A stretch of 64,000 bases of DNA, from NCBI RefSeq assembly GCF_014197445.1, contig NZ_JACIFO010000003.1, positions 62,001-126,000 on the forward strand, read 5' to 3'. This stretch comes from Mesonia hippocampi. Its GTDB lineage: Bacteria > Bacteroidota > Bacteroidia > Flavobacteriales > Flavobacteriaceae. Under the pieces are notes generated by a model, which was given only the letters and a program-made list of their open reading frames with translations, did not search any database and was not told the origin of the DNA. Below, piece by piece: positions 1 to 64,000 of this stretch; the stretch's first letter is position 1; each line of letters opens with the position of its first letter. Position numbers and translations under genes: made by a program.

Positions 1-1
1 T

Positions 2-301
2 CGTTTTTTAGATTCACTGAAACAAATTTTCCAAAGACATGGATATTTGGATACCGAAAAAGACCTTAATACAGGCTTAAGTTCAAGACAACTTCGCAGA
101 ATTTTCAATTTTTATATTGGAACTACAGCAAAATCGTTTAGTAATGTTGTACGCTTTCAGCATATTTTAAATGCAAAACCTTCAATACAAAGTTTAAAAG
201 AAAACAAACTATATTTTGATGTTGGATTTTTTGACCAAGCCCATTTTATTAAAAACTTCAAAACATTTTATGGTGTAACACCTTCAGAAGCCTTCCGTTA
301 A
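2..301 (+). CDS. AraC-family transcriptional regulator, C-terminal part (5' end outside window)
   Basis: The open frame runs from the window edge without a stop, so only the C-terminal ~99 residues are visible. They contain the second half of an AraC/XylS DNA-binding domain: the LSSRQLRRIFNFYIG helix-turn-helix, then the FFDQAHFIKNFKTFYGVTPSEAFR signature that closes the family domain. The sensor domain and gene start lie upstream of the window. The secreted VOC protein starts 68 bases downstream on the same strand, so the two may form a regulator-target pair; this is inferred from position only. A TTG at 47 is not the start, because the reading frame and the family homology extend upstream of it. 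Confidence 0.85.
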   Translation, partial: RFLDSLKQIFQRHGYLDTEKDLNTGLSSRQLRRIFNFYIGTTAKSFSNVVRFQHILNAKPSIQSLKENKLYFDVGFFDQAHFIKNFKTFYGVTPSEAFR

Positions 302-369
302 GATTGTCCGATTTTTACAATGCCTCGGTTTCTTGCCAATCTATATTTGTAACAACAAAATTATTGGCA

Positions 370-819
370 ATGAAAACATTATTATTAACCGTATTTGTCC
401 TAATGGTAGGTTATACAAATGCACAAACAACAAACAAGATGAAGCTTAACGCAGGAATAATTACCGAAAAACTACAGGAAACCAAGAAATTCTACACAGA
501 AGTTTTGGGCTTTGGGGTAAGTTTTGAAAACGAGTTCTATTTATTACTTCATACACCTAATCAATCGGAAGAAATCAGTTTTTTAAAACCAAATCACCCT
601 AGCCAAAAGCCAATTTTTCAATCGGCATTCAACGGAAAAGGTGTTTATTTAACAATTGAAGTTGAAAATGTAGATAAAGTTTATAAAGAGCTTAAAGAGA
701 AAGGAATTCTAATGGAAATTGAAATAAGAGATGAGCCTTGGGGTGATAGACATTTCGCAATTAAAGACCCTAATGGAGTTGGAATTGATATCGTTACTTA
801 TACAAAACCCGAAAAATAA
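370..819 (+). CDS. Secreted VOC (glyoxalase/bleomycin resistance-like) family protein
   Basis: A 149-residue protein. I chose the ATG at 370 because it begins a good signal peptide (MKTLLLTVFVLMVGYTNAQ, likely cut after AQ); an upstream in-frame TTG at 304 would add residues without signal character. From about residue 25 it is a single vicinal-oxygen-chelate module, with NAGIITEKLQETKKFYTEVLGF at the front and a second half ending in HFAIKDPNGVGIDIV, typical of glyoxalase-like proteins. Substrate unknown. Many relatives start at the internal MKLNAG, so a cytoplasmic form from a later start is possible. It follows an AraC-type regulator and ends at a strong terminator shared with the convergent erm gene. 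Confidence 0.75.
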   Translation: MKTLLLTVFVLMVGYTNAQTTNKMKLNAGIITEKLQETKKFYTEVLGFGVSFENEFYLLLHTPNQSEEISFLKPNHPSQKPIFQSAFNGKGVYLTIEVENVDKVYKELKEKGILMEIEIRDEPWGDRHFAIKDPNGVGIDIVTYTKPEK

Positions 820-904
820 AATAATAGAAGGAAGTTTTTCGTATATAAATTAATACTCATGAAAATTACTTGACAAAAAGATTTCCATTATATTGTTTTA
901 AACA

Positions 905-951
905 AAAACTCAATTATCGGAAACGCAAATAATTTCCAATAATTGAGTTTT
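905..951. terminator. Bidirectional intrinsic terminator between VOC gene and erm
   Basis: Long inverted repeat: the arm at 905-923 (AAAACTCAATTATCGGAAA) pairs with 933-951, with one mismatch and a 9-base loop. A-runs and T-runs flank the two sides, so it can stop transcripts from both convergent genes. Confidence 0.85.
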
Positions 952-973
952 CTTAATAAAGATTTGTTCGAAA

Positions 974-1777
974 CTAGTTTTTAGGATGATATTTTTCAGG
1001 AACAACTTCGAGCATTTCAAGAAAGCAATTCACCCATTGGGGTGTTTCTAAACAGACTATTTCTGCATTTAAATCTATATTAAATTTCTCTGCAAGCTCC
1101 CTGACTTGATTTTTCCTGAATACTTTTTTTAAGGCAGTACGGGTTGGCAAGTGAGGCCGCTTAAGCATATATGAAATAAAACACAGGTACTTTTCCTTAT
1201 AATTGACATCAAACGCTGGTTGCTTTTTGGTTATTTTCAACAACACTGATTTAACTGTGGGAGGAGGCAAAAAACTTTCCGGACTTATTTCATACATAAT
1301 TCTTAAATCGAAAAATGTATGATAAAATATCACGAAAGGATTATAGACCTTCTTTGTAAAGAGTTTTCTTGCAGGTTCTAACTGAAGTATTATAGCACCT
1401 TCCTGAAAAAACGCTGCATTTTTAAACATCAGAATTTTAAATATGTCGGATGTAATTCCAAAAGGTATATTTGAAACAACTTTAAATGGAATCTTAGGAA
1501 CTATATACTTCCTGAAATCTTCTCTGACAATGTGAATATTCTTATTTTCTATGAACCTTTTTCTTAAGTGTTTATATAATTTATAATCGTTTTCGACGGC
1601 TATAACTTTATTGCTGCTTTTTACTAAATGAACCGTAATAAATCCTTTTCCTGCACCTATATCAATAATGGTATCATTTGGGTTTATTTGTATTTGTGAA
1701 ATAGTATCTGTAATCAGGTGCTTATCAATCGTAAAATGTTGACCTGTATAGCGAACAGGTCGTTTCTTTTTTGGCAT
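974..1777 (-). CDS. erm: Erm(F)-like 23S rRNA (adenine-N6)-methyltransferase
   Basis: A 267-residue SAM-dependent methyltransferase of the KsgA/Erm superfamily. Visible motifs: GQHFTIDK near the N-terminus, the SAM-binding loop DIGAGKG at 39-45, the acidic VEND at 61-64, and the catalytic NIPF at 103-106. The tracts FKVVSNIPFGITSDIFKILM, PESFLPPPTVKS and the C-terminal NCFLEMLEVVPEKYHP match, from memory, the Bacteroides macrolide resistance methylase Erm(F) far better than housekeeping KsgA. Erm enzymes methylate A2058 of 23S rRNA and give macrolide-lincosamide-streptogramin B resistance. No mobile element is visible next to it, so the gene looks resident. A long structured leader precedes it (see 1725-2015), suggesting inducible expression. 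Divergence from Erm(F) suggests a distinct class; resistance itself is inferred. Confidence 0.9.
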   Translation of the reverse strand: MPKKKRPVRYTGQHFTIDKHLITDTISQIQINPNDTIIDIGAGKGFITVHLVKSSNKVIAVENDYKLYKHLRKRFIENKNIHIVREDFRKYIVPKIPFKVVSNIPFGITSDIFKILMFKNAAFFQEGAIILQLEPARKLFTKKVYNPFVIFYHTFFDLRIMYEISPESFLPPPTVKSVLLKITKKQPAFDVNYKEKYLCFISYMLKRPHLPTRTALKKVFRKNQVRELAEKFNIDLNAEIVCLETPQWVNCFLEMLEVVPEKYHPKN

Positions 1778-1850
1778 TAATTTGTTCGTGAAGGTTAAAC
1801 TGGATTTCTAAGTATGAAAAAGTAAATAGGCTGTAATACCTAAACAGCAT
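1725..1850 (-). CDS. Possible leader peptide ORF overlapping the start of erm
   Basis: An ATG at 1850 on the minus strand opens a 41-codon frame (begins MLFRYYSLFTFSYLEI) ending in TGA at 1725-1727. It overlaps the first ~53 bases of erm out of frame. Inducible erm genes are classically preceded by short ORFs at which a drug-stalled ribosome refolds the leader. Here the position fits, but no known arrest motif (such as IFVI or RLR) is present, and an overlapping leader ORF is atypical. Treat as a hypothesis. Confidence 0.25.
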   Translation of the reverse strand: MLFRYYSLFTFSYLEIQFNLHEQINAKKETTCSLYRSTFYD

Positions 1851-1947
1851 AACTCTCCAGTAACCTTAAGAAAAGGCTAAAGTATAAACAGTATTAAACT
1901 ATACTGATAGAAGAATGATTGAAAACTGTACGGAATTGCCTATTACT
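1791..1947 (-). promoter_or_regulatory. Structured 5' leader of erm (candidate attenuator)
   Basis: Read on the minus strand, three pairings are possible. AGTAATAGGC (1938-1947) pairs with GCCTATTTACT (1821-1831) with one bulge. CAGTAT/ATACTG forms a 6-bp hairpin at 1889-1906. AAGGTTA (1861-1867) pairs with TAACCTT (1791-1797), the latter lying 14-20 bases before the erm ATG. A T-rich run follows the first stem. Such alternative pairing is what an attenuator needs; the function is inferred. Confidence 0.4.
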
Positions 1948-2007
1948 TAGCTGAAATTCCTTAACCTACAAAAACAAGCCATAAAAATGATTATAATTAT
2001 TTTGTAA

Positions 2008-2015
2008 CAAACTTA
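2008..2015 (-). promoter_or_regulatory. Putative erm promoter, -7 element
   Basis: TAAGTTTG on the minus strand fits the Bacteroidota -7 consensus TAnnTTTG. The predicted transcript start near 2001 leaves a leader of about 220 bases before erm. Apart from the leader structures listed here, I see no gene in 1851-2069. Confidence 0.5.
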
Positions 2016-2069
2016 TTAATATTCCGCAAAAAACACAAGAACAGCTTCTTGACCTTCATTGTTTTATGG

Positions 2070-2717
2070 TTACATTAGGACTTCATGAACCGATTTATCA
2101 TTATATAAACCCCAAAATGTATTTGCAATTTTGTCAGGATGATGGAGTGATGAGTCTTCGCTAATTCTATGGTTTATCATCAGCAACGCAATAAATATGT
2201 TTTTTGACTTTAAACTATTTTCGAGACAGTTTACCATCGACCTTAAAGCTGCACTTGTCATAGATAAAGAAGCATAAGCAGGCTTTGGGGATAGTGCTAT
2301 TCCTCCTCCCGTTACCAAAATCGTACCTTTAGTTTCGGTTAAATTCTTCAATAGCCTTTTTACAAGCAACTGCAATCCTATTACATTAGCATGATAATCA
2401 AGTTGTAAATCACCTGAAGCCTCCTCTAAAATATCCTTTTGTACAATACGAGCAACATTATACAGAAGTACATCTATTTTATGGTTTTTTGAAATTATAT
2501 CAAGCGTTTGGTTTAAGTTGGTTTCGTCAGAAACATCAGCAACATAGGTTGCCACATCATCACCATACTTTAATAATTCCCCTTTAAGGATATTAAGATT
2601 ATCTTGATTTCTGCTTAACAGCAAAACTTTAAAACCTTCATTAATAAACTTTTTAGCTGCTGCAAAACCTACCCTTGATCCTGCTCCTACAATTAACAAT
2701 ACTTTTTTCCTCCTCAT
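2070..2717 (-). CDS. Divergent short-chain dehydrogenase/reductase (SDR) lacking the catalytic lysine
   Basis: A 215-residue Rossmann-fold protein. The nucleotide-binding loop GAGSRVG is at 11-17, an SRN follows the second strand at 35-37, and DVS at 61-63 and an N at 111 occupy normal SDR places. The active-site motif that should read YxxxK reads Y148-A-S-L-S152, and the preceding serine region is TGGG instead of xSS. The reductase activity is therefore doubtful; it may be a binding protein or a divergent SDR branch. It lies 3 bases after the SnoaL-like gene on the same strand, so both are probably transcribed together and controlled by the divergent Crp/Fnr regulator. Substrate unknown. Confidence 0.75.
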   Translation of the reverse strand: MRRKKVLLIVGAGSRVGFAAAKKFINEGFKVLLLSRNQDNLNILKGELLKYGDDVATYVADVSDETNLNQTLDIISKNHKIDVLLYNVARIVQKDILEEASGDLQLDYHANVIGLQLLVKRLLKNLTETKGTILVTGGGIALSPKPAYASLSMTSAALRSMVNCLENSLKSKNIFIALLMINHRISEDSSLHHPDKIANTFWGLYNDKSVHEVLM

Positions 2718-2720
2718 TTA

Positions 2721-3239
2721 CTACAATCTGGTATTTTGGGTTGTCCTGATTAACCATTTTCCTTCCTTTTTAATAAGTAACATTGTTAATATACCTTTTC
2801 GATTTTCTATTCTCTTTGGGGTTTTAAAATCGGGCCAAAACCAAATAGCATGAACAACAGCAGTAGTAGAATCAATAAGCTCAATTTTTTCAAGACTTAA
2901 TTTGTATGTCATATTTTGCCCTTGTTGCTTCAACATGTTATGGGCTTTTTGGTGTTCAGCTATATTAACCGCATTCGATTTAAACCAAGTTCCGGACCAG
3001 GTAATAAAATCGGTATCCTCTGTAAAAAGGTTTCCCCAAGATTGTATTTCGTGTTTATTCCATAAATCAACATAGTCTTGAAAAGTTTTGTTGATTAATT
3101 CTCTGTCATTTGAATGCATCATATTTGTTTTCATATAGTTATAAGGTGTTTTTTTAACAGGCACAGCCATACTAACTGAAGTCAAAAAGGTTGAAAATAG
3201 AAAGAAGGCTAAAAATGTATACTTCGTGATATTCATCAT
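2721..3239 (-). CDS. Secreted SnoaL-like / DUF4440-type protein
   Basis: A 172-residue protein with an N-terminal signal peptide (hydrophobic YTFLAFFLFSTFLTSVSMA). The mature part is an NTF2-like fold of the SnoaL/DUF4440 group: a front helix INKTFQDYVDLWNKHEIQSWGNLFTEDTDFI with the typical W..LFTEDxD motif, and a closing strand GKWLIRTTQNTRL. Such domains bind small molecules or act as isomerases, and the specific role is unknown. The first gene of a two-gene unit with the SDR downstream. Start at the first of two adjacent ATG codons; the second would serve equally. Confidence 0.7.
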   Translation of the reverse strand: MMNITKYTFLAFFLFSTFLTSVSMAVPVKKTPYNYMKTNMMHSNDRELINKTFQDYVDLWNKHEIQSWGNLFTEDTDFITWSGTWFKSNAVNIAEHQKAHNMLKQQGQNMTYKLSLEKIELIDSTTAVVHAIWFWPDFKTPKRIENRKGILTMLLIKKEGKWLIRTTQNTRL

Positions 3240-3278
3240 GATAGATTTTAAATTTATGTTTTGATGTATTACTCAAAG

Positions 3279-3306
3279 CAAAATTAATTTCCATACACTC
3301 AACAAA
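3279..3306 (-). promoter_or_regulatory. Promoter of the SnoaL-SDR unit
   Basis: Minus strand: TTTG (3303-3306), 16-base spacer, TAATTTTG (3279-3286), matching the Bacteroidota -33/-7 pattern. The Crp-like palindrome sits directly upstream, centred about 43 bases before the predicted start, a class II activator position. Confidence 0.5.
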
Positions 3307-3307
3307 A

Positions 3308-3323
3308 CGTGATTCAAATCACA
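3308..3323. promoter_or_regulatory. Crp/Fnr-type operator in a divergent intergenic region
   Basis: A perfect palindrome GTGA-TTCAAA-TCAC at 3309-3322 with a 6-base spacer, the architecture of the CRP consensus. It lies between the SnoaL-SDR unit and a Crp/Fnr-family regulator gene, and just upstream of the minus-strand promoter. Binding by the neighbouring regulator is inferred. Confidence 0.55.
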
Positions 3324-3397
3324 AAACGCTATTTAAAAGTTTTTCCTGTTTTATTATCTTTATGATTTAGAAAATCTACTCCAATTTTTCACCAAAA

Positions 3398-3991
3398 ATG
3401 AATGACGCACTGACAATCAAAAACTTTCACGAACAACTTGCCATCAAATTCCCCTATGTTGAAGAACAGAGCTGGAACAAGCTTCAAAATATTTCTATGG
3501 TTCAAAAACTCAATAAAAATGAATTGTTATGCAAAGAGGGACAGAAATTAAATCATGGGATTTTTGTGGTTAGTGGGCAATTAAAACTATTCTACCTTAA
3601 TGAATCAGGAATCGAAAGAATTGCCAGTTTTTGTACCAGAAATGATTATATAGATAATTGGAATGATGTACACCAGCACACAGCCTTGCCTTACTCCATT
3701 TGTGCTATCTCCACCACAACCATTGTAAAGTATCCTTTAAAAGAAATGGTTTCTATTTTTAAGCAAAATCCGGACTTATTACAGCTATGCATAGATCTAT
3801 CGCAAGAAATTATAGGTAAAAAACAAGACCATTATCAAATACTAACACTCAAAACCCCAAAAGACCGCTATCTATGGTTACAAAAAAACAGACCTCAGTG
3901 GCTCCAGGATATCACCTTAACGGAACTATCTAAATATCTACATGTAAGTAGAGAAACGTTAAGTAGGGTAAGGAGTAAACTGCTTCGATAA
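3398..3991 (+). CDS. Crp/Fnr-family transcriptional regulator
   Basis: A 197-residue regulator with an N-terminal cyclic-nucleotide-binding-like beta-roll (LNKNELLCKEGQKLNHGIFVVSGQL, residues ~38-63) and a C-terminal winged helix-turn-helix (ITLTELSKYLHVSRETLSRVRSKL). The four-cysteine Fe-S arrangement of true FNR is missing, and the arginine-rich phosphate-binding cassette of CRP is not recognisable, so the ligand is unknown. It is transcribed divergently from the SnoaL-SDR pair, with a CRP-like palindrome between them, so it probably controls those genes and perhaps itself. A possible own promoter element, TATCTTTA, is at 3355-3362. Confidence 0.85.
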   Translation: MNDALTIKNFHEQLAIKFPYVEEQSWNKLQNISMVQKLNKNELLCKEGQKLNHGIFVVSGQLKLFYLNESGIERIASFCTRNDYIDNWNDVHQHTALPYSICAISTTTIVKYPLKEMVSIFKQNPDLLQLCIDLSQEIIGKKQDHYQILTLKTPKDRYLWLQKNRPQWLQDITLTELSKYLHVSRETLSRVRSKLLR

Positions 3992-4184
3992 ACAATCAAC
4001 AAGAGTTTTCTTATAAAAGTTTTAAAAGTTAAAAACCTACTTATTAACTAAAAAGACATTTGTTATCTTATTGGATTTACTTTTTATTTATGGGAACGAA
4101 AAATTGCTGTATTTAATGATACCTGTAAAAGCTTAATTCAGCTAGTTGAGGAGGTATAGTATCTAAAAATGTAACAAAAAAAAA

Positions 4185-4219
4185 CTAGTCCTAAAGCGGA
4201 TAAATGCATTTAGGACTAG
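4185..4219 (-). terminator. Intrinsic terminator after the DoxX gene
   Basis: Perfect 11-bp stem CTAGTCCTAAA (4185-4195) / TTTAGGACTAG (4209-4219), followed on the minus strand by a run of about nine T. The 3992-4184 stretch before it, after the plus-strand regulator, shows no gene I can support. Confidence 0.85.
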
Positions 4220-4231
4220 GTGTATTATTTT

Positions 4232-4624
4232 TTATTTTCGCAGGTAATCTATCGAGTATTTTCCTGGTCCTAATAATAGAATTCCTAAATATCCTATCAA
4301 GTATAGAAGTGGCAATTCCTGACCGCTTAAACCATCGTTTAAATGTACGATAAACACAATAACTAGCATGGTAATAATTAAAGGAATACTTGCTAAACGT
4401 GTTGCCAAGCCTAAAACAAGTAAGCCTGCACAAACTACTTCCGAGAAAATAGTTAATATTAAACTGGGTACTGCTCCTACTCCTAAAGGATCTGGAAAAC
4501 TAACCTCTTGAGCCGTTAATAGGTTTTGCAACTTAGGAATCCCGTGTGTTAACATAAGTCCACCAAAAAACAACCTAAAAAGCAATGCTGTAATGTGTGG
4601 AAAAACTCTATTTATTTTTGCCAT
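4232..4624 (-). CDS. DoxX family inner-membrane protein
   Basis: A 130-residue protein with four hydrophobic segments (about 10-30, 51-75, 78-95 and 103-122). The first helix carries the DoxX family features RLFFGGLMLTHGIPKL and the last runs into GPGKYSIDYLRK. DoxX proteins are small four-helix membrane proteins linked to thiosulfate or thiol redox processes in some bacteria; the function here is unknown. It is the last gene of a four-gene unit (Crp/Fnr regulator, YiiX-like hydrolase, lipoprotein, DoxX) and lies 2 bases after the lipoprotein stop. Confidence 0.8.
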   Translation of the reverse strand: MAKINRVFPHITALLFRLFFGGLMLTHGIPKLQNLLTAQEVSFPDPLGVGAVPSLILTIFSEVVCAGLLVLGLATRLASIPLIITMLVIVFIVHLNDGLSGQELPLLYLIGYLGILLLGPGKYSIDYLRK

Positions 4625-4626
4625 TA

Positions 4627-5064
4627 TTATTTCTTAAGAAGTTCTTGAGCATTTTTAATACTGCTATTAATAGCATTCTTCATCTCTTCAGCTTTTTCTG
4701 CTTGTTCTTTTAATAAAGGAAGTTTTTCTTTATAAACATCATCACTTAAAACCTCTTTAGATAGTGCATTAGGGAACTCATTAGAGAAATCTTTCATCCA
4801 ATTCATCATTAAATGGTGAGCTTCTTCTAGTTTCCCAATGGCTTCTTGGTAACGCTCTTGATTAGCTGTTATGGTATCGGTTGCTGCTTTTTTCTTTATA
4901 TCTTCTCGCAACATTCCTAAAGTTCCCATTTTTGGCATTACGGCATCGTGTGCGGCCAATGCTTCTTTCATGGTTTCGTTATAATCTGTTGCTAATTTAT
5001 TTTCTTGTTTACATGCTGTAAACCCTAACAGTACAATCCCAATGGCAATAATTATTTTTTTCAT
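4627..5064 (-). CDS. Small helical lipoprotein
   Basis: A 145-residue lipoprotein: signal peptide MKKIIIAIGIVLLGFTAC with the lipobox cysteine at 18, then an almost wholly charged, helical mature part rich in E, K and A with heptad-like spacing (LPLLKEQAEKAEEMKNAINSSIKNAQELLKK). Relatives in flavobacteria are often labelled viral A-type inclusion protein, which says nothing about function. It sits between a YiiX-like hydrolase and DoxX, so an envelope role is likely. I cannot name a function. Confidence 0.7.
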   Translation of the reverse strand: MKKIIIAIGIVLLGFTACKQENKLATDYNETMKEALAAHDAVMPKMGTLGMLREDIKKKAATDTITANQERYQEAIGKLEEAHHLMMNWMKDFSNEFPNALSKEVLSDDVYKEKLPLLKEQAEKAEEMKNAINSSIKNAQELLKK

Positions 5065-5085
5065 CTTATTTTATTTAAAAGGTTT

Positions 5086-5736
5086 CTATTCTATATACAA
5101 CGTAGGCTGTAAAGCTCCTACATATTCCAGTTTTTCTGAAGCTGCCATTCCGTTTGGATTACAGCCCAATTTACCTTCTGGTATAGGCAAATTTAACGCA
5201 TTATAATACTCTACCCAAGATTGATGATAAACATTTGTACCAGGATTTTTAAACGTCATGGGGTTTAATTCAAATATTTCTGCTTCATTGAAGCTTCGGT
5301 AGATAAAATCTGAGCAGTAATAACTTGTATCGTTTAAAATATAGCTATGGTTATATGGTTTTCCCAACATGGCTGTGGCTTGCTTAATTGCCTGTGGTAT
5401 GCTATACTGAAATTCGTCTTTTAACCGATAAACCTGTAATGCCCGAGGCTTTTTTAGGCTGTCTGTTTGTGATAAGATAAATGATTTTAGACTTAATTTT
5501 TCTGAACCATTATTAAAACCTGCATGCAATACATACCAGGTTTCATCTGTTTTTTCCAGAATCCCCATGTGGGAGTAATTTTTTGTTTCTTGGTGTTGGG
5601 TTACTTTATTTATTGCTTCCGAGAGCCCTTCTGTATAACTTTCACAGAAAATAATATCGCCTTCTTTTAAGTTTACCGTTTGTGCTAAACTAACTTGAAA
5701 CAATATTAAGGTTAGGATAAGGAATGTATTTTTCAT
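5086..5736 (-). CDS. Secreted YiiX/YebB-like NlpC/P60-type cysteine hydrolase
   Basis: A 216-residue protein with a signal peptide (MKNTFLILTLILFQVSLAQ). The mature part matches the permuted NlpC/P60 (papain-like) fold of the YiiX group: GDIIFCES near 26-33, a catalytic histidine in YSHMGIL (H56), and the nucleophile in YYCSDFIYRSF (C141) after GKPYN. In the permuted family the histidine comes before the cysteine, as here. Substrates are amide or thioester bonds in peptides or lipids, not known for this subgroup. Sits 2 bases after a Crp/Fnr regulator in the same unit. Confidence 0.8.
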   Translation of the reverse strand: MKNTFLILTLILFQVSLAQTVNLKEGDIIFCESYTEGLSEAINKVTQHQETKNYSHMGILEKTDETWYVLHAGFNNGSEKLSLKSFILSQTDSLKKPRALQVYRLKDEFQYSIPQAIKQATAMLGKPYNHSYILNDTSYYCSDFIYRSFNEAEIFELNPMTFKNPGTNVYHQSWVEYYNALNLPIPEGKLGCNPNGMAASEKLEYVGALQPTLYIE

Positions 5737-5738
5737 TT

Positions 5739-6374
5739 CTAATCTAAATTTAACACTTCTATGGCGTTACGATTTAGTTTTATTTTATGCAATTTTTCTA
5801 ACTTTTTCAGCAAGCGTGAAATCACCACCCTAGAGGTGTGTAAATCGTATGCTATTTCTTGATGCGTTGTGGTTAAACTTGCAGAGTTACTTACTCTTAC
5901 TTTTTCTTTTAAATAACTTATTAGCCTATCGTCCATCTGCTGAAAAGCAATAGTATCTATGGTTTCTAATAGTTCGTTTACACGTTCGTGGTAGCTTTGA
6001 AAAACAAAATCTCTCCATGTTTTGTATTTAGAAGTCCATTCCTCCATTTTTTGTACAGGAAACGTAATTAATAAGGTATCTGTTTCGGCAATGGCTCGTA
6101 TTTTACTTTTATGATGCCCCAAGCAACAACTCATGGTTACCGAACAGGTTTCTCCTTTTTCTAAAAAATATAAAAAAAGCTCATCGCCTTGATTGTCTTC
6201 TCGCAAAACTTTTATAGCTCCGTTTATCAATAACGGGATAAATTTCACGTACGAGCCAACATCTATAATCTGTTCGTCTTTTTTGACCTCTTTAAGCGTG
6301 CCTATTTCTAGCATTTCTTGGAGTAATTCTTTCTCAAAAATATGCTGATAGCTTTCTAGAAAAGCAGTTTCCAT
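5739..6374 (-). CDS. Crp/Fnr-family regulator with a cysteine-histidine-rich sensor loop
   Basis: A 211-residue regulator: beta-roll effector domain (KKDEQIIDVGSYVKFIPLLINGAIKVLRE, ~31-59) and winged helix-turn-helix (TTHQEIAYDLHTSRVVISRLLKKLEKLHKIKLNRN). The loop at 75-90 reads GETCSVTMSCCLGHHKS, with C77, C83, C84, H87 and H88, instead of a cyclic nucleotide pocket. As far as I recall, related Bacteroidota regulators share this cysteine pattern, which suggests a metal, redox or sulfur sensor; that is inference. It is the first gene of the unit with the YiiX hydrolase, lipoprotein and DoxX, so it probably regulates them. Confidence 0.85.
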   Translation of the reverse strand: METAFLESYQHIFEKELLQEMLEIGTLKEVKKDEQIIDVGSYVKFIPLLINGAIKVLREDNQGDELFLYFLEKGETCSVTMSCCLGHHKSKIRAIAETDTLLITFPVQKMEEWTSKYKTWRDFVFQSYHERVNELLETIDTIAFQQMDDRLISYLKEKVRVSNSASLTTTHQEIAYDLHTSRVVISRLLKKLEKLHKIKLNRNAIEVLNLD

Positions 6375-6434
6375 AACTAAAATTTAAGTTCTAAAAATAC
6401 ACATTTTTATGTGATTTCTAGCTGCTATTAAAAA

Positions 6435-6461
6435 ATACCTGTTAGACTAAAAAACAGGTAT
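6435..6461 (-). terminator. Intrinsic terminator after the 6472-7589 gene pair
   Basis: Stem ATACCTGTT (6435-6443) / AACAGGTAT (6453-6461), with a T-run on the minus-strand 3' side. It separates this gene pair from the Crp-YiiX-DoxX unit. Confidence 0.75.
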
Positions 6462-6471
6462 GTCTTGTTAT

Positions 6472-7089
6472 TTATTTTAATTCAAACAACTCCATGTGTA
6501 CAACGCAGCCTTTATTTAAATCATAGATAAATTTACCAACAACAGCATACGAATTATCTATAATTTCCCATTGTGAATGCCCCAATTTGCGTGTTTTAAT
6601 CAACGAAGTAGCAATGTTGGCTTTGGTAGTGTATACCGCCAATTCGGCTGCGCCTTTTTCTCGGGAATAGTAAATGGTTTTTAACGAGGAGATTTCTATC
6701 ATAGGGTCAATCCAAAGCAGTTGAGATAAAGGCACGTTTTCTTTTAAATCAAAATCTTTTAGGTTGTTGTTTATCTCGCTTACGTCAACTTTTTTATATT
6801 TTGTGGTATCAAACCTAAAATCGGGATTGTCTTTATAACTCGCTAAAATCTTTTCGCGGTGTTTTTTGATGTTAGCTTTATTTTTAGCAGTAAAATTATC
6901 TATGTATATTATTAAGCTATCTCTTTTATTAAAATCTAGCTTATAAACTTTCTCATCTTCATATTGTTCTAACACCATGTTTAAGCTAAAACGAAAGTTT
7001 TTTAACTCTCTTTCAAAACTATCTTCTTGTGCATTACTGTAAAGAAAAGAGAACAGGGATATTATAATAACGATGTTTATATTTTTCAT
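6472..7089 (-). CDS. Secreted protein of unknown function
   Basis: A 205-residue protein with a clear signal peptide (MKNINIVIIISLFSFLYSNAQ). The mature part is a charged N-terminal helical stretch (YEDEKVYKLDFNKRDSLIIYIDNFTAKNKANIKKHREKIL), then a beta-rich half with IYYSREKGAAELAVYTTKANIATSLIKTRKLGHSQWEIIDN. No motif I recognise. Its start overlaps the end of the DinB-like gene by four bases, so the two are co-transcribed, with the DinB-like gene first. Confidence 0.6.
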   Translation of the reverse strand: MKNINIVIIISLFSFLYSNAQEDSFERELKNFRFSLNMVLEQYEDEKVYKLDFNKRDSLIIYIDNFTAKNKANIKKHREKILASYKDNPDFRFDTTKYKKVDVSEINNNLKDFDLKENVPLSQLLWIDPMIEISSLKTIYYSREKGAAELAVYTTKANIATSLIKTRKLGHSQWEIIDNSYAVVGKFIYDLNKGCVVHMELFELK

Positions 7090-7589
7090 TGGTTATTTGG
7101 GCTATGGTTAATTTTAAATTTCTCTATTTGTCTGCGGTGTCTTAGTATATGTACAATTGCATGCTCAAATAATTGTTCTACATCATAACATTGTCCCCAC
7201 CTAACTTTAATCTTTTTATCGGGATTATTTTCGCATAATTCAAGGTTTGGATAATCTATAAACAGTTTTTCATTAAATGCAAACATTTCTTGTAATGCCC
7301 ATTTATATTCATTAGCTGTTAAGAGCTTTTTTTTATTCTTATAGTCTATTTTTTCACCCAACCATCTTCTAACTTCTATCGCATAGGTATAACCACTTTG
7401 CACAACATGGGTTAGTATGTTTTGGATAGATTTACAATCTTCATCATTCGTATTGATATCTCTAATTTCAACAAACTTATGCGGAGGAATATCACTAATG
7501 GTTTCTATAAGTTCCTTTATTGATTTTTCATACTCATCAAGCAAAGCCCCTATTGCGCCATTGTTTCTAAAATTCTTGTTTGGTTGCAT
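7086..7589 (-). CDS. DinB-like four-helix protein
   Basis: A 167-residue cytoplasmic protein with the DinB/YfiT layout: a first helix after the N-terminus (GALLDEYEKSIKELIETISDIP), a histidine in the second helix (SIQNILTHVVQSGYTYAIEVRRWLGE) and a closing helix with EHAIVHILRHRRQIEKF. The histidines in LTHVV, EHAIVH and LRHRR are where this superfamily places its metal ligands. Some members are bacillithiol-linked or metal-dependent thiol transferases, but the role is unknown here. Overlaps the following secreted-protein gene by four bases. Confidence 0.7.
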   Translation of the reverse strand: MQPNKNFRNNGAIGALLDEYEKSIKELIETISDIPPHKFVEIRDINTNDEDCKSIQNILTHVVQSGYTYAIEVRRWLGEKIDYKNKKKLLTANEYKWALQEMFAFNEKLFIDYPNLELCENNPDKKIKVRWGQCYDVEQLFEHAIVHILRHRRQIEKFKINHSPNNQ

Positions 7590-7645
7590 TATTTACTTTA
7601 GGGTTAACGTTTTATTTTCTAGTTAGTTTATAATGGCTCTCCTCT

Positions 7646-8074
7646 TTATATTCCTAATGTTATCTCGTGCTTTACTTTATGATATCTTAAAGCTGCTTTT
7701 ATACATTCTTTTAATTCCAACACTGGAATTTCTTGATTTATTTCAAAAACAATTGCCCGATTTCCTTCAAACTGAAGTGTATTACTAAACAGCCTCTTAA
7801 AGGTTGTTACCAACCTGCTTGTGCATTGAAAATATAAAGCATATTGATTGGGACTTTTCTCTTTCCAATCCATTCGTAAAGTACTTCCGTGTTTGGTTAC
7901 AAAACTAGGCTCTCCCCATTTAAGCGTTTCTGTTAGCCTAGTAACTTCTTCGGTTTCCCGGGCTGTTTCTATGACTAATTTGCGCAGGGAATCCATTTTT
8001 TCTTTTACAAAATCTGGGTATTTTGTAAAAACTGTTTCTACATTAGGATCTGTAATTACTTCTAGATTATTCAT
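7646..8074 (-). CDS. DUF1801 (YdhG-like) domain protein
   Basis: A 142-residue protein matching the DUF1801 family: VFTKYPDFVKEKMDSLRKLV at the front, the signature TETLKWGEPSFVTKHGSTLRMDWKEKSPNQYALYFQC in the middle and a helical end (LELKECIKAALRYHKVKH). The family has a small alpha/beta fold of unknown biochemical function. Stands alone between the DinB-like pair and the tRNA-Arg gene. A tandem 11-bp repeat lies just upstream of it (8122-8143). Confidence 0.75.
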   Translation of the reverse strand: MNNLEVITDPNVETVFTKYPDFVKEKMDSLRKLVIETARETEEVTRLTETLKWGEPSFVTKHGSTLRMDWKEKSPNQYALYFQCTSRLVTTFKRLFSNTLQFEGNRAIVFEINQEIPVLELKECIKAALRYHKVKHEITLGI

Positions 8075-8121
8075 TTTCCTTCTTTTTTAGCTTTATATGA
8101 AGAATACAAGGATATAGTAAA

Positions 8122-8143
8122 GATGTCGGACAAATGTCGGACA
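8122..8143. repeat. Two tandem copies of an 11-bp unit
   Basis: ATGTCGGACAA occurs twice back to back, followed by a partial third unit (ATCGG). It lies 48-69 bases upstream of the DUF1801 start, so an operator or a replication slip are both possible. Confidence 0.6.
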
Positions 8144-8207
8144 AATCGGATTAGTGGCATTTATTGAAACAATGAAACAAACAAATGATTATCAATGCAT
8201 TACAAAT

Positions 8208-8246
8208 AAAAAAGCCTCCAAAATCCAGAGATTAAGAAGGCTTTTT
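8208..8246 (-). terminator. Intrinsic terminator after tRNA-Arg
   Basis: AAAAAAGCCTCC at 8208-8219 pairs with the GAAGGCTTTTT arm at about 8236-8246. On the minus strand it follows directly after the tRNA 3' end and ends in a T-run. Confidence 0.75.
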
Positions 8247-8247
8247 G

Positions 8248-8321
8248 TGACCGCGGGAGGATTCGAACCCCCAACCCTCAGAGCCGAAATCTGATATTCT
8301 ATCCAGTTGAACTACGCGGCC
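8248..8321 (-). tRNA. tRNA-Arg (anticodon UCG)
   Basis: Minus-strand cloverleaf: acceptor GGCCGCG/CGCGGTC, anticodon stem TCAGA/TCTGA with loop TTTCGGC (anticodon TCG), and T arm GGGGGTTCGAATCCTCC. Discriminator A at 8248; the CCA is not encoded. Reads CGN arginine codons. Confidence 0.95.
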
Positions 8322-8334
8322 TATAAACTAATTA

Positions 8335-8781
8335 TTAGCTTAATTTTTGTTTAACTAAACTAGATATTGTTTTTCCGTCTGCTTTTCCTGCTAAAGTTTT
8401 AGTTGCCATGCCCATAATTTTCCCCATATCTTTCATACTGGTAGCCCCTGCAGTAGCAATTAGTTCCTCTATTACTTTAGCTACTTCTTCTTCAGATAAT
8501 TGTTCTGGTAGAAATTGTGCTATTATTTCAGCTTGCTTTTCTTCTGGTTCTGCCAAATCTACTCGATTCTGTTCTCTATAAATTTGAGCACTATCCTTAC
8601 GTTGTTTAACCAACTTCTGAACTAGTTTTATCCCGTCGTCTTCAGAGAATTCTGCATTACCGCCATTGGTTTTTTCTAATAATATAGCACTTTTAACGGC
8701 ACGTAATGCTTCTAAAGCTGCAGCATCTTTTGCTTTCATTGCTGCCTTCATTTGCGTCATTACTTCTTGCTCTAAACTCAT
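8335..8781 (-). CDS. yqeY: YqeY / GatB-YqeY domain protein
   Basis: A 148-residue all-helical protein of the YqeY family, which resembles the tail domain of the amidotransferase subunit GatB. Visible are the start MSLEQEVMTQMKAAMKAKDAAALEALRAVKSAI, the central EDDGIKLVQKLVKQRKDSAQIYREQNR and the end GKIMGMATKTLAGKADGKTISSLVKQKL with the family GxADG motif. It may be tRNA-linked; the exact role is unsettled. It follows ftsZ on the same strand, a pairing I recall from flavobacteria, but a strong terminator between them suggests separate transcription. Confidence 0.9.
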   Translation of the reverse strand: MSLEQEVMTQMKAAMKAKDAAALEALRAVKSAILLEKTNGGNAEFSEDDGIKLVQKLVKQRKDSAQIYREQNRVDLAEPEEKQAEIIAQFLPEQLSEEEVAKVIEELIATAGATSMKDMGKIMGMATKTLAGKADGKTISSLVKQKLS

Positions 8782-8811
8782 AATTTTATTTTTAAGGATA
8801 GCGAATATAGT

Positions 8812-8853
8812 AAAAAAACCCGAATTACTTTTAGTTTTAATTCGGGTTTTTTT
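8812..8853 (-). terminator. Terminator of the division and cell wall cluster
   Basis: Stem CCCGAATTA (8819-8827) / TAATTCGGG (8838-8846), flanked by A7 and T7, directly after the ftsZ stop on the minus strand. Confidence 0.9.
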
Positions 8854-8871
8854 ACTGTTTTTCTATTAGCA

Positions 8872-10890
8872 TTAATCTACATTGTCATGTAAAAATGAAT
8901 TGTTTGTACGGAAATTCATTTCGTTATTTTTATCAACACTCAATGTTGTTCTAGAAATACGTTCTTGCTCTTGAATACTATTTTTATTATCAATATTTAT
9001 TCCTGCACGTTTATAAGCAGGTTGCTTTTCTATATCCTCTAAGTTTTTAGTGTTTGTTCTAAACTTATAGTTAAAGTTTTTCATTTTTGCCCTACGCTCT
9101 GCAGCTCTCATGGCAATATCGCTAGAGATTGGCGTTTCTAAGGGGTTAATTTCCTCTTCTTGTTCTTCTACCTTCACCTCATTTTTTGGAATATTAATGG
9201 TTGAGGTTGTTGCTAATTTTGGTTCTGGAATATGTACTTGCTGAGGTGTTGCTTTATCCAGATTTTCCTCCAAATCTAAATAATCGTCAAGGTTATAACG
9301 TGTTTCTCCTTTGGTGTTGGTTTCTGGCTGAGTAGTTAAACTAGCCGTAGGTGTTGTTCCGTTATCTCCCTCGTCTGTAAGAGTATATGTTTTTTTAACT
9401 GCCGATTGGGTTGGTACTGCTTTTACGTCTGTTTTTGCTGTATTTTCTAAAGTTTCATTTCCAGAGGTTTCTGATGTGTTTTCGGTGGTATTGATAGGAA
9501 AATCAAAAACAAACATCCCTTGTTGTTCTGGTTCTTCTGGTAATACTTCTTCAGGGTTGTTTACTTCTATATCATGAATAGGAGATGTACGATCTACAAT
9601 AATAAAATCGTCATCAATCTCATCCATTATAGGCTGTTGTACTTCTTGTTGTGGTATTTCTGCTACAGGCTGAGATGGTGTGGTTACCGCTTTGGTTAAA
9701 TCTTCTTTAAAAGGGATTTCATTAGCAACAGCTTCTTCCTCTTCATCTAATAATGTGTGTACTACTTTTTCTTCCGATAAGGGTTTATCTATCGAAGGGG
9801 TTTCTAAAGGCTGTTGTGTTTTTTTGGTTAAATCGTGTACTGCTTTTTGTTCATCCTCTAGCGTATGGATAATTTTTTTTGTCTCTGTATTGGTAATTTC
9901 ATCCTGTTGCTCTGAGTTAAAACCTGTAGCAATTACAGTTACTGAGATTGCTTCTTCTAGGCTATCGTCTTCTCCTACCCCCATAATAATGTTGGCACTA
10001 TTTCCTGCTTCGGTTTGAATAAGGTCGTTGATTTCTCCTATTTCATCTATAGTAATTTCCTGTCTGCCTGAAACAATAAGCAATAATACATTCTGGGCAC
10101 CTCTAATTTTATTATCGTTTAATAATGGAGAATCTAAAGCTTTTGTTATAGCTTCTTGCGCACGGTTACTTCCTGTTGCTGTTGCCGACCCCATAATGGC
10201 AGTTCCGCTATCGCTTAATACCGTTTTGGCATCGCGTAAATCTATATTTTGTGTATAGTGATGGGTAATAACTTCTGCTATTCCTCGAGAGGCGGTTGCT
10301 AAAACTTCATCTGCTTTAGAGAAACCAGCTTTAAAGCCAAGGTTTCCATACACTTCTCTTAATTTATTATTATTGATAACGATAAGCGAATCTACATTTG
10401 CACGTAATTTTTCTACTCCTAGTTGTGCTTGTTCATTACGCATTCTTCCTTCAAACTGAAAAGGGATAGTTACAATACCTACGGTAAGAATATCCATTTC
10501 TTTTGCTTGCTTTGCAATAATTGGAGCTGCACCAGTACCTGTACCGCCTCCCATTCCTGCAGTAATAAATACCATTTTAGTATTGGTATTTAGCATGGTT
10601 TTTAGGTCTTCAAAACTTTCTAAGGCTGCTTGCTCTCCTATTTCTGGGTTTGCTCCTGCTCCCAAACCTTCGGTTAGGTTAACTCCTAATTGAAGTTTGG
10701 TTGGTACAGGGCTGTTTTCTAAAGCTTGTGAATCTGTATTACAAACTACAAAGTCTACTCCTTTTATGCCTTGTTTAAACATGTGATTAATGGCATTGGA
10801 GCCTCCTCCTCCCACACCTATTACTTTAATTACATTGGACTGGTTTTTAGGAAGATCGAAAGAAATATCAAATTCGTTGCTATTATTCAT
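8872..10890 (-). CDS. ftsZ: Cell division GTPase FtsZ with long C-terminal extension
   Basis: 672 residues, nearly twice the ~380 of E. coli FtsZ. The tubulin-like GTPase core covers about residues 18-330: IKVIGVGGGGSNAINHM near the start, the tubulin signature GGGTGTG at 114-120, and the catalytic T7 loop NIDLRD with the acidic residues that complete the active site across subunits. Residues ~340-610 are a low-complexity linker rich in E, T, P and Q, likely disordered. A conserved-looking peptide EKQPAYKRAGI near 630 is a candidate for the C-terminal anchor, followed by ~40 further residues. It builds the Z-ring. Last gene of the dcw cluster, 25 bases after ftsA. Confidence 0.97.
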   Translation of the reverse strand: MNNSNEFDISFDLPKNQSNVIKVIGVGGGGSNAINHMFKQGIKGVDFVVCNTDSQALENSPVPTKLQLGVNLTEGLGAGANPEIGEQAALESFEDLKTMLNTNTKMVFITAGMGGGTGTGAAPIIAKQAKEMDILTVGIVTIPFQFEGRMRNEQAQLGVEKLRANVDSLIVINNNKLREVYGNLGFKAGFSKADEVLATASRGIAEVITHHYTQNIDLRDAKTVLSDSGTAIMGSATATGSNRAQEAITKALDSPLLNDNKIRGAQNVLLLIVSGRQEITIDEIGEINDLIQTEAGNSANIIMGVGEDDSLEEAISVTVIATGFNSEQQDEITNTETKKIIHTLEDEQKAVHDLTKKTQQPLETPSIDKPLSEEKVVHTLLDEEEEAVANEIPFKEDLTKAVTTPSQPVAEIPQQEVQQPIMDEIDDDFIIVDRTSPIHDIEVNNPEEVLPEEPEQQGMFVFDFPINTTENTSETSGNETLENTAKTDVKAVPTQSAVKKTYTLTDEGDNGTTPTASLTTQPETNTKGETRYNLDDYLDLEENLDKATPQQVHIPEPKLATTSTINIPKNEVKVEEQEEEINPLETPISSDIAMRAAERRAKMKNFNYKFRTNTKNLEDIEKQPAYKRAGINIDNKNSIQEQERISRTTLSVDKNNEMNFRTNNSFLHDNVD

Positions 10891-10915
10891 AATGCTTATC
10901 TTTTCGTTAGCTGTA

Positions 10916-12268
10916 TTATTCTGCGTTGTCTAAGAAATCTTTAAATTTATCGAAAAACTTTTCCATAAAGTTTTTCGATTTCATTTTTTGTTCTTCTACA
11001 ACCTTATCTTGGTTAGGTTCTTCTTCTATTTGGGTATTTTCTGCTTCAGTGTCTGCTTCTAAAGGCTGTTTTTCTGTAACTACTGGTGCATGTAATTGTT
11101 GTCTTTTTTTACGTTCTAAGCTATTAAGCACCAAACCTACTGCAGTGGCATAAATAGGGCTTGTAGCTTCGCTTGCGCTATCTCCAGCTAGATGCTCGTT
11201 AGGGTAACCTATACGGGTATCCATTCCTGTAATGTATTCTACAAGCTGCTTTAGGTGTTTCAAGTTTGCTCCGCCTCCCGTAATAACAATACCTGCGATT
11301 AGCTTTTTCTTTTGCTCTTCGTATCCGTAGTTTTTAATCTCTACAAATACTTGTTCTATAATTTCTACCACACGGTAGTGAATTATTTTAGATAGGTTTT
11401 TAAGGGTGATTTCTTTAGGTTCTCTGCCTCGTAATCCAGGGATGGAGACAATCTCATTATCTTTATTTTCTCCTGGCCAAGCAGAACCAAATTTCACCTT
11501 CAATAATTCGGCTTGTTTTTCTATAATAGAGCATCCTTCTTTAATGTCTTCGGTAATTACATTCCCACCAAAAGGAATCACTGCAGTATGACGGATGAGT
11601 CCGTCTTTAAAAATGGCTAAATCTGTTGTACCTCCTCCTATATCTACAAGGGCTACTCCAGCTTCTTTCTCTTCTTGACTTAATACTGCATTGGCTGAAG
11701 CTAAAGGTTCTAAAGTGATGCCTGAAAGTTCTAATCCTGCATTTTTTACACAACGTCCAATATTTCTTATCGAAGATATTTGCCCCACTACTACATGGAA
11801 ATTAGCTTCCAACCTACCTCCATACATCCCGATTGGTTCAGAGATTTCTGCTTGCCCATCTACTTTAAATTCTTGTGGTAAAACATGAATTATCTCTTCT
11901 CCTGGAAGCATTACAAGTTTGTGTACTTGGTTGCAAAGGGTGTCAATATCCTCATCATCTATTACCTTATCTGCATTATCTCTGGTAATGTAATCGCTAT
12001 GTTGTAAGCTTCTAATATGTTGTCCTGCTATACCTACTACCACATCCTGAACTTTAACGCCAGCTTCGGCTTCGGCTTGTTGTACTGCTTGTTGGATAGA
12101 CTGAATGGTTTGGGTAATGTTATTTACAACACCACGGTGTACGCCTAGGCTTTTAGACCTACCAATGCCTAATATTTCTACTTTTCCGTATTCGTTGTAA
12201 CGACCAATCATAACAACAATTTTTGTTGTCCCGATGTCTAATCCTACAGCAATATCTTTATTTTCCAT
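10916..12268 (-). CDS. ftsA: Cell division protein FtsA
   Basis: 450-residue actin-fold ATPase that anchors FtsZ to the membrane. Phosphate-1 loop VGLDIGTTKIVVMIG near the N-terminus, the phosphate-2 DIGGGTTDLAIF in the middle and the adenosine motif IVITGGGANLKHL in the second half. A variable ~60-residue acidic tail ends in an amphipathic helix (MEKFFDKFKDFLDN), the expected membrane-targeting segment. Lies between ftsQ and ftsZ in the usual order. Confidence 0.97.
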   Translation of the reverse strand: MENKDIAVGLDIGTTKIVVMIGRYNEYGKVEILGIGRSKSLGVHRGVVNNITQTIQSIQQAVQQAEAEAGVKVQDVVVGIAGQHIRSLQHSDYITRDNADKVIDDEDIDTLCNQVHKLVMLPGEEIIHVLPQEFKVDGQAEISEPIGMYGGRLEANFHVVVGQISSIRNIGRCVKNAGLELSGITLEPLASANAVLSQEEKEAGVALVDIGGGTTDLAIFKDGLIRHTAVIPFGGNVITEDIKEGCSIIEKQAELLKVKFGSAWPGENKDNEIVSIPGLRGREPKEITLKNLSKIIHYRVVEIIEQVFVEIKNYGYEEQKKKLIAGIVITGGGANLKHLKQLVEYITGMDTRIGYPNEHLAGDSASEATSPIYATAVGLVLNSLERKKRQQLHAPVVTEKQPLEADTEAENTQIEEEPNQDKVVEEQKMKSKNFMEKFFDKFKDFLDNAE

Positions 12269-12276
12269 AATCTATA

Positions 12277-12996
12277 TTATCCGTTTTTAACACAAACCAC
12301 CTGGTTATCAAACTTCAGGGAAATACTTTTATAGTTTTCCAATACTTCTTCTTGTAAAGCTTTTTTATAAAAAGCTTTTAAATTATTTATTTTAAGGTCT
12401 AATTTTTCTACTTCGCCTAATTCTACGTCTGCTGTTAGCCTTCTTAATTTCATTTTATAGCCTTTATTTTTTTGCTTTTCTATAGCTACAACATGTTTTT
12501 TTAAAAATTCATCTGAAGCTATTCGCTGTAATAAAGGGTATATTTTATCAATATCTTCTTTATTTATACCTGCAACTACAGGCACTCTTGCGGAATAATT
12601 TATAGAAAGAGGCATTTCTAAGCCGTCTGTATCTATATAATAATTTTTTTCTGCAAATACTCTAGCTAAAGGTTCTCTTTGTGTAATAATAGCGCCTAAT
12701 GTTCCTGTAGGCTCTAAATATACTTCTGCGCCCTTCAACATTGGGTGACTTAATAAACTCTGTTCCAGCCTATTCAAATCTAAACTTTCTTTTGTTTGAT
12801 TTTGCAAACTATCTGGATTTACTATCAACAAGTTATCAACGGTTTTTTCTGTAATAAACCGTTGGGCATCATTGGTATAAATAACGTTTATCTTCTCTAA
12901 TTTCCTTGCTGAATTTCGTTGTGCCGAAAACCCATAGGAGAACACAAGAACTGCAAATAACGCAAAGGTTTTTATGTGATTCCAATTAATTTTCAT
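12277..12996 (-). CDS. ftsQ: Cell division protein FtsQ
   Basis: 239-residue protein with one N-terminal hydrophobic segment (FALFAVLVFSYGFS) and a periplasmic part. A POTRA-like region carries the LEKINVIYTNDAQRFITEKTV stretch and LEQSLLSHPMLKGAEVYLEPTGTLGAIITQREPLARVF, the latter matching FtsQ proteins, which link the Z-ring to the septal wall enzymes. The start overlaps the end of murC by 11 bases. Sequence conservation of FtsQ is low across Bacteroidota, but the position between murC and ftsA settles it. Confidence 0.92.
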   Translation of the reverse strand: MKINWNHIKTFALFAVLVFSYGFSAQRNSARKLEKINVIYTNDAQRFITEKTVDNLLIVNPDSLQNQTKESLDLNRLEQSLLSHPMLKGAEVYLEPTGTLGAIITQREPLARVFAEKNYYIDTDGLEMPLSINYSARVPVVAGINKEDIDKIYPLLQRIASDEFLKKHVVAIEKQKNKGYKMKLRRLTADVELGEVEKLDLKINNLKAFYKKALQEEVLENYKSISLKFDNQVVCVKNG

Positions 12997-14335
12997 GCTT
13001 TAACGCTGCTTTAATATTTACAACTTCTTTTCCAATATCTCCTGCGCCCATTACTACAATAACCTCTGCCGTAGTTTGGGCTGCGATTATAGGCAATTTA
13101 GATTTGTTTACCAACTGCTTTTTTGTGTTTATTTTTTCCAACAACATTGCTGCATTTACGCCTTCTATAGGTTTTTCGCGAGCGGGATATATGGGTAATA
13201 ATACAACTTGATTAAACGCGGACAAACTCGCTGAAAATTCTTTTGAAAAATCGCGTGTTCTGGAATATAAATGGGGCTGAAATATCGCTAAGGTCTCTTT
13301 TCCTGGATACATCTCTTTTACCGCTTGAGCTACCGCTTTTATCTCGGTTGGGTGATGTGCATAATCTTCTATTAGAACTTTTGGTGTTTTTAAGTGGTAT
13401 GTAAAGCGCCTGTCTACCCCTGTAAAAGATTTAAGCGCTTGCTTTAACATCTCTGGGGAAGCCCCAAAAGTTAATGCCATTGCCATTGCCATGGATGCAT
13501 TTGTTAAATTATAACGCCCCGGAAGCGAAAATTCTAACTTCTCTAAATATACTTTAGGGGTTTCTAGATCGAAAATATAATTTCCGTTTTTTATACTTAC
13601 ATTTTTTATATGATAGGCTGAGCCTTCAGTAAAGCCTATTTTATTTCCTTCAAAATCTACTCCTTCGGTTACAAATACATTTGCTAAATCTGGCACTTTG
13701 CGCATAAATTCAGAAAATGCATGTTGTAAATGTTTACTTTCTTGATAAATATCTAAATGATCATCGTCTGTAGAGGTGATGCCTACATAATCTGGTGAGA
13801 GTTGTAAAAAGGACCTATCGTATTCATCGGCCTCTACCACCATAACATCATTTCCGTCACCGATGTAATTGCTTTGATAATTTTCACTTATTCCGCCTAA
13901 AAAAGCAGTAATTTTATACCCCGATTGTTTTAATAAATGTGCTAAAATTGCCGTGGTGGTGGTTTTACCGTGCGTACCTGCAATGGCAAGTGTTGGCAAA
14001 TTGCTACTTATCATCCCTAAAACTTCGGCTCGTTTTTTGATTAAAAAGTGTTGCTCTTTAAAATATTGCCATTGCTCGTTTGTCTCGCTAATGGCAGGAG
14101 TATATACAACTAACGTATTTTCGGCATTTAAAAAGGTTTTTGGAATTGCTTTCGAAGAAATATCGTAGCTTAATAAAACACCTTCTTCTGCCAAGCTTTG
14201 AGTTATTTTAGTTTCTTCTCTATCGTAACCGCCCACTGTTTTTCCTTGCTTTTTAAAATAGCGTGCTAAGGCACTCATCCCAATACCTCCGATGCCTATA
14301 AAATAGATATGTGTTATGTATTTAAATGCCTGCAT
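12986..14335 (-). CDS. murC: UDP-N-acetylmuramate--L-alanine ligase
   Basis: 449 residues. The N-terminal Rossmann part reads IYFIGIGGIGMSALARYFKKQGKTVGGYD, the P-loop is GTHGKTTTTAILAHLL, and the central domain has the EADEYDRSFLQLSP and HLDIY motifs of Mur ligases. The C-terminal domain carries LIEDYAHHPTEIKAV. Adds L-Ala to UDP-MurNAc in the cytoplasm. Overlaps murG by one base and ftsQ by 11, tight operon spacing. Confidence 0.97.
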   Translation of the reverse strand: MQAFKYITHIYFIGIGGIGMSALARYFKKQGKTVGGYDREETKITQSLAEEGVLLSYDISSKAIPKTFLNAENTLVVYTPAISETNEQWQYFKEQHFLIKKRAEVLGMISSNLPTLAIAGTHGKTTTTAILAHLLKQSGYKITAFLGGISENYQSNYIGDGNDVMVVEADEYDRSFLQLSPDYVGITSTDDDHLDIYQESKHLQHAFSEFMRKVPDLANVFVTEGVDFEGNKIGFTEGSAYHIKNVSIKNGNYIFDLETPKVYLEKLEFSLPGRYNLTNASMAMAMALTFGASPEMLKQALKSFTGVDRRFTYHLKTPKVLIEDYAHHPTEIKAVAQAVKEMYPGKETLAIFQPHLYSRTRDFSKEFSASLSAFNQVVLLPIYPAREKPIEGVNAAMLLEKINTKKQLVNKSKLPIIAAQTTAEVIVVMGAGDIGKEVVNIKAALKHEN

Positions 14336-15426
14336 TACTTTTTTAATAGTTTTTCTATGTGGTCTACGATTACTTTTGTTGCCTTTGGTTTAGCTAAATG
14401 TTTTAAATTCTCACTTAAGGCTTTTTGTTTTGTCGGATCATTTAATAATGCTGTAAGTTGATTACAAAAATCTTCTTCTAAACTTTCCTCTCGGATGCAT
14501 ATTGCTGCATTATTTTCTACCATAGCCATCGCATTTTTAGTTTGATGATCTTCTGCAACATTGGGTGATGGTATAAAAACAACTGGTTTCCCAACTATGG
14601 CCAACTCTGAAACGGTTCCTGCACCTGCTCTTGAAATTATAATATCTGCCGCCGCATAAGCTAAGTCCATTTCGTTTAGGAACTCAAAAACTCTTATGTT
14701 CTCGCTGTTATATTTTTTGTATTCGTCGTAATACAGCTTTCCTGTTTGCCATATTAGCTGAATATCTTTTGTTTTAAAATAAGCTATCTGCTTGGCTATT
14801 TCCTGATTAATTCTTCTTGCACCTAAACTACCTCCTAAAATTAAAATGATTTGTTTTTCTGGGGTTAGTTTAAAAACCTGTTTTGCTTTATCTGTTTTCC
14901 CTGAAATCTCCAACAAATCTTGACGTACAGGATTTCCTGTAAATACTATTTTTTCTTTTGGGAAATAACGCTCCATTCCCTTATAGGCTACACAAATAAC
15001 ATCTGCCTTATCGGCAAGCCACTTGTTTGTTATGCCTGCGTAAGAATTTTGCTCCTGTAACAACGTAGGAATTTTTTTTGCATTAGCCATTTTTAATAAC
15101 GGACCACTTGCAAAACCTCCTGTACCAATTACCACATCTGGTTTAAACTGATTGAGTATTTTTCTTGATTTTAAAAGACTTGATAACAGTTTAAAAGGAA
15201 AAGCCAAATTATCTAAACTCAATTTCCGTTGAATCCCGCTTATCCACAAACCTTTTATAGGATAACCTGCTTGTGGAACTTTTTGCATCTCCATACGATT
15301 TTCAGCTCCTACAAACAGAAATTCGGCTGTTGGAAAACGACGTTTAAGCTCGTTTGCAATAGCTATGGCAGGATAAATATGTCCTCCTGTTCCTCCTCCT
15401 GATAATATAAACTTTGGTTTTTTCAT
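14335..15426 (-). CDS. murG: UDP-GlcNAc:lipid I N-acetylglucosaminyltransferase
   Basis: 363-residue GT28 glycosyltransferase that makes lipid II at the inner face of the membrane. N-terminal glycine-rich loop [35 protein letters not shown], and C-terminal [12 protein letters not shown] and the donor-binding [28 protein letters not shown]. Overlaps ftsW by four bases (ATGA). Confidence 0.97.
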
Positions 15427-16658
15427 AAGGCTTCGCTTAATACATCTAACGGGTTTTCTGAATCTTCTACCTCTTCTTCTTCATTTAATTTTACTTCCTC
15501 ATCTTCTTGTTTAACACTTACACTTAAAATAATACCAAAGGCAGCACATGTCATCCAAATAGAGGTCCCACCGCTACTAATTAAAGGGAGTGTTTGCCCA
15601 GTAACGGGAAATACCTCTACCGCTACTCCTATATTTATAAAGGCCTGAAAAATAATTGGCAGCCCTACTCCTATTACTAAAAGTTTACCAAAAACAGTGG
15701 TTGCTTTAGTTGCGATAACAATTATCCTAAATAAAATAAATAGATAAGCTAATAGTACAATTATGCCTCCTATTAAACCCATTTCCTCTACAATAATGGC
15801 GAAAATAAAATCGGAAGAGGATTGTGGCAGAAAGTTTCGTTGCACACTCTTCCCTACTCCTATTCCTGTAATTCCTCCTGTTGCAATGGCGGTTTTAGCT
15901 TTTTCTATTTGGTAATCTGCTTCTGTTGCTTCGCTATCTGCAAAATTTTCTACTCGGCTTATCCAGGTATCAACCCTGTTGGACAAAAGTCCTGGAAAAG
16001 CTTTTGCTGTGAGTATAAAAATACTCAACACCACTATTCCTGCTAAACACATAGCGCCTATATACTTTATTGGATAACCTCCTATAAAAACAAGCAGCAT
16101 TACCATAGCAAAAATAATTGCTGTGGTAGATAAGTTGGCTGGTAGGATACAAATTAACACCGCCCCAACTGGCGCCCATAACCATACAAAGGACTCTTTA
16201 AAAGTGATGTTTTTATGCTGAATTTTAGAAAGGTAACGCGCCACAAACACCATTAAAACTACACCTGCCACGGTAGAGGTTTGAATGGTTTTATTGATAA
16301 ATGGGATTTTTATCCAACGGCTAGCATTAGCGCCATCTATAGTAGTGCCTTGTGCTATTGTTAATATTAACAAAAGGAATACAATAGGCATTGCAATAAT
16401 AGAAAGCCCTCTAAAATACCGGTACGGCACCCTATGAATTACAGCTATTATTACAAAACCTAAAAACAAGTGCATAAAATGAGTTATAAGAAATTTAAAA
16501 GTTCCGCCATCGCCATATAAATAAGCAATGTTACTACTAGAACTATACACGGGAATAAATGAGAATATCGCCAATAAGGCAATTACTCCCCAAAGGGCTT
16601 TATCTCCCTTAAGGTAGTTAAAAATTCCACGTTTTTTTATGTTCTTAATCCCTAACAC
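15423..16658 (-). CDS. ftsW: Septal peptidoglycan polymerase FtsW (SEDS family)
   Basis: 411-residue polytopic SEDS protein with about ten hydrophobic segments, opening with [36 protein letters not shown] hallmarks include [12 protein letters not shown], the [51 protein letters not shown] stretch and the closing [16 protein letters not shown]. With the class B transpeptidase FtsI it polymerises septal peptidoglycan. A ~35-residue acidic cytoplasmic tail follows the last helix. Confidence 0.96.
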
Positions 16659-16669
16659 ACAAAGTTATT

Positions 16670-18004
16670 TTATAAGTTTCTTATTGCTTCTTTAAATTGT
16701 CTTCCTCTATCTTCATAATTTTCAAACAAATCAAAGCTAGCACATGCTGGTGATAACAATACCGTATTGCCTTTTTCTGCTATGCTATAAGCCGCATTTA
16801 CAGCTTCCTGCATAGAGGATGTTTCTAATATGGTATCTACACAATTACTAAAGGAACTTTTAATTTTTTCGTTATCTACGCCTAAACAAATAATAGCTTT
16901 TACTTTTTCGTTTACTAAACCTATTAGTTCTTGGTAATTATTTCCTTTATCTACACCGCCTACAATCCAAATAGTATTTTCCGACATACTGTCTAACGCA
17001 TAATAAGTTGCATTGATGTTAGTTGCCTTAGAATCGTTTATGTATTGTACATTGTTTATTTTAAGCACCTTTTCTAGCCTATGCTCTACTCCTTGAAAGT
17101 TTTCTAAACTCTCTCTAATAGTCTGTTTTCTTATCTTTAATAACTTTGCTACAGTAGCGGCTGCCATAGCATTTTTAGCATTATGCTCTCCTTGTAAAGC
17201 AATTTTTGTATTTGGCATATGTATGGTTGTTTTTTCTGTTTCTATTATTATATCTTCTGCTTCTATATATGTTCCACTTCCTTTAATGGGTTTTAGGCTA
17301 AGCGGAATTTGTATTCCTTGAATGTTATTGTTTATTACATAGTTTTTTATCACTTCATTATCAGAATCATATATAAAATAATCCTCGGCAGTTTGATTTT
17401 CTATCAGTCTAAATTTTGAAGCTGTATATTTCTCAAAACTACCTTCGTACCTATCTAAATGATCGGGTGTAATATTGGTTAAAACAGCTATATGTGGTCT
17501 GAAAGTTTTTATTCCATCTAACTGAAAACTACTCACTTCTACCACAAAATAATCGGGTGTTTTTTCGGCTACAGCTTTTGCAAAACTTTCGCCTATATTG
17601 CCTACTGCTTCTACCGTTAAACCTCCTCTTTTCAGCACATCAAAAATCCACTGGGTTGTGGTGGTTTTTCCGTTGCTTCCTGTTATGGCTATAATAGGAA
17701 TTTGTGTATGCTGCGCTGCAAATTCTATTTCGGAAATTACTGGAATTCCTTTTTCTTTTATTTCCTTTATTAATTTTATTGTATCTGGAATTCCTGGACT
17801 TTTCACCACTACATTTGCAGCTAAAATAGATGCTTTTGTATGCTGATTTTCCTCCCAATTTATAGCATGATGTAAAAGCACTTTTTTATGTTCATTCGCA
17901 ATTTTACCAATATCCGATAAGAACACTTGATAGCCTTTCTGTTTTGCTAAAATAGCAGCACCTACACCGCTTTCGCCTCCGCCAAGAACTACAATATTTT
18001 TCAT
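16670..18004 (-). CDS. murD: UDP-N-acetylmuramoyl-L-alanine--D-glutamate ligase
   Basis: 444-residue Mur ligase. N-terminal NIVVLGGGESGVGAAILAKQKGYQVFLSDIG, P-loop AITGSNGKTTTTQWIFDVLK, central VVEVSSFQLDGIKTFRPHIAVLTNITPDHLDRYEG, and the C-terminal YINDSKATNINATYYAL with the lysine and DSKAT motif typical of MurD. Adds D-Glu to UDP-MurNAc-L-Ala. Abuts mraY (one-base overlap). Confidence 0.97.
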   Translation of the reverse strand: MKNIVVLGGGESGVGAAILAKQKGYQVFLSDIGKIANEHKKVLLHHAINWEENQHTKASILAANVVVKSPGIPDTIKLIKEIKEKGIPVISEIEFAAQHTQIPIIAITGSNGKTTTTQWIFDVLKRGGLTVEAVGNIGESFAKAVAEKTPDYFVVEVSSFQLDGIKTFRPHIAVLTNITPDHLDRYEGSFEKYTASKFRLIENQTAEDYFIYDSDNEVIKNYVINNNIQGIQIPLSLKPIKGSGTYIEAEDIIIETEKTTIHMPNTKIALQGEHNAKNAMAAATVAKLLKIRKQTIRESLENFQGVEHRLEKVLKINNVQYINDSKATNINATYYALDSMSENTIWIVGGVDKGNNYQELIGLVNEKVKAIICLGVDNEKIKSSFSNCVDTILETSSMQEAVNAAYSIAEKGNTVLLSPACASFDLFENYEDRGRQFKEAIRNL

Positions 18005-19233
18005 TACCTAAGTTTTAGTGTTACAATACTGATAATGGCTAACAAAATACCTACAACCCAAAACCTTACTACGATTTTGCTTTCGTGCAATCCTTTTTTC
18101 TGATAATGGTGATGTAGGGGTGACATTAAAAATATTCGTCGTCCCTCTCCAAATTTCTTTTTTGTATATTTAAACCAGCTTACCTGCATTACCACCGAAA
18201 GATTTTCGATAACAAAAATTCCACATAATACAGGTAAGAGCAATTCTTTTCTTGTAGCAATGGCTAAAACGGCTATAATTCCGCCAATAGTCAAACTTCC
18301 TGTATCGCCCATAAAAACTTGTGCTGGATATGTATTGTACCACAAAAAACCAACTAAAGCTCCTGCAAAAGCGGCAATATAGATGGTCATTTCGCCAGAT
18401 CTAGGAATATTCATCACATCGAGGTAATCTGAGAAAATTATATTTCCCGAAACCCAAGCAAACAAGCCTAAAGCCAATACAATAATGGCCGAAGTTCCTG
18501 CGGCAAGCCCATCTATCCCGTCGGTTAGGTTTGCCCCATTAGAAACGGCAGTAACAATAAAAATAACTACTGGAATAAAAATAAGCCACGCGTATTTATA
18601 GTAAGCTGGATTAATCCAAGTAATGGCACTGGCGTAATCAAACTCATTATTCTTCATGAAAGGAATAGTAGTTTTGGTAGATTTTTCTTCGTTTTTAAAA
18701 TTAACCACTTTACTACCTATGGTTTGCTGATGTACTGTGGTATCGTTTGCTTTCTGCTTTACGGTAACATCGGGGTGAAAAAACATAATTGCTCCCACAA
18801 TAACTCCTAAACCTACTTGCCCAATAACTTTAAAACGCCCTTTAAGTCCTTCTTTATTTTTCTTAAATGTTTTTATATAATCATCTAAAAAACCAATAGC
18901 TCCCATCCATAGTGTTGTAATGATGAGCATAATGATGTAAATGTTAGTAACGTCTGCAAACAATAATACAGGGATAAGTGTTGCTAAAATTATAATTATC
19001 CCTCCCATGGTTGGCGTTCCTGCTTTCTCGGTTTGCCCTTCTAAACCTAAATCACGAACGCTTTCCCCTACTTGCTTTCGGCGTAGTATATTGATAATTT
19101 TTTTTCCGAAAATTGTAGAGATAAGCAACGATAGTATAATGGCCATCCCTGCTCTGAATGATAAAAATGAAAACAGGTGAGACCCTGGGAAGTCATAATT
19201 TTTATCTATAATTTCGAATAAATAATATAACAT
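18004..19233 (-). CDS. mraY: Phospho-MurNAc-pentapeptide translocase
   Basis: 409-residue polytopic transferase forming lipid I from UDP-MurNAc-pentapeptide and undecaprenyl phosphate. Family motifs: [32 protein letters not shown] with the catalytic aspartates, [23 protein letters not shown] and [11 protein letters not shown]. About 50 residues longer than the E. coli enzyme owing to a hydrophilic insert at roughly 155-205 ([20 protein letters not shown] onward), probably periplasmic or loop; similar inserts are, as I recall, usual in Bacteroidota. Confidence 0.97.
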
Positions 19234-19249
19234 TGGTTAGTTGGTTTTA

Positions 19250-20707
19250 TTATTGGTTGAGTTCTAAAAATTCTTTTATATAATCCATATCATTAAAGTA
19301 ACTACGTTCGCCATTAATTTCTTGATAGGTTTCGTGCCCTTTACCTGCTATAAGAATAATATCGCCTTCTTTAGCCATGCTTGCTGCGGTTTTTATGGCT
19401 TGTTTTCGGTTGGTAATACATAGTGTTTTTTGCTCTTCTGTGGGGGTTATTCCTGTAAGCATATCGTCTATTATTTTATCAGGATTTTCTGTTCTGGGAT
19501 TATCGCTGGTTAAAATAACTTTAGTGCTGTTTTCTACGGCTATTTTTGCCATAAGTGGTCGTTTTGTGGTATCTCTATCACCTCCACAGCCCACTAAAGT
19601 AAATAGTGTTTCATTTTTTGTTCTTATGTCATTAATTGTATTTAATACATTTTCTAATGCATCTGGGGTATGTGCATAATCTACTATAGCTGTAATTTTG
19701 TTGGAGGAAATAAAATATTCAAACCTCCCGTCTACAGGAGTAAGTGTGCTTATGTATTTTAAATTTTCTAATTTCTCTACACCTAATAATTCTGCAACAG
19801 CATAAATTGCCAACATATTATAAGCGTTAAAACTTCCTATAAGCTTTACCCAAACTTCTTGGTCGGCTATTCTTAAAAGTGTCCCACCAAAACTACTTTC
19901 TATAATTTTAGCCTTATAATTAGCATTGTTTTTTAATGCATACGTATAGGTTTTTGCTTTGGTGTTTTGCAACATCAAACTCCCATTTTTATCGTCTATA
20001 TTGGTTAAAGCAAATGCTGTTTTTGGTAATTGATCAAAAAAAGATTTCTTAACATCTCTATACGCAGAAAATGTGGGATGATAGTCTAAATGATCGTGCG
20101 ATAGGTTTGTAAAAACGCCTCCTGTAAAGTGTAAGCCATTGGTTCTAAACTGAGCAATACCATGTGAACTTACTTCCATAAAACAGAATTCAACTCCTGC
20201 TTCAAGCATTTTACTTAAGTATTTGTTTATGGTAATTGCATCTGGCGTGGTAAGTTTTGTGGCATATATCTCATCGCCTACTTTTATATTTACGGTAGAA
20301 ATAAGTCCTACCTTATAGCCTAACTTTGTAAATAACTGATAAAGCAACGAGCTTATGGTGGTTTTTCCGTTTGTTCCTGTAATGCCTACCAGTTTTAATT
20401 CTTCCGAAGGGTTTTTATAATAATTAGCTGCTAAAATGGCTAATTCTTTAGCCGTATCCTTTACCAGAATATAGGTTATTCCTTCTACTTGAATTGTTGG
20501 TAACTCCTGGCAAACTATTGCAATTGCTCCTTTATTAATAGCAGCTTCGATAAACTTATGTCCGTCTATTTTATCGCCAACAATAGCAATAAAAACATCT
20601 TCCGTCTCGATGGTACGTGAATCGAAAGTTAATTTATTTATCGCTACCGAGGTATCGCCTACAACGGTTTCTATTTCTACCTTATATAAAAGTTCTTTTA
20701 ACTGCAT
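19250..20707 (-). CDS. murE: UDP-MurNAc-L-Ala-D-Glu--meso-diaminopimelate ligase
   Basis: 485-residue Mur ligase. N-terminal TFDSRTIETEDVFIAIVGDKIDGHKFI, P-loop GITGTNGKTTISSLL, central MEVSSHGIAQFR and TNLSHDHLDYH, and the C-terminal specificity motif DNPR at 402-405, which binds meso-diaminopimelate; lysine-adding enzymes have a different motif. The wall is therefore most likely A1-gamma meso-DAP peptidoglycan. Abuts ftsI with a one-base overlap. No murF follows, unlike in proteobacterial clusters. Confidence 0.97.
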   Translation of the reverse strand: MQLKELLYKVEIETVVGDTSVAINKLTFDSRTIETEDVFIAIVGDKIDGHKFIEAAINKGAIAIVCQELPTIQVEGITYILVKDTAKELAILAANYYKNPSEELKLVGITGTNGKTTISSLLYQLFTKLGYKVGLISTVNIKVGDEIYATKLTTPDAITINKYLSKMLEAGVEFCFMEVSSHGIAQFRTNGLHFTGGVFTNLSHDHLDYHPTFSAYRDVKKSFFDQLPKTAFALTNIDDKNGSLMLQNTKAKTYTYALKNNANYKAKIIESSFGGTLLRIADQEVWVKLIGSFNAYNMLAIYAVAELLGVEKLENLKYISTLTPVDGRFEYFISSNKITAIVDYAHTPDALENVLNTINDIRTKNETLFTLVGCGGDRDTTKRPLMAKIAVENSTKVILTSDNPRTENPDKIIDDMLTGITPTEEQKTLCITNRKQAIKTAASMAKEGDIILIAGKGHETYQEINGERSYFNDMDYIKEFLELNQ

Positions 20708-22674
20708 TAGCTTGCTTGTAAATAAATAAGTTGATTTGCTTTTACTTTATTACCTTGTGCAACCGATTGTTCTTTTATTACCCCTATTCCTTTGGTTTTC
20801 ACTTTCAGCCCTAAGTTTTCTAACAAGGATACAGCATCCATAACAGGTAATCCTATTACATTAGGAACAATTGTTTTATATTTTTGAGCTTTTGTGTAAT
20901 AATCCTCGTAGGCTGTTTCTACTGCTATATTTTTTAGCCCTTTTAAGTTTATACTATCGGTAACAGGTGTATTGGTGTATATTTTTTGTGCTATTTGTTT
21001 AAAAACAGGTGCGGCTACGATTCCGCCATAAAAGCCTATGTTTTTATCAGGTTTACTAATTACCACAATACAAGAGTATTTAGGGTTATCTGCTGGAAAA
21101 TACCCTGCAAAAGAAGCTATGTATTCCGAGTTTTGCCTTCCGCTTCCATAGCCCGTAAGACAAGTTCCTGTTTTTCCTGCCATAGAAAACTCTTTAGAAT
21201 AAATTCTTGATCCTGTTCCTCTAGAGATTGTATTCTCCATAATTGCCTGTGCTTTTTTTGCTGTCTCTTTAGAACATACTGTACCTAAAATCTCGGGTTT
21301 TGTATAATGCTCTACATATTTACTTTTATCTTTTACAGCTCTTATTAAGCGAGGTTTTACCATAATCCCATCATTAGCTACGGCATTATAAAAGGCTAAA
21401 GTTTGCAAGGGTGTTTGCAATACGCCGTACCCAAAAGACATCCAAGGTAACGTTGTACCATACCAGTTTTTATCGTCTGGATGCGGAATTCTAGGTTTGC
21501 CCTCTCCTTTTATATTAACGCCTAATGTTTTATTTAATCCCATATAATCTAGCCTATCTATAAAAGCTTCAGGATTATCTTTATAACCTTCTGTAATAAA
21601 GCGTGAAAACACGGTGTTAGAAGAAACTTCAAAAGCACGAGCAACCGATATTTCTCCATATCCGCCAATACGGGAATCTTTTACTATACGGTCATAGTAT
21701 TTAATACGTCCATTTTCTGTATCAAAAACATCGCTGGTATCAATTACTTTATCCTCCAAAGCTGCCACTAATGTCATTAATTTAAAAGTAGAGCCTGGCT
21801 CATGGGATTCCCAAATGGCATAATTTCTTTTTTCATAATAGGTGCCTTCTGAAGTAACACCTAGGTTTGCCATGGCCTTAATCTCGCCAGATTTTGTATC
21901 CATAACCACAACGGTACCATGATCTGCTTTATATTTCTCTAATTGCGCTAACAAAGCATGGTGTGCAATGTCCTGAATATTAACATCTATTGTCGAGACT
22001 ACATCTAACCCATCTTTAGGTTCTACTTCATTGGCGTCGCTTAACGGTTTCCATTGTCCTTTAGCAATTTTCTGTTTTAACCGATGCCCTTCGCTTCCTC
22101 TAAGGTATTGATCGTAAGCCCCTTCTAAACCCGCCTGACCTCTTCCTACGGTTCTTTCACCTATTTTACCTAAAGGAAGTTCTCTAACCGTTTCTTGTTC
22201 TGCTATAAAGCCTCCTTTATACGCGCCTAAATTAAAAATAGGAAAATTACGAATCTTGGTATATTGAAAATAATCTAAGTTACGAGCAACAAGAAAATAC
22301 CTATTCTTATTGGCTCTTGCTCTTCTTAAAGCTGTTTGGTAATACGATGAACTTCTTCCTAAAAGTTTTGATAAACTATCTGAAAGCGGACGCAAGTTCT
22401 TATTAAAGTTCTCTTCCGAAACGGTTACTGCATCAAAACGTATATCATACTCGGGAACAGAAGTTGCTAATAGGTTTTGATTTACATCGTATAAATTTCC
22501 TCGATTTGCAGGGATTACAAAGTTTTTATATACTGTTTTTTGAGCTAACTCACGGTATTTATCTCCTTCTAAAACTTGAATATTTACTAACTTAAAAACA
22601 ATAAACAACACCAGCAACAGCATAAGCCCTGCTACTAGATAGAGTTTTTTTAATATGTTTTTTTCTGTAGTCAT
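20707..22674 (-). CDS. ftsI: Septal class B penicillin-binding protein FtsI (PBP3) with PASTA domain
   Basis: 655 residues. One N-terminal transmembrane helix (LYLVAGLMLLLVLFIVFKLVNIQV), a dimerisation/pedestal part with NRGNLYDVNQNLLATSVPEYDIRFD, and a transpeptidase domain with SxxK at S295-K298 (GSTFKL), SSN in FEVSSNTVFS and the KTGT triad at K501. A PASTA-type domain follows at ~595-655 (TIVPNVIGLPVMDAVSLLENLGLKVKTKG). It cross-links septal peptidoglycan and is a beta-lactam target. Lies 7 bases after the ftsL-like gene. Confidence 0.96.
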   Translation of the reverse strand: MTTEKNILKKLYLVAGLMLLLVLFIVFKLVNIQVLEGDKYRELAQKTVYKNFVIPANRGNLYDVNQNLLATSVPEYDIRFDAVTVSEENFNKNLRPLSDSLSKLLGRSSSYYQTALRRARANKNRYFLVARNLDYFQYTKIRNFPIFNLGAYKGGFIAEQETVRELPLGKIGERTVGRGQAGLEGAYDQYLRGSEGHRLKQKIAKGQWKPLSDANEVEPKDGLDVVSTIDVNIQDIAHHALLAQLEKYKADHGTVVVMDTKSGEIKAMANLGVTSEGTYYEKRNYAIWESHEPGSTFKLMTLVAALEDKVIDTSDVFDTENGRIKYYDRIVKDSRIGGYGEISVARAFEVSSNTVFSRFITEGYKDNPEAFIDRLDYMGLNKTLGVNIKGEGKPRIPHPDDKNWYGTTLPWMSFGYGVLQTPLQTLAFYNAVANDGIMVKPRLIRAVKDKSKYVEHYTKPEILGTVCSKETAKKAQAIMENTISRGTGSRIYSKEFSMAGKTGTCLTGYGSGRQNSEYIASFAGYFPADNPKYSCIVVISKPDKNIGFYGGIVAAPVFKQIAQKIYTNTPVTDSINLKGLKNIAVETAYEDYYTKAQKYKTIVPNVIGLPVMDAVSLLENLGLKVKTKGIGVIKEQSVAQGNKVKANQLIYLQAS

Positions 22675-22681
22675 TTACTAT

Positions 22682-23008
22682 TTATTCCTCTTCCGTTGTA
22701 TTTAATACTAAGATTTTTTGTGGAGGATTATCTGCTGGCTTTATGCCCATATCCGCCACTCGCTCCTTAATAGTAGATTCCATTTTTAAGGTCATTAACC
22801 TTTTTTGCGTATCTACAAATTCACTTCGTAATTCTCGTACTTCTTTATGAAGCTTTGCTATCTCGTGTACTTTACGTTCTGCGCTATGCGAACAAGATAT
22901 CATCACAATAGCCAGAAGCGTACAAAACAGAATAAAGCGCCAATTTTTAAGTGAATCTTCACTTACAAGAAATTTCCCTTTTAATATGTCGTACACTCTT
23001 TTTTTCAC
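22682..23008 (-). CDS. ftsL: FtsL-like cell division protein
   Basis: 108-residue bitopic protein: a basic N-terminus, one hydrophobic segment (WRFILFCTLLAIVMISCS, ~23-40), then a periplasmic coiled coil (AERKVHEIAKLHKEVRELRSEFVDTQKRLMTLKMESTIKERV) and a short acidic tail ending TTEEE. Length, topology and position between rsmH and ftsI identify it as FtsL, although its sequence is poorly conserved. FtsL joins FtsB and FtsQ to activate FtsW-FtsI. Confidence 0.9.
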   Translation of the reverse strand: MKKRVYDILKGKFLVSEDSLKNWRFILFCTLLAIVMISCSHSAERKVHEIAKLHKEVRELRSEFVDTQKRLMTLKMESTIKERVADMGIKPADNPPQKILVLNTTEEE

Positions 23009-23019
23009 AACATTGATAT

Positions 23020-23928
23020 TTACAGCCTCTTTGCTATACGCAATTTTGCACTACGTGCTCTATTATTCTTTTCAATTTCCTCTTTGGAAGGAACAATTAA
23101 TTGCCCTACTTTTTTAAAAGGAACAGAAATATTTCCATAGAAATCCTTTTCAGGTTGTCCTTCAAATAAACCACTTCGGATGTATCTTTTCACCAAACGG
23201 TCTTCTAACGAATGGTAGGAAATCAAACTCAACCTTCCTCCTGGCTCAAGTAAATCTTGTGTTTGCATCAAAAACTCTTTTAATACTTCTAATTCTTGAT
23301 TCACCTCTATCCGAATAGCTTGATAGATTTGCGCCAACACTTTAAATTCTTTTCCTTTATGCAAAAAAGGCATTAATAAATCTTTTAAAGCAGCACTAGT
23401 TTTTATTTCTCCTTCTTTACGCGCTGTTACAATTTCCCTTGCCAATTTCGGAGCATTTTTAAGTTCGCCATACTTATAAAAAATATCCCTTAGCTTGCTT
23501 TCCGAGTATGTATTAACCACCAAGAACGCATTAAGGTTATCGCCTTGATTCATACGCATATCTAGCTGCCCATCATAACGAGTAGAAAAACCTCTTTCTG
23601 GTTGATCAAACTGATGAGAAGAAACTCCAAAATCACCCAATATCCCATCTACTTTTCGTACTCCATAAAGGCGTAAAAACTTTTTTACATACCTAAAATT
23701 GGCTTCGATTAACGTAAAGCGTTCATCTTCTATGCTATTTGCTACAGCATCTTTATCTTGATCAAAAGCATATAAACGCCCTTTATCATTCAGCTTACTT
23801 AATATTGCTCGCGAATGCCCACCTCCTCCAAAAGTTACATCTACATAAGTACCTTCTGGGTTTATGTTTAAGCCTTCTACGCTTTCGGTTAATAAAACCG
23901 GATGATGGTAATTGCTATTCAAACTCAT
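23020..23928 (-). CDS. rsmH: 16S rRNA (cytosine-1402 N4)-methyltransferase
   Basis: 302 residues (mraW). YHHPVLLTESVEGLNINPEGTYVDVTFGGGGHSRAIL contains the SAM-binding motif; GILGDFGVSSHQFDQPERGFS and LDMRMNQGD are the family signature, and the end reads ARSAKLRIAKR. Methylates C1402 of 16S rRNA in the decoding centre. Its start overlaps the end of mraZ by 14 bases. Confidence 0.97.
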   Translation of the reverse strand: MSLNSNYHHPVLLTESVEGLNINPEGTYVDVTFGGGGHSRAILSKLNDKGRLYAFDQDKDAVANSIEDERFTLIEANFRYVKKFLRLYGVRKVDGILGDFGVSSHQFDQPERGFSTRYDGQLDMRMNQGDNLNAFLVVNTYSESKLRDIFYKYGELKNAPKLAREIVTARKEGEIKTSAALKDLLMPFLHKGKEFKVLAQIYQAIRIEVNQELEVLKEFLMQTQDLLEPGGRLSLISYHSLEDRLVKRYIRSGLFEGQPEKDFYGNISVPFKKVGQLIVPSKEEIEKNNRARSAKLRIAKRL

Positions 23929-24376
23929 GATTATCTCCCATTACTTCTTCTACTAAATCAGAAAAATCATCACCTACATCTTCGATGACTTTTTCATACT
24001 TTTCTTTATCCCAAATCTCTACAATATTCACTGCAGACGATAACACAATCTCCTTTTTAAGCCCTGCAAAAGCATACAAATCTTTAGGCACTAACAACCG
24101 CCCACTGGCATCTATTTCTATCTCTTTTACTCCTGCTGTAAATTTTCTAATAAAATCGTTATTCTTCTTTTTAAACCTATTTAATTTATTAATACGAGCC
24201 ATAAGAACATTCCATTCTTGCATAGGATACATTTCTATACAAGACTGAAAAACAGAACGCTTCAAAACAAAGCCTTGCTCCAACACTGGCAAAAGCTTTT
24301 TTTTAAGCGCAGAAGGCAGTAAAAGCCTACCTTTGGCATCTATTTTACACTCGTATGTTCCGATTAAGTTTACCAC
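23915..24376 (-). CDS. mraZ: Transcriptional regulator MraZ
   Basis: 153 residues with two AbrB-like half-domains, each marked by a D-x-x-GR-L motif: CKIDAKGRLLLPSAL near 11-25 and IEIDASGRLLVPKDLYAFAGL in the second half. MraZ forms rings that bind repeats upstream of its own cluster and usually repress it. It is the first gene of the dcw cluster; the promoter and repeats just upstream (24395-24438) are the expected target. Confidence 0.95.
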   Translation of the reverse strand: MVNLIGTYECKIDAKGRLLLPSALKKKLLPVLEQGFVLKRSVFQSCIEMYPMQEWNVLMARINKLNRFKKKNNDFIRKFTAGVKEIEIDASGRLLVPKDLYAFAGLKKEIVLSSAVNIVEIWDKEKYEKVIEDVGDDFSDLVEEVMGDNHEFE

Positions 24377-24394
24377 AAAAGAGAATTATTAATT

Positions 24395-24402
24395 CAAAGA
24401 TA
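24395..24402 (-). promoter_or_regulatory. dcw cluster promoter, -7 element
   Basis: TATCTTTG on the minus strand, an exact fit to TAnnTTTG, 19 bases before the mraZ ATG. The region of the -33 element is covered by the MraZ-box-like repeats. Confidence 0.65.
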
Positions 24403-24408
24403 TTGATT

Positions 24409-24438
24409 TTTTCTCCACTTTTCACCACTTTCACCCAC
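24409..24438 (-). promoter_or_regulatory. Three tandem MraZ-box-like repeats
   Basis: On the minus strand the sequence is GTGGGTGAAA, GTGGTGAAAA, GTGGAGAAAA: three 10-bp units in direct head-to-tail order. Known MraZ boxes are short direct repeats with a GTGG/TGGG core at about one-turn spacing next to the mraZ promoter. The remaining 24439-24629 stretch holds no gene I can support. Confidence 0.65.
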
Positions 24439-24629
24439 ATTGTTAATAAGTTTTTATTTTTTAATTAACTATTAACACTTTCATAACCAGCCACAAATAC
24501 AACTTAAATTCTTAAAAAAAACTCAAATATTCCTTTTACGAAAAAACTTTAATTACTGATTTTCAACACCTAAACAAACTCTTAACCTAAGCTTTTTCTA
24601 AAAAACATTTCTACTTACGCAATAATATC

Positions 24630-24637
24630 TATATTTG
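24630..24637 (+). promoter_or_regulatory. Promoter -7 element of the alpha/beta hydrolase gene
   Basis: TATATTTG, an exact TAnnTTTG match, 25 bases before the ATG at 24663. Confidence 0.55.
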
Positions 24638-24662
24638 TGATTGCTAATCGCAAGTCGGATTA

Positions 24663-25427
24663 ATGAAAAGAGAACTAAAAAAAGACGGAAAATTTAGCTT
24701 TGTTGAAATAGGAGAAGGCACCCCTATTGTAATCTTACACGGATTAATGGGTGGCTTAAGTAACTTTGATGGCGTTGCCAATTTTTTTCCTACCAAAGGC
24801 TATAAAATAGTAATTCCAGAACTCCCATTATATACAATGCCTTTACTTAAAACAAGTGTAGGCACCTTTGCTAAGTATATTCATGAATTTATAAAGACAC
24901 GAAATTATGGTAAAGTAATTTTGTTAGGAAATTCCCTAGGTGGACATATTGCCTTAGTAACCACAAAATTATTTCCGGACATTGTAAAAGGTCTTGTTAT
25001 AACAGGAAGCTCTGGCCTGTATGAAAGCGCTATGGGAGAGAGCTATCCAAGACGTGGAGATTATGATTTTATAAAGAAAAAAGCCGAAAATGTTTTTTAC
25101 GATCCTAAAGTGGCAACTAAAGAGATTGTAGATGATGTTTTTGCCACTGTAAACGACAGAAACAAACTTGTAAAAACTTTAGCGATTGCCAAAAGTGCAA
25201 TACGCCATAACATGTCTAAAGATTTACCTAAAATGCATACACCAACATGTATTATTTGGGGAAAACAAGACAATGTTACACCTCCTGAGGTGGCTGAAGA
25301 CTTCCATAAGCTTTTACCAGATTCTGATTTGTTTTGGATTGATAAATGCGGGCATGCAGCCATGATGGAACATCCAGATGAATTTAACCACTTATTAAAC
25401 AACTGGCTCTCTAAAAGAAATTTTTAA
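24663..25427 (+). CDS. Alpha/beta fold hydrolase
   Basis: 254-residue soluble alpha/beta hydrolase. The oxyanion-hole loop is HGLMGG (26-31), the nucleophile elbow GNSLGG with S91, the acid D203 in WGKQDNVTPP and the histidine H231 in CGHAAMMEHP; the catalytic triad is complete. Such proteins are esterases, thioesterases or C-C hydrolases; the substrate is not evident. Followed 15 bases later by engB on the same strand, an arrangement I recall from other flavobacteria. Confidence 0.88.
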   Translation: MKRELKKDGKFSFVEIGEGTPIVILHGLMGGLSNFDGVANFFPTKGYKIVIPELPLYTMPLLKTSVGTFAKYIHEFIKTRNYGKVILLGNSLGGHIALVTTKLFPDIVKGLVITGSSGLYESAMGESYPRRGDYDFIKKKAENVFYDPKVATKEIVDDVFATVNDRNKLVKTLAIAKSAIRHNMSKDLPKMHTPTCIIWGKQDNVTPPEVAEDFHKLLPDSDLFWIDKCGHAAMMEHPDEFNHLLNNWLSKRNF

Positions 25428-25441
25428 TTTTAGTAATACGC

Positions 25442-26038
25442 ATGAAGATAAGCTCAGCAAAATTTGTTATTAGTAACAGCGATGTAAGTAAATGCCCTAA
25501 CAGCAGCTTACCCGAGTATGCCTTTATTGGTCGTAGTAATGTGGGTAAATCTTCGTTAATAAATACGCTTACAGACAATAAAAATCTTGCTAAAACTTCT
25601 GGAAAACCAGGGAAAACACAGCTTATCAATCATTTTTTAATCAATAATGCTTGGCATCTGGTAGACTTGCCTGGCTATGGTTATGCGCGCGTAAGTAAAA
25701 AGGATAAAAAAACCTTCCAAAAATACATTACGCAATACTTTTTAAAGCGCAGGCAGCTGGTTTGTGCTTTTGTTTTGGTAGATATCCGACATGAGCCGCA
25801 AAAAATAGATTTAGATTTTATGCAATGGCTAGGGGAAAACCAAATTCCGTTTAGCATTATTTTTACAAAAGTCGACAAATTAAAACCACAGCAAATAGAC
25901 ACTAAACTCCAAGCATACTTTGAAGTTTTAGCCGCTAATTGGGAGGCTCCACCTCCTTATTTTGTCACCTCATCACTACAAAAACTTGGAAAAGAAGAAG
26001 TTTTAAATTATATTGGTAGCATTAACCAATCTTTATAA
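25442..26038 (+). CDS. engB: Ribosome biogenesis GTPase EngB (YihA/YsxC)
   Basis: 198-residue TRAFAC GTPase. G1 GRSNVGKS at 30-37, switch I region with KPGKTQ, G3 DLPGYG at 75-80 and G4 TKVD at 142-145. EngB helps assemble the large ribosomal subunit. Length and motif spacing match the family. Confidence 0.96.
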   Translation: MKISSAKFVISNSDVSKCPNSSLPEYAFIGRSNVGKSSLINTLTDNKNLAKTSGKPGKTQLINHFLINNAWHLVDLPGYGYARVSKKDKKTFQKYITQYFLKRRQLVCAFVLVDIRHEPQKIDLDFMQWLGENQIPFSIIFTKVDKLKPQQIDTKLQAYFEVLAANWEAPPPYFVTSSLQKLGKEEVLNYIGSINQSL

Positions 26039-26047
26039 CACTTAGTT

Positions 26048-26755
26048 ATGAAAACTTTTTCTTTATTCTTACTTATTACAGTTACTTTTTTTTCCTTTAA
26101 ACTTAATGCCCAAACAGAACTTAGAACTTGGGTAGATGAAAACGGAAAATCCATTAGCGAAAACGTTTTTAATGAAAAATGGAGAACTGATATCTACTCA
26201 CGATGGGATTATATCCTTAAGGAGGCTCCAAACTCTTCCGACTCTATAAAAAAAAGCTTACGCATCGCTAAGCTTATTCCCGCTTATACTGCCTCGACAA
26301 CAAATCATAAAAAGTGGGTTGAATTTTTAAGTACCGAAACCAACACACCTATCAAAACAAATAATACAATAGTTATTAGCTTTATGCATAAAGATGATTT
26401 ATGCGGAGGTACAAGAAATCATAACACCACTCCTGATAAAAAGCTAAGAGCCTATAAAAACTTTTATCACCCTATTTTTAAGAAGCTTAAAAAGAAAAAT
26501 CCCGAAGTTACGCCTTTTATGTTTTTTGAAAAAGGAGTGTTTCTAAACACAAGCCTACAAGAAACTCCTTTCTTTTCTGATGAAAAAAATGTTTTAAAAA
26601 GAGGCATTTTTAACATTCCTGCACTTTGTGGCTCCTATGCTATCATAAAACCCAACAACCAGATTTTGGTTATTAACGGAGAATCTAGAATTGATTATAT
26701 TATAGAAGAATACCTCCACAACGAAGAGTATTGGAATACCTTTTTTAAACAATAA
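26048..26755 (+). CDS. Secreted protein of unknown function
   Basis: 235 residues with a signal peptide (MKTFSLFLLITVTFFSFKLNAQ). After a variable front the core has TIVISFMHKDDLCGGTRNHNTTPDKKLRAYKNFYHPIFKKLKKKNPEVTPFMFFEKGVFL, and a second cysteine lies in GIFNIPALCGSYAIIKPNNQILVINGE. The strand-loop-C pattern and the final strands vaguely recall a thioredoxin-like fold, but no CxxC is present; I do not recognise a family. It ends one base before gldC, transcribed convergently. Confidence 0.6.
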   Translation: MKTFSLFLLITVTFFSFKLNAQTELRTWVDENGKSISENVFNEKWRTDIYSRWDYILKEAPNSSDSIKKSLRIAKLIPAYTASTTNHKKWVEFLSTETNTPIKTNNTIVISFMHKDDLCGGTRNHNTTPDKKLRAYKNFYHPIFKKLKKKNPEVTPFMFFEKGVFLNTSLQETPFFSDEKNVLKRGIFNIPALCGSYAIIKPNNQILVINGESRIDYIIEEYLHNEEYWNTFFKQ

Positions 26756-26756
26756 G

Positions 26757-27092
26757 CTATTCCTTTTTAAGCTCTAGTTTTTCGGCAAAATAATCACAAA
26801 AATCTTTCATAGTTTCCATCATCTTTTCATCTTGTGTTGCACGGTAATATGTGTTACTCATAGCTACTAAGGTTTGGTGGAAAAACACACGCATTTGGTC
26901 TACAGGCATTTCTTTTGTCCATAAATCTATACGTAAGGTTTCTTGTTGTTCACCATCCCATAACGAAAGTAACATTGCTTTAGCATCCGCCTTATCTACG
27001 CCTCCATCCTGAGCAGACCACTTAATGTTTTCGGGGATATGGTTTTCGTCTACTTCTACGGTAATTTTTATATCAGATTTTTTTGTACTCAT
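26757..27092 (-). CDS. gldC: Gliding motility protein GldC
   Basis: 111-residue soluble protein with the GldC sequence pattern: SDIKITVEVDENHIPENIKWSAQDGG, ADAKAMLLSLWDGEQQETLRIDLWTKEMPVDQMRVFFHQTLVAMSNTYYRATQDEKMM. The gene follows gldB with a one-base overlap, as in Flavobacterium johnsoniae. GldC is needed for efficient gliding; its biochemical role is not known. Confidence 0.95.
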   Translation of the reverse strand: MSTKKSDIKITVEVDENHIPENIKWSAQDGGVDKADAKAMLLSLWDGEQQETLRIDLWTKEMPVDQMRVFFHQTLVAMSNTYYRATQDEKMMETMKDFCDYFAEKLELKKE

Positions 27093-28051
27093 TAGGGTTT
27101 TCTAGGTTTAAAATTTGATTGTTTAAATAAAGCTTCTTCATCTAAGACCAATAATTCGGGCAAAGATACAGTATTTTTTTGGGTAAATTGACGTACAATT
27201 TGCCAACCTATATATTGCCCTAATTGTGGCGGACTTTCATTATCTAACTGTAAACCAAATTTAGAGAAAGGAGCTAAATTTATAAACCGCTCTTTGAGTT
27301 TTGGGTCTGTATCATACAACATTTCCTTTTCTATAAAAAAACGCCAAATCTGGTCTTCATTCGCTTCTGCCCAGGCAAATTGCTCGTCGGTATATCCTAT
27401 CTTTAGATAATCTGGTGTTTGGGGCAAAAGCATATCTTTTAGGTAGAGTAGTTTGCCATAATACACCATACTCGCCAAGAACGAACGTTTTGTTGCTTTT
27501 GGCGTAAATTCTGCGGCATAAGCTCCTGCAACATCTACCAACAACGACTCCTTATTCATCCCTGATTTTATATAAGCAGGAATACCTACGTAGAAATGAT
27601 GATTTTCGCCTAAATAATTATCTAAGGCTATTAATAATTTATCTGGCGTTACCATTACTTTATTCTTAAAATCAACATCGGAAGTTAAGGTAGTTACCGT
27701 TGGGGTTTTAAAGTTAGGGAAATAATACGTTAAGTGCTGAAATAATACTTTTAAATCGTTTTTTTCTTTTACAAAATTTGGATAGGCTTTTTTCACTTCG
27801 TTAGAAAGCTCAAGCTGAATGGTATCAGATAACCTATTAACCCAAACCGAATCTGGGAAATGCGCTGGAAACAAGAAAGGGAAATCTTTTTTTAATTCAG
27901 GAAGTGTTTCTGGGGTTGCTTCCGAGAAAGCAATATCAAAACGTTCCACATCAAAATCTATAGGGATTTCAGCAATTTCTCGGGCTACTTTATCTTCTTT
28001 TTTACAAGCTATAAAAGTTAACAAGAAAGAGAAAACAACTAAGTACTTCAT
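27092..28051 (-). CDS. gldB: Gliding motility lipoprotein GldB
   Basis: 319-residue lipoprotein: signal peptide with the lipobox cysteine at 16 (LLTFIAC), then the GldB body, IPIDFDVERFDIAFSEA, a long central part with VGIPAYIKSGMNKESLLVDVAGAYAAEFTP, and the conserved end SPPQLGQYIGWQIVRQFTQKN. GldB is essential for gliding in F. johnsoniae. Transcribed with gldC; the divergent neighbour is nadE. Confidence 0.95.
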   Translation of the reverse strand: MKYLVVFSFLLTFIACKKEDKVAREIAEIPIDFDVERFDIAFSEATPETLPELKKDFPFLFPAHFPDSVWVNRLSDTIQLELSNEVKKAYPNFVKEKNDLKVLFQHLTYYFPNFKTPTVTTLTSDVDFKNKVMVTPDKLLIALDNYLGENHHFYVGIPAYIKSGMNKESLLVDVAGAYAAEFTPKATKRSFLASMVYYGKLLYLKDMLLPQTPDYLKIGYTDEQFAWAEANEDQIWRFFIEKEMLYDTDPKLKERFINLAPFSKFGLQLDNESPPQLGQYIGWQIVRQFTQKNTVSLPELLVLDEEALFKQSNFKPRKP

Positions 28052-28180
28052 CGGTAAGCTTCTGTTTTATAATTTAAAAATTAAAGACATAAAAATAAAA
28101 AACCTTATAATTATTTACACGCATTAAGGTTTTAAGTATCTTTACGTGCTTTCTCTACAAATGTAATTTAAATTTAAACA

Positions 28181-28969
28181 ATGCAAACAGAAAAAGTTGC
28201 TACACATATCACAAATTGGCTAAAAAATTACGCAAAAACAAGTAAAGTTAACGGTTTTGTAATTGGCATAAGCGGCGGGATTGACTCTGCTGTTACCTCG
28301 GCATTATGTGCAAAAACAGGGCTTGATACCTTGTGTGTAGAAATGCCCATTCACCAAGATAGTAAACAAGTCTCACGAGCAAAAACACATATTGAACAGT
28401 TAAAAAATCAATTTCCTAATGTTTCTGATGTTTGTATTGAACTCACTAAAAGTTTTGACAGCCTACAAAACACTCTTCCTATAAGCGATAACATACAAAA
28501 ATACAACCTAAGCCTTGCCAATACACGCGCTAGATTGCGTATGACAACCTTGTATTACCTAGCAGGAATTCACGGCTACCTTGTTGTTGGTACAGGAAAT
28601 AAAATTGAAGATTTTGGCGTTGGATTTTTTACAAAATATGGCGACGGAGGTGTAGATATTAGTCCCATTGCCGATTTACTAAAAAGTGAAGTCTATGCTC
28701 TTGGTAAAATATTAAATGTTTCCGAAAGCATTATAAATGCAGCCCCAACCGATGGATTATTTGGAGACAGCCGTACCGATGAAGATCAATTAGGAGCAAG
28801 CTATAATGAGCTAGAATGGGCCATGAATGCATACCTTCAAAACAAAACCCCTAATGATTTTGACGGAAGAAAAGCCGAAGTACTTAACATATATACGCGC
28901 CTTCATCATGCCAATTTACACAAAATAAACCCAATTCCTGTTTGTAAAATCCCTCAAGAATTTAAATAA
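28181..28969 (+). CDS. nadE: NH3-dependent NAD+ synthetase
   Basis: 262-residue ATP-pyrophosphatase enzyme; P-loop SGGIDS at 31-36, the NTRARLRMTTLYYLAG tract, GTGNKIEDFGVGFFTKYGDGGVDISPIADLLKSEV and TDGLFGDSRTDEDQLGASYNELEWAM are diagnostic. No glutaminase domain, so ammonia is the nitrogen source. The gene pair nadE-gldB is frequent in flavobacteria. A weak promoter element, TATCTTTA, is at 28137-28144. Confidence 0.95.
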   Translation: MQTEKVATHITNWLKNYAKTSKVNGFVIGISGGIDSAVTSALCAKTGLDTLCVEMPIHQDSKQVSRAKTHIEQLKNQFPNVSDVCIELTKSFDSLQNTLPISDNIQKYNLSLANTRARLRMTTLYYLAGIHGYLVVGTGNKIEDFGVGFFTKYGDGGVDISPIADLLKSEVYALGKILNVSESIINAAPTDGLFGDSRTDEDQLGASYNELEWAMNAYLQNKTPNDFDGRKAEVLNIYTRLHHANLHKINPIPVCKIPQEFK

Positions 28970-28988
28970 TTTTATTCCTCAATAAACT

Positions 28989-29411
28989 GTGCTAGCTAAA
29001 AAAACAAAATACGGAATTAAAGCGCTTACCTACTTATGTAGTAGAAGTAACAACGGGCCTATCCCTATTTCGGTTATTGCAGAAGCGGAAAATATTTCGC
29101 ATAAATTTTTAGAATCCATTTTATTAACACTCAAAAAAGGCGGAATTCTAACTTCTAAAAAAGGAAAAAACGGTGGCTATTATTTCCTTAAAAACCCTAA
29201 AGATATACCTATGGCAGAAATTATACGCTTATTAAGCGGACCTATCGCTATGGTTCCTTGTGTTAGCCTTAATTTTTACGAAAAATGTGATGACTGCCCA
29301 GACGAAGCTACCTGCGGAATAAATCGTCTAATGCTAGAAGTAAGAGATAGCACACTAAAAGTACTTAAACAAAAAAGCCTCTACCAACTAACACAAGAAA
29401 TAAATAAGTAA
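28989..29411 (+). CDS. Rrf2-family transcriptional regulator with cysteine cluster
   Basis: 140 residues starting with GTG. Winged helix-turn-helix at the front (ALTYLCSRSNNGPIPISVIAEAENISHKFLESILLTLKKGGILTSKKGKNGGYYF), then a loop PCVSLNFYEKCDDCPDEATC with four cysteines that could hold an Fe-S cluster as in IscR. Rrf2 proteins such as CymR and IscR control sulfur and Fe-S metabolism. It lies immediately upstream of the sulfate assimilation genes, so it probably senses sulfur status and regulates them; a dyad at 29517-29533 is a candidate site. Confidence 0.88.
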   Translation: MLAKKTKYGIKALTYLCSRSNNGPIPISVIAEAENISHKFLESILLTLKKGGILTSKKGKNGGYYFLKNPKDIPMAEIIRLLSGPIAMVPCVSLNFYEKCDDCPDEATCGINRLMLEVRDSTLKVLKQKSLYQLTQEINK

Positions 29412-29503
29412 AAACTTCCATTTTCAATCACTTCCATTTTACTGATAGCAGAAATCAAATTCATAAATTTTAATTTTTCTATGGTTGAACACAAAAATAA
29501 AAC

Positions 29504-29511
29504 TAGCTTTG
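29504..29511 (+). promoter_or_regulatory. Promoter of the sulfate assimilation operon, -7 element
   Basis: TAGCTTTG fits TAnnTTTG; a TTG lies 16 bases upstream (29485-29487). Predicted start near 29518. Confidence 0.55.
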
Positions 29512-29516
29512 TAAAC

Positions 29517-29533
29517 CCTACTAAACCGATAGG
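29517..29533. promoter_or_regulatory. Candidate Rrf2 operator
   Basis: CCTA-n9-TAGG dyad at 29517-29533 covering the predicted transcription start. The arms are short, so the dyad alone is weak evidence; the position next to an Rrf2 gene is the main argument. Confidence 0.3.
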
Positions 29534-29544
29534 ATATATATATT

Positions 29545-29799
29545 ATGTTATTTGATCATTTATATAACAACCGAAAAGAAAAAAAACAACCCAAAGAAAA
29601 AAACGAGAGCCATTACAGAAGCATGGTAAAAGCCATCTCTTGGAGAGCCCTAGGCACACTAGATACCATACTTATCTCTTGGCTAATCTCTGGAGAATTT
29701 TCTATCGCTTTTTCTATCGGAGCCTTCGAATTACTAACAAAAACATTCCTCTATTATTTCCATGAGCGATTATGGAGTTTAACAAAATGGGGAAAATAA
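29545..29799 (+). CDS. DUF2061 small membrane protein
   Basis: 84 residues, with SMVKAISWRALGTLDTILISWLISGEFSIAFSIGAFELLTKTFLYYFHERLW matching the DUF2061 family: two hydrophobic segments joined by a glycine turn and a closing HERxW. Function unknown. It is the first gene of the cys operon, six bases before cysH; DUF2061 genes beside cysH-cysD-cysN recur in Bacteroidota, so a link to sulfate supply is inferred. Confidence 0.85.
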   Translation: MLFDHLYNNRKEKKQPKEKNESHYRSMVKAISWRALGTLDTILISWLISGEFSIAFSIGAFELLTKTFLYYFHERLWSLTKWGK

Positions 29800-29804
29800 C
29801 TACT

Positions 29805-30413
29805 ATGAATTTACAAGAAATCAACACGTCCTTAGAAAACAAAACACCAGAAGAAATTGTAAAATGGGCATTAACCCAAGGCGTAAAACCCGTTATCACC
29901 ACCAATTTTAGACCCTACGAAGCTGCAATACTTCACCTTGTTACAAAAATACACCCAAACATAAGTGTTATTTGGTGCGATACAGGCTATAATACCGATG
30001 CCACTTACAGGCATGCAAAAGAACTAATAGAAAAACTTATTCTTAATATAGATGTCTATGTACCAAAACAATCGGTAGGTTATAGAAACGTCACACTTGG
30101 CATTCCTGAAGTTGATACACCAGAACATAAAATATTTAGCGAACAAGTAAAACTAGAGCCGTTTAAACGTGCGATGAATACACACCAACCCGATGTTTGG
30201 TTTACAAATTTAAGAAAAGGCCAAACAAATTATCGTGATAAAATAGGTATTGTATCTAAAGGTGCAGATGGAATTTTAAAAATAAGTCCTTTTTACCATT
30301 ACACCGATCTAGATTTAGACAATTACCTGCTCGAACATAGCCTTCCTAACGAAAAAAGATATTACGACCCCACAAAAGCATTAGCAAATAGAGAGTGTGG
30401 CATCCATCAATAA
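29805..30413 (+). CDS. cysH: Phosphoadenylyl/adenylyl sulfate reductase
   Basis: 202 residues from the ATG at 29805, chosen because an upstream ATG at 29772 lies inside DUF2061. PAPS-reductase fold: VITTNFRPYEAAILHLV (family PP-loop region), VIWCDTGYNTDATYRHA, NLRKGQTNYR, ISPFYHYTDLDLDNYLLEH, and the catalytic cysteine in the C-terminal RECGIHQ. The paired cysteines that hold the [4Fe-4S] cluster of bacterial APS reductases are missing, which points to PAPS, or to a cluster-less APS reductase. Makes sulfite. Confidence 0.93.
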   Translation: MNLQEINTSLENKTPEEIVKWALTQGVKPVITTNFRPYEAAILHLVTKIHPNISVIWCDTGYNTDATYRHAKELIEKLILNIDVYVPKQSVGYRNVTLGIPEVDTPEHKIFSEQVKLEPFKRAMNTHQPDVWFTNLRKGQTNYRDKIGIVSKGADGILKISPFYHYTDLDLDNYLLEHSLPNEKRYYDPTKALANRECGIHQ

Positions 30414-30423
30414 AAAATGAACT

Positions 30424-31326
30424 ATGAATTTAAAAGTAAACAACAATCCTTTAGAAGATGAAGCTATATACATTCTGCGCGAAGTTGCAGGGCAGTTTGA
30501 GAAACCTGCCATTCTATTTTCTGGAGGTAAAGATTCTATCACCCTAGTACGGCTAGCACAAAAAGCATTTTATCCTGCCAGAATCCCATTTCCTTTATTA
30601 CACATTGATACTGGGCATAATTTTCCCGAAACCATTGCCTTTCGTGATAAACTAGTTAAGGAATTAGATTTAGAACTACATGTACATTACGTACAAGACA
30701 ATATAGATGCGGGAATTGTAAAAGAAGAAAAAGGAAAATACGCTAGCCGAAACAGTCTACAAACAGAAAGCTTATTACAAGCCATAGAAAAACATGGTTT
30801 TGACGCTTGTATTGGAGGAGCCCGAAGAGACGAAGAAAAAGCAAGAGCAAAAGAAAGGTTTTTTTCTGTACGAGATGATTTTGGACAATGGGATGAGAAA
30901 AATCAGCGTCCAGAAGTTTTTGATATGCTTAACGGCAAAATAGACTTTGGACAAAACGTTAGGGTTTTTCCTATTTCTAATTGGACAGAATTGGATGTAT
31001 GGAGCTATATACAACAAGAAAAAATAGCCATTCCTAGCATCTATTTTGCCCATAAAAGAAAAGTTTTTGAACGTGACGGACTAATTTGGTCGGCACATGA
31101 TGAATATGTGTACCGAGAAAAAAACGAACTCGTAACCGAAAAAATAGTGCGTTTTAGAACCGTAGGAGATATGAGCTGTACCGCCGCTGTCGAATCACTT
31201 GCTTTTACTATAGACCAGGTAGTGGAAGAAATTAAAAATTCTAACCTATCTGAACGCGGAGCTAGGATAGACGACAAAAGATCTGAAGCTGCAATGGAAA
31301 AAAGAAAACAACAAGGCTATTTTTAA
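30424..31326 (+). CDS. cysD: Sulfate adenylyltransferase subunit 2
   Basis: 300-residue ATP-sulfurylase small subunit. PP-motif SGGKDS at 33-38, LLHIDTGHNFPETI, GARRDEEKARAKERFFSVRD, VFPISNWTELDVWSYI, the VGDMSCTAAVES and the C-terminal SERGARIDDKRSEAAMEKRKQQGYF are standard. Together with CysN it makes adenylyl sulfate from ATP and sulfate. Confidence 0.97.
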   Translation: MNLKVNNNPLEDEAIYILREVAGQFEKPAILFSGGKDSITLVRLAQKAFYPARIPFPLLHIDTGHNFPETIAFRDKLVKELDLELHVHYVQDNIDAGIVKEEKGKYASRNSLQTESLLQAIEKHGFDACIGGARRDEEKARAKERFFSVRDDFGQWDEKNQRPEVFDMLNGKIDFGQNVRVFPISNWTELDVWSYIQQEKIAIPSIYFAHKRKVFERDGLIWSAHDEYVYREKNELVTEKIVRFRTVGDMSCTAAVESLAFTIDQVVEEIKNSNLSERGARIDDKRSEAAMEKRKQQGYF

Positions 31327-31345
31327 GAAAAAGGAACAAACCATT

Positions 31346-32608
31346 ATGGAAAACAATAAAAATAAAGTGCTAAAATTAAGTACCGCAGGAAATGTAGACG
31401 ACGGAAAATCTACACTAATCGGGCGCTTACTACACGATACCAACTCATTACCTAAAGATAAACTAGACGCTATTAAACAGAGTAGTAAACAAAAGGGATA
31501 CGATTATTTAGACTTCTCCTTAGCTACCGATGGACTTGTTGCGGAAAGAGAACAAGGCATCACTATAGATGTTGCCCATATTTATTTCTCTACACCAAAT
31601 CGTTCATATATTATTGCCGATACGCCAGGGCATGTTGAGTACACCAGAAATATGGTTACAGGCGCTTCTACCTCGCAAGTTTCAATTATTCTAATAGATG
31701 CCAGAAAAGGCGTTACCGAACAAACAAAAAGACATTTTTTTATAAATAATCTTCTACAAACAAAAGATATAATTGTAGCGGTAAATAAAATGGATTTAAT
31801 CGATTATAATCAAGAAAAATATCAAAACATTATAAACGATTTTAAAACCTTAGCAGCACAAGTAAATTACAAAAAAAGCAATATTACCTATATTCCTATT
31901 AGTGCTTTACATGGCGATAATGTAGTAAACACCTCTCCCCAAATGAAGTGGTACCAGGCAGAAACACTACTTTCTTATTTAGAAAATTTACAGCCTAAAA
32001 ATAACACGACTAGCGCTAGTGCTCGTTTTCAAGTACAAACGGTAATACGCCCAAAAAAAGAAGAGTTTCATGATTTTAGAGGCTTTGCAGGAAAGCTTAA
32101 AGGAGGAGAACTAAACGTTGGTGACTCTGTAACTATTTTACCTTCGGGGAAAACATCTAGCATTAAAACCATATCTTTTTTTAACCAAGCATACTCAAGT
32201 GCAAGTGCTGGATCTGCTATCACAATAAGCTTACATGACGAGGTAAATGTATCACGAGGCGACTTAATTGTAAAGTCAGACCAGCTTCCAAAATCGGCAA
32301 AAAACATAAAAGCTAACATTTGTTGGATGGACAATCAGGCGCTAACAGCGGCTTCAACATACTTTCTTCAACATGGCGTTAAAAGAGTAAAAGCTAAAGT
32401 AAAAAATATTCTACATAAAATAAGTATAGATAACTTTAGCCAGATTGAAACAAGCGATGCCTTAACCATGAATGAGTTTGGAAATATTGAAATTCAACTT
32501 GCCCAGCCTTTACATTATGATGCTTATGCTGAAAATAAAGAGAACGGCGCTTTTATTCTTATCGATGCTAAAACAAACACTACTGCTGGCGTAGGTTTTA
32601 TAGCATAA
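31346..32608 (+). CDS. cysN: Sulfate adenylyltransferase subunit 1 (GTPase)
   Basis: 420-residue EF-Tu-like GTPase: G1 GNVDDGKST at 15-23, REQGITIDVAHIYF, DTPGHVEYTRNMVTGAS, NKMD. Two beta-barrel domains follow, ending GVGFIA. No APS kinase domain is fused at the C-terminus (fused CysNC proteins are ~630 residues). GTP hydrolysis drives APS formation by CysD. Last gene of the operon; a terminator follows. Confidence 0.96.
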   Translation: MENNKNKVLKLSTAGNVDDGKSTLIGRLLHDTNSLPKDKLDAIKQSSKQKGYDYLDFSLATDGLVAEREQGITIDVAHIYFSTPNRSYIIADTPGHVEYTRNMVTGASTSQVSIILIDARKGVTEQTKRHFFINNLLQTKDIIVAVNKMDLIDYNQEKYQNIINDFKTLAAQVNYKKSNITYIPISALHGDNVVNTSPQMKWYQAETLLSYLENLQPKNNTTSASARFQVQTVIRPKKEEFHDFRGFAGKLKGGELNVGDSVTILPSGKTSSIKTISFFNQAYSSASAGSAITISLHDEVNVSRGDLIVKSDQLPKSAKNIKANICWMDNQALTAASTYFLQHGVKRVKAKVKNILHKISIDNFSQIETSDALTMNEFGNIEIQLAQPLHYDAYAENKENGAFILIDAKTNTTAGVGFIA

Positions 32609-32618
32609 CCCAATAATG

Positions 32619-32657
32619 CTAGGGCGTGTTTTTATAAAACTCGTCCTAGTTTTTTTG
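32619..32657. terminator. Terminator between cysN and dnaG
   Basis: CTAGGGCG (32619-32626) pairs with CGTCCTAG (32642-32649), with one G-T pair, followed by T8 (32650-32657). It overlaps the end of dnaG, so it can act for cysN on the plus strand. Confidence 0.75.
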
Positions 32658-34584
32658 CTATTACCGTTTCTAAGGCTTTATAATCCATTGTTTCCATAAT
32701 AATTTCTTCATGGTGTAATTCGGGGTTGTCTTTTACCTTTTCTAGAAGCTCATTTACCTTTTGTTTTATAAGGAATAAACGTAAATTCAAGATGGTTTCA
32801 TTTACTTCTCTGGGTTCTAATTCACTCTTGTTTTTTACGTAAATTTCTTGGTCTTCCCAACGGTGTAATTGCTCGCGTTCTTGTTGCATTAATATGCTGG
32901 TAACCTCTTGTGCTTCGGCAGGAGATAAATCTTGTATAAAACTATCTACTTTTAGTTCACCTTTAGCCTGAAAGGTTTCCATAATTTTATCATATAACAC
33001 TTTAAAGTCTGGATGTGTAAACTTTATTTCGTCTTCCTGAAGGTCTAAATAAACTTTTTCGTACACTTTTGCCTCTTGGATTTCAGGTTCTAAAAAAACT
33101 TCGCCCTCATCGGTTAATTTAAAAGCAAAATCCTGAAACTCGCTAAGTATATTTCCATAACGCAATAACAAACTAATTATATTACGCTCTAAGGCATGCT
33201 GCCGATTAATACGCGGTTTGGCCTCCTGAAGTTTCACCACTTCCATAGGCTGAGGCTTAGGCTTGGTAACATCTGATTTTTGTTTCCCCGCCATAAGTTG
33301 CGCTAACGAACTGTAGAGTATTTCTTCCGAAATATCCATCAATTTAGCACATGTTTTGATGTAAACTTCTTGCTTTATAGCATCAGGAATTTTAGAGATA
33401 CTCCCTACCATATCCCGAATGGTTTCTGCTCGTTTTATCGGGTCGTTTTGTGCTTCTTCAACCAACAATGAAGCTTTATATTGAATAAAATCTTGAGCAT
33501 TCTCATTTAAAAAAGCTTGTATTTGTTCCTGATTATTTTTTTTGGCAAAACTATCTGGGTCTTCTCCTTCTGGAAAAGCACATACCTTTACGTTTAAATC
33601 TTGCTCCAATATCAAGTCTATCCCTCGTAAAGAAGCTCGCATTCCTGCCGCATCACCATCAAAAAGTACGGTAATATTGTTGGTAAGCCGCTTGATTAAA
33701 CGTATTTGCTCTGGTGTTAAGGCTGTTCCTGACGATGCTACCACATTTTCTACCCCACGCTGATGCAGCTGGATAACATCGGTATAACCTTCTACCAAAT
33801 AGCAAATATCTTGCTTGGCTATGGCTTGTTTTGCAAAATAAATACCGTATAGAATTTTACTTTTATGGTAAATATCGCTTTCTGGAGAATTAAGGTATTT
33901 AGCAGCTTTTTTAGTATTGTCAAGAATACGCCCGCCAAAACCTAATACCCTCCCCGACATGGAGTGTATAGGAAACATTACTCGACCTTTAAAGCGGTCG
34001 AATTTTTTTTCCTCTTTGACAATTGTAAGTCCTGTTTTTTCTAAAAATGTTAACTGATAGCTTTTTGAAAGCGCTTCTTGCGTAAATGCTTCCCACTGGT
34101 CTGGAGAATAACCTAATTGAAACTTCTGAATGGTTTCTGTAGTAAACCCTCGTTCTTTAAAATAGCTTAAACCAATGGCTTTACCTTGACTTGTTTTTAA
34201 GAGTTGATTAGAAAAATACTCGGCTGCAAATTTATTTACTAGATAAAGGCTTTCGCGTTCATCGGCTATTTTTTTTTCTTCGTCTGTTTGTTGAGTTTCC
34301 TCTATTTCAATGGCATATTTTTTCGCCAAGTATTTAATTGCTTCGGGGTAACTAAAATGTTCATGCTCCATTAAAAAAGCAATTACATTTCCTCCTTTGC
34401 CACTACTAAAGTCTTTCCAGATTTGCTTAACAGGCGAAACCATAAAGCTAGGAGTCCGTTCATCGGTGAACGGACTCAAGCCTTTTAGGTTACTTCCTGA
34501 GCGTTTAAGCTGTACAAAATCGCCTATTACTTCTTCCAAGCGTGTTGCTTCGAAGACTTTATCGATGGTTGTTTTTTTAATCAT
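32632..34584 (-). CDS. dnaG: DNA primase with a degenerate zinc-binding domain
   Basis: 650 residues. The N-terminal zinc-finger-like domain keeps its fold signature but reads SPFTDERTPSF and KDFSSGKGG: the four usual ligands C, H, C and C are S37, T40, D58 and S61. The RNA polymerase (TOPRIM) domain is intact: FKGRVMFPIHSMSGRVLGFGGR, YLVEGYTDVIQLHQRGVENVVASSGTALT and VLFDGDAAGMRAS. A helicase-binding-like C-terminal region follows. The enzyme primes replication. I recall similar zinc-less sequences in other flavobacteria, so this is probably lineage-wide and functional. Promoter element at 34642-34649. Confidence 0.95.
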   Translation of the reverse strand: MIKKTTIDKVFEATRLEEVIGDFVQLKRSGSNLKGLSPFTDERTPSFMVSPVKQIWKDFSSGKGGNVIAFLMEHEHFSYPEAIKYLAKKYAIEIEETQQTDEEKKIADERESLYLVNKFAAEYFSNQLLKTSQGKAIGLSYFKERGFTTETIQKFQLGYSPDQWEAFTQEALSKSYQLTFLEKTGLTIVKEEKKFDRFKGRVMFPIHSMSGRVLGFGGRILDNTKKAAKYLNSPESDIYHKSKILYGIYFAKQAIAKQDICYLVEGYTDVIQLHQRGVENVVASSGTALTPEQIRLIKRLTNNITVLFDGDAAGMRASLRGIDLILEQDLNVKVCAFPEGEDPDSFAKKNNQEQIQAFLNENAQDFIQYKASLLVEEAQNDPIKRAETIRDMVGSISKIPDAIKQEVYIKTCAKLMDISEEILYSSLAQLMAGKQKSDVTKPKPQPMEVVKLQEAKPRINRQHALERNIISLLLRYGNILSEFQDFAFKLTDEGEVFLEPEIQEAKVYEKVYLDLQEDEIKFTHPDFKVLYDKIMETFQAKGELKVDSFIQDLSPAEAQEVTSILMQQEREQLHRWEDQEIYVKNKSELEPREVNETILNLRLFLIKQKVNELLEKVKDNPELHHEEIIMETMDYKALETVIAKKLGRVL

Positions 34585-34641
34585 TTATCTTCCCCTGAAT
34601 TTCAACTGCTGTGTTTTATTTAACTCTACAGAAAAACAGAC

Positions 34642-34649
34642 CAAAAATA
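34642..34649 (-). promoter_or_regulatory. dnaG promoter -7 element
   Basis: TATTTTTG on the minus strand fits TAnnTTTG, 57 bases before the dnaG ATG. Confidence 0.45.
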
Positions 34650-34674
34650 AACAAAATTCAGTGCTAAATAAAAA

Positions 34675-35124
34675 CTAGTTTACTTTTAAATTTAACTGCT
34701 CAACTTCCACCTTTGTTTCTAAAACGATAATCCTGAAAGGAAACTTTACCGCTGCGGTGTTTGGTAAATTAGCTTGTAAAGTTTCTTTTGCTTCTATAGT
34801 CAAAGCATCTCTACATAAACTTATTTTGTTTATTTCCAAACTATTATACCTGTCATTCTCTATATGATGTGAAATTACTAAAACACTTTGATTGGTAAAA
34901 TCTACCGCTGGTATTTTACGTCCTGGCTTTATGGTTCTTCCTAAATAAGCATATACTTTTGCCAACTCTAACTGACTATTTATAAGCTTAACCTTGTTTA
35001 TGTTTAAATCTTTTACAGGATCATTTAATTCAAGTAACGATTTATAAGCGATACTTTTTTCTCCTTTCCAACTAGCACAAGCGGTAAAGAAACATAGGCT
35101 ACATACTAAAAAAAATAACCGCAT
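34675..35124 (-). CDS. Putative lipoprotein of unknown function
   Basis: 149 residues with a lipoprotein signal peptide (MRLFFLVCSLCFFTAC, lipobox cysteine at 16). The mature part has alternating beta-like segments, including NQSVLVISHHIENDRYNSLEINKISLCRDALTIEAKETLQANLPNTAAVKFPFRIIVLET, and no recognisable domain. Overlaps the stop of the metalloprotease gene by one base, so it is co-transcribed and may serve that protein's function or export. Confidence 0.65.
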   Translation of the reverse strand: MRLFFLVCSLCFFTACASWKGEKSIAYKSLLELNDPVKDLNINKVKLINSQLELAKVYAYLGRTIKPGRKIPAVDFTNQSVLVISHHIENDRYNSLEINKISLCRDALTIEAKETLQANLPNTAAVKFPFRIIVLETKVEVEQLNLKVN

Positions 35125-37742
35125 TATTCAATAATTATTTTTTCTACAAAATTTGTTTTTGCATCTTTAATCTTCATGATGTACAATCCTTTTGTTAGGA
35201 AAGATAAATCTATTTTAGAAGGTAACTGCTTCAAGTTGTTTTCTATATAAATTAATTTTCCTGTTAGGTCATAAACTTCTAGGCTTGCATTTCCTTCTAT
35301 TGCGGTATTTGTATAATCTATGTGAAGCTGACCTTTACTTGGGTTGGGGTAAACACTTATTTTTGCTTGCTTATCTAAATTATATGTATTAGTGCTTAAA
35401 GCTTCTTCTGTACAAATTTCTAAAGTTGCTGAATTTAGCATTCCTGTTTCTCCTCCATCTAAATTCCAAACATAGAGCTCCCAAACACCTTGCATATCTT
35501 CTCCATAATAATCTGCTAAATTCAAGTTAAGAGGTTCTACACGTTGCCCTGTTAAATCTCCGCAATGCATAGGTAGAGATTCTGCCGCTTCTTGATCGAA
35601 AGTTACCTTAAGCGAGCCGTCTCCGTAACAGTTTCCTATAAAAATCATTTTATCTGAAGTTGCGTTTCCTCCTGGAGCTACAAGTATCAAGCCTAAGTTT
35701 CCTATATTTCCGTGTGTAATATCTACGGTAAGGTTAAGGTCTGTAATTGTTCCACTTTGAGGTACTGAGAATGATGTAGACACAGCTTGATTTGAGGTCG
35801 CTCCTATCGCTACTGGTGCTCCTGTATAATTATTACAATACTGCGGAGTAATTATATTTCCTATTGTAAATTTAGGACTTGCTGCCAAGAATACATTATC
35901 AACTGCTTCTATAATAATAAATGCACCTTCTGTTTCTTGGTTTGGCAATGTAATATTCTCTTGTCCATCATTAGCAGTATTGGCTAACAATGTTGTAAAA
36001 GTTTCACCGTTATCTGTAGAGATTAATATATTTACCAATGTGGTATTTACAGGAGCTTGATTGGTATTTGCCACATCCCAAGTAAGGTTATGCTGATTTC
36101 CTGCTACATAAGCATCTGTTGAGCTAATAGAAGTAACTGCAAAAGGTCCTGCTGTTTCTACTACTTCCACCTCTGTATAATCTAAAGCTATTTGCCCACC
36201 TACAGGATTATTATCTCTTGCTGTTACTACAAAAGACATTGTTTTACTTACATCCGATGTCATTTCCCATGTACTATATAATTTTCCTTTTAAGATTTTT
36301 TCTAATGAAGGAAAGTATCTTTCTGGACTTTCTGTGTGAGGAAAAACTTTATAGCTAGGTGTAATCTGATTACCTGCTAACGTTGGACTTGGATATGAAT
36401 AATCGTAAGGATTAGAGAAATTACTATCCGATTGCTCCCATGAATAGGTAAGCACATCGCTATCTGCATCACTTCCTTGCGCTGTTAACTTAAAAGCAGT
36501 TCCTTTTGGAATTGTATATGACATTCCTGCATCTACTATTGGAGCAATATTGGTTAATGGTGTCTCAACAGCACAATTTACACTTTCAACATAATTTGTT
36601 ATTTGAAATATACTTGCAAACGAGAATTGCGCTTCCGATTGTTTTTGCACATCATAATAAAAAGTTACTCCTGCATAGCCCATAATGGTATTACCACTTC
36701 CTGGCTCTACATTAACTCCTGTATATTCTGTTCTTGAAAAAGTATGATTAGCTCCAAACATGTGTCCTAATTCATGAGCTACTAGGTTTACCGCAAAATA
36801 ATAGCCATCTGGTGCTGCAGACCCTCCTGTTCCTGCATAAGCTCCGCCTTTTGTATTATCTACACAAACAGCACCTATGCCACTAGCTTTCCCACCTCCA
36901 AGACGACCAGAAAACAAAATACCTACATCATAATTTGCCTCTCCGATAACATTGGTCATTTCTGGTTGAATTTCATATTCAATATTTCCTTGGTTTCCTG
37001 TAAATGGGTCGGTTAATCTGTTGGTGTAAAATAAATCGTCTGTGTTTGCAATTAATTCTAAGTGTATACTAAGGTCATTTTCATATATTGGGTTTATAAA
37101 ACTTAGTACATCGTTAATACCTCCTAGAATTAAAACAGGATCATTGTTAAAAAGTTGGCTATATTCTCCATCGGTTGCTACCGCTAAGCGGTAAGTTCTC
37201 ATAACACCATCTGAAGTAACGCCCATTTGCGATTGCGTGTTAAAAACCGCCGCTTGTACACTTTCCTCTACATAACATTGTAAAGGCGATGCTGGCTGAA
37301 TTTCTTCTGCTCGCTTTACTTCATAAGTATTAGAGTTTTCTATTGGTTGTATAATGCTTGTTCCTTTATCGCCTATTACAGAAGCTTTTATTCCTGTCTG
37401 CGTTAAAGAAATGCTTATCTTTTCGGATGGATTATTTACAGCATAACCTCTATATGATTTTATAGAAGGGTATTTAGCAGCTAGCTCAGGACTAAAGTTA
37501 GAAAACTCTTGCACCTTATAGGTTACTAAATTCCCTGATAACGATGGAATTTGTATTTCTGTACTTTCTGGAACTATACTTGTAATAACTGTGCGAAATT
37601 TAGCTATATTAAGTTGAAATTTTACCGATTGTGTGGATATAGCTGAAAAATTAGCATTACTTACTTGCCAATAATCTTGTTTTTCCTGTGCCCATAAAGA
37701 CATGCTTATACAAAACAGTAAAAGAGTTGCAATTTTTTTCAT
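35124..37742 (-). CDS. T9SS-secreted reprolysin-like zinc metalloprotease
   Basis: 872 residues. Signal peptide (MKKIATLLLFCISMSLWAQ); propeptide-like region to ~180; a metzincin protease domain with HELGHMFGANH at 323-333 (three zinc histidines plus the catalytic glutamate) and the Met-turn NTIMGYAG after it; Ig/cadherin-like beta domains in the middle; a P/Homo B domain (TDLNLTVDITHGNIGNLGLILVAPGG..GVWELYVWNLDGGETGMLNSATLEIC); and the T9SS type A sorting domain ISVYPNPSKGQLHIDYTNTAIE..LYIMKIKDAKTNFVEKIIIE. An extracellular protein degrader. Confidence 0.92.
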   Translation of the reverse strand: MKKIATLLLFCISMSLWAQEKQDYWQVSNANFSAISTQSVKFQLNIAKFRTVITSIVPESTEIQIPSLSGNLVTYKVQEFSNFSPELAAKYPSIKSYRGYAVNNPSEKISISLTQTGIKASVIGDKGTSIIQPIENSNTYEVKRAEEIQPASPLQCYVEESVQAAVFNTQSQMGVTSDGVMRTYRLAVATDGEYSQLFNNDPVLILGGINDVLSFINPIYENDLSIHLELIANTDDLFYTNRLTDPFTGNQGNIEYEIQPEMTNVIGEANYDVGILFSGRLGGGKASGIGAVCVDNTKGGAYAGTGGSAAPDGYYFAVNLVAHELGHMFGANHTFSRTEYTGVNVEPGSGNTIMGYAGVTFYYDVQKQSEAQFSFASIFQITNYVESVNCAVETPLTNIAPIVDAGMSYTIPKGTAFKLTAQGSDADSDVLTYSWEQSDSNFSNPYDYSYPSPTLAGNQITPSYKVFPHTESPERYFPSLEKILKGKLYSTWEMTSDVSKTMSFVVTARDNNPVGGQIALDYTEVEVVETAGPFAVTSISSTDAYVAGNQHNLTWDVANTNQAPVNTTLVNILISTDNGETFTTLLANTANDGQENITLPNQETEGAFIIIEAVDNVFLAASPKFTIGNIITPQYCNNYTGAPVAIGATSNQAVSTSFSVPQSGTITDLNLTVDITHGNIGNLGLILVAPGGNATSDKMIFIGNCYGDGSLKVTFDQEAAESLPMHCGDLTGQRVEPLNLNLADYYGEDMQGVWELYVWNLDGGETGMLNSATLEICTEEALSTNTYNLDKQAKISVYPNPSKGQLHIDYTNTAIEGNASLEVYDLTGKLIYIENNLKQLPSKIDLSFLTKGLYIMKIKDAKTNFVEKIIIE

Positions 37743-37846
37743 TAAGTAAAGTTTAAGTTATGAGGCTGCAATTTAAGATTTTTTTAATACTATTCCACAA
37801 AAAAAGGACACCAAACGGCATCCTTAACATATTTAGCTTGTTTATT

Positions 37847-38875
37847 TTAATATAGAGAAAATCGTAACCCAGCCGATATATTATGCTCCTCATTAGGATT
37901 ATCTCTAAACAATGTATTGCAATCGTACTTTACAAAAACGGTTAACCAATCGTAACCTATATAGCCACTTAATCCGTAAATAAAATTATTGGTATTATAA
38001 CTTTCCTTATGCTTGGTTTTTCTGCTGTTTCCGTTTTCTTTATACTTTAATTTCTGAACCGTATTAAGGTTTACTCCTGCATAACCTCCTAATCCTATTT
38101 TAAATTTATCGTTTAAAAAATAAGCTTTACTACTGTTATAAGCTACTTTAGAAGGTCCAAATTCGATATGAAAAGGAATTACCAAATTATCCATTCTCAA
38201 TTTAGCCTTTTTTAAATGATGAGGAAACTCCTCTAATACTGTCTGCTCATCTTTTTCTACAAAATAGTTGTTTTTTTCTGGCTTTAAACCGTTAAACTGA
38301 AATGAAAGTCCGTATTTAAACCGTACCAAACCTTGCTTTCCTAAATTTGTCTGAAACTCATAACCTAATTCAAAATACTTGCTTCCTCCTATTTTATAAG
38401 GAGACTTATCTAAACCTCCATCTTCTTGGATAGCATTGTTCAAACCGAAAGATAAAACAATTCCCGACTGCGTTCTTTTTGGGATAGAATCTCGAAGTAC
38501 CATATCATCATCAAATATGATAGAATTAAAATTCACTTCCACATGCCTTCTACCGCCATCCATATTGCGCTCTAAATACGCAATACTTTCATCTATTATA
38601 TTAAGTTTATTTTCTATATTCAATGCATGCTTTTGGGCTGCTTGCTGTTTTAGGGTTTCTGCTTCTTCTGGAGTTATCTCATTTTTATCTAAACGCGCTT
38701 GAATTAATATAAATTTATCTTTTAAATGTTCTTTTTCTTCTTGAGGGATTTTTGTTCTTTCTTCTTTTAATTTATGAATTTGCTTTTCTTGCTCATTATA
38801 GATAGTTGCTTGAAATTGTGCATAAAATTGGATAGGAAAAACAAACACACAGAATAGAATAATTACTTTTTTCAT
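37847..38875 (-). CDS. Outer-membrane beta-barrel-like protein in a sigma-factor operon
   Basis: 342 residues with a signal peptide (MKKVIILFCVFVFPIQFYAQ). Residues ~25-105 form a charged helical coil (EQEKQIHKLKEERTKIPQEEKEHLKDKFILIQARLDKNEITPEEAETLKQQA). The rest alternates beta strands with aromatic ends, e.g. YELGYEFQTNLGKQGLVRFKYGLSFQFNG and FIYGLSGYIGYDWLTVFVKYDCNTLF, closing in SAGLRFSLY, a terminal aromatic as in outer-membrane barrels. Third gene of the unit with the ECF sigma factor; likely part of an envelope sensing unit, by position. Confidence 0.65.
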   Translation of the reverse strand: MKKVIILFCVFVFPIQFYAQFQATIYNEQEKQIHKLKEERTKIPQEEKEHLKDKFILIQARLDKNEITPEEAETLKQQAAQKHALNIENKLNIIDESIAYLERNMDGGRRHVEVNFNSIIFDDDMVLRDSIPKRTQSGIVLSFGLNNAIQEDGGLDKSPYKIGGSKYFELGYEFQTNLGKQGLVRFKYGLSFQFNGLKPEKNNYFVEKDEQTVLEEFPHHLKKAKLRMDNLVIPFHIEFGPSKVAYNSSKAYFLNDKFKIGLGGYAGVNLNTVQKLKYKENGNSRKTKHKESYNTNNFIYGLSGYIGYDWLTVFVKYDCNTLFRDNPNEEHNISAGLRFSLY

Positions 38876-38879
38876 AACG

Positions 38880-39593
38880 TTAGTTTTTGTTAATAAGGTT
38901 TTTATTTGTTGATTTTTTTGATATACTGTTTACTACTGTAGATTTTAATTGAATAATTCTTTGCTCTAACCAATGGTTTATTTTTGTTGGTATTGATGGG
39001 TTTACAGTTTCTTCCACATCTTTCTGTAATAATTGCGCATCTACATAATTACTACTTCCAAATAATATTTTTTGTGCCCTCACCTCTATTTGTGCTTTTT
39101 TGAGGTATGAGTTTACTGTTTTTTCTAACTCCTCCTTATTTATTACTTCTTTAAAGGTATTTTCTATGGCAATATTTTTTGTATGAATATTTTTATCTAG
39201 TAATATAGGTGCAACCTTTTTTAGGGCTTGTTTATTTTCTGCCTTTTTACTTTTTGCAACAATATTTTGTTGGGGCTTACGTCTTTCTTTATCAATTTCA
39301 ACAAGTTCTTTATTTACTTTTTCATCATGAGTTTTCTTTTGTGTTTCAACTATAATTGGACTTGTACTTTTTATAGGTATATGTTCTTTTTCTGAAATAG
39401 GATTAGTTTGTATACCTAACACAAAAACAAGTAGCACAACCACTGCAGCGGTTATTCCTGTAAAATAATATTTCCGCCGTTGTTTTGTTTTCTTTTTAGC
39501 TAATGCTTTTTCTAGATTTCCCCAGCTATCTTGAGCTGGTTGAATGCTCCGCTCAAGAAAATACTCTTTTATATTATTGTCTATTTTATTCAT
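38880..39593 (-). CDS. Membrane-anchored protein, possible anti-sigma partner
   Basis: 237 residues. A ~40-residue cytoplasmic N-terminus (NKIDNNIKEYFLERSIQPAQDSWGNLEKALAKKKTKQRRK), one transmembrane helix (YYFTGITAAVVVLLVFVLGIQ) and a basic, low-complexity periplasmic part. This topology, and its overlap of eight bases with the ECF sigma gene, suit an anti-sigma factor, but no zinc-binding anti-sigma motif (HxxxCxxC) is visible. Role inferred from context only. Confidence 0.6.
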   Translation of the reverse strand: MNKIDNNIKEYFLERSIQPAQDSWGNLEKALAKKKTKQRRKYYFTGITAAVVVLLVFVLGIQTNPISEKEHIPIKSTSPIIVETQKKTHDEKVNKELVEIDKERRKPQQNIVAKSKKAENKQALKKVAPILLDKNIHTKNIAIENTFKEVINKEELEKTVNSYLKKAQIEVRAQKILFGSSNYVDAQLLQKDVEETVNPSIPTKINHWLEQRIIQLKSTVVNSISKKSTNKNLINKN

Positions 39594-40146
39594 GCAATAG
39601 TTTTTCTTTACTTCCTAAGGCTTTTTTTAATAAATTACGTGCTTTAGCTAATTGAGATTTTGATGTTCCTTCTGCTATACCTAGCATCGCTGCTATTTCC
39701 TTATACTTGTACTCCTCTACTACATAAAGTAAAAACACCATTTTATATCCATCGGGCAACGCATCGATTGCATATTGTATCTCGTCAGAAACCTCTTGTT
39801 GGTTTTCTTCTGCTTTATATAGTTTATGTAACGGAAAATCTTCTGTTGAATAAAAAGGTTTTTTACTACGTAAAAAATCTATAGCTTCTCGCGTCATAAT
39901 TACACGTAGCCAAGCTTGAAATTTACCTTTATGGCGGTAATGTTTTAAATTACAAAACACTTTATAAAACGCACTTAACATAACGTCCTCTGCATAATGC
40001 AGGTCCTTCACATACATCCTGCAAAGGCTTAGCATTTTAGGCGCATAAGTATCAAACAGTACTTTTTGTGCCTTAGCATCACCATTAGCTGCAGTAGCTA
40101 TAAGTTTTTGCTCGCTTTTTTTATTATGTAGACGAATTATTTTCAC
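39586..40146 (-). CDS. ECF-type RNA polymerase sigma factor
   Basis: 186 residues with the two sigma domains. Region 2: LCRMYVKDLHYAEDVMLSAFYKVFCNLKHYRHKGKFQAWLRVIMTREAIDFLRSKK. Region 4: DALPDGYKMVFLLYVVEEYKYKEIAAMLGIAEGTSKSQLAKARNLLKKAL. Sigma-70 family group 4 (ECF). Heads a three-gene unit with a membrane protein and an outer-membrane-type protein; the regulon cannot be read from this window. Confidence 0.92.
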   Translation of the reverse strand: MKIIRLHNKKSEQKLIATAANGDAKAQKVLFDTYAPKMLSLCRMYVKDLHYAEDVMLSAFYKVFCNLKHYRHKGKFQAWLRVIMTREAIDFLRSKKPFYSTEDFPLHKLYKAEENQQEVSDEIQYAIDALPDGYKMVFLLYVVEEYKYKEIAAMLGIAEGTSKSQLAKARNLLKKALGSKEKLLHE

Positions 40147-40215
40147 GTTTTTAAAAGGTCTCTACTTTTATAAACGATGTTTTATTAAAAAGGGTTGCCT
40201 AGAAAAGCATAAAAA

Positions 40216-41193
40216 TCACTTTTTTCTGTCTATAACGTAAGTCATCATCAATAAAAGTGCTTCTTTATATGGAGAATCAGGGTATGACAATAATATTTCT
40301 TGAGCTTCTTGCTGATATTTTTTCATTTGTGTTACAGCATAAGTTAATCCACCCGCTTGCTTCACAAAAGCAATTACCTCTTTTACTCTTTTTTTATTTG
40401 TATTATGATTTTTTATCGAATTGATAAGCCACCTACGGTCTTTCTCTGAAGCTTGGTTTAACGCATAAATCAATGGAAGCGTCATTTTTTGTTCCTTAAT
40501 ATCTATACCTGTTGGTTTACCTATTTTATCTTCCCCATAATCAAATAAATCATCTTTTATTTGAAAAGCCATGCCTATAAGCTCTCCAAATTTACGCATA
40601 CGCTCTACATGCTCAGTATTTGGTTTTACCGATGCTGCTCCTAAACTACAGCAAGCAGCAATTAAAGTAGCTGTTTTTTGACGGATAATATCGTAATATA
40701 CCGCCTCTGTAATATCTAATTTTCTAGCTTTTTCTATTTGAAGTAATTCTCCTTCGCTCATTTCACGCACAGCTACCGAAATAATCCTAAGCAAATCAAA
40801 ATCACCATTATCTATAGAGAGCAACAAACCTTTAGACAATAAATAATCGCCTACTAAAACGGCTATCTTATTTTTCCACAGTGCATTTATAGAAAAAAAG
40901 CCCCGTCGGCGGTTACTATCATCTACAACATCATCATGCACTAAGGTTGCTGTATGAATTAATTCGATGACCGATGCCCCCCGATAAGTACGTTCATTTA
41001 CTTCTCCCGAAGCCACCATTTTAGAAACCAAAAAAACAAACATCGGACGCATTTGTTTTCCTTTACGGTTTACTACATAATGGGTAATTCTATTTAAAAG
41101 CGCAACTCTTGAAGACATTGCAAGAGAAAACTTTTTTTCAAAAAGTTCCATCTCATATTTTACTGGTGCTTTTATTTGCTCTATTACTTTCAC
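40216..41193 (-). CDS. Polyprenyl diphosphate synthase
   Basis: 325 residues starting at a GTG. Trans-prenyltransferase: first aspartate-rich motif DDVVD at 87-91 (VHDDVVDDSNRRRG) and a second in IKDDLFDYGEDKIGKPTG, plus the basic KGKQMRP substrate-binding tract. Chain length cannot be read from sequence; size and family favour an octaprenyl-type product for menaquinone. The promoter element at 41200-41207 ends seven bases before the GTG, so the mRNA may be leaderless. Confidence 0.93.
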   Translation of the reverse strand: MKVIEQIKAPVKYEMELFEKKFSLAMSSRVALLNRITHYVVNRKGKQMRPMFVFLVSKMVASGEVNERTYRGASVIELIHTATLVHDDVVDDSNRRRGFFSINALWKNKIAVLVGDYLLSKGLLLSIDNGDFDLLRIISVAVREMSEGELLQIEKARKLDITEAVYYDIIRQKTATLIAACCSLGAASVKPNTEHVERMRKFGELIGMAFQIKDDLFDYGEDKIGKPTGIDIKEQKMTLPLIYALNQASEKDRRWLINSIKNHNTNKKRVKEVIAFVKQAGGLTYAVTQMKKYQQEAQEILLSYPDSPYKEALLLMMTYVIDRKK

Positions 41194-41199
41194 AGACTA

Positions 41200-41207
41200 C
41201 AAATATA
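41200..41207 (-). promoter_or_regulatory. Promoter -7 element of the polyprenyl diphosphate synthase gene
   Basis: TATATTTG on the minus strand, exact TAnnTTTG. With the usual 7-base distance the transcript would start at the GTG start codon (41193). Confidence 0.5.
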
Positions 41208-41283
41208 GTGATTTTAGGCGGTATTACATATAGGATAACTTCGGCTATTTTATCATATCCTTATAAAATTTAACAACCAACTA

Positions 41284-41314
41284 TTTGGATAATTAAAAAT
41301 AAGTGTTAAATTTA
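41284..41314 (+). promoter_or_regulatory. Promoter of the T9SS-sorted secreted protein gene
   Basis: TTTG (41284-41287), 19-base spacer, TAAATTTA (41307-41314), near-perfect Bacteroidota spacing, 33 bases before the ATG. Confidence 0.6.
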
Positions 41315-41347
41315 CATCATCATTAAAATAAACAAAACAAATAACTT

Positions 41348-42436
41348 ATGAAAAAAATTACACTAGGTATTGTAGCTTTATTTGCTGCTTTTACACTAAA
41401 TGCACAAACAGATTGTGCTAATGCTGAAGTTATATCTGTAGCTGCAGATGCTAGCACCACTATTACTAATGCCAATGTAAATGGAACACCTGCTGCTCAA
41501 GGCTGTGTAACGGCAGAAAATGCAAGTGCTCAAAATGGAGTATGGTATTCTTATACACCAACACAAACCTTAATGGTTACTGTAACATCTAACACTCCTG
41601 CAGATCCTGCAGCAGATTATTTTGCAACATTAAGTGTTATGGGTGGAACATCTTGTTCTGACTTAACCTGTTTAGATGCAGACTGGTACGGAAACAACAA
41701 CAAGCCTTATGCTGAAGTTACTTTCGCTGCTACTGCAAATCAAACTTATTATATATACTTTGATGACTTATTCAGTGTTTTAGGAAATGGTAGTACAGGA
41801 CCTTTTGATTTTACGGTAACTACTAGCTCTAATGTTCCTGTAGTTCCAGGTGCTGTTTCTAACCCAACTCCTGCAGACGCTGCTACTGCTGTTGCTTATT
41901 ACGAAATGACAGACAGAGATGGTGCTACTGTTACTGCTGTAGATTTTGCATGGGATGCTCCTACAACTGGAGATACCGCAGATGGTTACAAATTTGAAAT
42001 GGATACTGACCCTAACTTCGGAAATCCTATTGCTGGTACTTTTGCTTCTAATGATATTGAAGGATTACATTTACCTGGTCAGAACTATTTTACTGCAAGT
42101 ACTACTTATTACTGGAGAGTAACTCCTTTCAACCAAGGTGGTGATTCTACAGACACTGTTGTTGTTTGGTCTTTCACTACAGATAGTCAATTAGGAGTAG
42201 AAGATGTTATCGCTAAAGCTTTCACTCACTACACTAGCAACAACAACTTATTTGTTGAAGGTGAGTCTGTAATCGAAAACGTAAAAGTTTACAACTTATT
42301 AGGACAAGAAGTAGCTTCTCAAGCTGTTAACAACACTAATGCTCAAGTAAACATCGCTAACTTACAAACTGGTGTATATATCGCACAAGTAAAAGTTAAC
42401 GGAGAGACTAAAACTTTCAAGTTTGCTAAAAAATAA
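41348..42436 (+). CDS. Secreted protein with T9SS type A sorting domain
   Basis: 362 residues. Signal peptide (MKKITLGIVALFAAFTLNAQ); an N-terminal beta-rich domain with DCANAEVISVAADASTTITNANVNG..GVWYSYTPTQTLMVTVTSNT (carbohydrate/adhesion-like beta-sandwich); a fibronectin-like segment VDFAWDAPTTGDTADGYKFEMDTDPNFGNPIAG; and the T9SS type A C-terminal sorting domain (NNNLFVEGESVIENVKVYNLLGQEVASQAVNN..LQTGVYIAQVKVNGETKTFKFAKK). No enzyme motif. Codon use toward abundant triplets and a strong promoter suggest high expression. Cell-surface or extracellular role, possibly adhesion. Confidence 0.85.
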   Translation: MKKITLGIVALFAAFTLNAQTDCANAEVISVAADASTTITNANVNGTPAAQGCVTAENASAQNGVWYSYTPTQTLMVTVTSNTPADPAADYFATLSVMGGTSCSDLTCLDADWYGNNNKPYAEVTFAATANQTYYIYFDDLFSVLGNGSTGPFDFTVTTSSNVPVVPGAVSNPTPADAATAVAYYEMTDRDGATVTAVDFAWDAPTTGDTADGYKFEMDTDPNFGNPIAGTFASNDIEGLHLPGQNYFTASTTYYWRVTPFNQGGDSTDTVVVWSFTTDSQLGVEDVIAKAFTHYTSNNNLFVEGESVIENVKVYNLLGQEVASQAVNNTNAQVNIANLQTGVYIAQVKVNGETKTFKFAKK

Positions 42437-42461
42437 GAATATAAAAACTTATTAATATTCT

Positions 42462-42492
42462 AAAAATCCCTGCAAACTGCAGGGATTTTTTT
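42462..42492 (+). terminator. Intrinsic terminator of the T9SS-sorted secreted protein gene
   Basis: AAAAATCCCTGCA / TGCAGGGATTTTT with a 3-base loop (AAC) and a following T-run. Confidence 0.9.
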
Positions 42493-42625
42493 ATATCTAT
42501 TGTTTTGGATTCAGCAGCTCATATCACTAAGCTTTACTTTTAAAACAAAACCTATAAGAAACACATTTCGCAAAGAAGTTATCACATTATACTAAACAAC
42601 ACATAAAGAAGTCTCGTTACATTTT

Positions 42626-42651
42626 TAGTAAAAGCACAAAAACTTTTACTA
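42626..42651. repeat. Inverted repeat downstream of gldA
   Basis: TAGTAAAAG (42626-42634) and CTTTTACTA (42643-42651), a 9-bp stem with an 8-base loop, 13 bases from the gldA stop. No clear T-run, so a weak terminator at best. Confidence 0.4.
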
Positions 42652-42663
42652 GAAAACTTATAT

Positions 42664-43560
42664 TTATCCAACCGTAAGTTTTCTAAACAATTCTTCTAGA
42701 TTTTCATGCTTTTGGTGTAATTGCAATATTTTAAGTCCGTTATCATGAGCAAAATCAAAAACAGCAGAACGCATATCGGTTGTGGTAGAAAAAGATAATT
42801 CATACAAGAACCCGCCTACATTCACAGCTTCTAGCAAATGCTCTAGCCGTTGTAAGGCAACAGTTTCTACACGATAATCAAATTCTACGCGTAATATTTG
42901 CTCTTCTGAACCTTTTAAATCTGCTAACTTTTTATCCGTTACAATACATCCTTTATTAATAATTACCACACGCTCACAAAGAGCCTCGACCTCTTGCATA
43001 ATGTGTGTAGAAAGAAAAATAGTCTTCTCTTCTCCTACTTTTTTAATTAAATTTCTAATTTCTACCAATTGGTTAGGATCTAAGCCTGTAGTAGGCTCAT
43101 CTAAAATTAACACCTTAGGGTCGTGCAGAAGTGCAGCTGCTATTCCTACTCGCTGACGGTATCCTTTAGAAAGTTGCTCTATTTTTTTATTAGCTTCCGG
43201 GGTAAGCCCTGTAAGTTGTATAACTTCCGCTATGCGCTTTTGGGGAACTCGGTGTATTCTTGCTAAAAAATTAAGATATTCTCGAACATACATCTCAAGA
43301 TACAATGGGTTGTGCTCTGGCAAATAACCTATTTCCTGTTGCACTTTTTTTATTTCGTCCTTTACACTATTTCCATTTATAAAAGCCTCTCCTTTATTTG
43401 GAGTAATATAACCTGTAAGTATTTTCATCATAGTTGATTTCCCCGCTCCATTAGGACCTAAAAAACCTACAATTTCTCCCTTTCCAACGCTAAAGGAAAC
43501 ATCATTAAGTGCCTGTTGATCACCATAATATTTTGTTATATTTTTCACCTCTATCCCCAT
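42664..43560 (-). CDS. gldA: Gliding motility ABC transporter ATP-binding protein GldA
   Basis: 298-residue ABC ATPase: Walker A GPNGAGKST (35-43), signature LSKGYRQRVGIA, Walker B KVLILDEPTTGLDP and the H-loop STHI. A C-terminal extension of ~90 residues (LRVEFDYRVETVALQRLEHLLEAVN..HQKHENLEELFRKLTVG) is typical of GldA-like ATPases. In F. johnsoniae GldA works with the permeases GldF and GldG, which are not in this window. Other drug-exporting ATPases share the fold, but the overall match is to GldA. Confidence 0.9.
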   Translation of the reverse strand: MGIEVKNITKYYGDQQALNDVSFSVGKGEIVGFLGPNGAGKSTMMKILTGYITPNKGEAFINGNSVKDEIKKVQQEIGYLPEHNPLYLEMYVREYLNFLARIHRVPQKRIAEVIQLTGLTPEANKKIEQLSKGYRQRVGIAAALLHDPKVLILDEPTTGLDPNQLVEIRNLIKKVGEEKTIFLSTHIMQEVEALCERVVIINKGCIVTDKKLADLKGSEEQILRVEFDYRVETVALQRLEHLLEAVNVGGFLYELSFSTTTDMRSAVFDFAHDNGLKILQLHQKHENLEELFRKLTVG

Positions 43561-43677
43561 ATCTGTAAATTTTTATAAAAGTAGCTAATTTAAGTATAAA
43601 TAAGTGTTTTGAAAAAGAAGCCATTTCTTAAATTTAAAATTAGTTGTTAATTTAGCTAAGTTTCCCCTAAGAAAGAA

Positions 43678-43685
43678 TAATTTTG
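43678..43685 (+). promoter_or_regulatory. Promoter -7 element of the DAHP synthase gene
   Basis: TAATTTTG, exact TAnnTTTG match, 67 bases before the ATG. Confidence 0.5.
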
Positions 43686-43752
43686 CAGCTGTATTTATTT
43701 AAAATAGTGTTTAAAAATAATCAGGATAAATACATTGAAGAAATAACCGATT

Positions 43753-44826
43753 ATGAAAAATAAGAAGGAGTTAAATACTTGGTTAAATGCTTTTAATTTA
43801 TCGCGCCCTTTAGTAATTGCTGGCCCGTGCAGTGCAGAAACAGAGGCGCAAGTTTTATCTACTGCTCGCGCACTTAAAAATACAGATACAAGCATACTAC
43901 GTGCAGGAATATGGAAACCTCGAACACGTCCTGGAAACTTTGAAGGAGTAGGAATAATAGGGTTAGAATGGTTGCTTAAAGCCAAAAAAGAAACAGGTTT
44001 GCTTACCGCTACCGAAGTTGCAAACCCTACGCATGTAGACTTAGCCTTAAAGCACGAAGTAGATGTTTTATGGTTAGGAGCCAGAACTACTGTATCGCCT
44101 TTTGTAGTGCAGGAAATAGCAGAAGCACTTAAAGGAACAGATAAAATTGTTTTGGTTAAAAACCCCATTAATCCAGATTTAGCGCTTTGGCTAGGAGCTG
44201 TAGAACGCCTCTACAAGCAAAACATCTCCAAATTAGGTGCCATCCATAGGGGGTTTTCTACCTATCAAAAAATCACCTACCGCAATAATCCAGAATGGCA
44301 GATCCCAATTGATTTGCAAACAGAAGTTCCAGATTTACCTTTGCTATTAGATCCTTCGCATATTGCGGGAAATCGCTCTCTAATTTTCGATTTATGCCAA
44401 ACAGCACTAGATTTAAACTATGATGGATTTATGATAGAAACTCATCCTAATCCAGATGAAGCTTGGAGCGATGCAAAACAACAAATCACCCCTTCCCACT
44501 TATCCGAAATAACAAAAAACCTAAGTATTAAAAGAGAAATCTCTAACAGCAAAACATTTATAGATGATTTAGCTAGTCTTAGAGCCAAAATAGATGTTAC
44601 CGATAAACAATTAATTGCCATTTTAGGAGAACGCATGGGGATTGTTAAAGAAATAGGCGCAATAAAAAACAAAAAAAATGTAGCTATCCTTCAAGCAAAA
44701 AGATGGAATGAAATTTCTCAAAAAATGATTCAATTAGGAAAAGAAAAACAACTCAGTGAAGATTTTATCCTTCAGTTTTTTAAAGCCATTCACCAAGAAT
44801 CTATTCGACAACAAAAAGAATATTAA
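43753..44826 (+). CDS. Bifunctional 3-deoxy-7-phosphoheptulonate synthase / chorismate mutase
   Basis: 357 residues. Residues ~10-255 are a DAHP synthase of the microbial AroA-beta/KDO8PS type: GPCSAETEAQVLSTAR, RAGIWKPRTRPGNFEGVG, WLGARTTVSPF, VKNPINPDL and DPSHIAGNRSLI. Residues ~265-357 are an AroQ-type helical chorismate mutase (DDLASLRAKIDVTDKQLIAILGERMGIVKEIGAIKNKKNVAILQAKRWNEI). In such fusions prephenate or chorismate binding at the mutase often controls the synthase allosterically; this is known for related enzymes, inferred here. Starts aromatic amino acid synthesis; aroA lies 2.1 kb downstream. Confidence 0.94.
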   Translation: MKNKKELNTWLNAFNLSRPLVIAGPCSAETEAQVLSTARALKNTDTSILRAGIWKPRTRPGNFEGVGIIGLEWLLKAKKETGLLTATEVANPTHVDLALKHEVDVLWLGARTTVSPFVVQEIAEALKGTDKIVLVKNPINPDLALWLGAVERLYKQNISKLGAIHRGFSTYQKITYRNNPEWQIPIDLQTEVPDLPLLLDPSHIAGNRSLIFDLCQTALDLNYDGFMIETHPNPDEAWSDAKQQITPSHLSEITKNLSIKREISNSKTFIDDLASLRAKIDVTDKQLIAILGERMGIVKEIGAIKNKKNVAILQAKRWNEISQKMIQLGKEKQLSEDFILQFFKAIHQESIRQQKEY

Positions 44827-44872
44827 TTGCAAACAGAAAAAATTAACCAATTACAGCAAACAACTATGGTAA

Positions 44873-44906
44873 TTGACACATAGGACACCATAAATTTGTA
44901 TTTTTG
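44873..44906 (+). promoter_or_regulatory. Promoter region upstream of rsgA
   Basis: Two overlapping -7 matches, TAAATTTG (44891-44898) and TATTTTTG (44899-44906), with TTG at 44873-44875 as a possible -33 element. Confidence 0.55.
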
Positions 44907-44935
44907 AAACTGTTGCAAAATTTATAATTAACACA

Positions 44936-45895
44936 TTGATTGAAGGAATTGTATATAAGTCTACCGGAAGTTGGTACGCTGTAAAAACCAAAGATAACTT
45001 AACTTATTCATGTAGGTTAAAGGGGAAGTTTCGCCTAAAGGGAATCAAAAACACCAACCCCGTAGCCGTAGGCGATAAAGTAAAGTTTAAACTAGAAGAA
45101 ACTGCCGATGAAACTATTGGAGTAATTCAAGAAATAGCTCCTCGGCATAATTACATTATCCGAAAATCGGTCAATTTATCTAAGCAAACTCATATTATTG
45201 CAGCAAATATAGACCTAGCGCTATTGGTTATTACGCTTAACAACCCTCCAACATTCACTACATTTATCGACCGCTTTTTGGTAACTGCCGAAGCTTATCA
45301 CATTCCTGTTATCTTACTTTTTAACAAAGTAGACACTTATAGCGAAACCGAAAAAGACGAGATACGTTACCTGATGGCGCTATACCGAGAAATAGGCTAT
45401 ACATGCATGCCTATTTCGGCAAAAACAGGCTTCAATGTCGATAAATTAAAGCTCGCTATGAAAGATAAAACCTGCTTATTTTCTGGGCATAGCGGCGTAG
45501 GGAAATCGACCATTATTAATAACTTAGATGCTGATTTAACCTTAAAAACTGCCGAAATTTCTCAACAACACCTACAAGGGCAACACACTACTACCTTTGC
45601 AGAAATGTACGATTTACCTTTCGGGGCCAGAATTATAGACACTCCAGGAATCAAAGGCTTTGGAATTGTAGAAATAGAGAAACAAGAATTAGGAAATTAT
45701 TTTCCTGAATTTTTTAACAAAAAACAAGATTGTAAATTCAACAATTGTCTACACTTAAACGAGCCGAAATGCGCTGTAAAAGATGCACTTGAAAATGACG
45801 AAATTGCGTGGTCCCGGTACAAATCATACTTACAAATACTAGAAGGCGAAGAAGAAAACTACCGAACCGATATTTATAAAAATAAAGACTCATGA
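44936..45895 (+). CDS. rsgA: Ribosome small subunit GTPase RsgA
   Basis: 319 residues starting with TTG; no ATG lies nearby and the next residues IEGIVYKSTGSWYAVK match family N-termini. OB-fold at the front, then a circularly permuted GTPase: G4 NKVD (130-133) before G1 GHSGVGKS (184-191) and G3 DTPG (235-238). A C-terminal zinc knuckle has C266, C271, H273 and C279. Aids 30S maturation. First gene of the chain rsgA-dtd-mazG-like-membrane protein-aroA, overlapping dtd by four bases. Confidence 0.95.
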   Translation: MIEGIVYKSTGSWYAVKTKDNLTYSCRLKGKFRLKGIKNTNPVAVGDKVKFKLEETADETIGVIQEIAPRHNYIIRKSVNLSKQTHIIAANIDLALLVITLNNPPTFTTFIDRFLVTAEAYHIPVILLFNKVDTYSETEKDEIRYLMALYREIGYTCMPISAKTGFNVDKLKLAMKDKTCLFSGHSGVGKSTIINNLDADLTLKTAEISQQHLQGQHTTTFAEMYDLPFGARIIDTPGIKGFGIVEIEKQELGNYFPEFFNKKQDCKFNNCLHLNEPKCAVKDALENDEIAWSRYKSYLQILEGEEENYRTDIYKNKDS

Positions 45896-46344
45896 GAGCA
45901 GTAATCCAACGTGTAGCACAAGCGGAAGTTAGTATAGCAACAACAACGGTTGGTAAAATAAATCAAGGTTTATTAATTTTAGTTGGTATTGAAGAACAAG
46001 ATAAGCTTACCGACATCGAATGGCTTTGCCGAAAAATAATAAACATGCGCATTTTTGCCGATAAAGCCCAAGCAATGAATCTCTCTGTACAAGATATTGA
46101 AGGAGAGCTACTCGTTGTAAGCCAGTTTACCTTACACGCAAGTACCAAAAAAGGCAACAGACCAAGTTTTATAAAAGCAGCAAAACCCACAATAGCCATT
46201 CCTTTATATAAAAAATTTATAGAAGAATTAGAAAAACAACTAGGCAGAACAATACAAACAGGCGAATTTGGAGCAGATATGAAAGTAAGCCTAGTTAACG
46301 ACGGCCCTGTAACCATAATTATAGACTCTAAAAATAAAGAATAA
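45892..46344 (+). CDS. dtd: D-aminoacyl-tRNA deacylase
   Basis: 150-residue DTD: MRAVIQRVAQAEVSI at the N-terminus, the SQFTLHAST motif and the closing GEFGADMKVSLVNDGPVTIIIDS with the conserved NDGPVT. Removes D-amino acids (and Gly from tRNA-Ala) mischarged on tRNA. Overlaps rsgA by four bases and the next gene by one base. Confidence 0.96.
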   Translation: MRAVIQRVAQAEVSIATTTVGKINQGLLILVGIEEQDKLTDIEWLCRKIINMRIFADKAQAMNLSVQDIEGELLVVSQFTLHASTKKGNRPSFIKAAKPTIAIPLYKKFIEELEKQLGRTIQTGEFGADMKVSLVNDGPVTIIIDSKNKE

Positions 46345-46670
46345 TGAATATACAAGATGCGCAAAAAGCCGTAGATAATTGGATTAAAGAACATGGTGTA
46401 CGTTATTTTAACGAGCTTACCAATATGGCACAACTCACAGAAGAAGTAGGTGAAGTTGCACGCATTATTGCACGCCGTTACGGCGAACAAAGCGAAAAGG
46501 AAAGCGATAAAAACAAAGATTTAGGCGAAGAACTAGCCGATGTAGTTTTTGTAGTACTTTGCCTTGCCAACCAAACAGGTATAAACCTACAAGATGCTTT
46601 TGATAAAAAATTAGATTTAAAAACAAAACGAGACCACAACCGCCATCATCAAAACAAAAAACTTCAATAA
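46344..46670 (+). CDS. MazG-like nucleotide pyrophosphohydrolase
   Basis: 108-residue helical protein of the all-alpha NTP pyrophosphatase superfamily. Metal ligands in LTEEVGEVARIIARRYGEQ and DLGEELADVVFVVLCLANQTGINLQDAFDKKLD follow the EExxE...ExxD pattern. Probably a house-cleaning enzyme acting on non-canonical nucleotides; substrate unknown. Translationally coupled to dtd. Confidence 0.88.
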   Translation: MNIQDAQKAVDNWIKEHGVRYFNELTNMAQLTEEVGEVARIIARRYGEQSEKESDKNKDLGEELADVVFVVLCLANQTGINLQDAFDKKLDLKTKRDHNRHHQNKKLQ

Positions 46671-46672
46671 AA

Positions 46673-46930
46673 ATGAGTTTCAAAAAAATAACAAACACAC
46701 CTAGTTTTTGGAGATCTGTACTGTTTTTAGGACTTGGATTTTTTATTCTTTACAATCTTTTTATCACACTATTTAATTATAGGATAGATTTTACCACCTT
46801 TTATGAAGAACGCATAAAAGTAGCACCTATTAGATTTATTATTGCCAATATAATTAGCAGCTTTTTTTACGGGTTCATTATTAGCTATTTAAAATTTAAA
46901 ACTGCGCTTAAACGTAAACAAAATGAATAA
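46673..46930 (+). CDS. Small two-helix membrane protein
   Basis: 85 residues, two hydrophobic segments (SVLFLGLGFFILYNLFITLF and FIIANIISSFFYGFIISYL), basic C-terminus. No recognised family. Sits two bases after the mazG-like gene and overlaps aroA by eight bases, so it is translated with them; role unknown. Confidence 0.65.
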   Translation: MSFKKITNTPSFWRSVLFLGLGFFILYNLFITLFNYRIDFTTFYEERIKVAPIRFIIANIISSFFYGFIISYLKFKTALKRKQNE

Positions 46931-48191
46931 ACAATCTTTTTCGGTACACTTAACTGCGGTAAAAAACACCATAAAAGAATCCGAAATAAAGATTACTGGC
47001 TCTAAAAGCGAGTCGAACAGGTTATTGATATTACAAGCCCTTTATCCTGATATCCTAATAGAAAACCTATCAACGGCAGACGATACTATCGATCTCCAAA
47101 AAATTCTCTCTACCAAAAGTAACACCTACAATGTAGGCCATGCAGGTACTGCCATGCGTTTTCTTACTGCCTTTTTTGCGTCTAACCCTAATTCAGCCGA
47201 AGTTGTTCTTACCGGAAGCAAACGCATGCAGGAGCGTCCCATTAAAATTTTAGTCGATGCACTAAAAACTTTAGGAGCCGATATAACTTACCTCGATAAA
47301 GACGGCTTCCCTCCTTTAAAAATAAAAGGAAAAAATCTATTAAAAAACAACGTCAATCTTGTAGCTAACATTAGCAGTCAATACATTTCTGCCTTAATGC
47401 TTATAGCCCCAAATTTACCACAAGGCTTAGAAATTACTCTCGAAAAAGAAGTTACCTCGCTACCTTATGTACAAATGACCTACGCACTACTAAGCGCCTT
47501 AGGTGCCGAAGTTAGCTTTAACCAATATCAAATTTCTATACGACCATTAACCAAAATTAAAAAACATCATTTCTTTGTAGAATCCGATTGGAGTGCTGCA
47601 TCCTACTTCTATAGTTTGGTTGCTTTAACCTCTACCGCTAAAGTTAGGCTAAACACATTTAAGCAAGATAGCCTTCAAGGCGATGCCTTACTACAGCAAT
47701 TGTATGAGCCTTTAGGCGTAAAAACCAAGTTTATTACCAAAAACTATATAGAACTTTCTAAAACGCCTCGTAAACTCCCCTTATACTTTGAGGCCAATTT
47801 ATTAGAAACCCCCGATATTGCCCAAACAATAGTAGTAACCTGTTTAGGGCTCGGTATAGGCTGCAAACTTACAGGCTTACATACCTTAAAAATTAAAGAA
47901 ACTGATAGGCTTGTTGCTTTAAAAAACGAAATAGAAAAACTAGGGGGCGAATTAAGCTTAACCTCTAGCTCTTTAAACTTAGCTCCTTGTTCTAAATTAA
48001 ATAAAAACATCCAAATAAATACATACAACGACCATAGGATGGCAATGAGTTTTGCCCCTTTAGTGCTAAAAACACCTCTTACCATTAAAAATGCAGAAGT
48101 GGTTTCTAAATCGTACCCTAAGTTCTGGGATGACCTCGAAAAGCTCTCTATTTCTGTAAAAAAACACTATAAAAATCTATTGCTGAAATAA
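46923..48191 (+). CDS. aroA: 3-phosphoshikimate 1-carboxyvinyltransferase (EPSP synthase)
   Basis: 422 residues. ITGSKSESNRLLILQALYP (the shikimate-3-phosphate site), NVGHAGTAMRFLTAFFA, GSKRMQERPIKILVDALKTLGADI, SSQYISALMLIAP and the end NTYNDHRMAMSFAPLVLK with KSYPKFWDDLEKL. Sixth step of the shikimate pathway, joining shikimate-3-phosphate and PEP. The GTAMRF tract has the alanine of the usual glyphosate-site loop region (GNAGTAMR), a class not further resolved here. Confidence 0.96.
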   Translation: MNKQSFSVHLTAVKNTIKESEIKITGSKSESNRLLILQALYPDILIENLSTADDTIDLQKILSTKSNTYNVGHAGTAMRFLTAFFASNPNSAEVVLTGSKRMQERPIKILVDALKTLGADITYLDKDGFPPLKIKGKNLLKNNVNLVANISSQYISALMLIAPNLPQGLEITLEKEVTSLPYVQMTYALLSALGAEVSFNQYQISIRPLTKIKKHHFFVESDWSAASYFYSLVALTSTAKVRLNTFKQDSLQGDALLQQLYEPLGVKTKFITKNYIELSKTPRKLPLYFEANLLETPDIAQTIVVTCLGLGIGCKLTGLHTLKIKETDRLVALKNEIEKLGGELSLTSSSLNLAPCSKLNKNIQINTYNDHRMAMSFAPLVLKTPLTIKNAEVVSKSYPKFWDDLEKLSISVKKHYKNLLLK

Positions 48192-48203
48192 TTGCCCATT
48201 TAC

Positions 48204-48235
48204 TTGACAACGCCTATTGCGGAGTTGTATATTTG
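48204..48235 (+). promoter_or_regulatory. queA promoter
   Basis: TTG at 48204-48206 and TATATTTG (exact) at 48228-48235; predicted start near 48242, i.e. 13-19 bases before the queA start codon. Confidence 0.65.
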
Positions 48236-48260
48236 CACTTCTAAAAAATCTAGTATGGGA

Positions 48261-49310
48261 ATGAAACTTTCACAGTTCGATTTTGAACTGCCAAAAAAAC
48301 TCTTAGCCGAATATCCTTCAGAAAACAGAGATGAAGCCAGACTTATGGTGGTAAACCGTAAAGAGCAGACCATAGAACATAAATTGTTTAAAGATCTTAT
48401 CGATTATTTCGAACCAGAAGATGTTATGATTTTAAACAACACCAAAGTTTTTCCTGCTCGTCTTTTCGGAAATAAAGAAAAAACAGGTGCACGTATCGAA
48501 GTTTTCTTACTTAGAGAATTAAATGCCGAAACACGCCTGTGGGATGTATTGGTAGATCCCGCACGTAAAATACGTATAGGAAATAAGCTTTATTTTGGTG
48601 AAGATGAAAGCCTTGTAGCCGAAGTAATCGACAACACGACTTCTAGAGGGCGTACCTTACGTTTTCTTTACGATGGCTCTTATGAAGAGTTTAGAAACAA
48701 GCTTAACGAACTAGGAGAAACTCCGCTTCCTAAATATATAAAACGAGAGGTTGAGCCAGAAGATGCAGACCGTTACCAAACCATATATGCTAAATCTGAA
48801 GGTGCTGTAGCTGCACCAACCGCAGGATTACACTTCTCTAAACACCTGCTTAAACGTTTAGAAATAAAAGGAGTAAATCTAGCTGAAGTTACCCTGCATA
48901 TTGGCCTAGGAACTTTTAACCCAGTAGAAGTAGAAGATCTATCTAAACATAAAATGGATAGCGAAGAAGCAGAAATTTCTACAGAAGCTGTAGCCGTGGT
49001 AAATAACGCTATTGCCGAAAAACGAAGAATTTGCGCGGTAGGAACAACCGTAATGCGTGCCTTAGAAAGCTCCGTATCTTCTAATGGTACATTAAACGAA
49101 TTTAAAGGATGGACAAATAAGTTTATCTTCCCTCCTTATGATTTTAGCATTGCTAACTGTATGATTACCAATTTCCATACACCAAAATCAACCTTATTAA
49201 TGATGATTTCTGCTTTTGCAGGGCATGATTTAATGAAAAAAGCTTACGAAGAAGCTGTAAAAGAAGAATACAAGTTTTATTCTTATGGAGACGCTATGCT
49301 TATTATATAA
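48261..49310 (+). CDS. queA: S-adenosylmethionine:tRNA ribosyltransferase-isomerase
   Basis: 349 residues from the ATG at 48261 (a second ATG at 48255 is possible); a frame extension upstream to a TTG at 48192 lies before the promoter and is excluded. [60 protein letters not shown] and the end [32 protein letters not shown] are diagnostic. Transfers ribose from SAM to preQ1 in tRNA in queuosine synthesis; a YhhQ-type precursor transporter lies at 59536. Confidence 0.96.
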
Positions 49311-49340
49311 GCGTTGTTAAACAGTTTGATATAACACAAA

Positions 49341-49426
49341 AAGGGTTATCTAAAGCTTCAAAACAAGCACTAATCTAAAAGCAGATTGGAAGTTTGATTA
49401 TTTTTTAGCTTTTTAGATAACCTTTT
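49341..49426. repeat. Long compound hairpin between queA and rlmN
   Basis: AAGGGTTATCTAAAGCT (49341-49357) pairs with 49407-49426 through a bulged stem, enclosing an inner hairpin AATCT/AGATT (49372-49376, 49383-49387). Probably a terminator of queA, possibly a structured element. No preQ1-type motif is evident. Confidence 0.6.
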
Positions 49427-49434
49427 ATTATTTA

Positions 49435-49442
49435 TACCTTTG
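49435..49442 (+). promoter_or_regulatory. Promoter -7 element of rlmN
   Basis: TACCTTTG, exact TAnnTTTG, ends four bases before the ATG at 49447, so the transcript would start at or within the start codon. Confidence 0.4.
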
Positions 49443-49446
49443 TTCT

Positions 49447-50490
49447 ATGAAAGTTCAAAAAAAAGATATAAGAGCACTTAGTAAGCAAGAATTACAAGAT
49501 TTTTTTGTAGCTCAAGGCGAAAAATCATTTAGAGGAACACAAGTATATGAGTGGCTATGGAGCAAAGCAGCGCATAACTTTGCCGACATGACAAACCTCT
49601 CTAAAACAACACGCCGTATGTTAGAGGATAATTTTGTTATTAATCATGTGCGTGTAGATAAAATGCAAAGAAGCAAAGATGGCACCATCAAAAATGCCGT
49701 GAAATTGCATGATGGATTAACAGTAGAATCTGTACTAATTCCTACCTATTCGCGAACCACGGCTTGTGTATCTTCTCAAGTAGGTTGTAGCTTAGATTGT
49801 AAATTTTGCGCCACAGCTCGCCTAAAACGAATGCGTAACCTTAACCCTGACGAAATATACGATCAGGTTGTTGCCATAGACCAAGAAAGCAGGCTATACA
49901 ATAACATTCCGTTATCTAATATTGTTTTTATGGGGATGGGAGAGCCTTTAATGAACTACAAAAATGTTCTAAAAGCTATAGATAAAATTACCTCTTCAGA
50001 AGGGCTTGGCATGTCGCCTAGACGTATTACTGTTTCTACTTCTGGCGTGCCTAAAATGATTAAAAAACTTGCAGATGATGAGGTGAAATTTAACTTAGCT
50101 CTATCCTTACATTCTGCTATAGATGAAGTGCGTTCGCGCATAATGCCTTTTAATACAACTTTCCCGTTAGCCGATGTAAAAGAAGCCTTACTTTATTGGC
50201 ATCAAAAAACTAAAAAAAGAGTTACTTACGAATATATTATCTGGAAAGATATTAACGATAAAAAGGAAGATATTGATGCCTTGGTTAAATTCTGTAAACT
50301 CATTCCTTGTAAAGTAAACATTATAGAATACAACCCTATAGATGATGGCATGTTTCAGCAAGCCGATGAACGGGTAACCAACGCATACCAAAATGCATTA
50401 GAACGCAACCATATAACGGTTACCGTACGAAAATCTAGAGGAAAAGATATTGATGCTGCCTGTGGGCAATTAGCCAATAAATCTTCTTAA
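49447..50490 (+). CDS. rlmN: Dual-specificity 23S rRNA/tRNA adenine-C2 methyltransferase RlmN
   Basis: 347-residue radical-SAM enzyme. N-terminal helical domain (FRGTQVYEWLWSKAAHNFADMTNLSKTTR), radical-SAM CSLDCKFC with C114, C118 and C121, GMGEPLMNYKNVLKAI, TVSTSGVPKMIKKLA and the C-terminal methyl-carrying cysteine C339 in DAACGQL. Methylates A2503 of 23S rRNA and A37 of some tRNAs. The start codon sits almost at the promoter. Confidence 0.96.
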   Translation: MKVQKKDIRALSKQELQDFFVAQGEKSFRGTQVYEWLWSKAAHNFADMTNLSKTTRRMLEDNFVINHVRVDKMQRSKDGTIKNAVKLHDGLTVESVLIPTYSRTTACVSSQVGCSLDCKFCATARLKRMRNLNPDEIYDQVVAIDQESRLYNNIPLSNIVFMGMGEPLMNYKNVLKAIDKITSSEGLGMSPRRITVSTSGVPKMIKKLADDEVKFNLALSLHSAIDEVRSRIMPFNTTFPLADVKEALLYWHQKTKKRVTYEYIIWKDINDKKEDIDALVKFCKLIPCKVNIIEYNPIDDGMFQQADERVTNAYQNALERNHITVTVRKSRGKDIDAACGQLANKSS

Positions 50491-50574
50491 AAATTAAGCT
50501 ATACAAATTTTAAAGGACATTTTACGAGATAGAGCCATCTATAATCAAAAACTATTTCTTATAAAGATTAAATC

Positions 50575-50596
50575 TATTTTTGTTGTAAATACAACA
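50575..50596 (+). promoter_or_regulatory. MarR-type operator overlapping the efflux operon promoter
   Basis: TATTTTTG (50575-50582, exact TAnnTTTG) overlaps the perfect palindrome TGTTGTA-AA-TACAACA at 50581-50596. A 16-bp palindrome on a promoter directly before a MarR gene is the classic autorepressor layout. Binding is inferred. Confidence 0.6.
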
Positions 50597-50603
50597 GTTG
50601 TCT

Positions 50604-51046
50604 ATGCAATCAGTTTTAAATTATCAAGATTTTTATAATTTGCTTACAGGCAGAACCCCACACACATTTAATCGTGCTTTAGGAACTAGTTTTTAAAAAA
50701 ATAAAATTGAAATTTCTAAAGAACATTGGTCTATCTTAGCAATATTATGGGAGAAAAACGGATGCTCGCAACAATACCTTGCCCAAAAGAGTTTTCGGGA
50801 TCGTCCCAGCATAAGCCGTTTAATAGATAAAATGGAAAAAGACGGATTGGTAGAAAGAAGAAACGATAAAAATGATAGGCGATTAAAATTAATTTTTTTA
50901 ACTTCTGCGGGGAAAAGTTTAGAAAAAAAATAATTCCACTTGTCCATAAAACAATAAAAAAAGCCTTGACAGGAATTGATAATGAAAACATAATGATCAT
51001 TAAAGAAACTTTTGAAAAAATAAATCAAAATTTAGACAAAAAATAA
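50604..51046 (+). pseudogene. Broken MarR-family repressor gene
   Basis: Reading from ATG at 50604 gives MQSVLNYQDFYNLLTGRTPH..ALGTSF, then an in-frame TAA at 50694-50696 (codon 31). The same frame continues as a MarR winged helix-turn-helix (IEISKEHWSILAILWEKNGC..FRDRPSISRLIDKMEKDGLVERRNDKNDRRLKLIFLTSAGKSLE) to a stop at 50931-50933. Adding one A to the run of eight (50923-50930) would restore the frame for the final helix (IIPLVHKTIKKALTGIDN..) to the TAA at 51044-51046, just before tolC. So there are two lesions, one nonsense and one frameshift. No ATG, GTG or TTG lies between the stop and the HTH. Sequencing error cannot be excluded. Confidence 0.85.
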
Positions 51047-51047
51047 A

Positions 51048-52439
51048 ATGGCATTCAAAACCACCACCACCATCATCGCTTGTCTTGCTACATTCTTAGG
51101 AGTTTCGCAAACGCAACTAGAAGTCAGCCCGTCTTTACAAGAGGCCATTGAAAAGGCTATCGATAAAAATGCCGCTATTAAAAATAAGCTCTTAGAAGTA
51201 GAAAAAATAAATACCGAAAGAAAAAGTGTTTGGAACAAATACATCCCAAAAATAGAAGGCTCAGCCAATTATATGTATTTCGATACAAACATAACGGTCG
51301 ATCTGCCTACTGGGCAAATCCCGGTATTAAACCAACCTATTTTTGATGAAAAAGCATCGTTTGATAATTACGGAAACATTTTAATGGGTAGCCTAATGGC
51401 AAAAACAGTGCTTTTTAGCGGTTTTCAAATAGAAAACGGGGCAAAAGCCTTAGCTCAAAAGCAACAAGGTACAACATACCTTGCCGAAGCAGAAAAGGAA
51501 AACTTGGTGAAAGAGGTTATTCATGCATTCGACCAAATCCGATTGCTTGATGCTATCGAAATCCTTTTAGAAGATAGCCAAAAACGCCTAGCTATAGAAA
51601 CCAAAAGAGTGGAAAGAGCCATCGAGGAAGGCTTAGCCATTCCTTACGACAGGGATAAAATAAAGCTAGCCAACTTAGAACTTGAAGGTAAAAAAATAGA
51701 ACTTGAAGGCAACAAAAAAGTACTCTTCCAAAAAATAAACTACCTTACAGGCTATACCCTAGAGGAAATCAATCAAGTAAATTATTTACTTACACCTTAC
51801 AGCATTCCAGAAAACCTATCTACAGAAAACAAACAAGAATTAAAAGCCTTAGCCTCTTATAAAAAAGCATCGGCTTACGCGATAAAAAAAGAAAAAGGCA
51901 GCTACCTTCCTGTTTTAGGCGCTTTTGGTGGAGTTTCTTACACCAGTGTGTTTGATGCTACAGTAATTACTCCAAACCTCCCCATCATGAACAATAACCT
52001 TTATGGCAAATTAAACGAGTTTACACTAAGCCCTAATTGGATGCTTGGTGTTTCTATGAAATGGGAACTATTTAGTGGCTTTGAGCGTAAGCATAAAATA
52101 CACAAAGCTAAATTAAACGCATTACAAATAGATAATAAACTAACAGATGCCAAAGAAAAGTTTAATGTGCTGCTAGAAAACAACATCTCCCAATACCAAA
52201 TTCAAAATCAAAAATACCAAATAGGATTAACACAAGAGAAAGTGGCCTCGCATAACTTAAGCATGGCTATAAAACAATACCAAGAAGGCCTTATTAATAT
52301 TTCCCAGCGCTTAGAAGCCGAAAACGACTTATTAAAAGCAGCTACAAATAAAGTTAACGCCTTGATAAACCAACGACTTGCTGCTCTCGAAGCCATATTG
52401 GTAACAGGAGAATTAACAAACACCGTTTTAACCCAATAG
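51048..52439 (+). CDS. TolC-family outer-membrane efflux protein
   Basis: 463 residues. Signal-like N-terminus (TTTTIIACLATFLGVSQT), then two repeats of long helical coils with periplasmic character (SLQEAIEKAIDKNAAIKNKLLEVEKINTERKSVWNKYIPKIEGSANYMYF and a second half QIDNKLTDAKEKFNVLLENNISQYQIQNQKYQ..HNLSMAIKQYQEGLINISQRLEAENDLLKA), as in TolC channels. First intact gene of the efflux operon; the adaptor starts two bases after it. Confidence 0.9.
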   Translation: MAFKTTTTIIACLATFLGVSQTQLEVSPSLQEAIEKAIDKNAAIKNKLLEVEKINTERKSVWNKYIPKIEGSANYMYFDTNITVDLPTGQIPVLNQPIFDEKASFDNYGNILMGSLMAKTVLFSGFQIENGAKALAQKQQGTTYLAEAEKENLVKEVIHAFDQIRLLDAIEILLEDSQKRLAIETKRVERAIEEGLAIPYDRDKIKLANLELEGKKIELEGNKKVLFQKINYLTGYTLEEINQVNYLLTPYSIPENLSTENKQELKALASYKKASAYAIKKEKGSYLPVLGAFGGVSYTSVFDATVITPNLPIMNNNLYGKLNEFTLSPNWMLGVSMKWELFSGFERKHKIHKAKLNALQIDNKLTDAKEKFNVLLENNISQYQIQNQKYQIGLTQEKVASHNLSMAIKQYQEGLINISQRLEAENDLLKAATNKVNALINQRLAALEAILVTGELTNTVLTQ

Positions 52440-52441
52440 AA

Positions 52442-53398
52442 ATGAAAAACATATACCTAGCCACTACCATCATAACGCTCTTACTTTCAGGATGCAACAC
52501 CCCTCAAAAAAACAACATTCAAGGGAAAATAGAACGAGAACAACTAGGCGTAGTTGCTAAAATACCTGGTAAAATAATCGACATTCGCGTTCAAGAAGGA
52601 GAGCTTGTTAAAAAGGGAGACACCCTTGCCATTTTAGACATTCCCGAGGTAGACGCCAAAAAAAACCAAGCAAAAGGTGCGGTAGAATCTGCAACAGCTC
52701 AATATGAAATGGCAGTAAAAGGGGCTACCAAAAACCAACTTAAGCAATTAGAAGCAAAAAGAGTAGCATTAAAAGAACAATATGACTTTGCAAAAAAGTC
52801 GATTACAAGGTTAGCGAACATGCTAAAAGATTCGCTAATACCTCAACAAACCTACGATGAAGCTTTTGCTAAATACCAAGGAGCACAATCGCAATATTTG
52901 GCAGTTCAAGCCGAAATATCCGATGTAAAACATGGCGTTCGAATAGAACAACAAAAAATGGCCTTAGGGCAACAAAAAAGAGCATTAGGAGCTTTAGAAG
53001 AAGTCTCTAGTGCAGATGCAGAACGCTATATCATTGCGCCGCAAGATATAACTATAGAAAACATAAGCCTTAATGTAGGAGAATTGGCCCTTCCTGGCTA
53101 TACGCTTTTTAGCGGTACAATTTCTAACTCTACTTATTTTAGGTTTACAATTCCAGAGAGTCAACTCGATAAAGTAAAAAAAGACCAAAAAGTAAGCGTT
53201 AATGTGATTTATAACAACACCACTATCGAAGGGAAAATAACCACTATTAAAGCCTTAGGTGCCTATGCTAACATTGCAACAGCATACCCTGATTACGAAA
53301 TACAAGAAAGCCTGTTTGAAATAAAAGTAACACCTACCGATATTAAAAAAGCACAAGAATTATTTACAAAAACCACTGTAATTCTGAATTTACCTTAA
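52442..53398 (+). CDS. HlyD-family membrane-fusion (adaptor) protein
   Basis: 318 residues. Lipoprotein-like signal (IYLATTIITLLLSGC), then a lipoyl/barrel-sandwich half GVVAKIPGKIIDIRVQEGELVKKGDTLAILDIPEVDAKKNQAKGAVESA, a helical hairpin (KNQLKQLEAKRVALKEQYDFAKKSITRLANMLKDSLIPQQTYDEAF), and barrel strands (AQDITIENISLNVGELALPGYTLFSG..KKDQKVSVNVIY). It joins the permease to TolC. Confidence 0.9.
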   Translation: MKNIYLATTIITLLLSGCNTPQKNNIQGKIEREQLGVVAKIPGKIIDIRVQEGELVKKGDTLAILDIPEVDAKKNQAKGAVESATAQYEMAVKGATKNQLKQLEAKRVALKEQYDFAKKSITRLANMLKDSLIPQQTYDEAFAKYQGAQSQYLAVQAEISDVKHGVRIEQQKMALGQQKRALGALEEVSSADAERYIIAPQDITIENISLNVGELALPGYTLFSGTISNSTYFRFTIPESQLDKVKKDQKVSVNVIYNNTTIEGKITTIKALGAYANIATAYPDYEIQESLFEIKVTPTDIKKAQELFTKTTVILNLP

Positions 53399-53404
53399 TC
53401 TAAC

Positions 53405-54571
53405 ATGAAAAACTTCATCGCACTTATCAACAGAGAGTTTCGATTATTTTGGAACAACAGCGTACTCCGGTTACTATTTATTGGCGCTCCCATTATGTAC
53501 GGAATACTTTTGGGCTTTGTTTACCAAAAAGGAAAAGTTACCGATTTACCTATTGTGGTAGTTGATGAAGATCAAAGCCAAATGAGCAAAAAGGCTGTTG
53601 AGATGATGCAAGATAATGAAGTGCTAAATGTAGCTTACCTTCAGTATGACCAGAATAAATTAACACAAATAGTTGCGGAGAATGATAACATTCCTGCAAT
53701 TGTAATTATCCCTAAAGATTTCGAAAAACAAATAATGACAAAAAAATATCCCGAAATCTTAACCATTGTAAATACATCAAATGTGCTAACCGCCAATTAT
53801 GCCTCAACAGCAATACAAATCTGTTTAGGAACATTAAAAGCAGGCGTACAAATAGAAAGTCTAAAAAAACAAGGCATGCCCGAAAGCATTGCCCTTACCC
53901 AGTACGAACCCTTTAAAACTACGTTTATTAAAAAGTATAACCGTAGTACCAATTACATGTATTTTTTATGGCCAGGAATTTTAGCCACAGTACTACAACA
54001 AGTACTGTTATTAGGCCTAGCACTTTCTTTTGCTTCGGAATATGAAAATGGAACGTTTAAAACATTAATTACTCAAAATCCATCTATCCTTAAAATAATG
54101 GCGGTAAAGATAATTCCGTACTTGCTAATGAGCTTCGGAATATGGCTACTCTATTATTTATTTACCATTTGGTTTAGAATTCCATTTTACGAAAACCTGG
54201 GTGCATTAACCCTTATTGCAGGGGTCTTTGTAGCTTCGGTTTCTTTTATCGGAATTTTAGTAAGTATTTTAATTCCTAGTCAGCTAAAAGCCACCGAAAT
54301 CTTAATGGTTATAGCCACGCCCAGCTTTATTCTAAGTGGTTTTACTTGGCCATTATCTCAAATGCCAGAATGGGTAGTTGCCATTGCAAATGTAATCCCA
54401 CTCACACATTTCTTAAAAGCTTTTAGAGTGTTACTCATCGAAGAAGGTAGCTTGGCACAAAGCATGCCCGCCGTATGGGCTATGGTTTGGATAGGTGTAG
54501 TTTGTGCACTCTTATCCTATATTGCTTTATTCTTTAAAAAGAAAAAAATCCTTAAAGCAACAAACAACTAG
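53405..54571 (+). CDS. ABC-2 family permease
   Basis: 388 residues: one N-terminal hydrophobic segment (FWNNSVLRLLFIGAPIMYGILLGFVY), a periplasmic domain of ~160 residues with QKGKVTDLPIVVVDEDQSQMSKKAVEMM, then five C-terminal helices with a YhhJ/YbhR-like ABC-2 signature (LALSFASEYENGTFKTLITQNPSILKIMAVKIIPYLL.. IATPSFILSGFTWPLSQMPEWVVAIANVIPLTHFLKAFRVLL). No ATPase gene or second permease accompanies it here; related flavobacterial operons, as I recall, also lack an ATPase next to the permease. Substrate unknown. Confidence 0.88.
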   Translation: MKNFIALINREFRLFWNNSVLRLLFIGAPIMYGILLGFVYQKGKVTDLPIVVVDEDQSQMSKKAVEMMQDNEVLNVAYLQYDQNKLTQIVAENDNIPAIVIIPKDFEKQIMTKKYPEILTIVNTSNVLTANYASTAIQICLGTLKAGVQIESLKKQGMPESIALTQYEPFKTTFIKKYNRSTNYMYFLWPGILATVLQQVLLLGLALSFASEYENGTFKTLITQNPSILKIMAVKIIPYLLMSFGIWLLYYLFTIWFRIPFYENLGALTLIAGVFVASVSFIGILVSILIPSQLKATEILMVIATPSFILSGFTWPLSQMPEWVVAIANVIPLTHFLKAFRVLLIEEGSLAQSMPAVWAMVWIGVVCALLSYIALFFKKKKILKATNN

Positions 54572-54715
54572 GGGTTGGTTTCATGTAAATAGACAGCTTT
54601 GAAAAACCTTTGTTTTTTCATGCGAATATCAAAGTATATAATTGTATTTCTATGTCCGTTTCTATGTTCGTTTTTAGTTTTTTCCATATTTTTCGTAAAA
54701 ACAAAAACGGCTAAA

Positions 54716-54747
54716 AACTAAAAAACCCCTGTGATTACAGGGGTTTT
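54716..54747 (-). terminator. Terminator of the tRNA-Gly/tRNA-Leu unit
   Basis: AAAACCCCTGT (54722-54732) / ACAGGGGTTTT (54737-54747), with T-runs on the minus-strand 3' side. It lies just after the tRNA-Leu 3' end. Confidence 0.85.
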
Positions 54748-54752
54748 CGTGG

Positions 54753-54837
54753 TACTCGGAGCGGGACTTGAACCCGCACGACCGCAATGGTCATTGGATT
54801 TTAAGTCCAACGTGTCTACCAATTCCACCATCCGAGC
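54753..54837 (-). tRNA. tRNA-Leu (anticodon UAA)
   Basis: 85-nt class II tRNA on the minus strand. Acceptor GCTCGGA/TCCGAGT, anticodon stem TTGGA/TCCAA with loop CTTAAAA (anticodon TAA), a long variable arm and T arm GTGCGGGTTCAAGTCCCGC. The CCA end is encoded (54750-54752). Reads UUA/UUG. Confidence 0.95.
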
Positions 54838-54860
54838 GTATATTTTAATTTACAGCTTAG

Positions 54861-54933
54861 AGCGAAAAACGGGATTCGAACCCGCGACCTCCACCTTGGC
54901 AAGGTGGCGCTCTACCAGCTGAGCTATTTTCGC
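54861..54933 (-). tRNA. tRNA-Gly (anticodon GCC)
   Basis: 73-nt tRNA on the minus strand: acceptor GCGAAAA/TTTTCGC, anticodon stem CCACC/GGTGG with loop TTGCCAA (anticodon GCC), T arm GCGGGTTCGAATCCCGT. No encoded CCA. Transcribed before tRNA-Leu, probably as one unit. Confidence 0.95.
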
Positions 54934-55023
54934 GTTATGTAAATGAACGTGCAACGATTTGCGGTTGCAAATATATGTGTTTTTCTTGTTTCTACAAAGC
55001 TTTTTTCAAAAAAAAATACTTTT

Positions 55024-57633
55024 TTATGGCTTTGGGGTTAATAATCGCTTTATCTCATTAAGCTTCATCAAGGCTTCCACAGGTGTAAGTGTATCTATAT
55101 CAGTTTGTAAAATTTCTTGTTTCACCTCCTCCAATAAAGGATCATCTAATTTAAAAAAACTTAATTGAGGTTCAGCTTCCGTGGCTTTTTTTAGTTGTTC
55201 ATCTTTATTTTCTTGTCGATGCGATTTTTCTAACTTCTTTAAAATCTTTTCTGAACGATGAATAACCTGCTGTGGCATTCCTGCCATTTTTGCAACATGA
55301 ATTCCAAAGCTATGCTCACTTCCTCCTGGTACCAGTTTCCTTAAAAACAGTACATTATTTTTGGTTTCTTTTACCGAAACATTATAGTTTTTTATCCGCT
55401 CAAAAGTTTGCTTCATCTCATTAAGTTCATGATAATGTGTGGCAAACAAAGTTTTAGGCCTACTAGGGTGCTGGTGTAAATATTCGCTAATTGCCCAAGC
55501 TATCGAAATTCCATCATAAGTACTTGTTCCTCTACCAATTTCATCTAGCAATACTAAGCTGCGTTTAGAGATGTTATTTAATATACTGGCGGTTTCGTTC
55601 ATTTCTACCATAAAAGTAGATTCGCCCATACTTATGTTATCACTAGCACCTACTCGGGTAAAAATTTTATCTATCACCCCAATTTCTGCTTTTTTTGCAG
55701 GTACAAAGCTTCCCATTTGTGCCAATAAAACAATTAGAGCGGTTTGCCTTAAAATAGCAGATTTACCACTCATGTTGGGACCTGTTATCATGATAATTTG
55801 TTGTTCATCTTGCGATAAACTTACCGAGTTTGCTACATAAGGCTTATCGGGAGGGAGTTGCTTCTCGATAACGGGATGCCTGCCTTCTTCGATATGAATA
55901 TCATACCCTTGATTCATAACTGGTTGCTGGTAATTGTGCTCTAGGGCTAAACGTGCAAAACCTGCTAAACAATCTAATTGCCCTATTTTTATGGCGTTTT
56001 GCTGAACAATTTTTATATAATCGTAAATCCAAACAACTAGTTTTGTAAACAGCTCTTGCTCTAAACTTTGTATTTTTTCTTGCGCGCCTAATATTTTAGA
56101 TTCGTATGTTTTTAATTCTTCGGTAATGTAGCGTTCTGCATTTACCAGTGTTTGTTTACGAATCCAATTTTCTGGTACTTTATCACGATGGGTGTTTCTT
56201 ACCTCTAGATAATAGCCAAAAACATTATTACTCCCTATTTTTAGGCTGGTAATTCCTGTTTGCGCTACTTCTCGCTCCAACATTTTATCTAAATAATCTT
56301 TCCCCGAAAAAGCAATTTTTCTAAGTTCATCTAACTCTTCTGAAAAACCATCGGCAATAGCATTTCCTTTAGCAATATTTACAGGTGCATCTGGGTGAAT
56401 TGCTTCTGTTATTTTTTCACGCAACAAAGCGCAATCGTGTAAATTATCGGAAAGCACTTTTAATGGCTCTACTGCTGTTTGAAAAGTAATTTCTTTAATA
56501 GGAATAATCGCATCTAAAGATGTTTTTAACTGCAGTACTTCTCTCGGGCTTATTTTTTGTGTAGCTACTTTAGAAATAAGGCGCTCTAAATCGCCTATTT
56601 GTTTTATTTGATTTTGTAGCTTTTCAAGTACCTCGGTATTTTCTGCCAAATAAGCAACTATTTTATGGCGTTGCTCTATTTTAGATTGATTTTTTAACGG
56701 CAAGGCCAACCAACGTTTTAACATACGCCCGCCCATAGCAGAATGGGTTTTATCAATCACATCAATCAAAGTTACTGCTTGTGGTGTGTTGGCTTGGTAT
56801 AATTCTAAATTTCTGATGGTAAACCTATCCATCCAAACGTATTCTTCTTCTGCAATACGCGCAATCGAAGTAATGTGCTTTAATTTATTGTGTTGTGTTT
56901 CGCTTAGGTAATATAAAACAGCTCCTGCCGCCATTATTCCTAAAGGTAGTTGGGCAATCCCGAAACCTTTTAGACTATTAGTATCAAAATGGTTTGTAAG
57001 AGTTTCGTTAGCATAGTCTGGGGTAAAAACCCAATCGTCTAAATAAAAACGATGGGTATCTTGCTGAAAGTTTTCAGCTATAATTTTCTTATGCTTTTTC
57101 TGAATTAATAATTCACTAGGTGAAAAATTTTGCAGCAATTTATCTATATATTCTTGATTTCCTTGGGCCGTAAGAAATTCTCCGGTAGAAACATCTAGAA
57201 AAGCCACCCCGTAAGTTTGTTTATCTACATGTATAGCCGCTAAAAAATTATTGCTTTTTTGCTGCAACACTTCATCATTAAGCGCTACTCCAGGTGTAAC
57301 TAACTCTGTAACCCCTCGTTTTACGATTTTTTTGGTTTGCTTTGGGTCTTCCAACTGATCGCAAATAGCCACGCGCTGACCCGCTTTTACCAATTTGGGC
57401 AAATAGGTGTTTAACGAGTGGTGCGGAAAACCTGCAAGCTCGGTTTTTTCATCGCCGTTATTTCTATGGGTAAGTACAATTTGTAATATGTTTGCAGCCT
57501 TAACAGCATCTTCGCCAAAAGTTTCATAAAAATCGCCCACTCGAAACAAAAGCATCGCATCTGGATATTTTTGTTTAATCGAGTAATATTGTTGCATTAA
57601 CGGAGTTACCTTCTTTGCTTTTTTTGCTGTCAA
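55024..57633 (-). CDS. mutS: DNA mismatch repair protein MutS
   Basis: About 869 residues. N-terminal mismatch-binding domain (LFRVGDFYETFGEDAVKAANIL, with the conserved F..E), lever and clamp domains, and the ATPase with Walker A TGPNMSGKSAILRQ, DEIGRGTSTYDG and ATHYHELN. No ATG exists before residue ~13 of the family alignment. I chose the TTG at 57633 (LTAKKAKKVTPL): the other TTG, at 57672, is itself part of an apparent -7 promoter box (ATAGTTTG, 57670-57677), so it cannot be translated from that promoter. Confidence 0.95.
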   Translation of the reverse strand: MTAKKAKKVTPLMQQYYSIKQKYPDAMLLFRVGDFYETFGEDAVKAANILQIVLTHRNNGDEKTELAGFPHHSLNTYLPKLVKAGQRVAICDQLEDPKQTKKIVKRGVTELVTPGVALNDEVLQQKSNNFLAAIHVDKQTYGVAFLDVSTGEFLTAQGNQEYIDKLLQNFSPSELLIQKKHKKIIAENFQQDTHRFYLDDWVFTPDYANETLTNHFDTNSLKGFGIAQLPLGIMAAGAVLYYLSETQHNKLKHITSIARIAEEEYVWMDRFTIRNLELYQANTPQAVTLIDVIDKTHSAMGGRMLKRWLALPLKNQSKIEQRHKIVAYLAENTEVLEKLQNQIKQIGDLERLISKVATQKISPREVLQLKTSLDAIIPIKEITFQTAVEPLKVLSDNLHDCALLREKITEAIHPDAPVNIAKGNAIADGFSEELDELRKIAFSGKDYLDKMLEREVAQTGITSLKIGSNNVFGYYLEVRNTHRDKVPENWIRKQTLVNAERYITEELKTYESKILGAQEKIQSLEQELFTKLVVWIYDYIKIVQQNAIKIGQLDCLAGFARLALEHNYQQPVMNQGYDIHIEEGRHPVIEKQLPPDKPYVANSVSLSQDEQQIIMITGPNMSGKSAILRQTALIVLLAQMGSFVPAKKAEIGVIDKIFTRVGASDNISMGESTFMVEMNETASILNNISKRSLVLLDEIGRGTSTYDGISIAWAISEYLHQHPSRPKTLFATHYHELNEMKQTFERIKNYNVSVKETKNNVLFLRKLVPGGSEHSFGIHVAKMAGMPQQVIHRSEKILKKLEKSHRQENKDEQLKKATEAEPQLSFFKLDDPLLEEVKQEILQTDIDTLTPVEALMKLNEIKRLLTPKP

Positions 57634-57758
57634 TTTCTTGTCTTTATTATTAGAAAAAGTAAAAGTACACAAACTATCCTTTTCTTAAAAACCTTTTACA
57701 TCTTGTAAGCTCTTTTATATGCAGAAAAAATAAGCGACTTTTTTAGTGTAAGTTTTCC

Positions 57759-57766
57759 TATTTTTG
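57759..57766 (+). promoter_or_regulatory. Promoter -7 element of the TrmH-type gene
   Basis: TATTTTTG, exact TAnnTTTG, 35 bases before the ATG at 57801. Confidence 0.5.
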
Positions 57767-57800
57767 CTTCCGCTTAAAAATACAACCAAGTGTACCTATC

Positions 57801-58334
57801 ATGAAAAACAGAAAACTTAAAAATAGTGAGTTAGAACGCATTAGTGTTTCTGAATTTAAGAACACCAAGAAAACACCTATTATCGTTGTGTTAGACAATG
57901 TAAGAAGCTTGCATAACATTGGGTCTGTTTTTAGAACGGCAGATGCTTTTTTGGTAGAAAAAATTTATTTGTGTGGGATTACAGCTACTCCGCCGCATAA
58001 AGACATCCATAAAACAGCCTTGGGCGCTACCAACACGGTTGATTGGGTTTATGCTAAAGATACGCTAGAAATAATTGAGCAACTTAAAACCGAAAACGTA
58101 AAAATTTTAAGCATCGAACAAGCTGAAAATGCCCAAATGCTTAATGACTTTAGTCCTAATAAAGAAGAAAAATATGCGCTTGTTTTTGGCAATGAGGTAA
58201 AAGGTGTACAGCAAACGGTAGTTTCGGCAAGTGATAAGGTGATTGAAATCCCTCAATACGGTAATAAACACTCGTTAAACATATCGGTAAGTGTTGGGGT
58301 GGTAGTTTGGGATGTTTTTAGCAAACTAACTTAA
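57801..58334 (+). CDS. TrmH/SpoU-family RNA methyltransferase
   Basis: 177-residue SPOUT methyltransferase with the three family motifs: NVRSLHNIGSVFRTADAF, LVFGNEVKGVQQTVV and IPQYGNKHSLNISVSVGVVVWD. Short, without the N-terminal RNA-binding domain of larger RNA 2'-O-methyltransferases. Target RNA not known. Its last four bases overlap the end of the convergent folK/dNK gene. Confidence 0.9.
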   Translation: MKNRKLKNSELERISVSEFKNTKKTPIIVVLDNVRSLHNIGSVFRTADAFLVEKIYLCGITATPPHKDIHKTALGATNTVDWVYAKDTLEIIEQLKTENVKILSIEQAENAQMLNDFSPNKEEKYALVFGNEVKGVQQTVVSASDKVIEIPQYGNKHSLNISVSVGVVVWDVFSKLT

Positions 58335-59452
58335 TTAAAAATAGTTTCTAAAAGCTTTAGGTAATCTTCTCTATTGGCTATAAAATCGAGTTCAGAAACA
58401 TCGATTATCTTGATAGGAAAGTAATGCTGATTTTTTATAAAACTCAAATAGCCTTCGTTTATCTTTTCTAAATACTGGCCTCTAATGTCTTGCTCATAGC
58501 TTCGCCCTCTTTTCTTTATGTTTTCTAATAATCGTTCGGTATTTTGGTATAAATACACATACATATCGGGTTTTGCTACATCTTTATACATGATGTTGAA
58601 TAGCTTTTTATACAAAGCAAACTCCTCTGGGGCTAAGGTTATTTTTGCAAAAATTAAGGATTTATAAATATCATAATCAGCAATTACATGGTCTGTAAAA
58701 ATATTGTATTGTGAAATATCATCAATAAGTTGCTGATACCTATCGGCCAGAAAGGACATCTCTAACGGAAAAGCATAACGTGATTGATTTTTATAAAATT
58801 TAGGAAGAAATGGGTTATCTTTATAACGCTCCAAAACCAACGCCGTATTATAATCTTGAGCCGCCAAAGTTGATAAACTTGTTTTCCCTACTCCTATAGC
58901 TCCTTCTATAACCAAATAATTATAAGGATTGTCGGGAAGTAAAGGTTTGTTAAGTTTTTGAGGCACTTTGCTTATTAAAGAAACATCTTTTGTGGTTGCC
59001 TTCAATACCTCTATAGATTTATTTAAACTGGGGTGTATAAAATTTGGAGCTATTTCTGCCAATGGAAACAGCACAAATTTTCGTACGGTTAACCTTGGGT
59101 GCGGAATGGTTAACTTTGGTTTATCTACAAGTATATTTCCATAAAAAATAACATCTATATCTATACTTCTATTTTGGTAAGCATTTACCTCTTTATTTCT
59201 TGTCCTTCCTAGTGTTTTTTCTATTTCTAGCAGTTTTTCGAGCAATTTTTCTGGGGGTAAAAAAGTATCTACACCAATACAAATGTTATAAAAATCGTTC
59301 CCGTCAAAGCCCCAAGCAGGTGTTTGATATACACTAGATATTTCGGCAATATTTCCTACCTGGTTATGTATTGCATTTATAGCATTTTGTAGATGTTTTA
59401 GCTTTTCATCAAGGTTGCTTCCTAAGGATAAATATACGCGTGTATGTTTCAA
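58331..59452 (-). CDS. folK: HPPK (FolK) fused to a deoxynucleoside kinase
   Basis: 373 residues, two enzymes in one chain. Residues 1-~160: HPPK of folate synthesis, with YLSLGSNLDEKLKHLQNAI at the start and RSIDIDVIFYG at 95-105, which make the pyrophosphate transfer onto hydroxymethyldihydropterin. Residues ~178-373: a deoxynucleoside kinase with P-loop GAIGVGKTS (184-192), LERYKDNPFLPKFYKNQSRYAFPLEMSFLADRYQQL and the ERGRSYE-like LID (KKRGRSYEQDIRGQYLEKI). Salvages deoxyadenosine or deoxycytidine. Related fusions are known in Bacteroidota. Confidence 0.93.
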   Translation of the reverse strand: MKHTRVYLSLGSNLDEKLKHLQNAINAIHNQVGNIAEISSVYQTPAWGFDGNDFYNICIGVDTFLPPEKLLEKLLEIEKTLGRTRNKEVNAYQNRSIDIDVIFYGNILVDKPKLTIPHPRLTVRKFVLFPLAEIAPNFIHPSLNKSIEVLKATTKDVSLISKVPQKLNKPLLPDNPYNYLVIEGAIGVGKTSLSTLAAQDYNTALVLERYKDNPFLPKFYKNQSRYAFPLEMSFLADRYQQLIDDISQYNIFTDHVIADYDIYKSLIFAKITLAPEEFALYKKLFNIMYKDVAKPDMYVYLYQNTERLLENIKKRGRSYEQDIRGQYLEKINEGYLSFIKNQHYFPIKIIDVSELDFIANREDYLKLLETIFN

Positions 59453-59507
59453 AAAAAATAGATTTGGTATTTTTTGGCAAATTAAACAAAAGAAAATAAC
59501 ATAAACG

Positions 59508-59515
59508 TATTTTTG
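59508..59515 (+). promoter_or_regulatory. Promoter -7 element of the queuosine precursor transporter gene
   Basis: TATTTTTG, exact TAnnTTTG, 21 bases before the ATG. Confidence 0.45.
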
Positions 59516-59535
59516 CAGTTTGTATACATAATTTT

Positions 59536-60228
59536 ATGAAAGAAATTCATCCGCAGCATTATTCAGCATATAAGGTTTACCTTGTGCTAGCATCGTTATT
59601 TATTGCATCGTTGGTGGCTTCTAACCTTATTTTTCAAAAATTTTTCTATTGGGATTTTTTTGGGGTTTATACTTTTGAAATTTCGGTAGGTGTTCTCCCC
59701 TATCCTATCACTTTTTTAATTACCGATTTGATTAGTGAAATTTATGGTAAACGGAAAGCTAACCAAATTGTAACAGCCGGTATTTTTGCTTCCTTATTCT
59801 CTATGCTTATTGTTTACACGGCACAAATGGCTCCTGCCACAAGTTGGTCGCCCATAAACGACAAGCTATTCTCTAAGGTTTTTGGCAGCACTGTTATTGC
59901 GGTTTTAGCTTCTATGCTAGCGTATTTATTTGCACAATATATCGATATACAATTATTCCATTTCTGGAAAAAACTTACAAAAGGTAAACACTTATGGCTT
60001 AGAAACAACTGCTCTACTTTCTTATCACAGTTTGTAGATACCTTTACAGTGGTTTTCCTACTTTGCAGCGTAGGAAAAATAGCTTGGGAAAACTTTAGCA
60101 TTTTATTGCTAAGCGGCTTTTTATTTAAAGTACTTATTGCTGCTTTAGACACGCCGTTTTTGTATCTTGGCACATACATTTTACGAAGAAAATTTAACCT
60201 TAAACCTGCAGAAGAAATAAACCTCTAA
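59536..60228 (+). CDS. Queuosine precursor transporter (YhhQ family)
   Basis: 230-residue polytopic membrane protein with about six helices: LVLASLFIASLVASNLIFQKFF, VGVLPYPITFLITDLISEIYGKRKANQIV, and the C-terminal FLSQFVDTFTVVFLLCSVGKI. The PITFLITDLISEIYGK tract and the QFVDT motif are typical of the YhhQ/ECF-like queuosine precursor carriers. Imports preQ0 or preQ1; complements QueA at 48261. The AsmA-like gene starts five bases later. Confidence 0.9.
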   Translation: MKEIHPQHYSAYKVYLVLASLFIASLVASNLIFQKFFYWDFFGVYTFEISVGVLPYPITFLITDLISEIYGKRKANQIVTAGIFASLFSMLIVYTAQMAPATSWSPINDKLFSKVFGSTVIAVLASMLAYLFAQYIDIQLFHFWKKLTKGKHLWLRNNCSTFLSQFVDTFTVVFLLCSVGKIAWENFSILLLSGFLFKVLIAALDTPFLYLGTYILRRKFNLKPAEEINL

Positions 60229-60233
60229 ACACC

Positions 60234-62846
60234 ATGAAAAAGATTTTTAAACTAATAGGCATCTTACTACTCCTACTTATTATTGCCTTACTGGTAATTC
60301 CTTTTTTCTTTAAAGATAAATTAGAAGCGGGAGTAAAAAACGCCATTAACGAAAATATTAATGCCGAAGTAAACTGGAAAAAATTAAACCTAAGCCTATT
60401 AAGCAGTTTCCCTAAAGCATCGCTTGGTTTACATGATGTTAGCGTAATTAACAAGGCACCTTTTCAGGGAGATACACTTGCACAAATTAAAGATATCGAG
60501 CTACAAATAGAGCTTTTACAACTTCTAAAAGGTACAGATAACATTAATCTTAAAGAGTTTTTAATAAATAAAGCGAATATTACCATAAAAGTAGACAGCC
60601 TCGGAAACGCCAACTACAACATCACAAAAGAAAGTAAAACACCTACTGAACCTAGCGAAACACCTACCGAAAAAAACACATTTAATCTTGGGCTACAACA
60701 CTACAAGATAGCAAACAGCAATATCCGTTATAACGATAAGTCTTCTAACATGACTTTTCTGTTGGAGGATTTTAACCATGAAGGAACAGGCGATTTTTCG
60801 GCAAGCACCTCTAAGCTAAAAACAAAAACCAATACAACTGTTTCGTTCATAACAGAAGATGTAGCTTACCTAAATAAACACCGTATAAAATTAGATGCTG
60901 ATTTTAATATGGATTTAGAAAAAATGAAATTTGAATTTCTAGACAATAAAGCCCTTATTAATCAATTACCATTAGCCTTTAACGGGTATGTACAAGTAAA
61001 CGAAAAAACCACCGAGACAAAACTTAACTTTAGCACTCCAAATTCTGACTTTAGAAACTTTCTTGGGCTTATCCCAGAAACCTATGCTAAAGATATTTCT
61101 GATGTAAAAACTTCGGGAGATTTTAGCATTAACGGACAAGTTGAAGGAGTTATAGACGAAACCCATATTCCTACTTTTGCTATTAACATAAAAAGTAACA
61201 AAGCCTACTTTAAATACCCTAGTTTACCAAAAGCCGTAAACGATATAGACCTTGATATTGCTATTAATAACGAAACAGGAATTTTAGAAAATACCTATGT
61301 TAACCTAAATAACTTAAGGTTTAGAATAGACCAAGATCAATTTAAAGCCTCTGGAAAATTTAAAGATATCACTAGCAATGCAAAAATAAATTTAACCGCT
61401 AATGGAATTTTAAATTTATCCAACATAGAACAAGTATACCCTATCGAACTTGATACTAAATTAAATGGTGTTCTTTCTGCTAATATCACTACACAATTCG
61501 ACATGAATTCTTTAGAGAAAGAACAATACCATAACATTAAAAGCAACGGAGAAATTGGGCTGAATAATTTCAGTTACACCTCTGATGATTTTGCCAACCC
61601 AATTGCTATTAATCAAGCTAAAGTACTGTTTAACCTAAACAAAGTTAACTTAGAGCAATTAACACTAACCACAGGAAAAACCGACGCTTCTTTTAACGGA
61701 AACATCGAAAATATTATGGGGTATTTATTTGCAGACCAAGACTTAAAAGGTGTTTTTAATGTAAGTTCAAATACTTTTTCTATAAACGATTTTATGGTAA
61801 GTACAACCGAAGAAACCCCAAAAACCTCCGAAGCTTCAAAGGAAAAGCCACAAGATGAAAGTACACCTGAAGAACAAATAAAAATACCTTCTTTCCTTGA
61901 TGCAACGCTAAATTTTACAGCAAATACCGTTATCTACGACAACTTAAACTTAAAAAATGTAAAAGGAAGCCTACGTATAAAAGATGAAACTGCTAGTTTA
62001 ACAAATATCACCTCAGACCTTTTTGGAGGAAACATTCGCCTTAACGGAAATGTTTCTACAAAAAACAACGCCCCTACCTTTGCAACTCAATTAGAGCTTA
62101 ACCACATGAACATAGCGCAATCCTTTACAGGAATAGGTTTATTGCAAAGTATTGCTCCTATTGCCAACACCCTAGATGGTGATTTTTCAACCCGTTTAAG
62201 CTTAAAAGGAAACCTTACAAAAACGCTAACTCCTGTACTGGGTTCTCTTGCCGGAAATGCTTTTGCCGAAGTTATAGAAGCTCAAGTGAAATCAGAAAAA
62301 TCGCCTTTGCTTAAGCAATTAGACAACCGCATAGATAAACTTAGCCTTGACAATCTAAACTTAAAAGAAGTAACCGCATCTTTAAATTTTGATAACGGAC
62401 AAGTAAAGGTAAAACCTTTTAACATCGCTATTAATAAAGATGTTAACATACAAGTAGCCGGTAGTCATGGTTTTGACAACTCTATAAACTATCAACTTGC
62501 CGTAGCACTTCCTGCAAGCTACCTCGGAAAAGATATAGGAAGTAATCTTGCAAAATTAAGTAATCAAAATCTAGAAAATACCCTTATAAACTTACCTATT
62601 GGCGTTAGCGGAAATTTCACCAACCCTCAATTACAATTAGACATCCAACAAGCTACTAAAGAGTTAAGCAACAAAATAATTGAAGAGCAAAAAGACAATT
62701 TAAAGGATAAAGCTAAAGATGAAATAAATAAATTTTTAAATAACAACAACGAAACAGAAAAAACAAAAGAGGATAAAACCGATAAAGAAGAAGTTAAAGA
62801 TGCCGCTAAAGACCTAATTAAAGGTATTTTTGGTAAAAAGAAATAG
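60234..62846 (+). CDS. AsmA-family large inner-membrane-anchored protein
   Basis: 870 residues. One N-terminal transmembrane helix (IGILLLLLIIALLVIPFFF), then the AsmA N-terminal region (AGVKNAINENINAEVNWKKLNLSLLSSFPKASLGLHDVSVINKAPFQGDTLAQIKDIELQIELLQLLKG) and a very long repetitive beta-rich part typical of lipid-groove proteins. Ends with an E/K-rich stretch after LIEEQKDNLKDKAKDEINKF. AsmA-like proteins bridge the periplasm and help move phospholipids to the outer membrane; that role is inferred. Confidence 0.88.
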   Translation: MKKIFKLIGILLLLLIIALLVIPFFFKDKLEAGVKNAINENINAEVNWKKLNLSLLSSFPKASLGLHDVSVINKAPFQGDTLAQIKDIELQIELLQLLKGTDNINLKEFLINKANITIKVDSLGNANYNITKESKTPTEPSETPTEKNTFNLGLQHYKIANSNIRYNDKSSNMTFLLEDFNHEGTGDFSASTSKLKTKTNTTVSFITEDVAYLNKHRIKLDADFNMDLEKMKFEFLDNKALINQLPLAFNGYVQVNEKTTETKLNFSTPNSDFRNFLGLIPETYAKDISDVKTSGDFSINGQVEGVIDETHIPTFAINIKSNKAYFKYPSLPKAVNDIDLDIAINNETGILENTYVNLNNLRFRIDQDQFKASGKFKDITSNAKINLTANGILNLSNIEQVYPIELDTKLNGVLSANITTQFDMNSLEKEQYHNIKSNGEIGLNNFSYTSDDFANPIAINQAKVLFNLNKVNLEQLTLTTGKTDASFNGNIENIMGYLFADQDLKGVFNVSSNTFSINDFMVSTTEETPKTSEASKEKPQDESTPEEQIKIPSFLDATLNFTANTVIYDNLNLKNVKGSLRIKDETASLTNITSDLFGGNIRLNGNVSTKNNAPTFATQLELNHMNIAQSFTGIGLLQSIAPIANTLDGDFSTRLSLKGNLTKTLTPVLGSLAGNAFAEVIEAQVKSEKSPLLKQLDNRIDKLSLDNLNLKEVTASLNFDNGQVKVKPFNIAINKDVNIQVAGSHGFDNSINYQLAVALPASYLGKDIGSNLAKLSNQNLENTLINLPIGVSGNFTNPQLQLDIQQATKELSNKIIEEQKDNLKDKAKDEINKFLNNNNETEKTKEDKTDKEEVKDAAKDLIKGIFGKKK

Positions 62847-62874
62847 ACTTACCTTATACCCGAAAATTTAAAAA

Positions 62875-63399
62875 ATGAAAAAGATATTCTACTTAACCAA
62901 TATCCTGCTATTAAGCAGTTTTATTTTTGCTTGCGCACCCACAAACATCAATTATCAAAATGAATATGACACGAGTAAAAAAACATGGGAAAGCTTTAAG
63001 AAAAGTACAGGTAACTCCTACCAATATACAGTAAGCAACAGTTCGTGGACAGGAATAACACAACAAACCACAATTACCGTAAAAAAAGGTAAAGTTATAC
63101 AACGGGAATTTAAGCAATCTCATCCCCAAAGCTCTTTAAAAGAAATCGACAACATAGCTTGGATAGAAAAAGGAAAGGAAATAAATACCCATAAAAATGG
63201 AACAGAAGCAATTACCCTTGATGAAGTGTATAAAAAAGTAAAGAACAATTGGCTTATAAAAAGAGAAAACGCTAAAGTATATTTTGAAACAAAAAATAAC
63301 GGAATAATTTCCACCTGTGGTTATGTTGAGCCAAACTGTGCCGACGATTGCTTTAAAGGCATCAGGATTACAAATATTAAAGCCTTAACCGCCTCCTAG
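62875..63399 (+). CDS. Lipoprotein of unknown function
   Basis: 174 residues with a lipoprotein signal peptide (FYLTNILLLSSFIFAC, lipobox cysteine at 20). The mature part has NSYQYTVSNSSWTGITQQTTITVKKGKVIQREF, then TEAITLDEVYKKVKNNWLIKRENAKVYFETKNNGIISTCGYVEPNCADDCFKGIRI, with three cysteines in the end region. The YxY..T.T.V..GKV pattern recalls DUF6174-like lipoproteins. Function unknown; follows the AsmA-like gene on the same strand. Confidence 0.7.
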   Translation: MKKIFYLTNILLLSSFIFACAPTNINYQNEYDTSKKTWESFKKSTGNSYQYTVSNSSWTGITQQTTITVKKGKVIQREFKQSHPQSSLKEIDNIAWIEKGKEINTHKNGTEAITLDEVYKKVKNNWLIKRENAKVYFETKNNGIISTCGYVEPNCADDCFKGIRITNIKALTAS

Positions 63400-63443
63400 A
63401 CTTATGCTTTCAGTAATTACAAAACAAGCTTAAAAACTCAACA

Positions 63444-64000
63444 ATGAAACCTTTATTAACTTTATTATTTTTTACAAGCCTAGCATGCGCTCAAAACAAC
63501 ATTACAGAACAAAAAATAACAAACAATACAGCACTTAAACCAGAAAATGCACTAGCAATATACAATAACTATAACTTTGCCAATCTCTGGATACAGGATA
63601 GACCTACGTTAGGCATTCTAGGTAAAAACCACCAACGCTTAAAAATAAAAATACTAAGTGTAAAACAGGATATAAACAATTTAAACAAGTACAGCATTAC
63701 AGGAAAATATGCTATAAAAGGAAAAATCTACAACTTTACAGGAAGCATCGGTATCATTAAAATTAGAGAAGTGAAAAATTTACATTTTGGTGTTGACAAT
63801 GAATATGAATCTCACAAAATAAAATCTCAAGGAATACTTATTGCAGAATATAAGTTTAAAGAAGATTCTTTACAAAAAAACACTGGAATATTTAAAGGTA
63901 AATTATATTCTAAATGGTATTTATCTGCTAAAGATGAAATAAAATATGATGATATAGAATTGTTTTCCGATGGTTATTTTAATAATGCTTTTATAGGAAC
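63444..64000 (+). CDS. Secreted protein of unknown function (3' end outside window)
   Basis: Frame opens at ATG 63444 and is still open at the window end (185+ residues). It begins with a signal peptide (MKPLLTLLFFTSLACAQ), followed by a beta-rich part (FANLWIQDRPTLGILGKNHQRLKIKILSVKQ..KYSITGKYAIKGKIYNFTGSIGIIKIREV). No domain recognised. Probably co-transcribed with the lipoprotein 45 bases upstream. Confidence 0.6.
   Translation, partial: MKPLLTLLFFTSLACAQNNITEQKITNNTALKPENALAIYNNYNFANLWIQDRPTLGILGKNHQRLKIKILSVKQDINNLNKYSITGKYAIKGKIYNFTGSIGIIKIREVKNLHFGVDNEYESHKIKSQGILIAEYKFKEDSLQKNTGIFKGKLYSKWYLSAKDEIKYDDIELFSDGYFNNAFIG

Follow-up and report, generated by a model that had tools for sequence, protein, structure and literature searches.

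The locus analysed here raises the question of whether an Erm(F)-like macrolide resistance gene in a flavobacterial chromosome is an old resident, and perhaps the reservoir that supplied mobile erm(F), or an acquired relative, and how such a gene would be expressed. The window, by which we mean the whole stretch of 64,000 nucleotides that was analysed, comprises bases 62,001-126,000 of a 266,966-base contig from Mesonia hippocampi, whose genome of 2.59 Mb is rated 99.53% complete. Taken together, the evidence makes it rather likely that the gene encodes a divergent Erm-type A2058 methyltransferase that forms its own lineage in the Erm(F) group, was probably acquired and is switched by translation attenuation.

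The gene at 974-1777 (minus strand, ATG start, 267 amino acids) belongs to the erm(F)-group 23S rRNA adenine-N6 methyltransferase genes. All Erm(F) tracts that the preliminary description had read in it (GQHFTIDK, FKVVSNIPFGITSDIFKILM, PESFLPPPTVKS and NCFLEMLEVVPEKYHP) are present in the reading frame. Against the NCBIfam models the protein scores 238.7 bits on the broad Erm model NF000499 (cut-off 212), and its 398.9 bits on the Erm(F) model NF012223 (E 9e-120) fall short of the class cut-off of 575, a value that L006, 95% identical to most erm(F), exceeds with 585.4. The nearest relative among solved structures is ErmC', and the motifs IGAGKG and SNIPF align with its IGSGKG and GNIPY; we take the former to be the SAM-binding glycine-rich motif and the latter the N-I-P-[YF] catalytic motif. 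In comparison with Erm(F), synonymous differences far exceed the others (pS 0.74, pN 0.22), and hence the protein has been under purifying selection. The product is, as judged from sequence, most likely an Erm-type 23S rRNA A2058 methyltransferase, and methylation of A2058 would block binding of macrolides, lincosamides and streptogramin B. We infer catalysis and resistance, like the stalling and induction discussed below, from the sequence. In this genome the part of the 23S rRNA that contains the target base is masked. A KsgA/RsmA paralogue with a housekeeping role on 16S rRNA is barely conceivable: the KsgA model TIGR00755 does give 142.1 bits, but this is below its cut-off of 171 in a protein that exceeds the Erm cut-off, the tree described below puts the protein in the Erm(F) group, and the genome has another KsgA-like gene, the second best of its five RrnaAD matches (C2:240253, 27% identical to the 974-1777 protein). 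A PADLOC match to positions 269-450 of the 492 in mad2 (5e-21) was set aside as generic similarity of the methyltransferase fold.

The preliminary description had noted many differences from Erm(F), and the identities agree with this. Among 34 proteins over 235 amino acids (the 974-1777 protein included, shorter fragments dropped), the erm(F) copies are 89-100% identical to each other, and full-length identity of the 974-1777 protein to Erm(F) proteins is 63-65%, with none above 65%. The loci L089, L026, L090 and L091 reach about 65, 62, 56 and 41% identity to erm(F). In the plasmid records the best identity to our protein is 64.2%, and 14 of the 1,688 matches lie at 60-80%, the other 1,674 below; in the virus collection a relative is encoded by 3 of 21 pattern stretches, and one of the three, at 63%, is full length. 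A tree, which the preliminary description had proposed as a check, was built from 24 rows with three KsgA-like rows as outgroup, the genome's own KsgA not being among these, and it carries a long-branch warning for Erm(46) and L091. It places the protein inside a 12-row Erm(F) group (support 98/97) and outside the clade of erm(F) proper (100/99); the immediate neighbour is weakly supported (84/88, then 82/62). A recent mobile erm(F) copy was thus excluded by identity (at most 65%) and clade position, and by sequence the gene is a lineage of its own inside the Bacteroidota Erm(F) group. L053, L085 and L094 constitute a second lineage of this group, 63-70% identical to erm(F) (about 68% to most copies); since the three are 97% identical to each other across three families, that lineage is probably itself mobile.

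Members of one Erm class share at least 80% amino-acid identity. The proposal that the gene defines a separate class stands insofar as no Erm(F) protein exceeds 65% identity, and by this rule a separate class is likely within a comparison set that does not include the second named class of Bacteroidetes, Erm(35) (PMC8914350). Lund et al. (2022, PMC8914350) describe a small Bacteroidetes erm cluster in which several new families stand beside erm(F) and erm(35). One of the new families, UGF171, lies at 59.5-64.3% to Erm(F), a range that resembles that of our gene as far as the published description goes, and gave no phenotype in E. coli; erm(F) itself has been reported as non-working in this host, with conflicting reports (PMC8914350). 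Unlike the Mesonia gene, UGF171 is described as having 19% of its genes near conjugation genes and as a family found in pathogens (PMC8914350). A further list of organisms with Erm includes B. coprosuis (PMC2614427).

The claim of a chromosomal location agrees with the length of the contig and with the presence of yqeY, ftsZ and ftsA (named by eye) 6.5-10.5 kb from the gene. Identities of the FtsA-like protein, 76% to Polaribacter, 75% to Myroides, 72% to Paenimyroides, 62% to Kaistella, 56% to Algoriphagus and 33% to Bacteroides, point to Flavobacteriaceae. Likewise, the statement that no transposon or integrase lies next to it holds for the 30 neighbouring proteins scanned with Pfam over the interval from C3:43.7 kb, which is 18 kb beyond the left end of the window, to window position 8.1 kb: 25 had a match, five had none, and none was an integrase or transposase, which led us to reject a flanking conjugative transposon. 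Other open reading frames were judged by eye. The absence of repeats holds within window 1-8300, where direct repeats are at most 35 nt long and none forms a flanking element pair; a gene-cassette array was rejected, as the repeats show no recurrent recombination-site-like element. A tandem 11-mer, ATGTCGGACAA, occurs in 2.2 copies at 8123-8146.

The gene is held in a block of about 15 kb bounded by oppositely facing tRNA-Arg genes at C3:54800 and C3:70247, with VOC, RibD_C, AHSA1, CMD, DUF1801, cNMP-binding, DoxX and SDR genes among others. We do not claim a tRNA-bounded integrative island, because the two tRNA genes point in opposite directions and there was no integrase among the proteins scanned. 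To the left of erm, a VOC/glyoxalase-fold protein is encoded at 304-819 on the plus strand together with a preceding AraC-type gene, a pair (to window 836) that is also found in the congener G010, elsewhere and with different genes after it. Between the convergent VOC and erm genes, the repeat search identified a 19-nt inverted repeat (905-951, 95%), probably a terminator common to both. To the right a short-chain dehydrogenase recognised by Pfam is encoded at 2070-2717 (minus strand), and the right border of the accessory block is tRNA-Arg(tcg) at 8247-8321 (minus strand), beside yqeY and ftsZ, again named by eye. A tRNA-Arg(tcg) gene was found in all 15 stretches around the congeners' yqeY (L112-L126), and tRNA-Arg(tcg)-yqeY-ftsZ is core. 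In G006, the core genes of the left side (an exchanger gene and, as named by eye, genes like glnN and purM) are also near yqeY, with different genes intervening. A single block protein, encoded at 4627-5064, is related to one encoded in the yqeY stretches of the congeners (32-33%, L117-L119). On the Flagellimonas plasmid L144, erm(F) lies between a dihydrofolate-reductase-family gene and a gene for a XerA-type integrase (986-1525 and 2940-3758); RibD_C genes occur in the block around our gene too.

These comparisons do not bear out the description of the gene as resident. Only one of the 16 genus genomes, this one, has the erm gene; each of the other 15 has a lone match at 25-29%, taken to be KsgA, and window 837-4366 found no DNA match in these congeners with 18 candidates scored per genome. 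The block genes, too, are largely without counterpart at the corresponding site. Vertical descent from an early ancestor, the gene having been lost in the congeners sampled, would fit the GC content, which is 32.0% in the gene and 31.9% in the surrounding block. This equality means that there is no foreign signature, and it also gives no date for an import. Against vertical descent, which seems rather improbable to us, stand the absence from all 15 congeners of both gene and flanking DNA and the patchy occurrence in wider samples: Erm(F)-like genes at E up to 1e-50 were found in 5 of 395 genomes for the order, 6 of 395 for the class and 7 of 395 for the phylum, samples that overlap and all include this genome. 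Across the phylum such genes occur patchily and fall into several deep lineages, in agreement with the published resistome survey (PMC8914350). The simpler reading is that the species or its recent ancestors probably acquired the gene horizontally.

The suggestion that the locus is a resident chromosomal reservoir and the source of mobile erm(F) fares worse and is very improbable. It draws on the chromosomal position, on neighbours free of mobile genes among those checked, on membership in the same group as erm(F) and on the presence of a leader. However, the family sample holds an Erm(F)-like gene in 2 of 397 genomes, the congeners carry none, and identity to erm(F) is 63-65% as compared with the 89-100% among erm(F) copies; with about 35% of residues differing, the gene lies too far from erm(F) to have been its source in recent times.

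The resemblance to erm(F) extends upstream past the start codon in the upstream alignment, into a putative attenuator leader RNA (1778-1982, minus strand, as are all its parts) that begins with a short reading frame, uORF1, and ends directly ahead of the erm start codon. uORF1 (1947-1982) begins 205 nt upstream of erm and has 11 codons for MACFCRLRNFS and the stop TAA. Its RLR codons (1959-1967) place a motif of the macrolide-arrest type ahead of erm, as is expected of an attenuator. The motifs +X(+) and +X(W) are described as sites of erythromycin-dependent arrest (PMC6238534), and RLR is the stall site of ErmDL, where it is dominant for telithromycin and dispensable for erythromycin (PMC8298421). 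Overlapping the end of uORF1 is a possible 5' hairpin, H1 (1932-1960), with the arms GGAATT (1955-1960) and AATTCC (1932-1937), the counterpart of which in erm(F) reads GGACT/AGTCC. Segment A, AAGTAATAGGC (1938-1948), overlaps the uORF1 stop codon and is complementary to segment B, GCCTATTTACTT (1820-1831), which precedes the erm start codon by 43-54 nt. The erm translation-initiation region, CCAGTTTAACCTTCACGAACAA (1782-1803), is in the predicted fold largely paired with uORF1 codons, the RLR codons included.

Leaders of this type are not confined to Mesonia. The comparison covered 40 loci that comprise an erm start and no less than 190 nt of the DNA before it, with eight others excluded; these loci are not independent of each other, and one genome may be represented more than once. 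The segment-A motif was found 60-260 nt upstream in 15 of the 40, that is in 14 of the 39 besides the window. It is missing in 21 of the 40, four of which (L085, L086, L091, L137) are not erm(F) proper. In 4 of the 40 it occurs 1.2-1.8 kb upstream of erm(F), separated from it by other DNA, and in L023 this intervening DNA holds reading frames that look transposase-like by eye; L008, L017, L023 and L025 are among the loci with a displaced or missing motif. uORFs were read in 11 of the 15 motif loci (the window and 10 of the 14 others), and the other ten leaders have RPW, RLW or KPW where the window has RLR. The erm(F) loci L139, L144, L093, L088 and L143 encode MYFSRPWTSI, L094 and L053 MYYSRPWTTI, and the uORFs of L026 and L090 end in RPWTSI and KPWLLSE, respectively. 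The window uORF1 aligns without gaps to that of L089, MFCLCRLWTSI, and the R and L codons show only synonymous differences (AGG/AGA, TTA/CTG). A second frame of 9 codons was seen 35-62 nt before erm in L089 (MLSIHFSLI), L026 (MLSYHFPVI), L090 (MLSCRRPVI) and L086 (MLFCHFSVI); it stops a short way ahead of erm and resembles part of the ErmC leader peptide. Its first codon reads ATA in erm(F), and the window is without that peptide.

Homology of the window leader with the others was examined by 16 pairwise local alignments, most of which are weak. The exceptions are a 5' block with L089 (39 of 55 positions identical, 0 of 1000 shuffles as good) and a 3' block with erm(F) (35 of 51 and 0 of 1000 shuffles for L139 and L143; 34 of 51 and 4 of 1000 for L088). 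The remaining 5' blocks were equalled by 24-43 of 1000 shuffles for erm(F), 15 for L026, 143 for L094, 196 for L053 and 984 for L090, and the 3' blocks of five other rows by 40-516 of 1000. A leader model that includes the window (R1) gave 24 matches in 49 sources, all of them erm(F)-group loci, and in the phylum sample it matched 5 of 365 genomes, where each match directly precedes an Erm(F)-group gene, with none in the other 360 under strict filters. These scores are circular, because the window is in the model and the five genome matches are model rows or near copies; the informative part is hence the absence from the other 360 genomes. With the window left out of the model (R2), a search of the whole genome up to E 10 missed the window leader, and so did a search up to E 1 of 20 loci that included the window. 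Run unfiltered on 501 bases, R2 ranked the correct place first, but with 8.1 bits and E 0.12, and the sequence-only model R3 ranked the correct place first in 84 kb with E 0.43. In the pairwise controls, L089 and erm(F) lend support to the homology of the leader, the function of which we infer.

The window leader folds with a z of -2.91, and 1 of 200 shuffles is as stable. Its lowest-energy fold contains the A:B helix, and of the 14 A:B pairs of the alignment 12 form in the window; the A:B duplex alone is unremarkable, as 41 of 1000 shuffles are as good. Over 10 leaders 94.2% of the A:B cells pair, compared with 27-49% in slid versions, and two pairs are changed on both sides, one being the window's A-U for G-C. 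Out of 500 column shuffles, 3 reached the observed percentage, 16 the number of double changes and 12 the covariation score, and 353 reached the number of pair types. H1 together with a helix near the start (3:4) pairs in 93.6% of cells and has three double changes; here 2, 6, 59 and 474 of 500 shuffles reached the percentage, the double changes, the covariation score and the pair types, respectively. Covariation support across the leaders is thus modest. In the window itself 4 of 10 H1 alignment pairs are broken, and H1 lies outside the lowest-energy fold, forcing it costing 4.2 kcal/mol; only 4 of the 9 pairs of helix 3:4 common to the others are formed, with two gaps.

Most likely, to judge by these sequence features, expression of erm is switched by macrolide-inducible translation attenuation. 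Without drug, RNA structure would sequester the erm start region, which in the predicted fold is paired with uORF1. In the presence of a macrolide, a ribosome would stall at the RLR codons of uORF1. Since uORF1 pairs with the erm start region in the predicted fold, the stalled ribosome would free that region and erm could be translated. The same enzyme might be made without drug control, the resemblance of the leaders being a remnant of a common promoter and 5' UTR and the RLR uORF fortuitous in this lineage. Such constitutive expression would accord with the weak or negative results of R2 and R3, with a start-proximal helix that is largely not kept in the window and with the region upstream of erm(F)U having been suggested as a promoter (PMC4481100). 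However, it would leave unexplained why uORF1 aligns to that of L089 without gaps and with synonymous R and L codon changes so that +X(+/W) is kept, why no shuffle in 1000 equals the window-L089 5' block or the window-erm(F) 3' block, and why the leader folds at z -2.91. We regard constitutive expression as the less likely reading.

In attenuation by a leader peptide of the ErmC and ErmD type, likewise a short uORF precedes erm and pairing involves the erm start region. With ErmDL the window uORF1 has RLR in common (PMC8298421). However, leader sequence and peptide of the window differ from those of ErmC and ErmD, the predicted fold has the erm start region paired to uORF1, and the window leader is known from sequence alone. 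uORFs and palindromes have been postulated to arise independently across the erm family (PMC11264731). The closest comparison is Erm(F) of Tn4351, CTnDOT and related elements, which has common tracts with our protein over the full-length identity given above and, in the copies that retain the leader, a layout like that of the window. Unlike in Erm(F), uORF1 of the window has RLR instead of RPW, and no mobile element was recognised beside the gene. The sequence upstream of erm(F)U is described as variable to about -262, and IS4351 sequence starts at -27 in Tn4351-type erm(F) (PMC4481100). For erm(F), we found no description of a leader peptide or attenuator in the open-access literature, as far as the texts were accessible. 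Loss of the leader in many erm(F) copies would explain why an attenuator has stayed unnoticed. We tentatively consider it possible that the Erm(F) group ancestrally has a macrolide-sensing attenuator of the +X(W)/+X(+) type that was often lost, and that the window retains an altered sensor with RLR for RPW. The RLR sensor of this lineage may differ in the macrolides or ketolides that trigger it.

The Mesonia gene would thus encode an enzyme of an ordinary kind from an unusual lineage, preceded by a leader that is plausible as a drug sensor common with erm(F), and the Bacteroidota Erm(F) group gains a deep lineage. Should the leader prove to act in the proposed way, resistance of the erm(F) type was inducible at its origin; how a common resistance gene of anaerobes and flavobacteria is regulated would then be open to direct tests, and predictions of erm(F) phenotypes should take in the 200 nt upstream as well as the gene.
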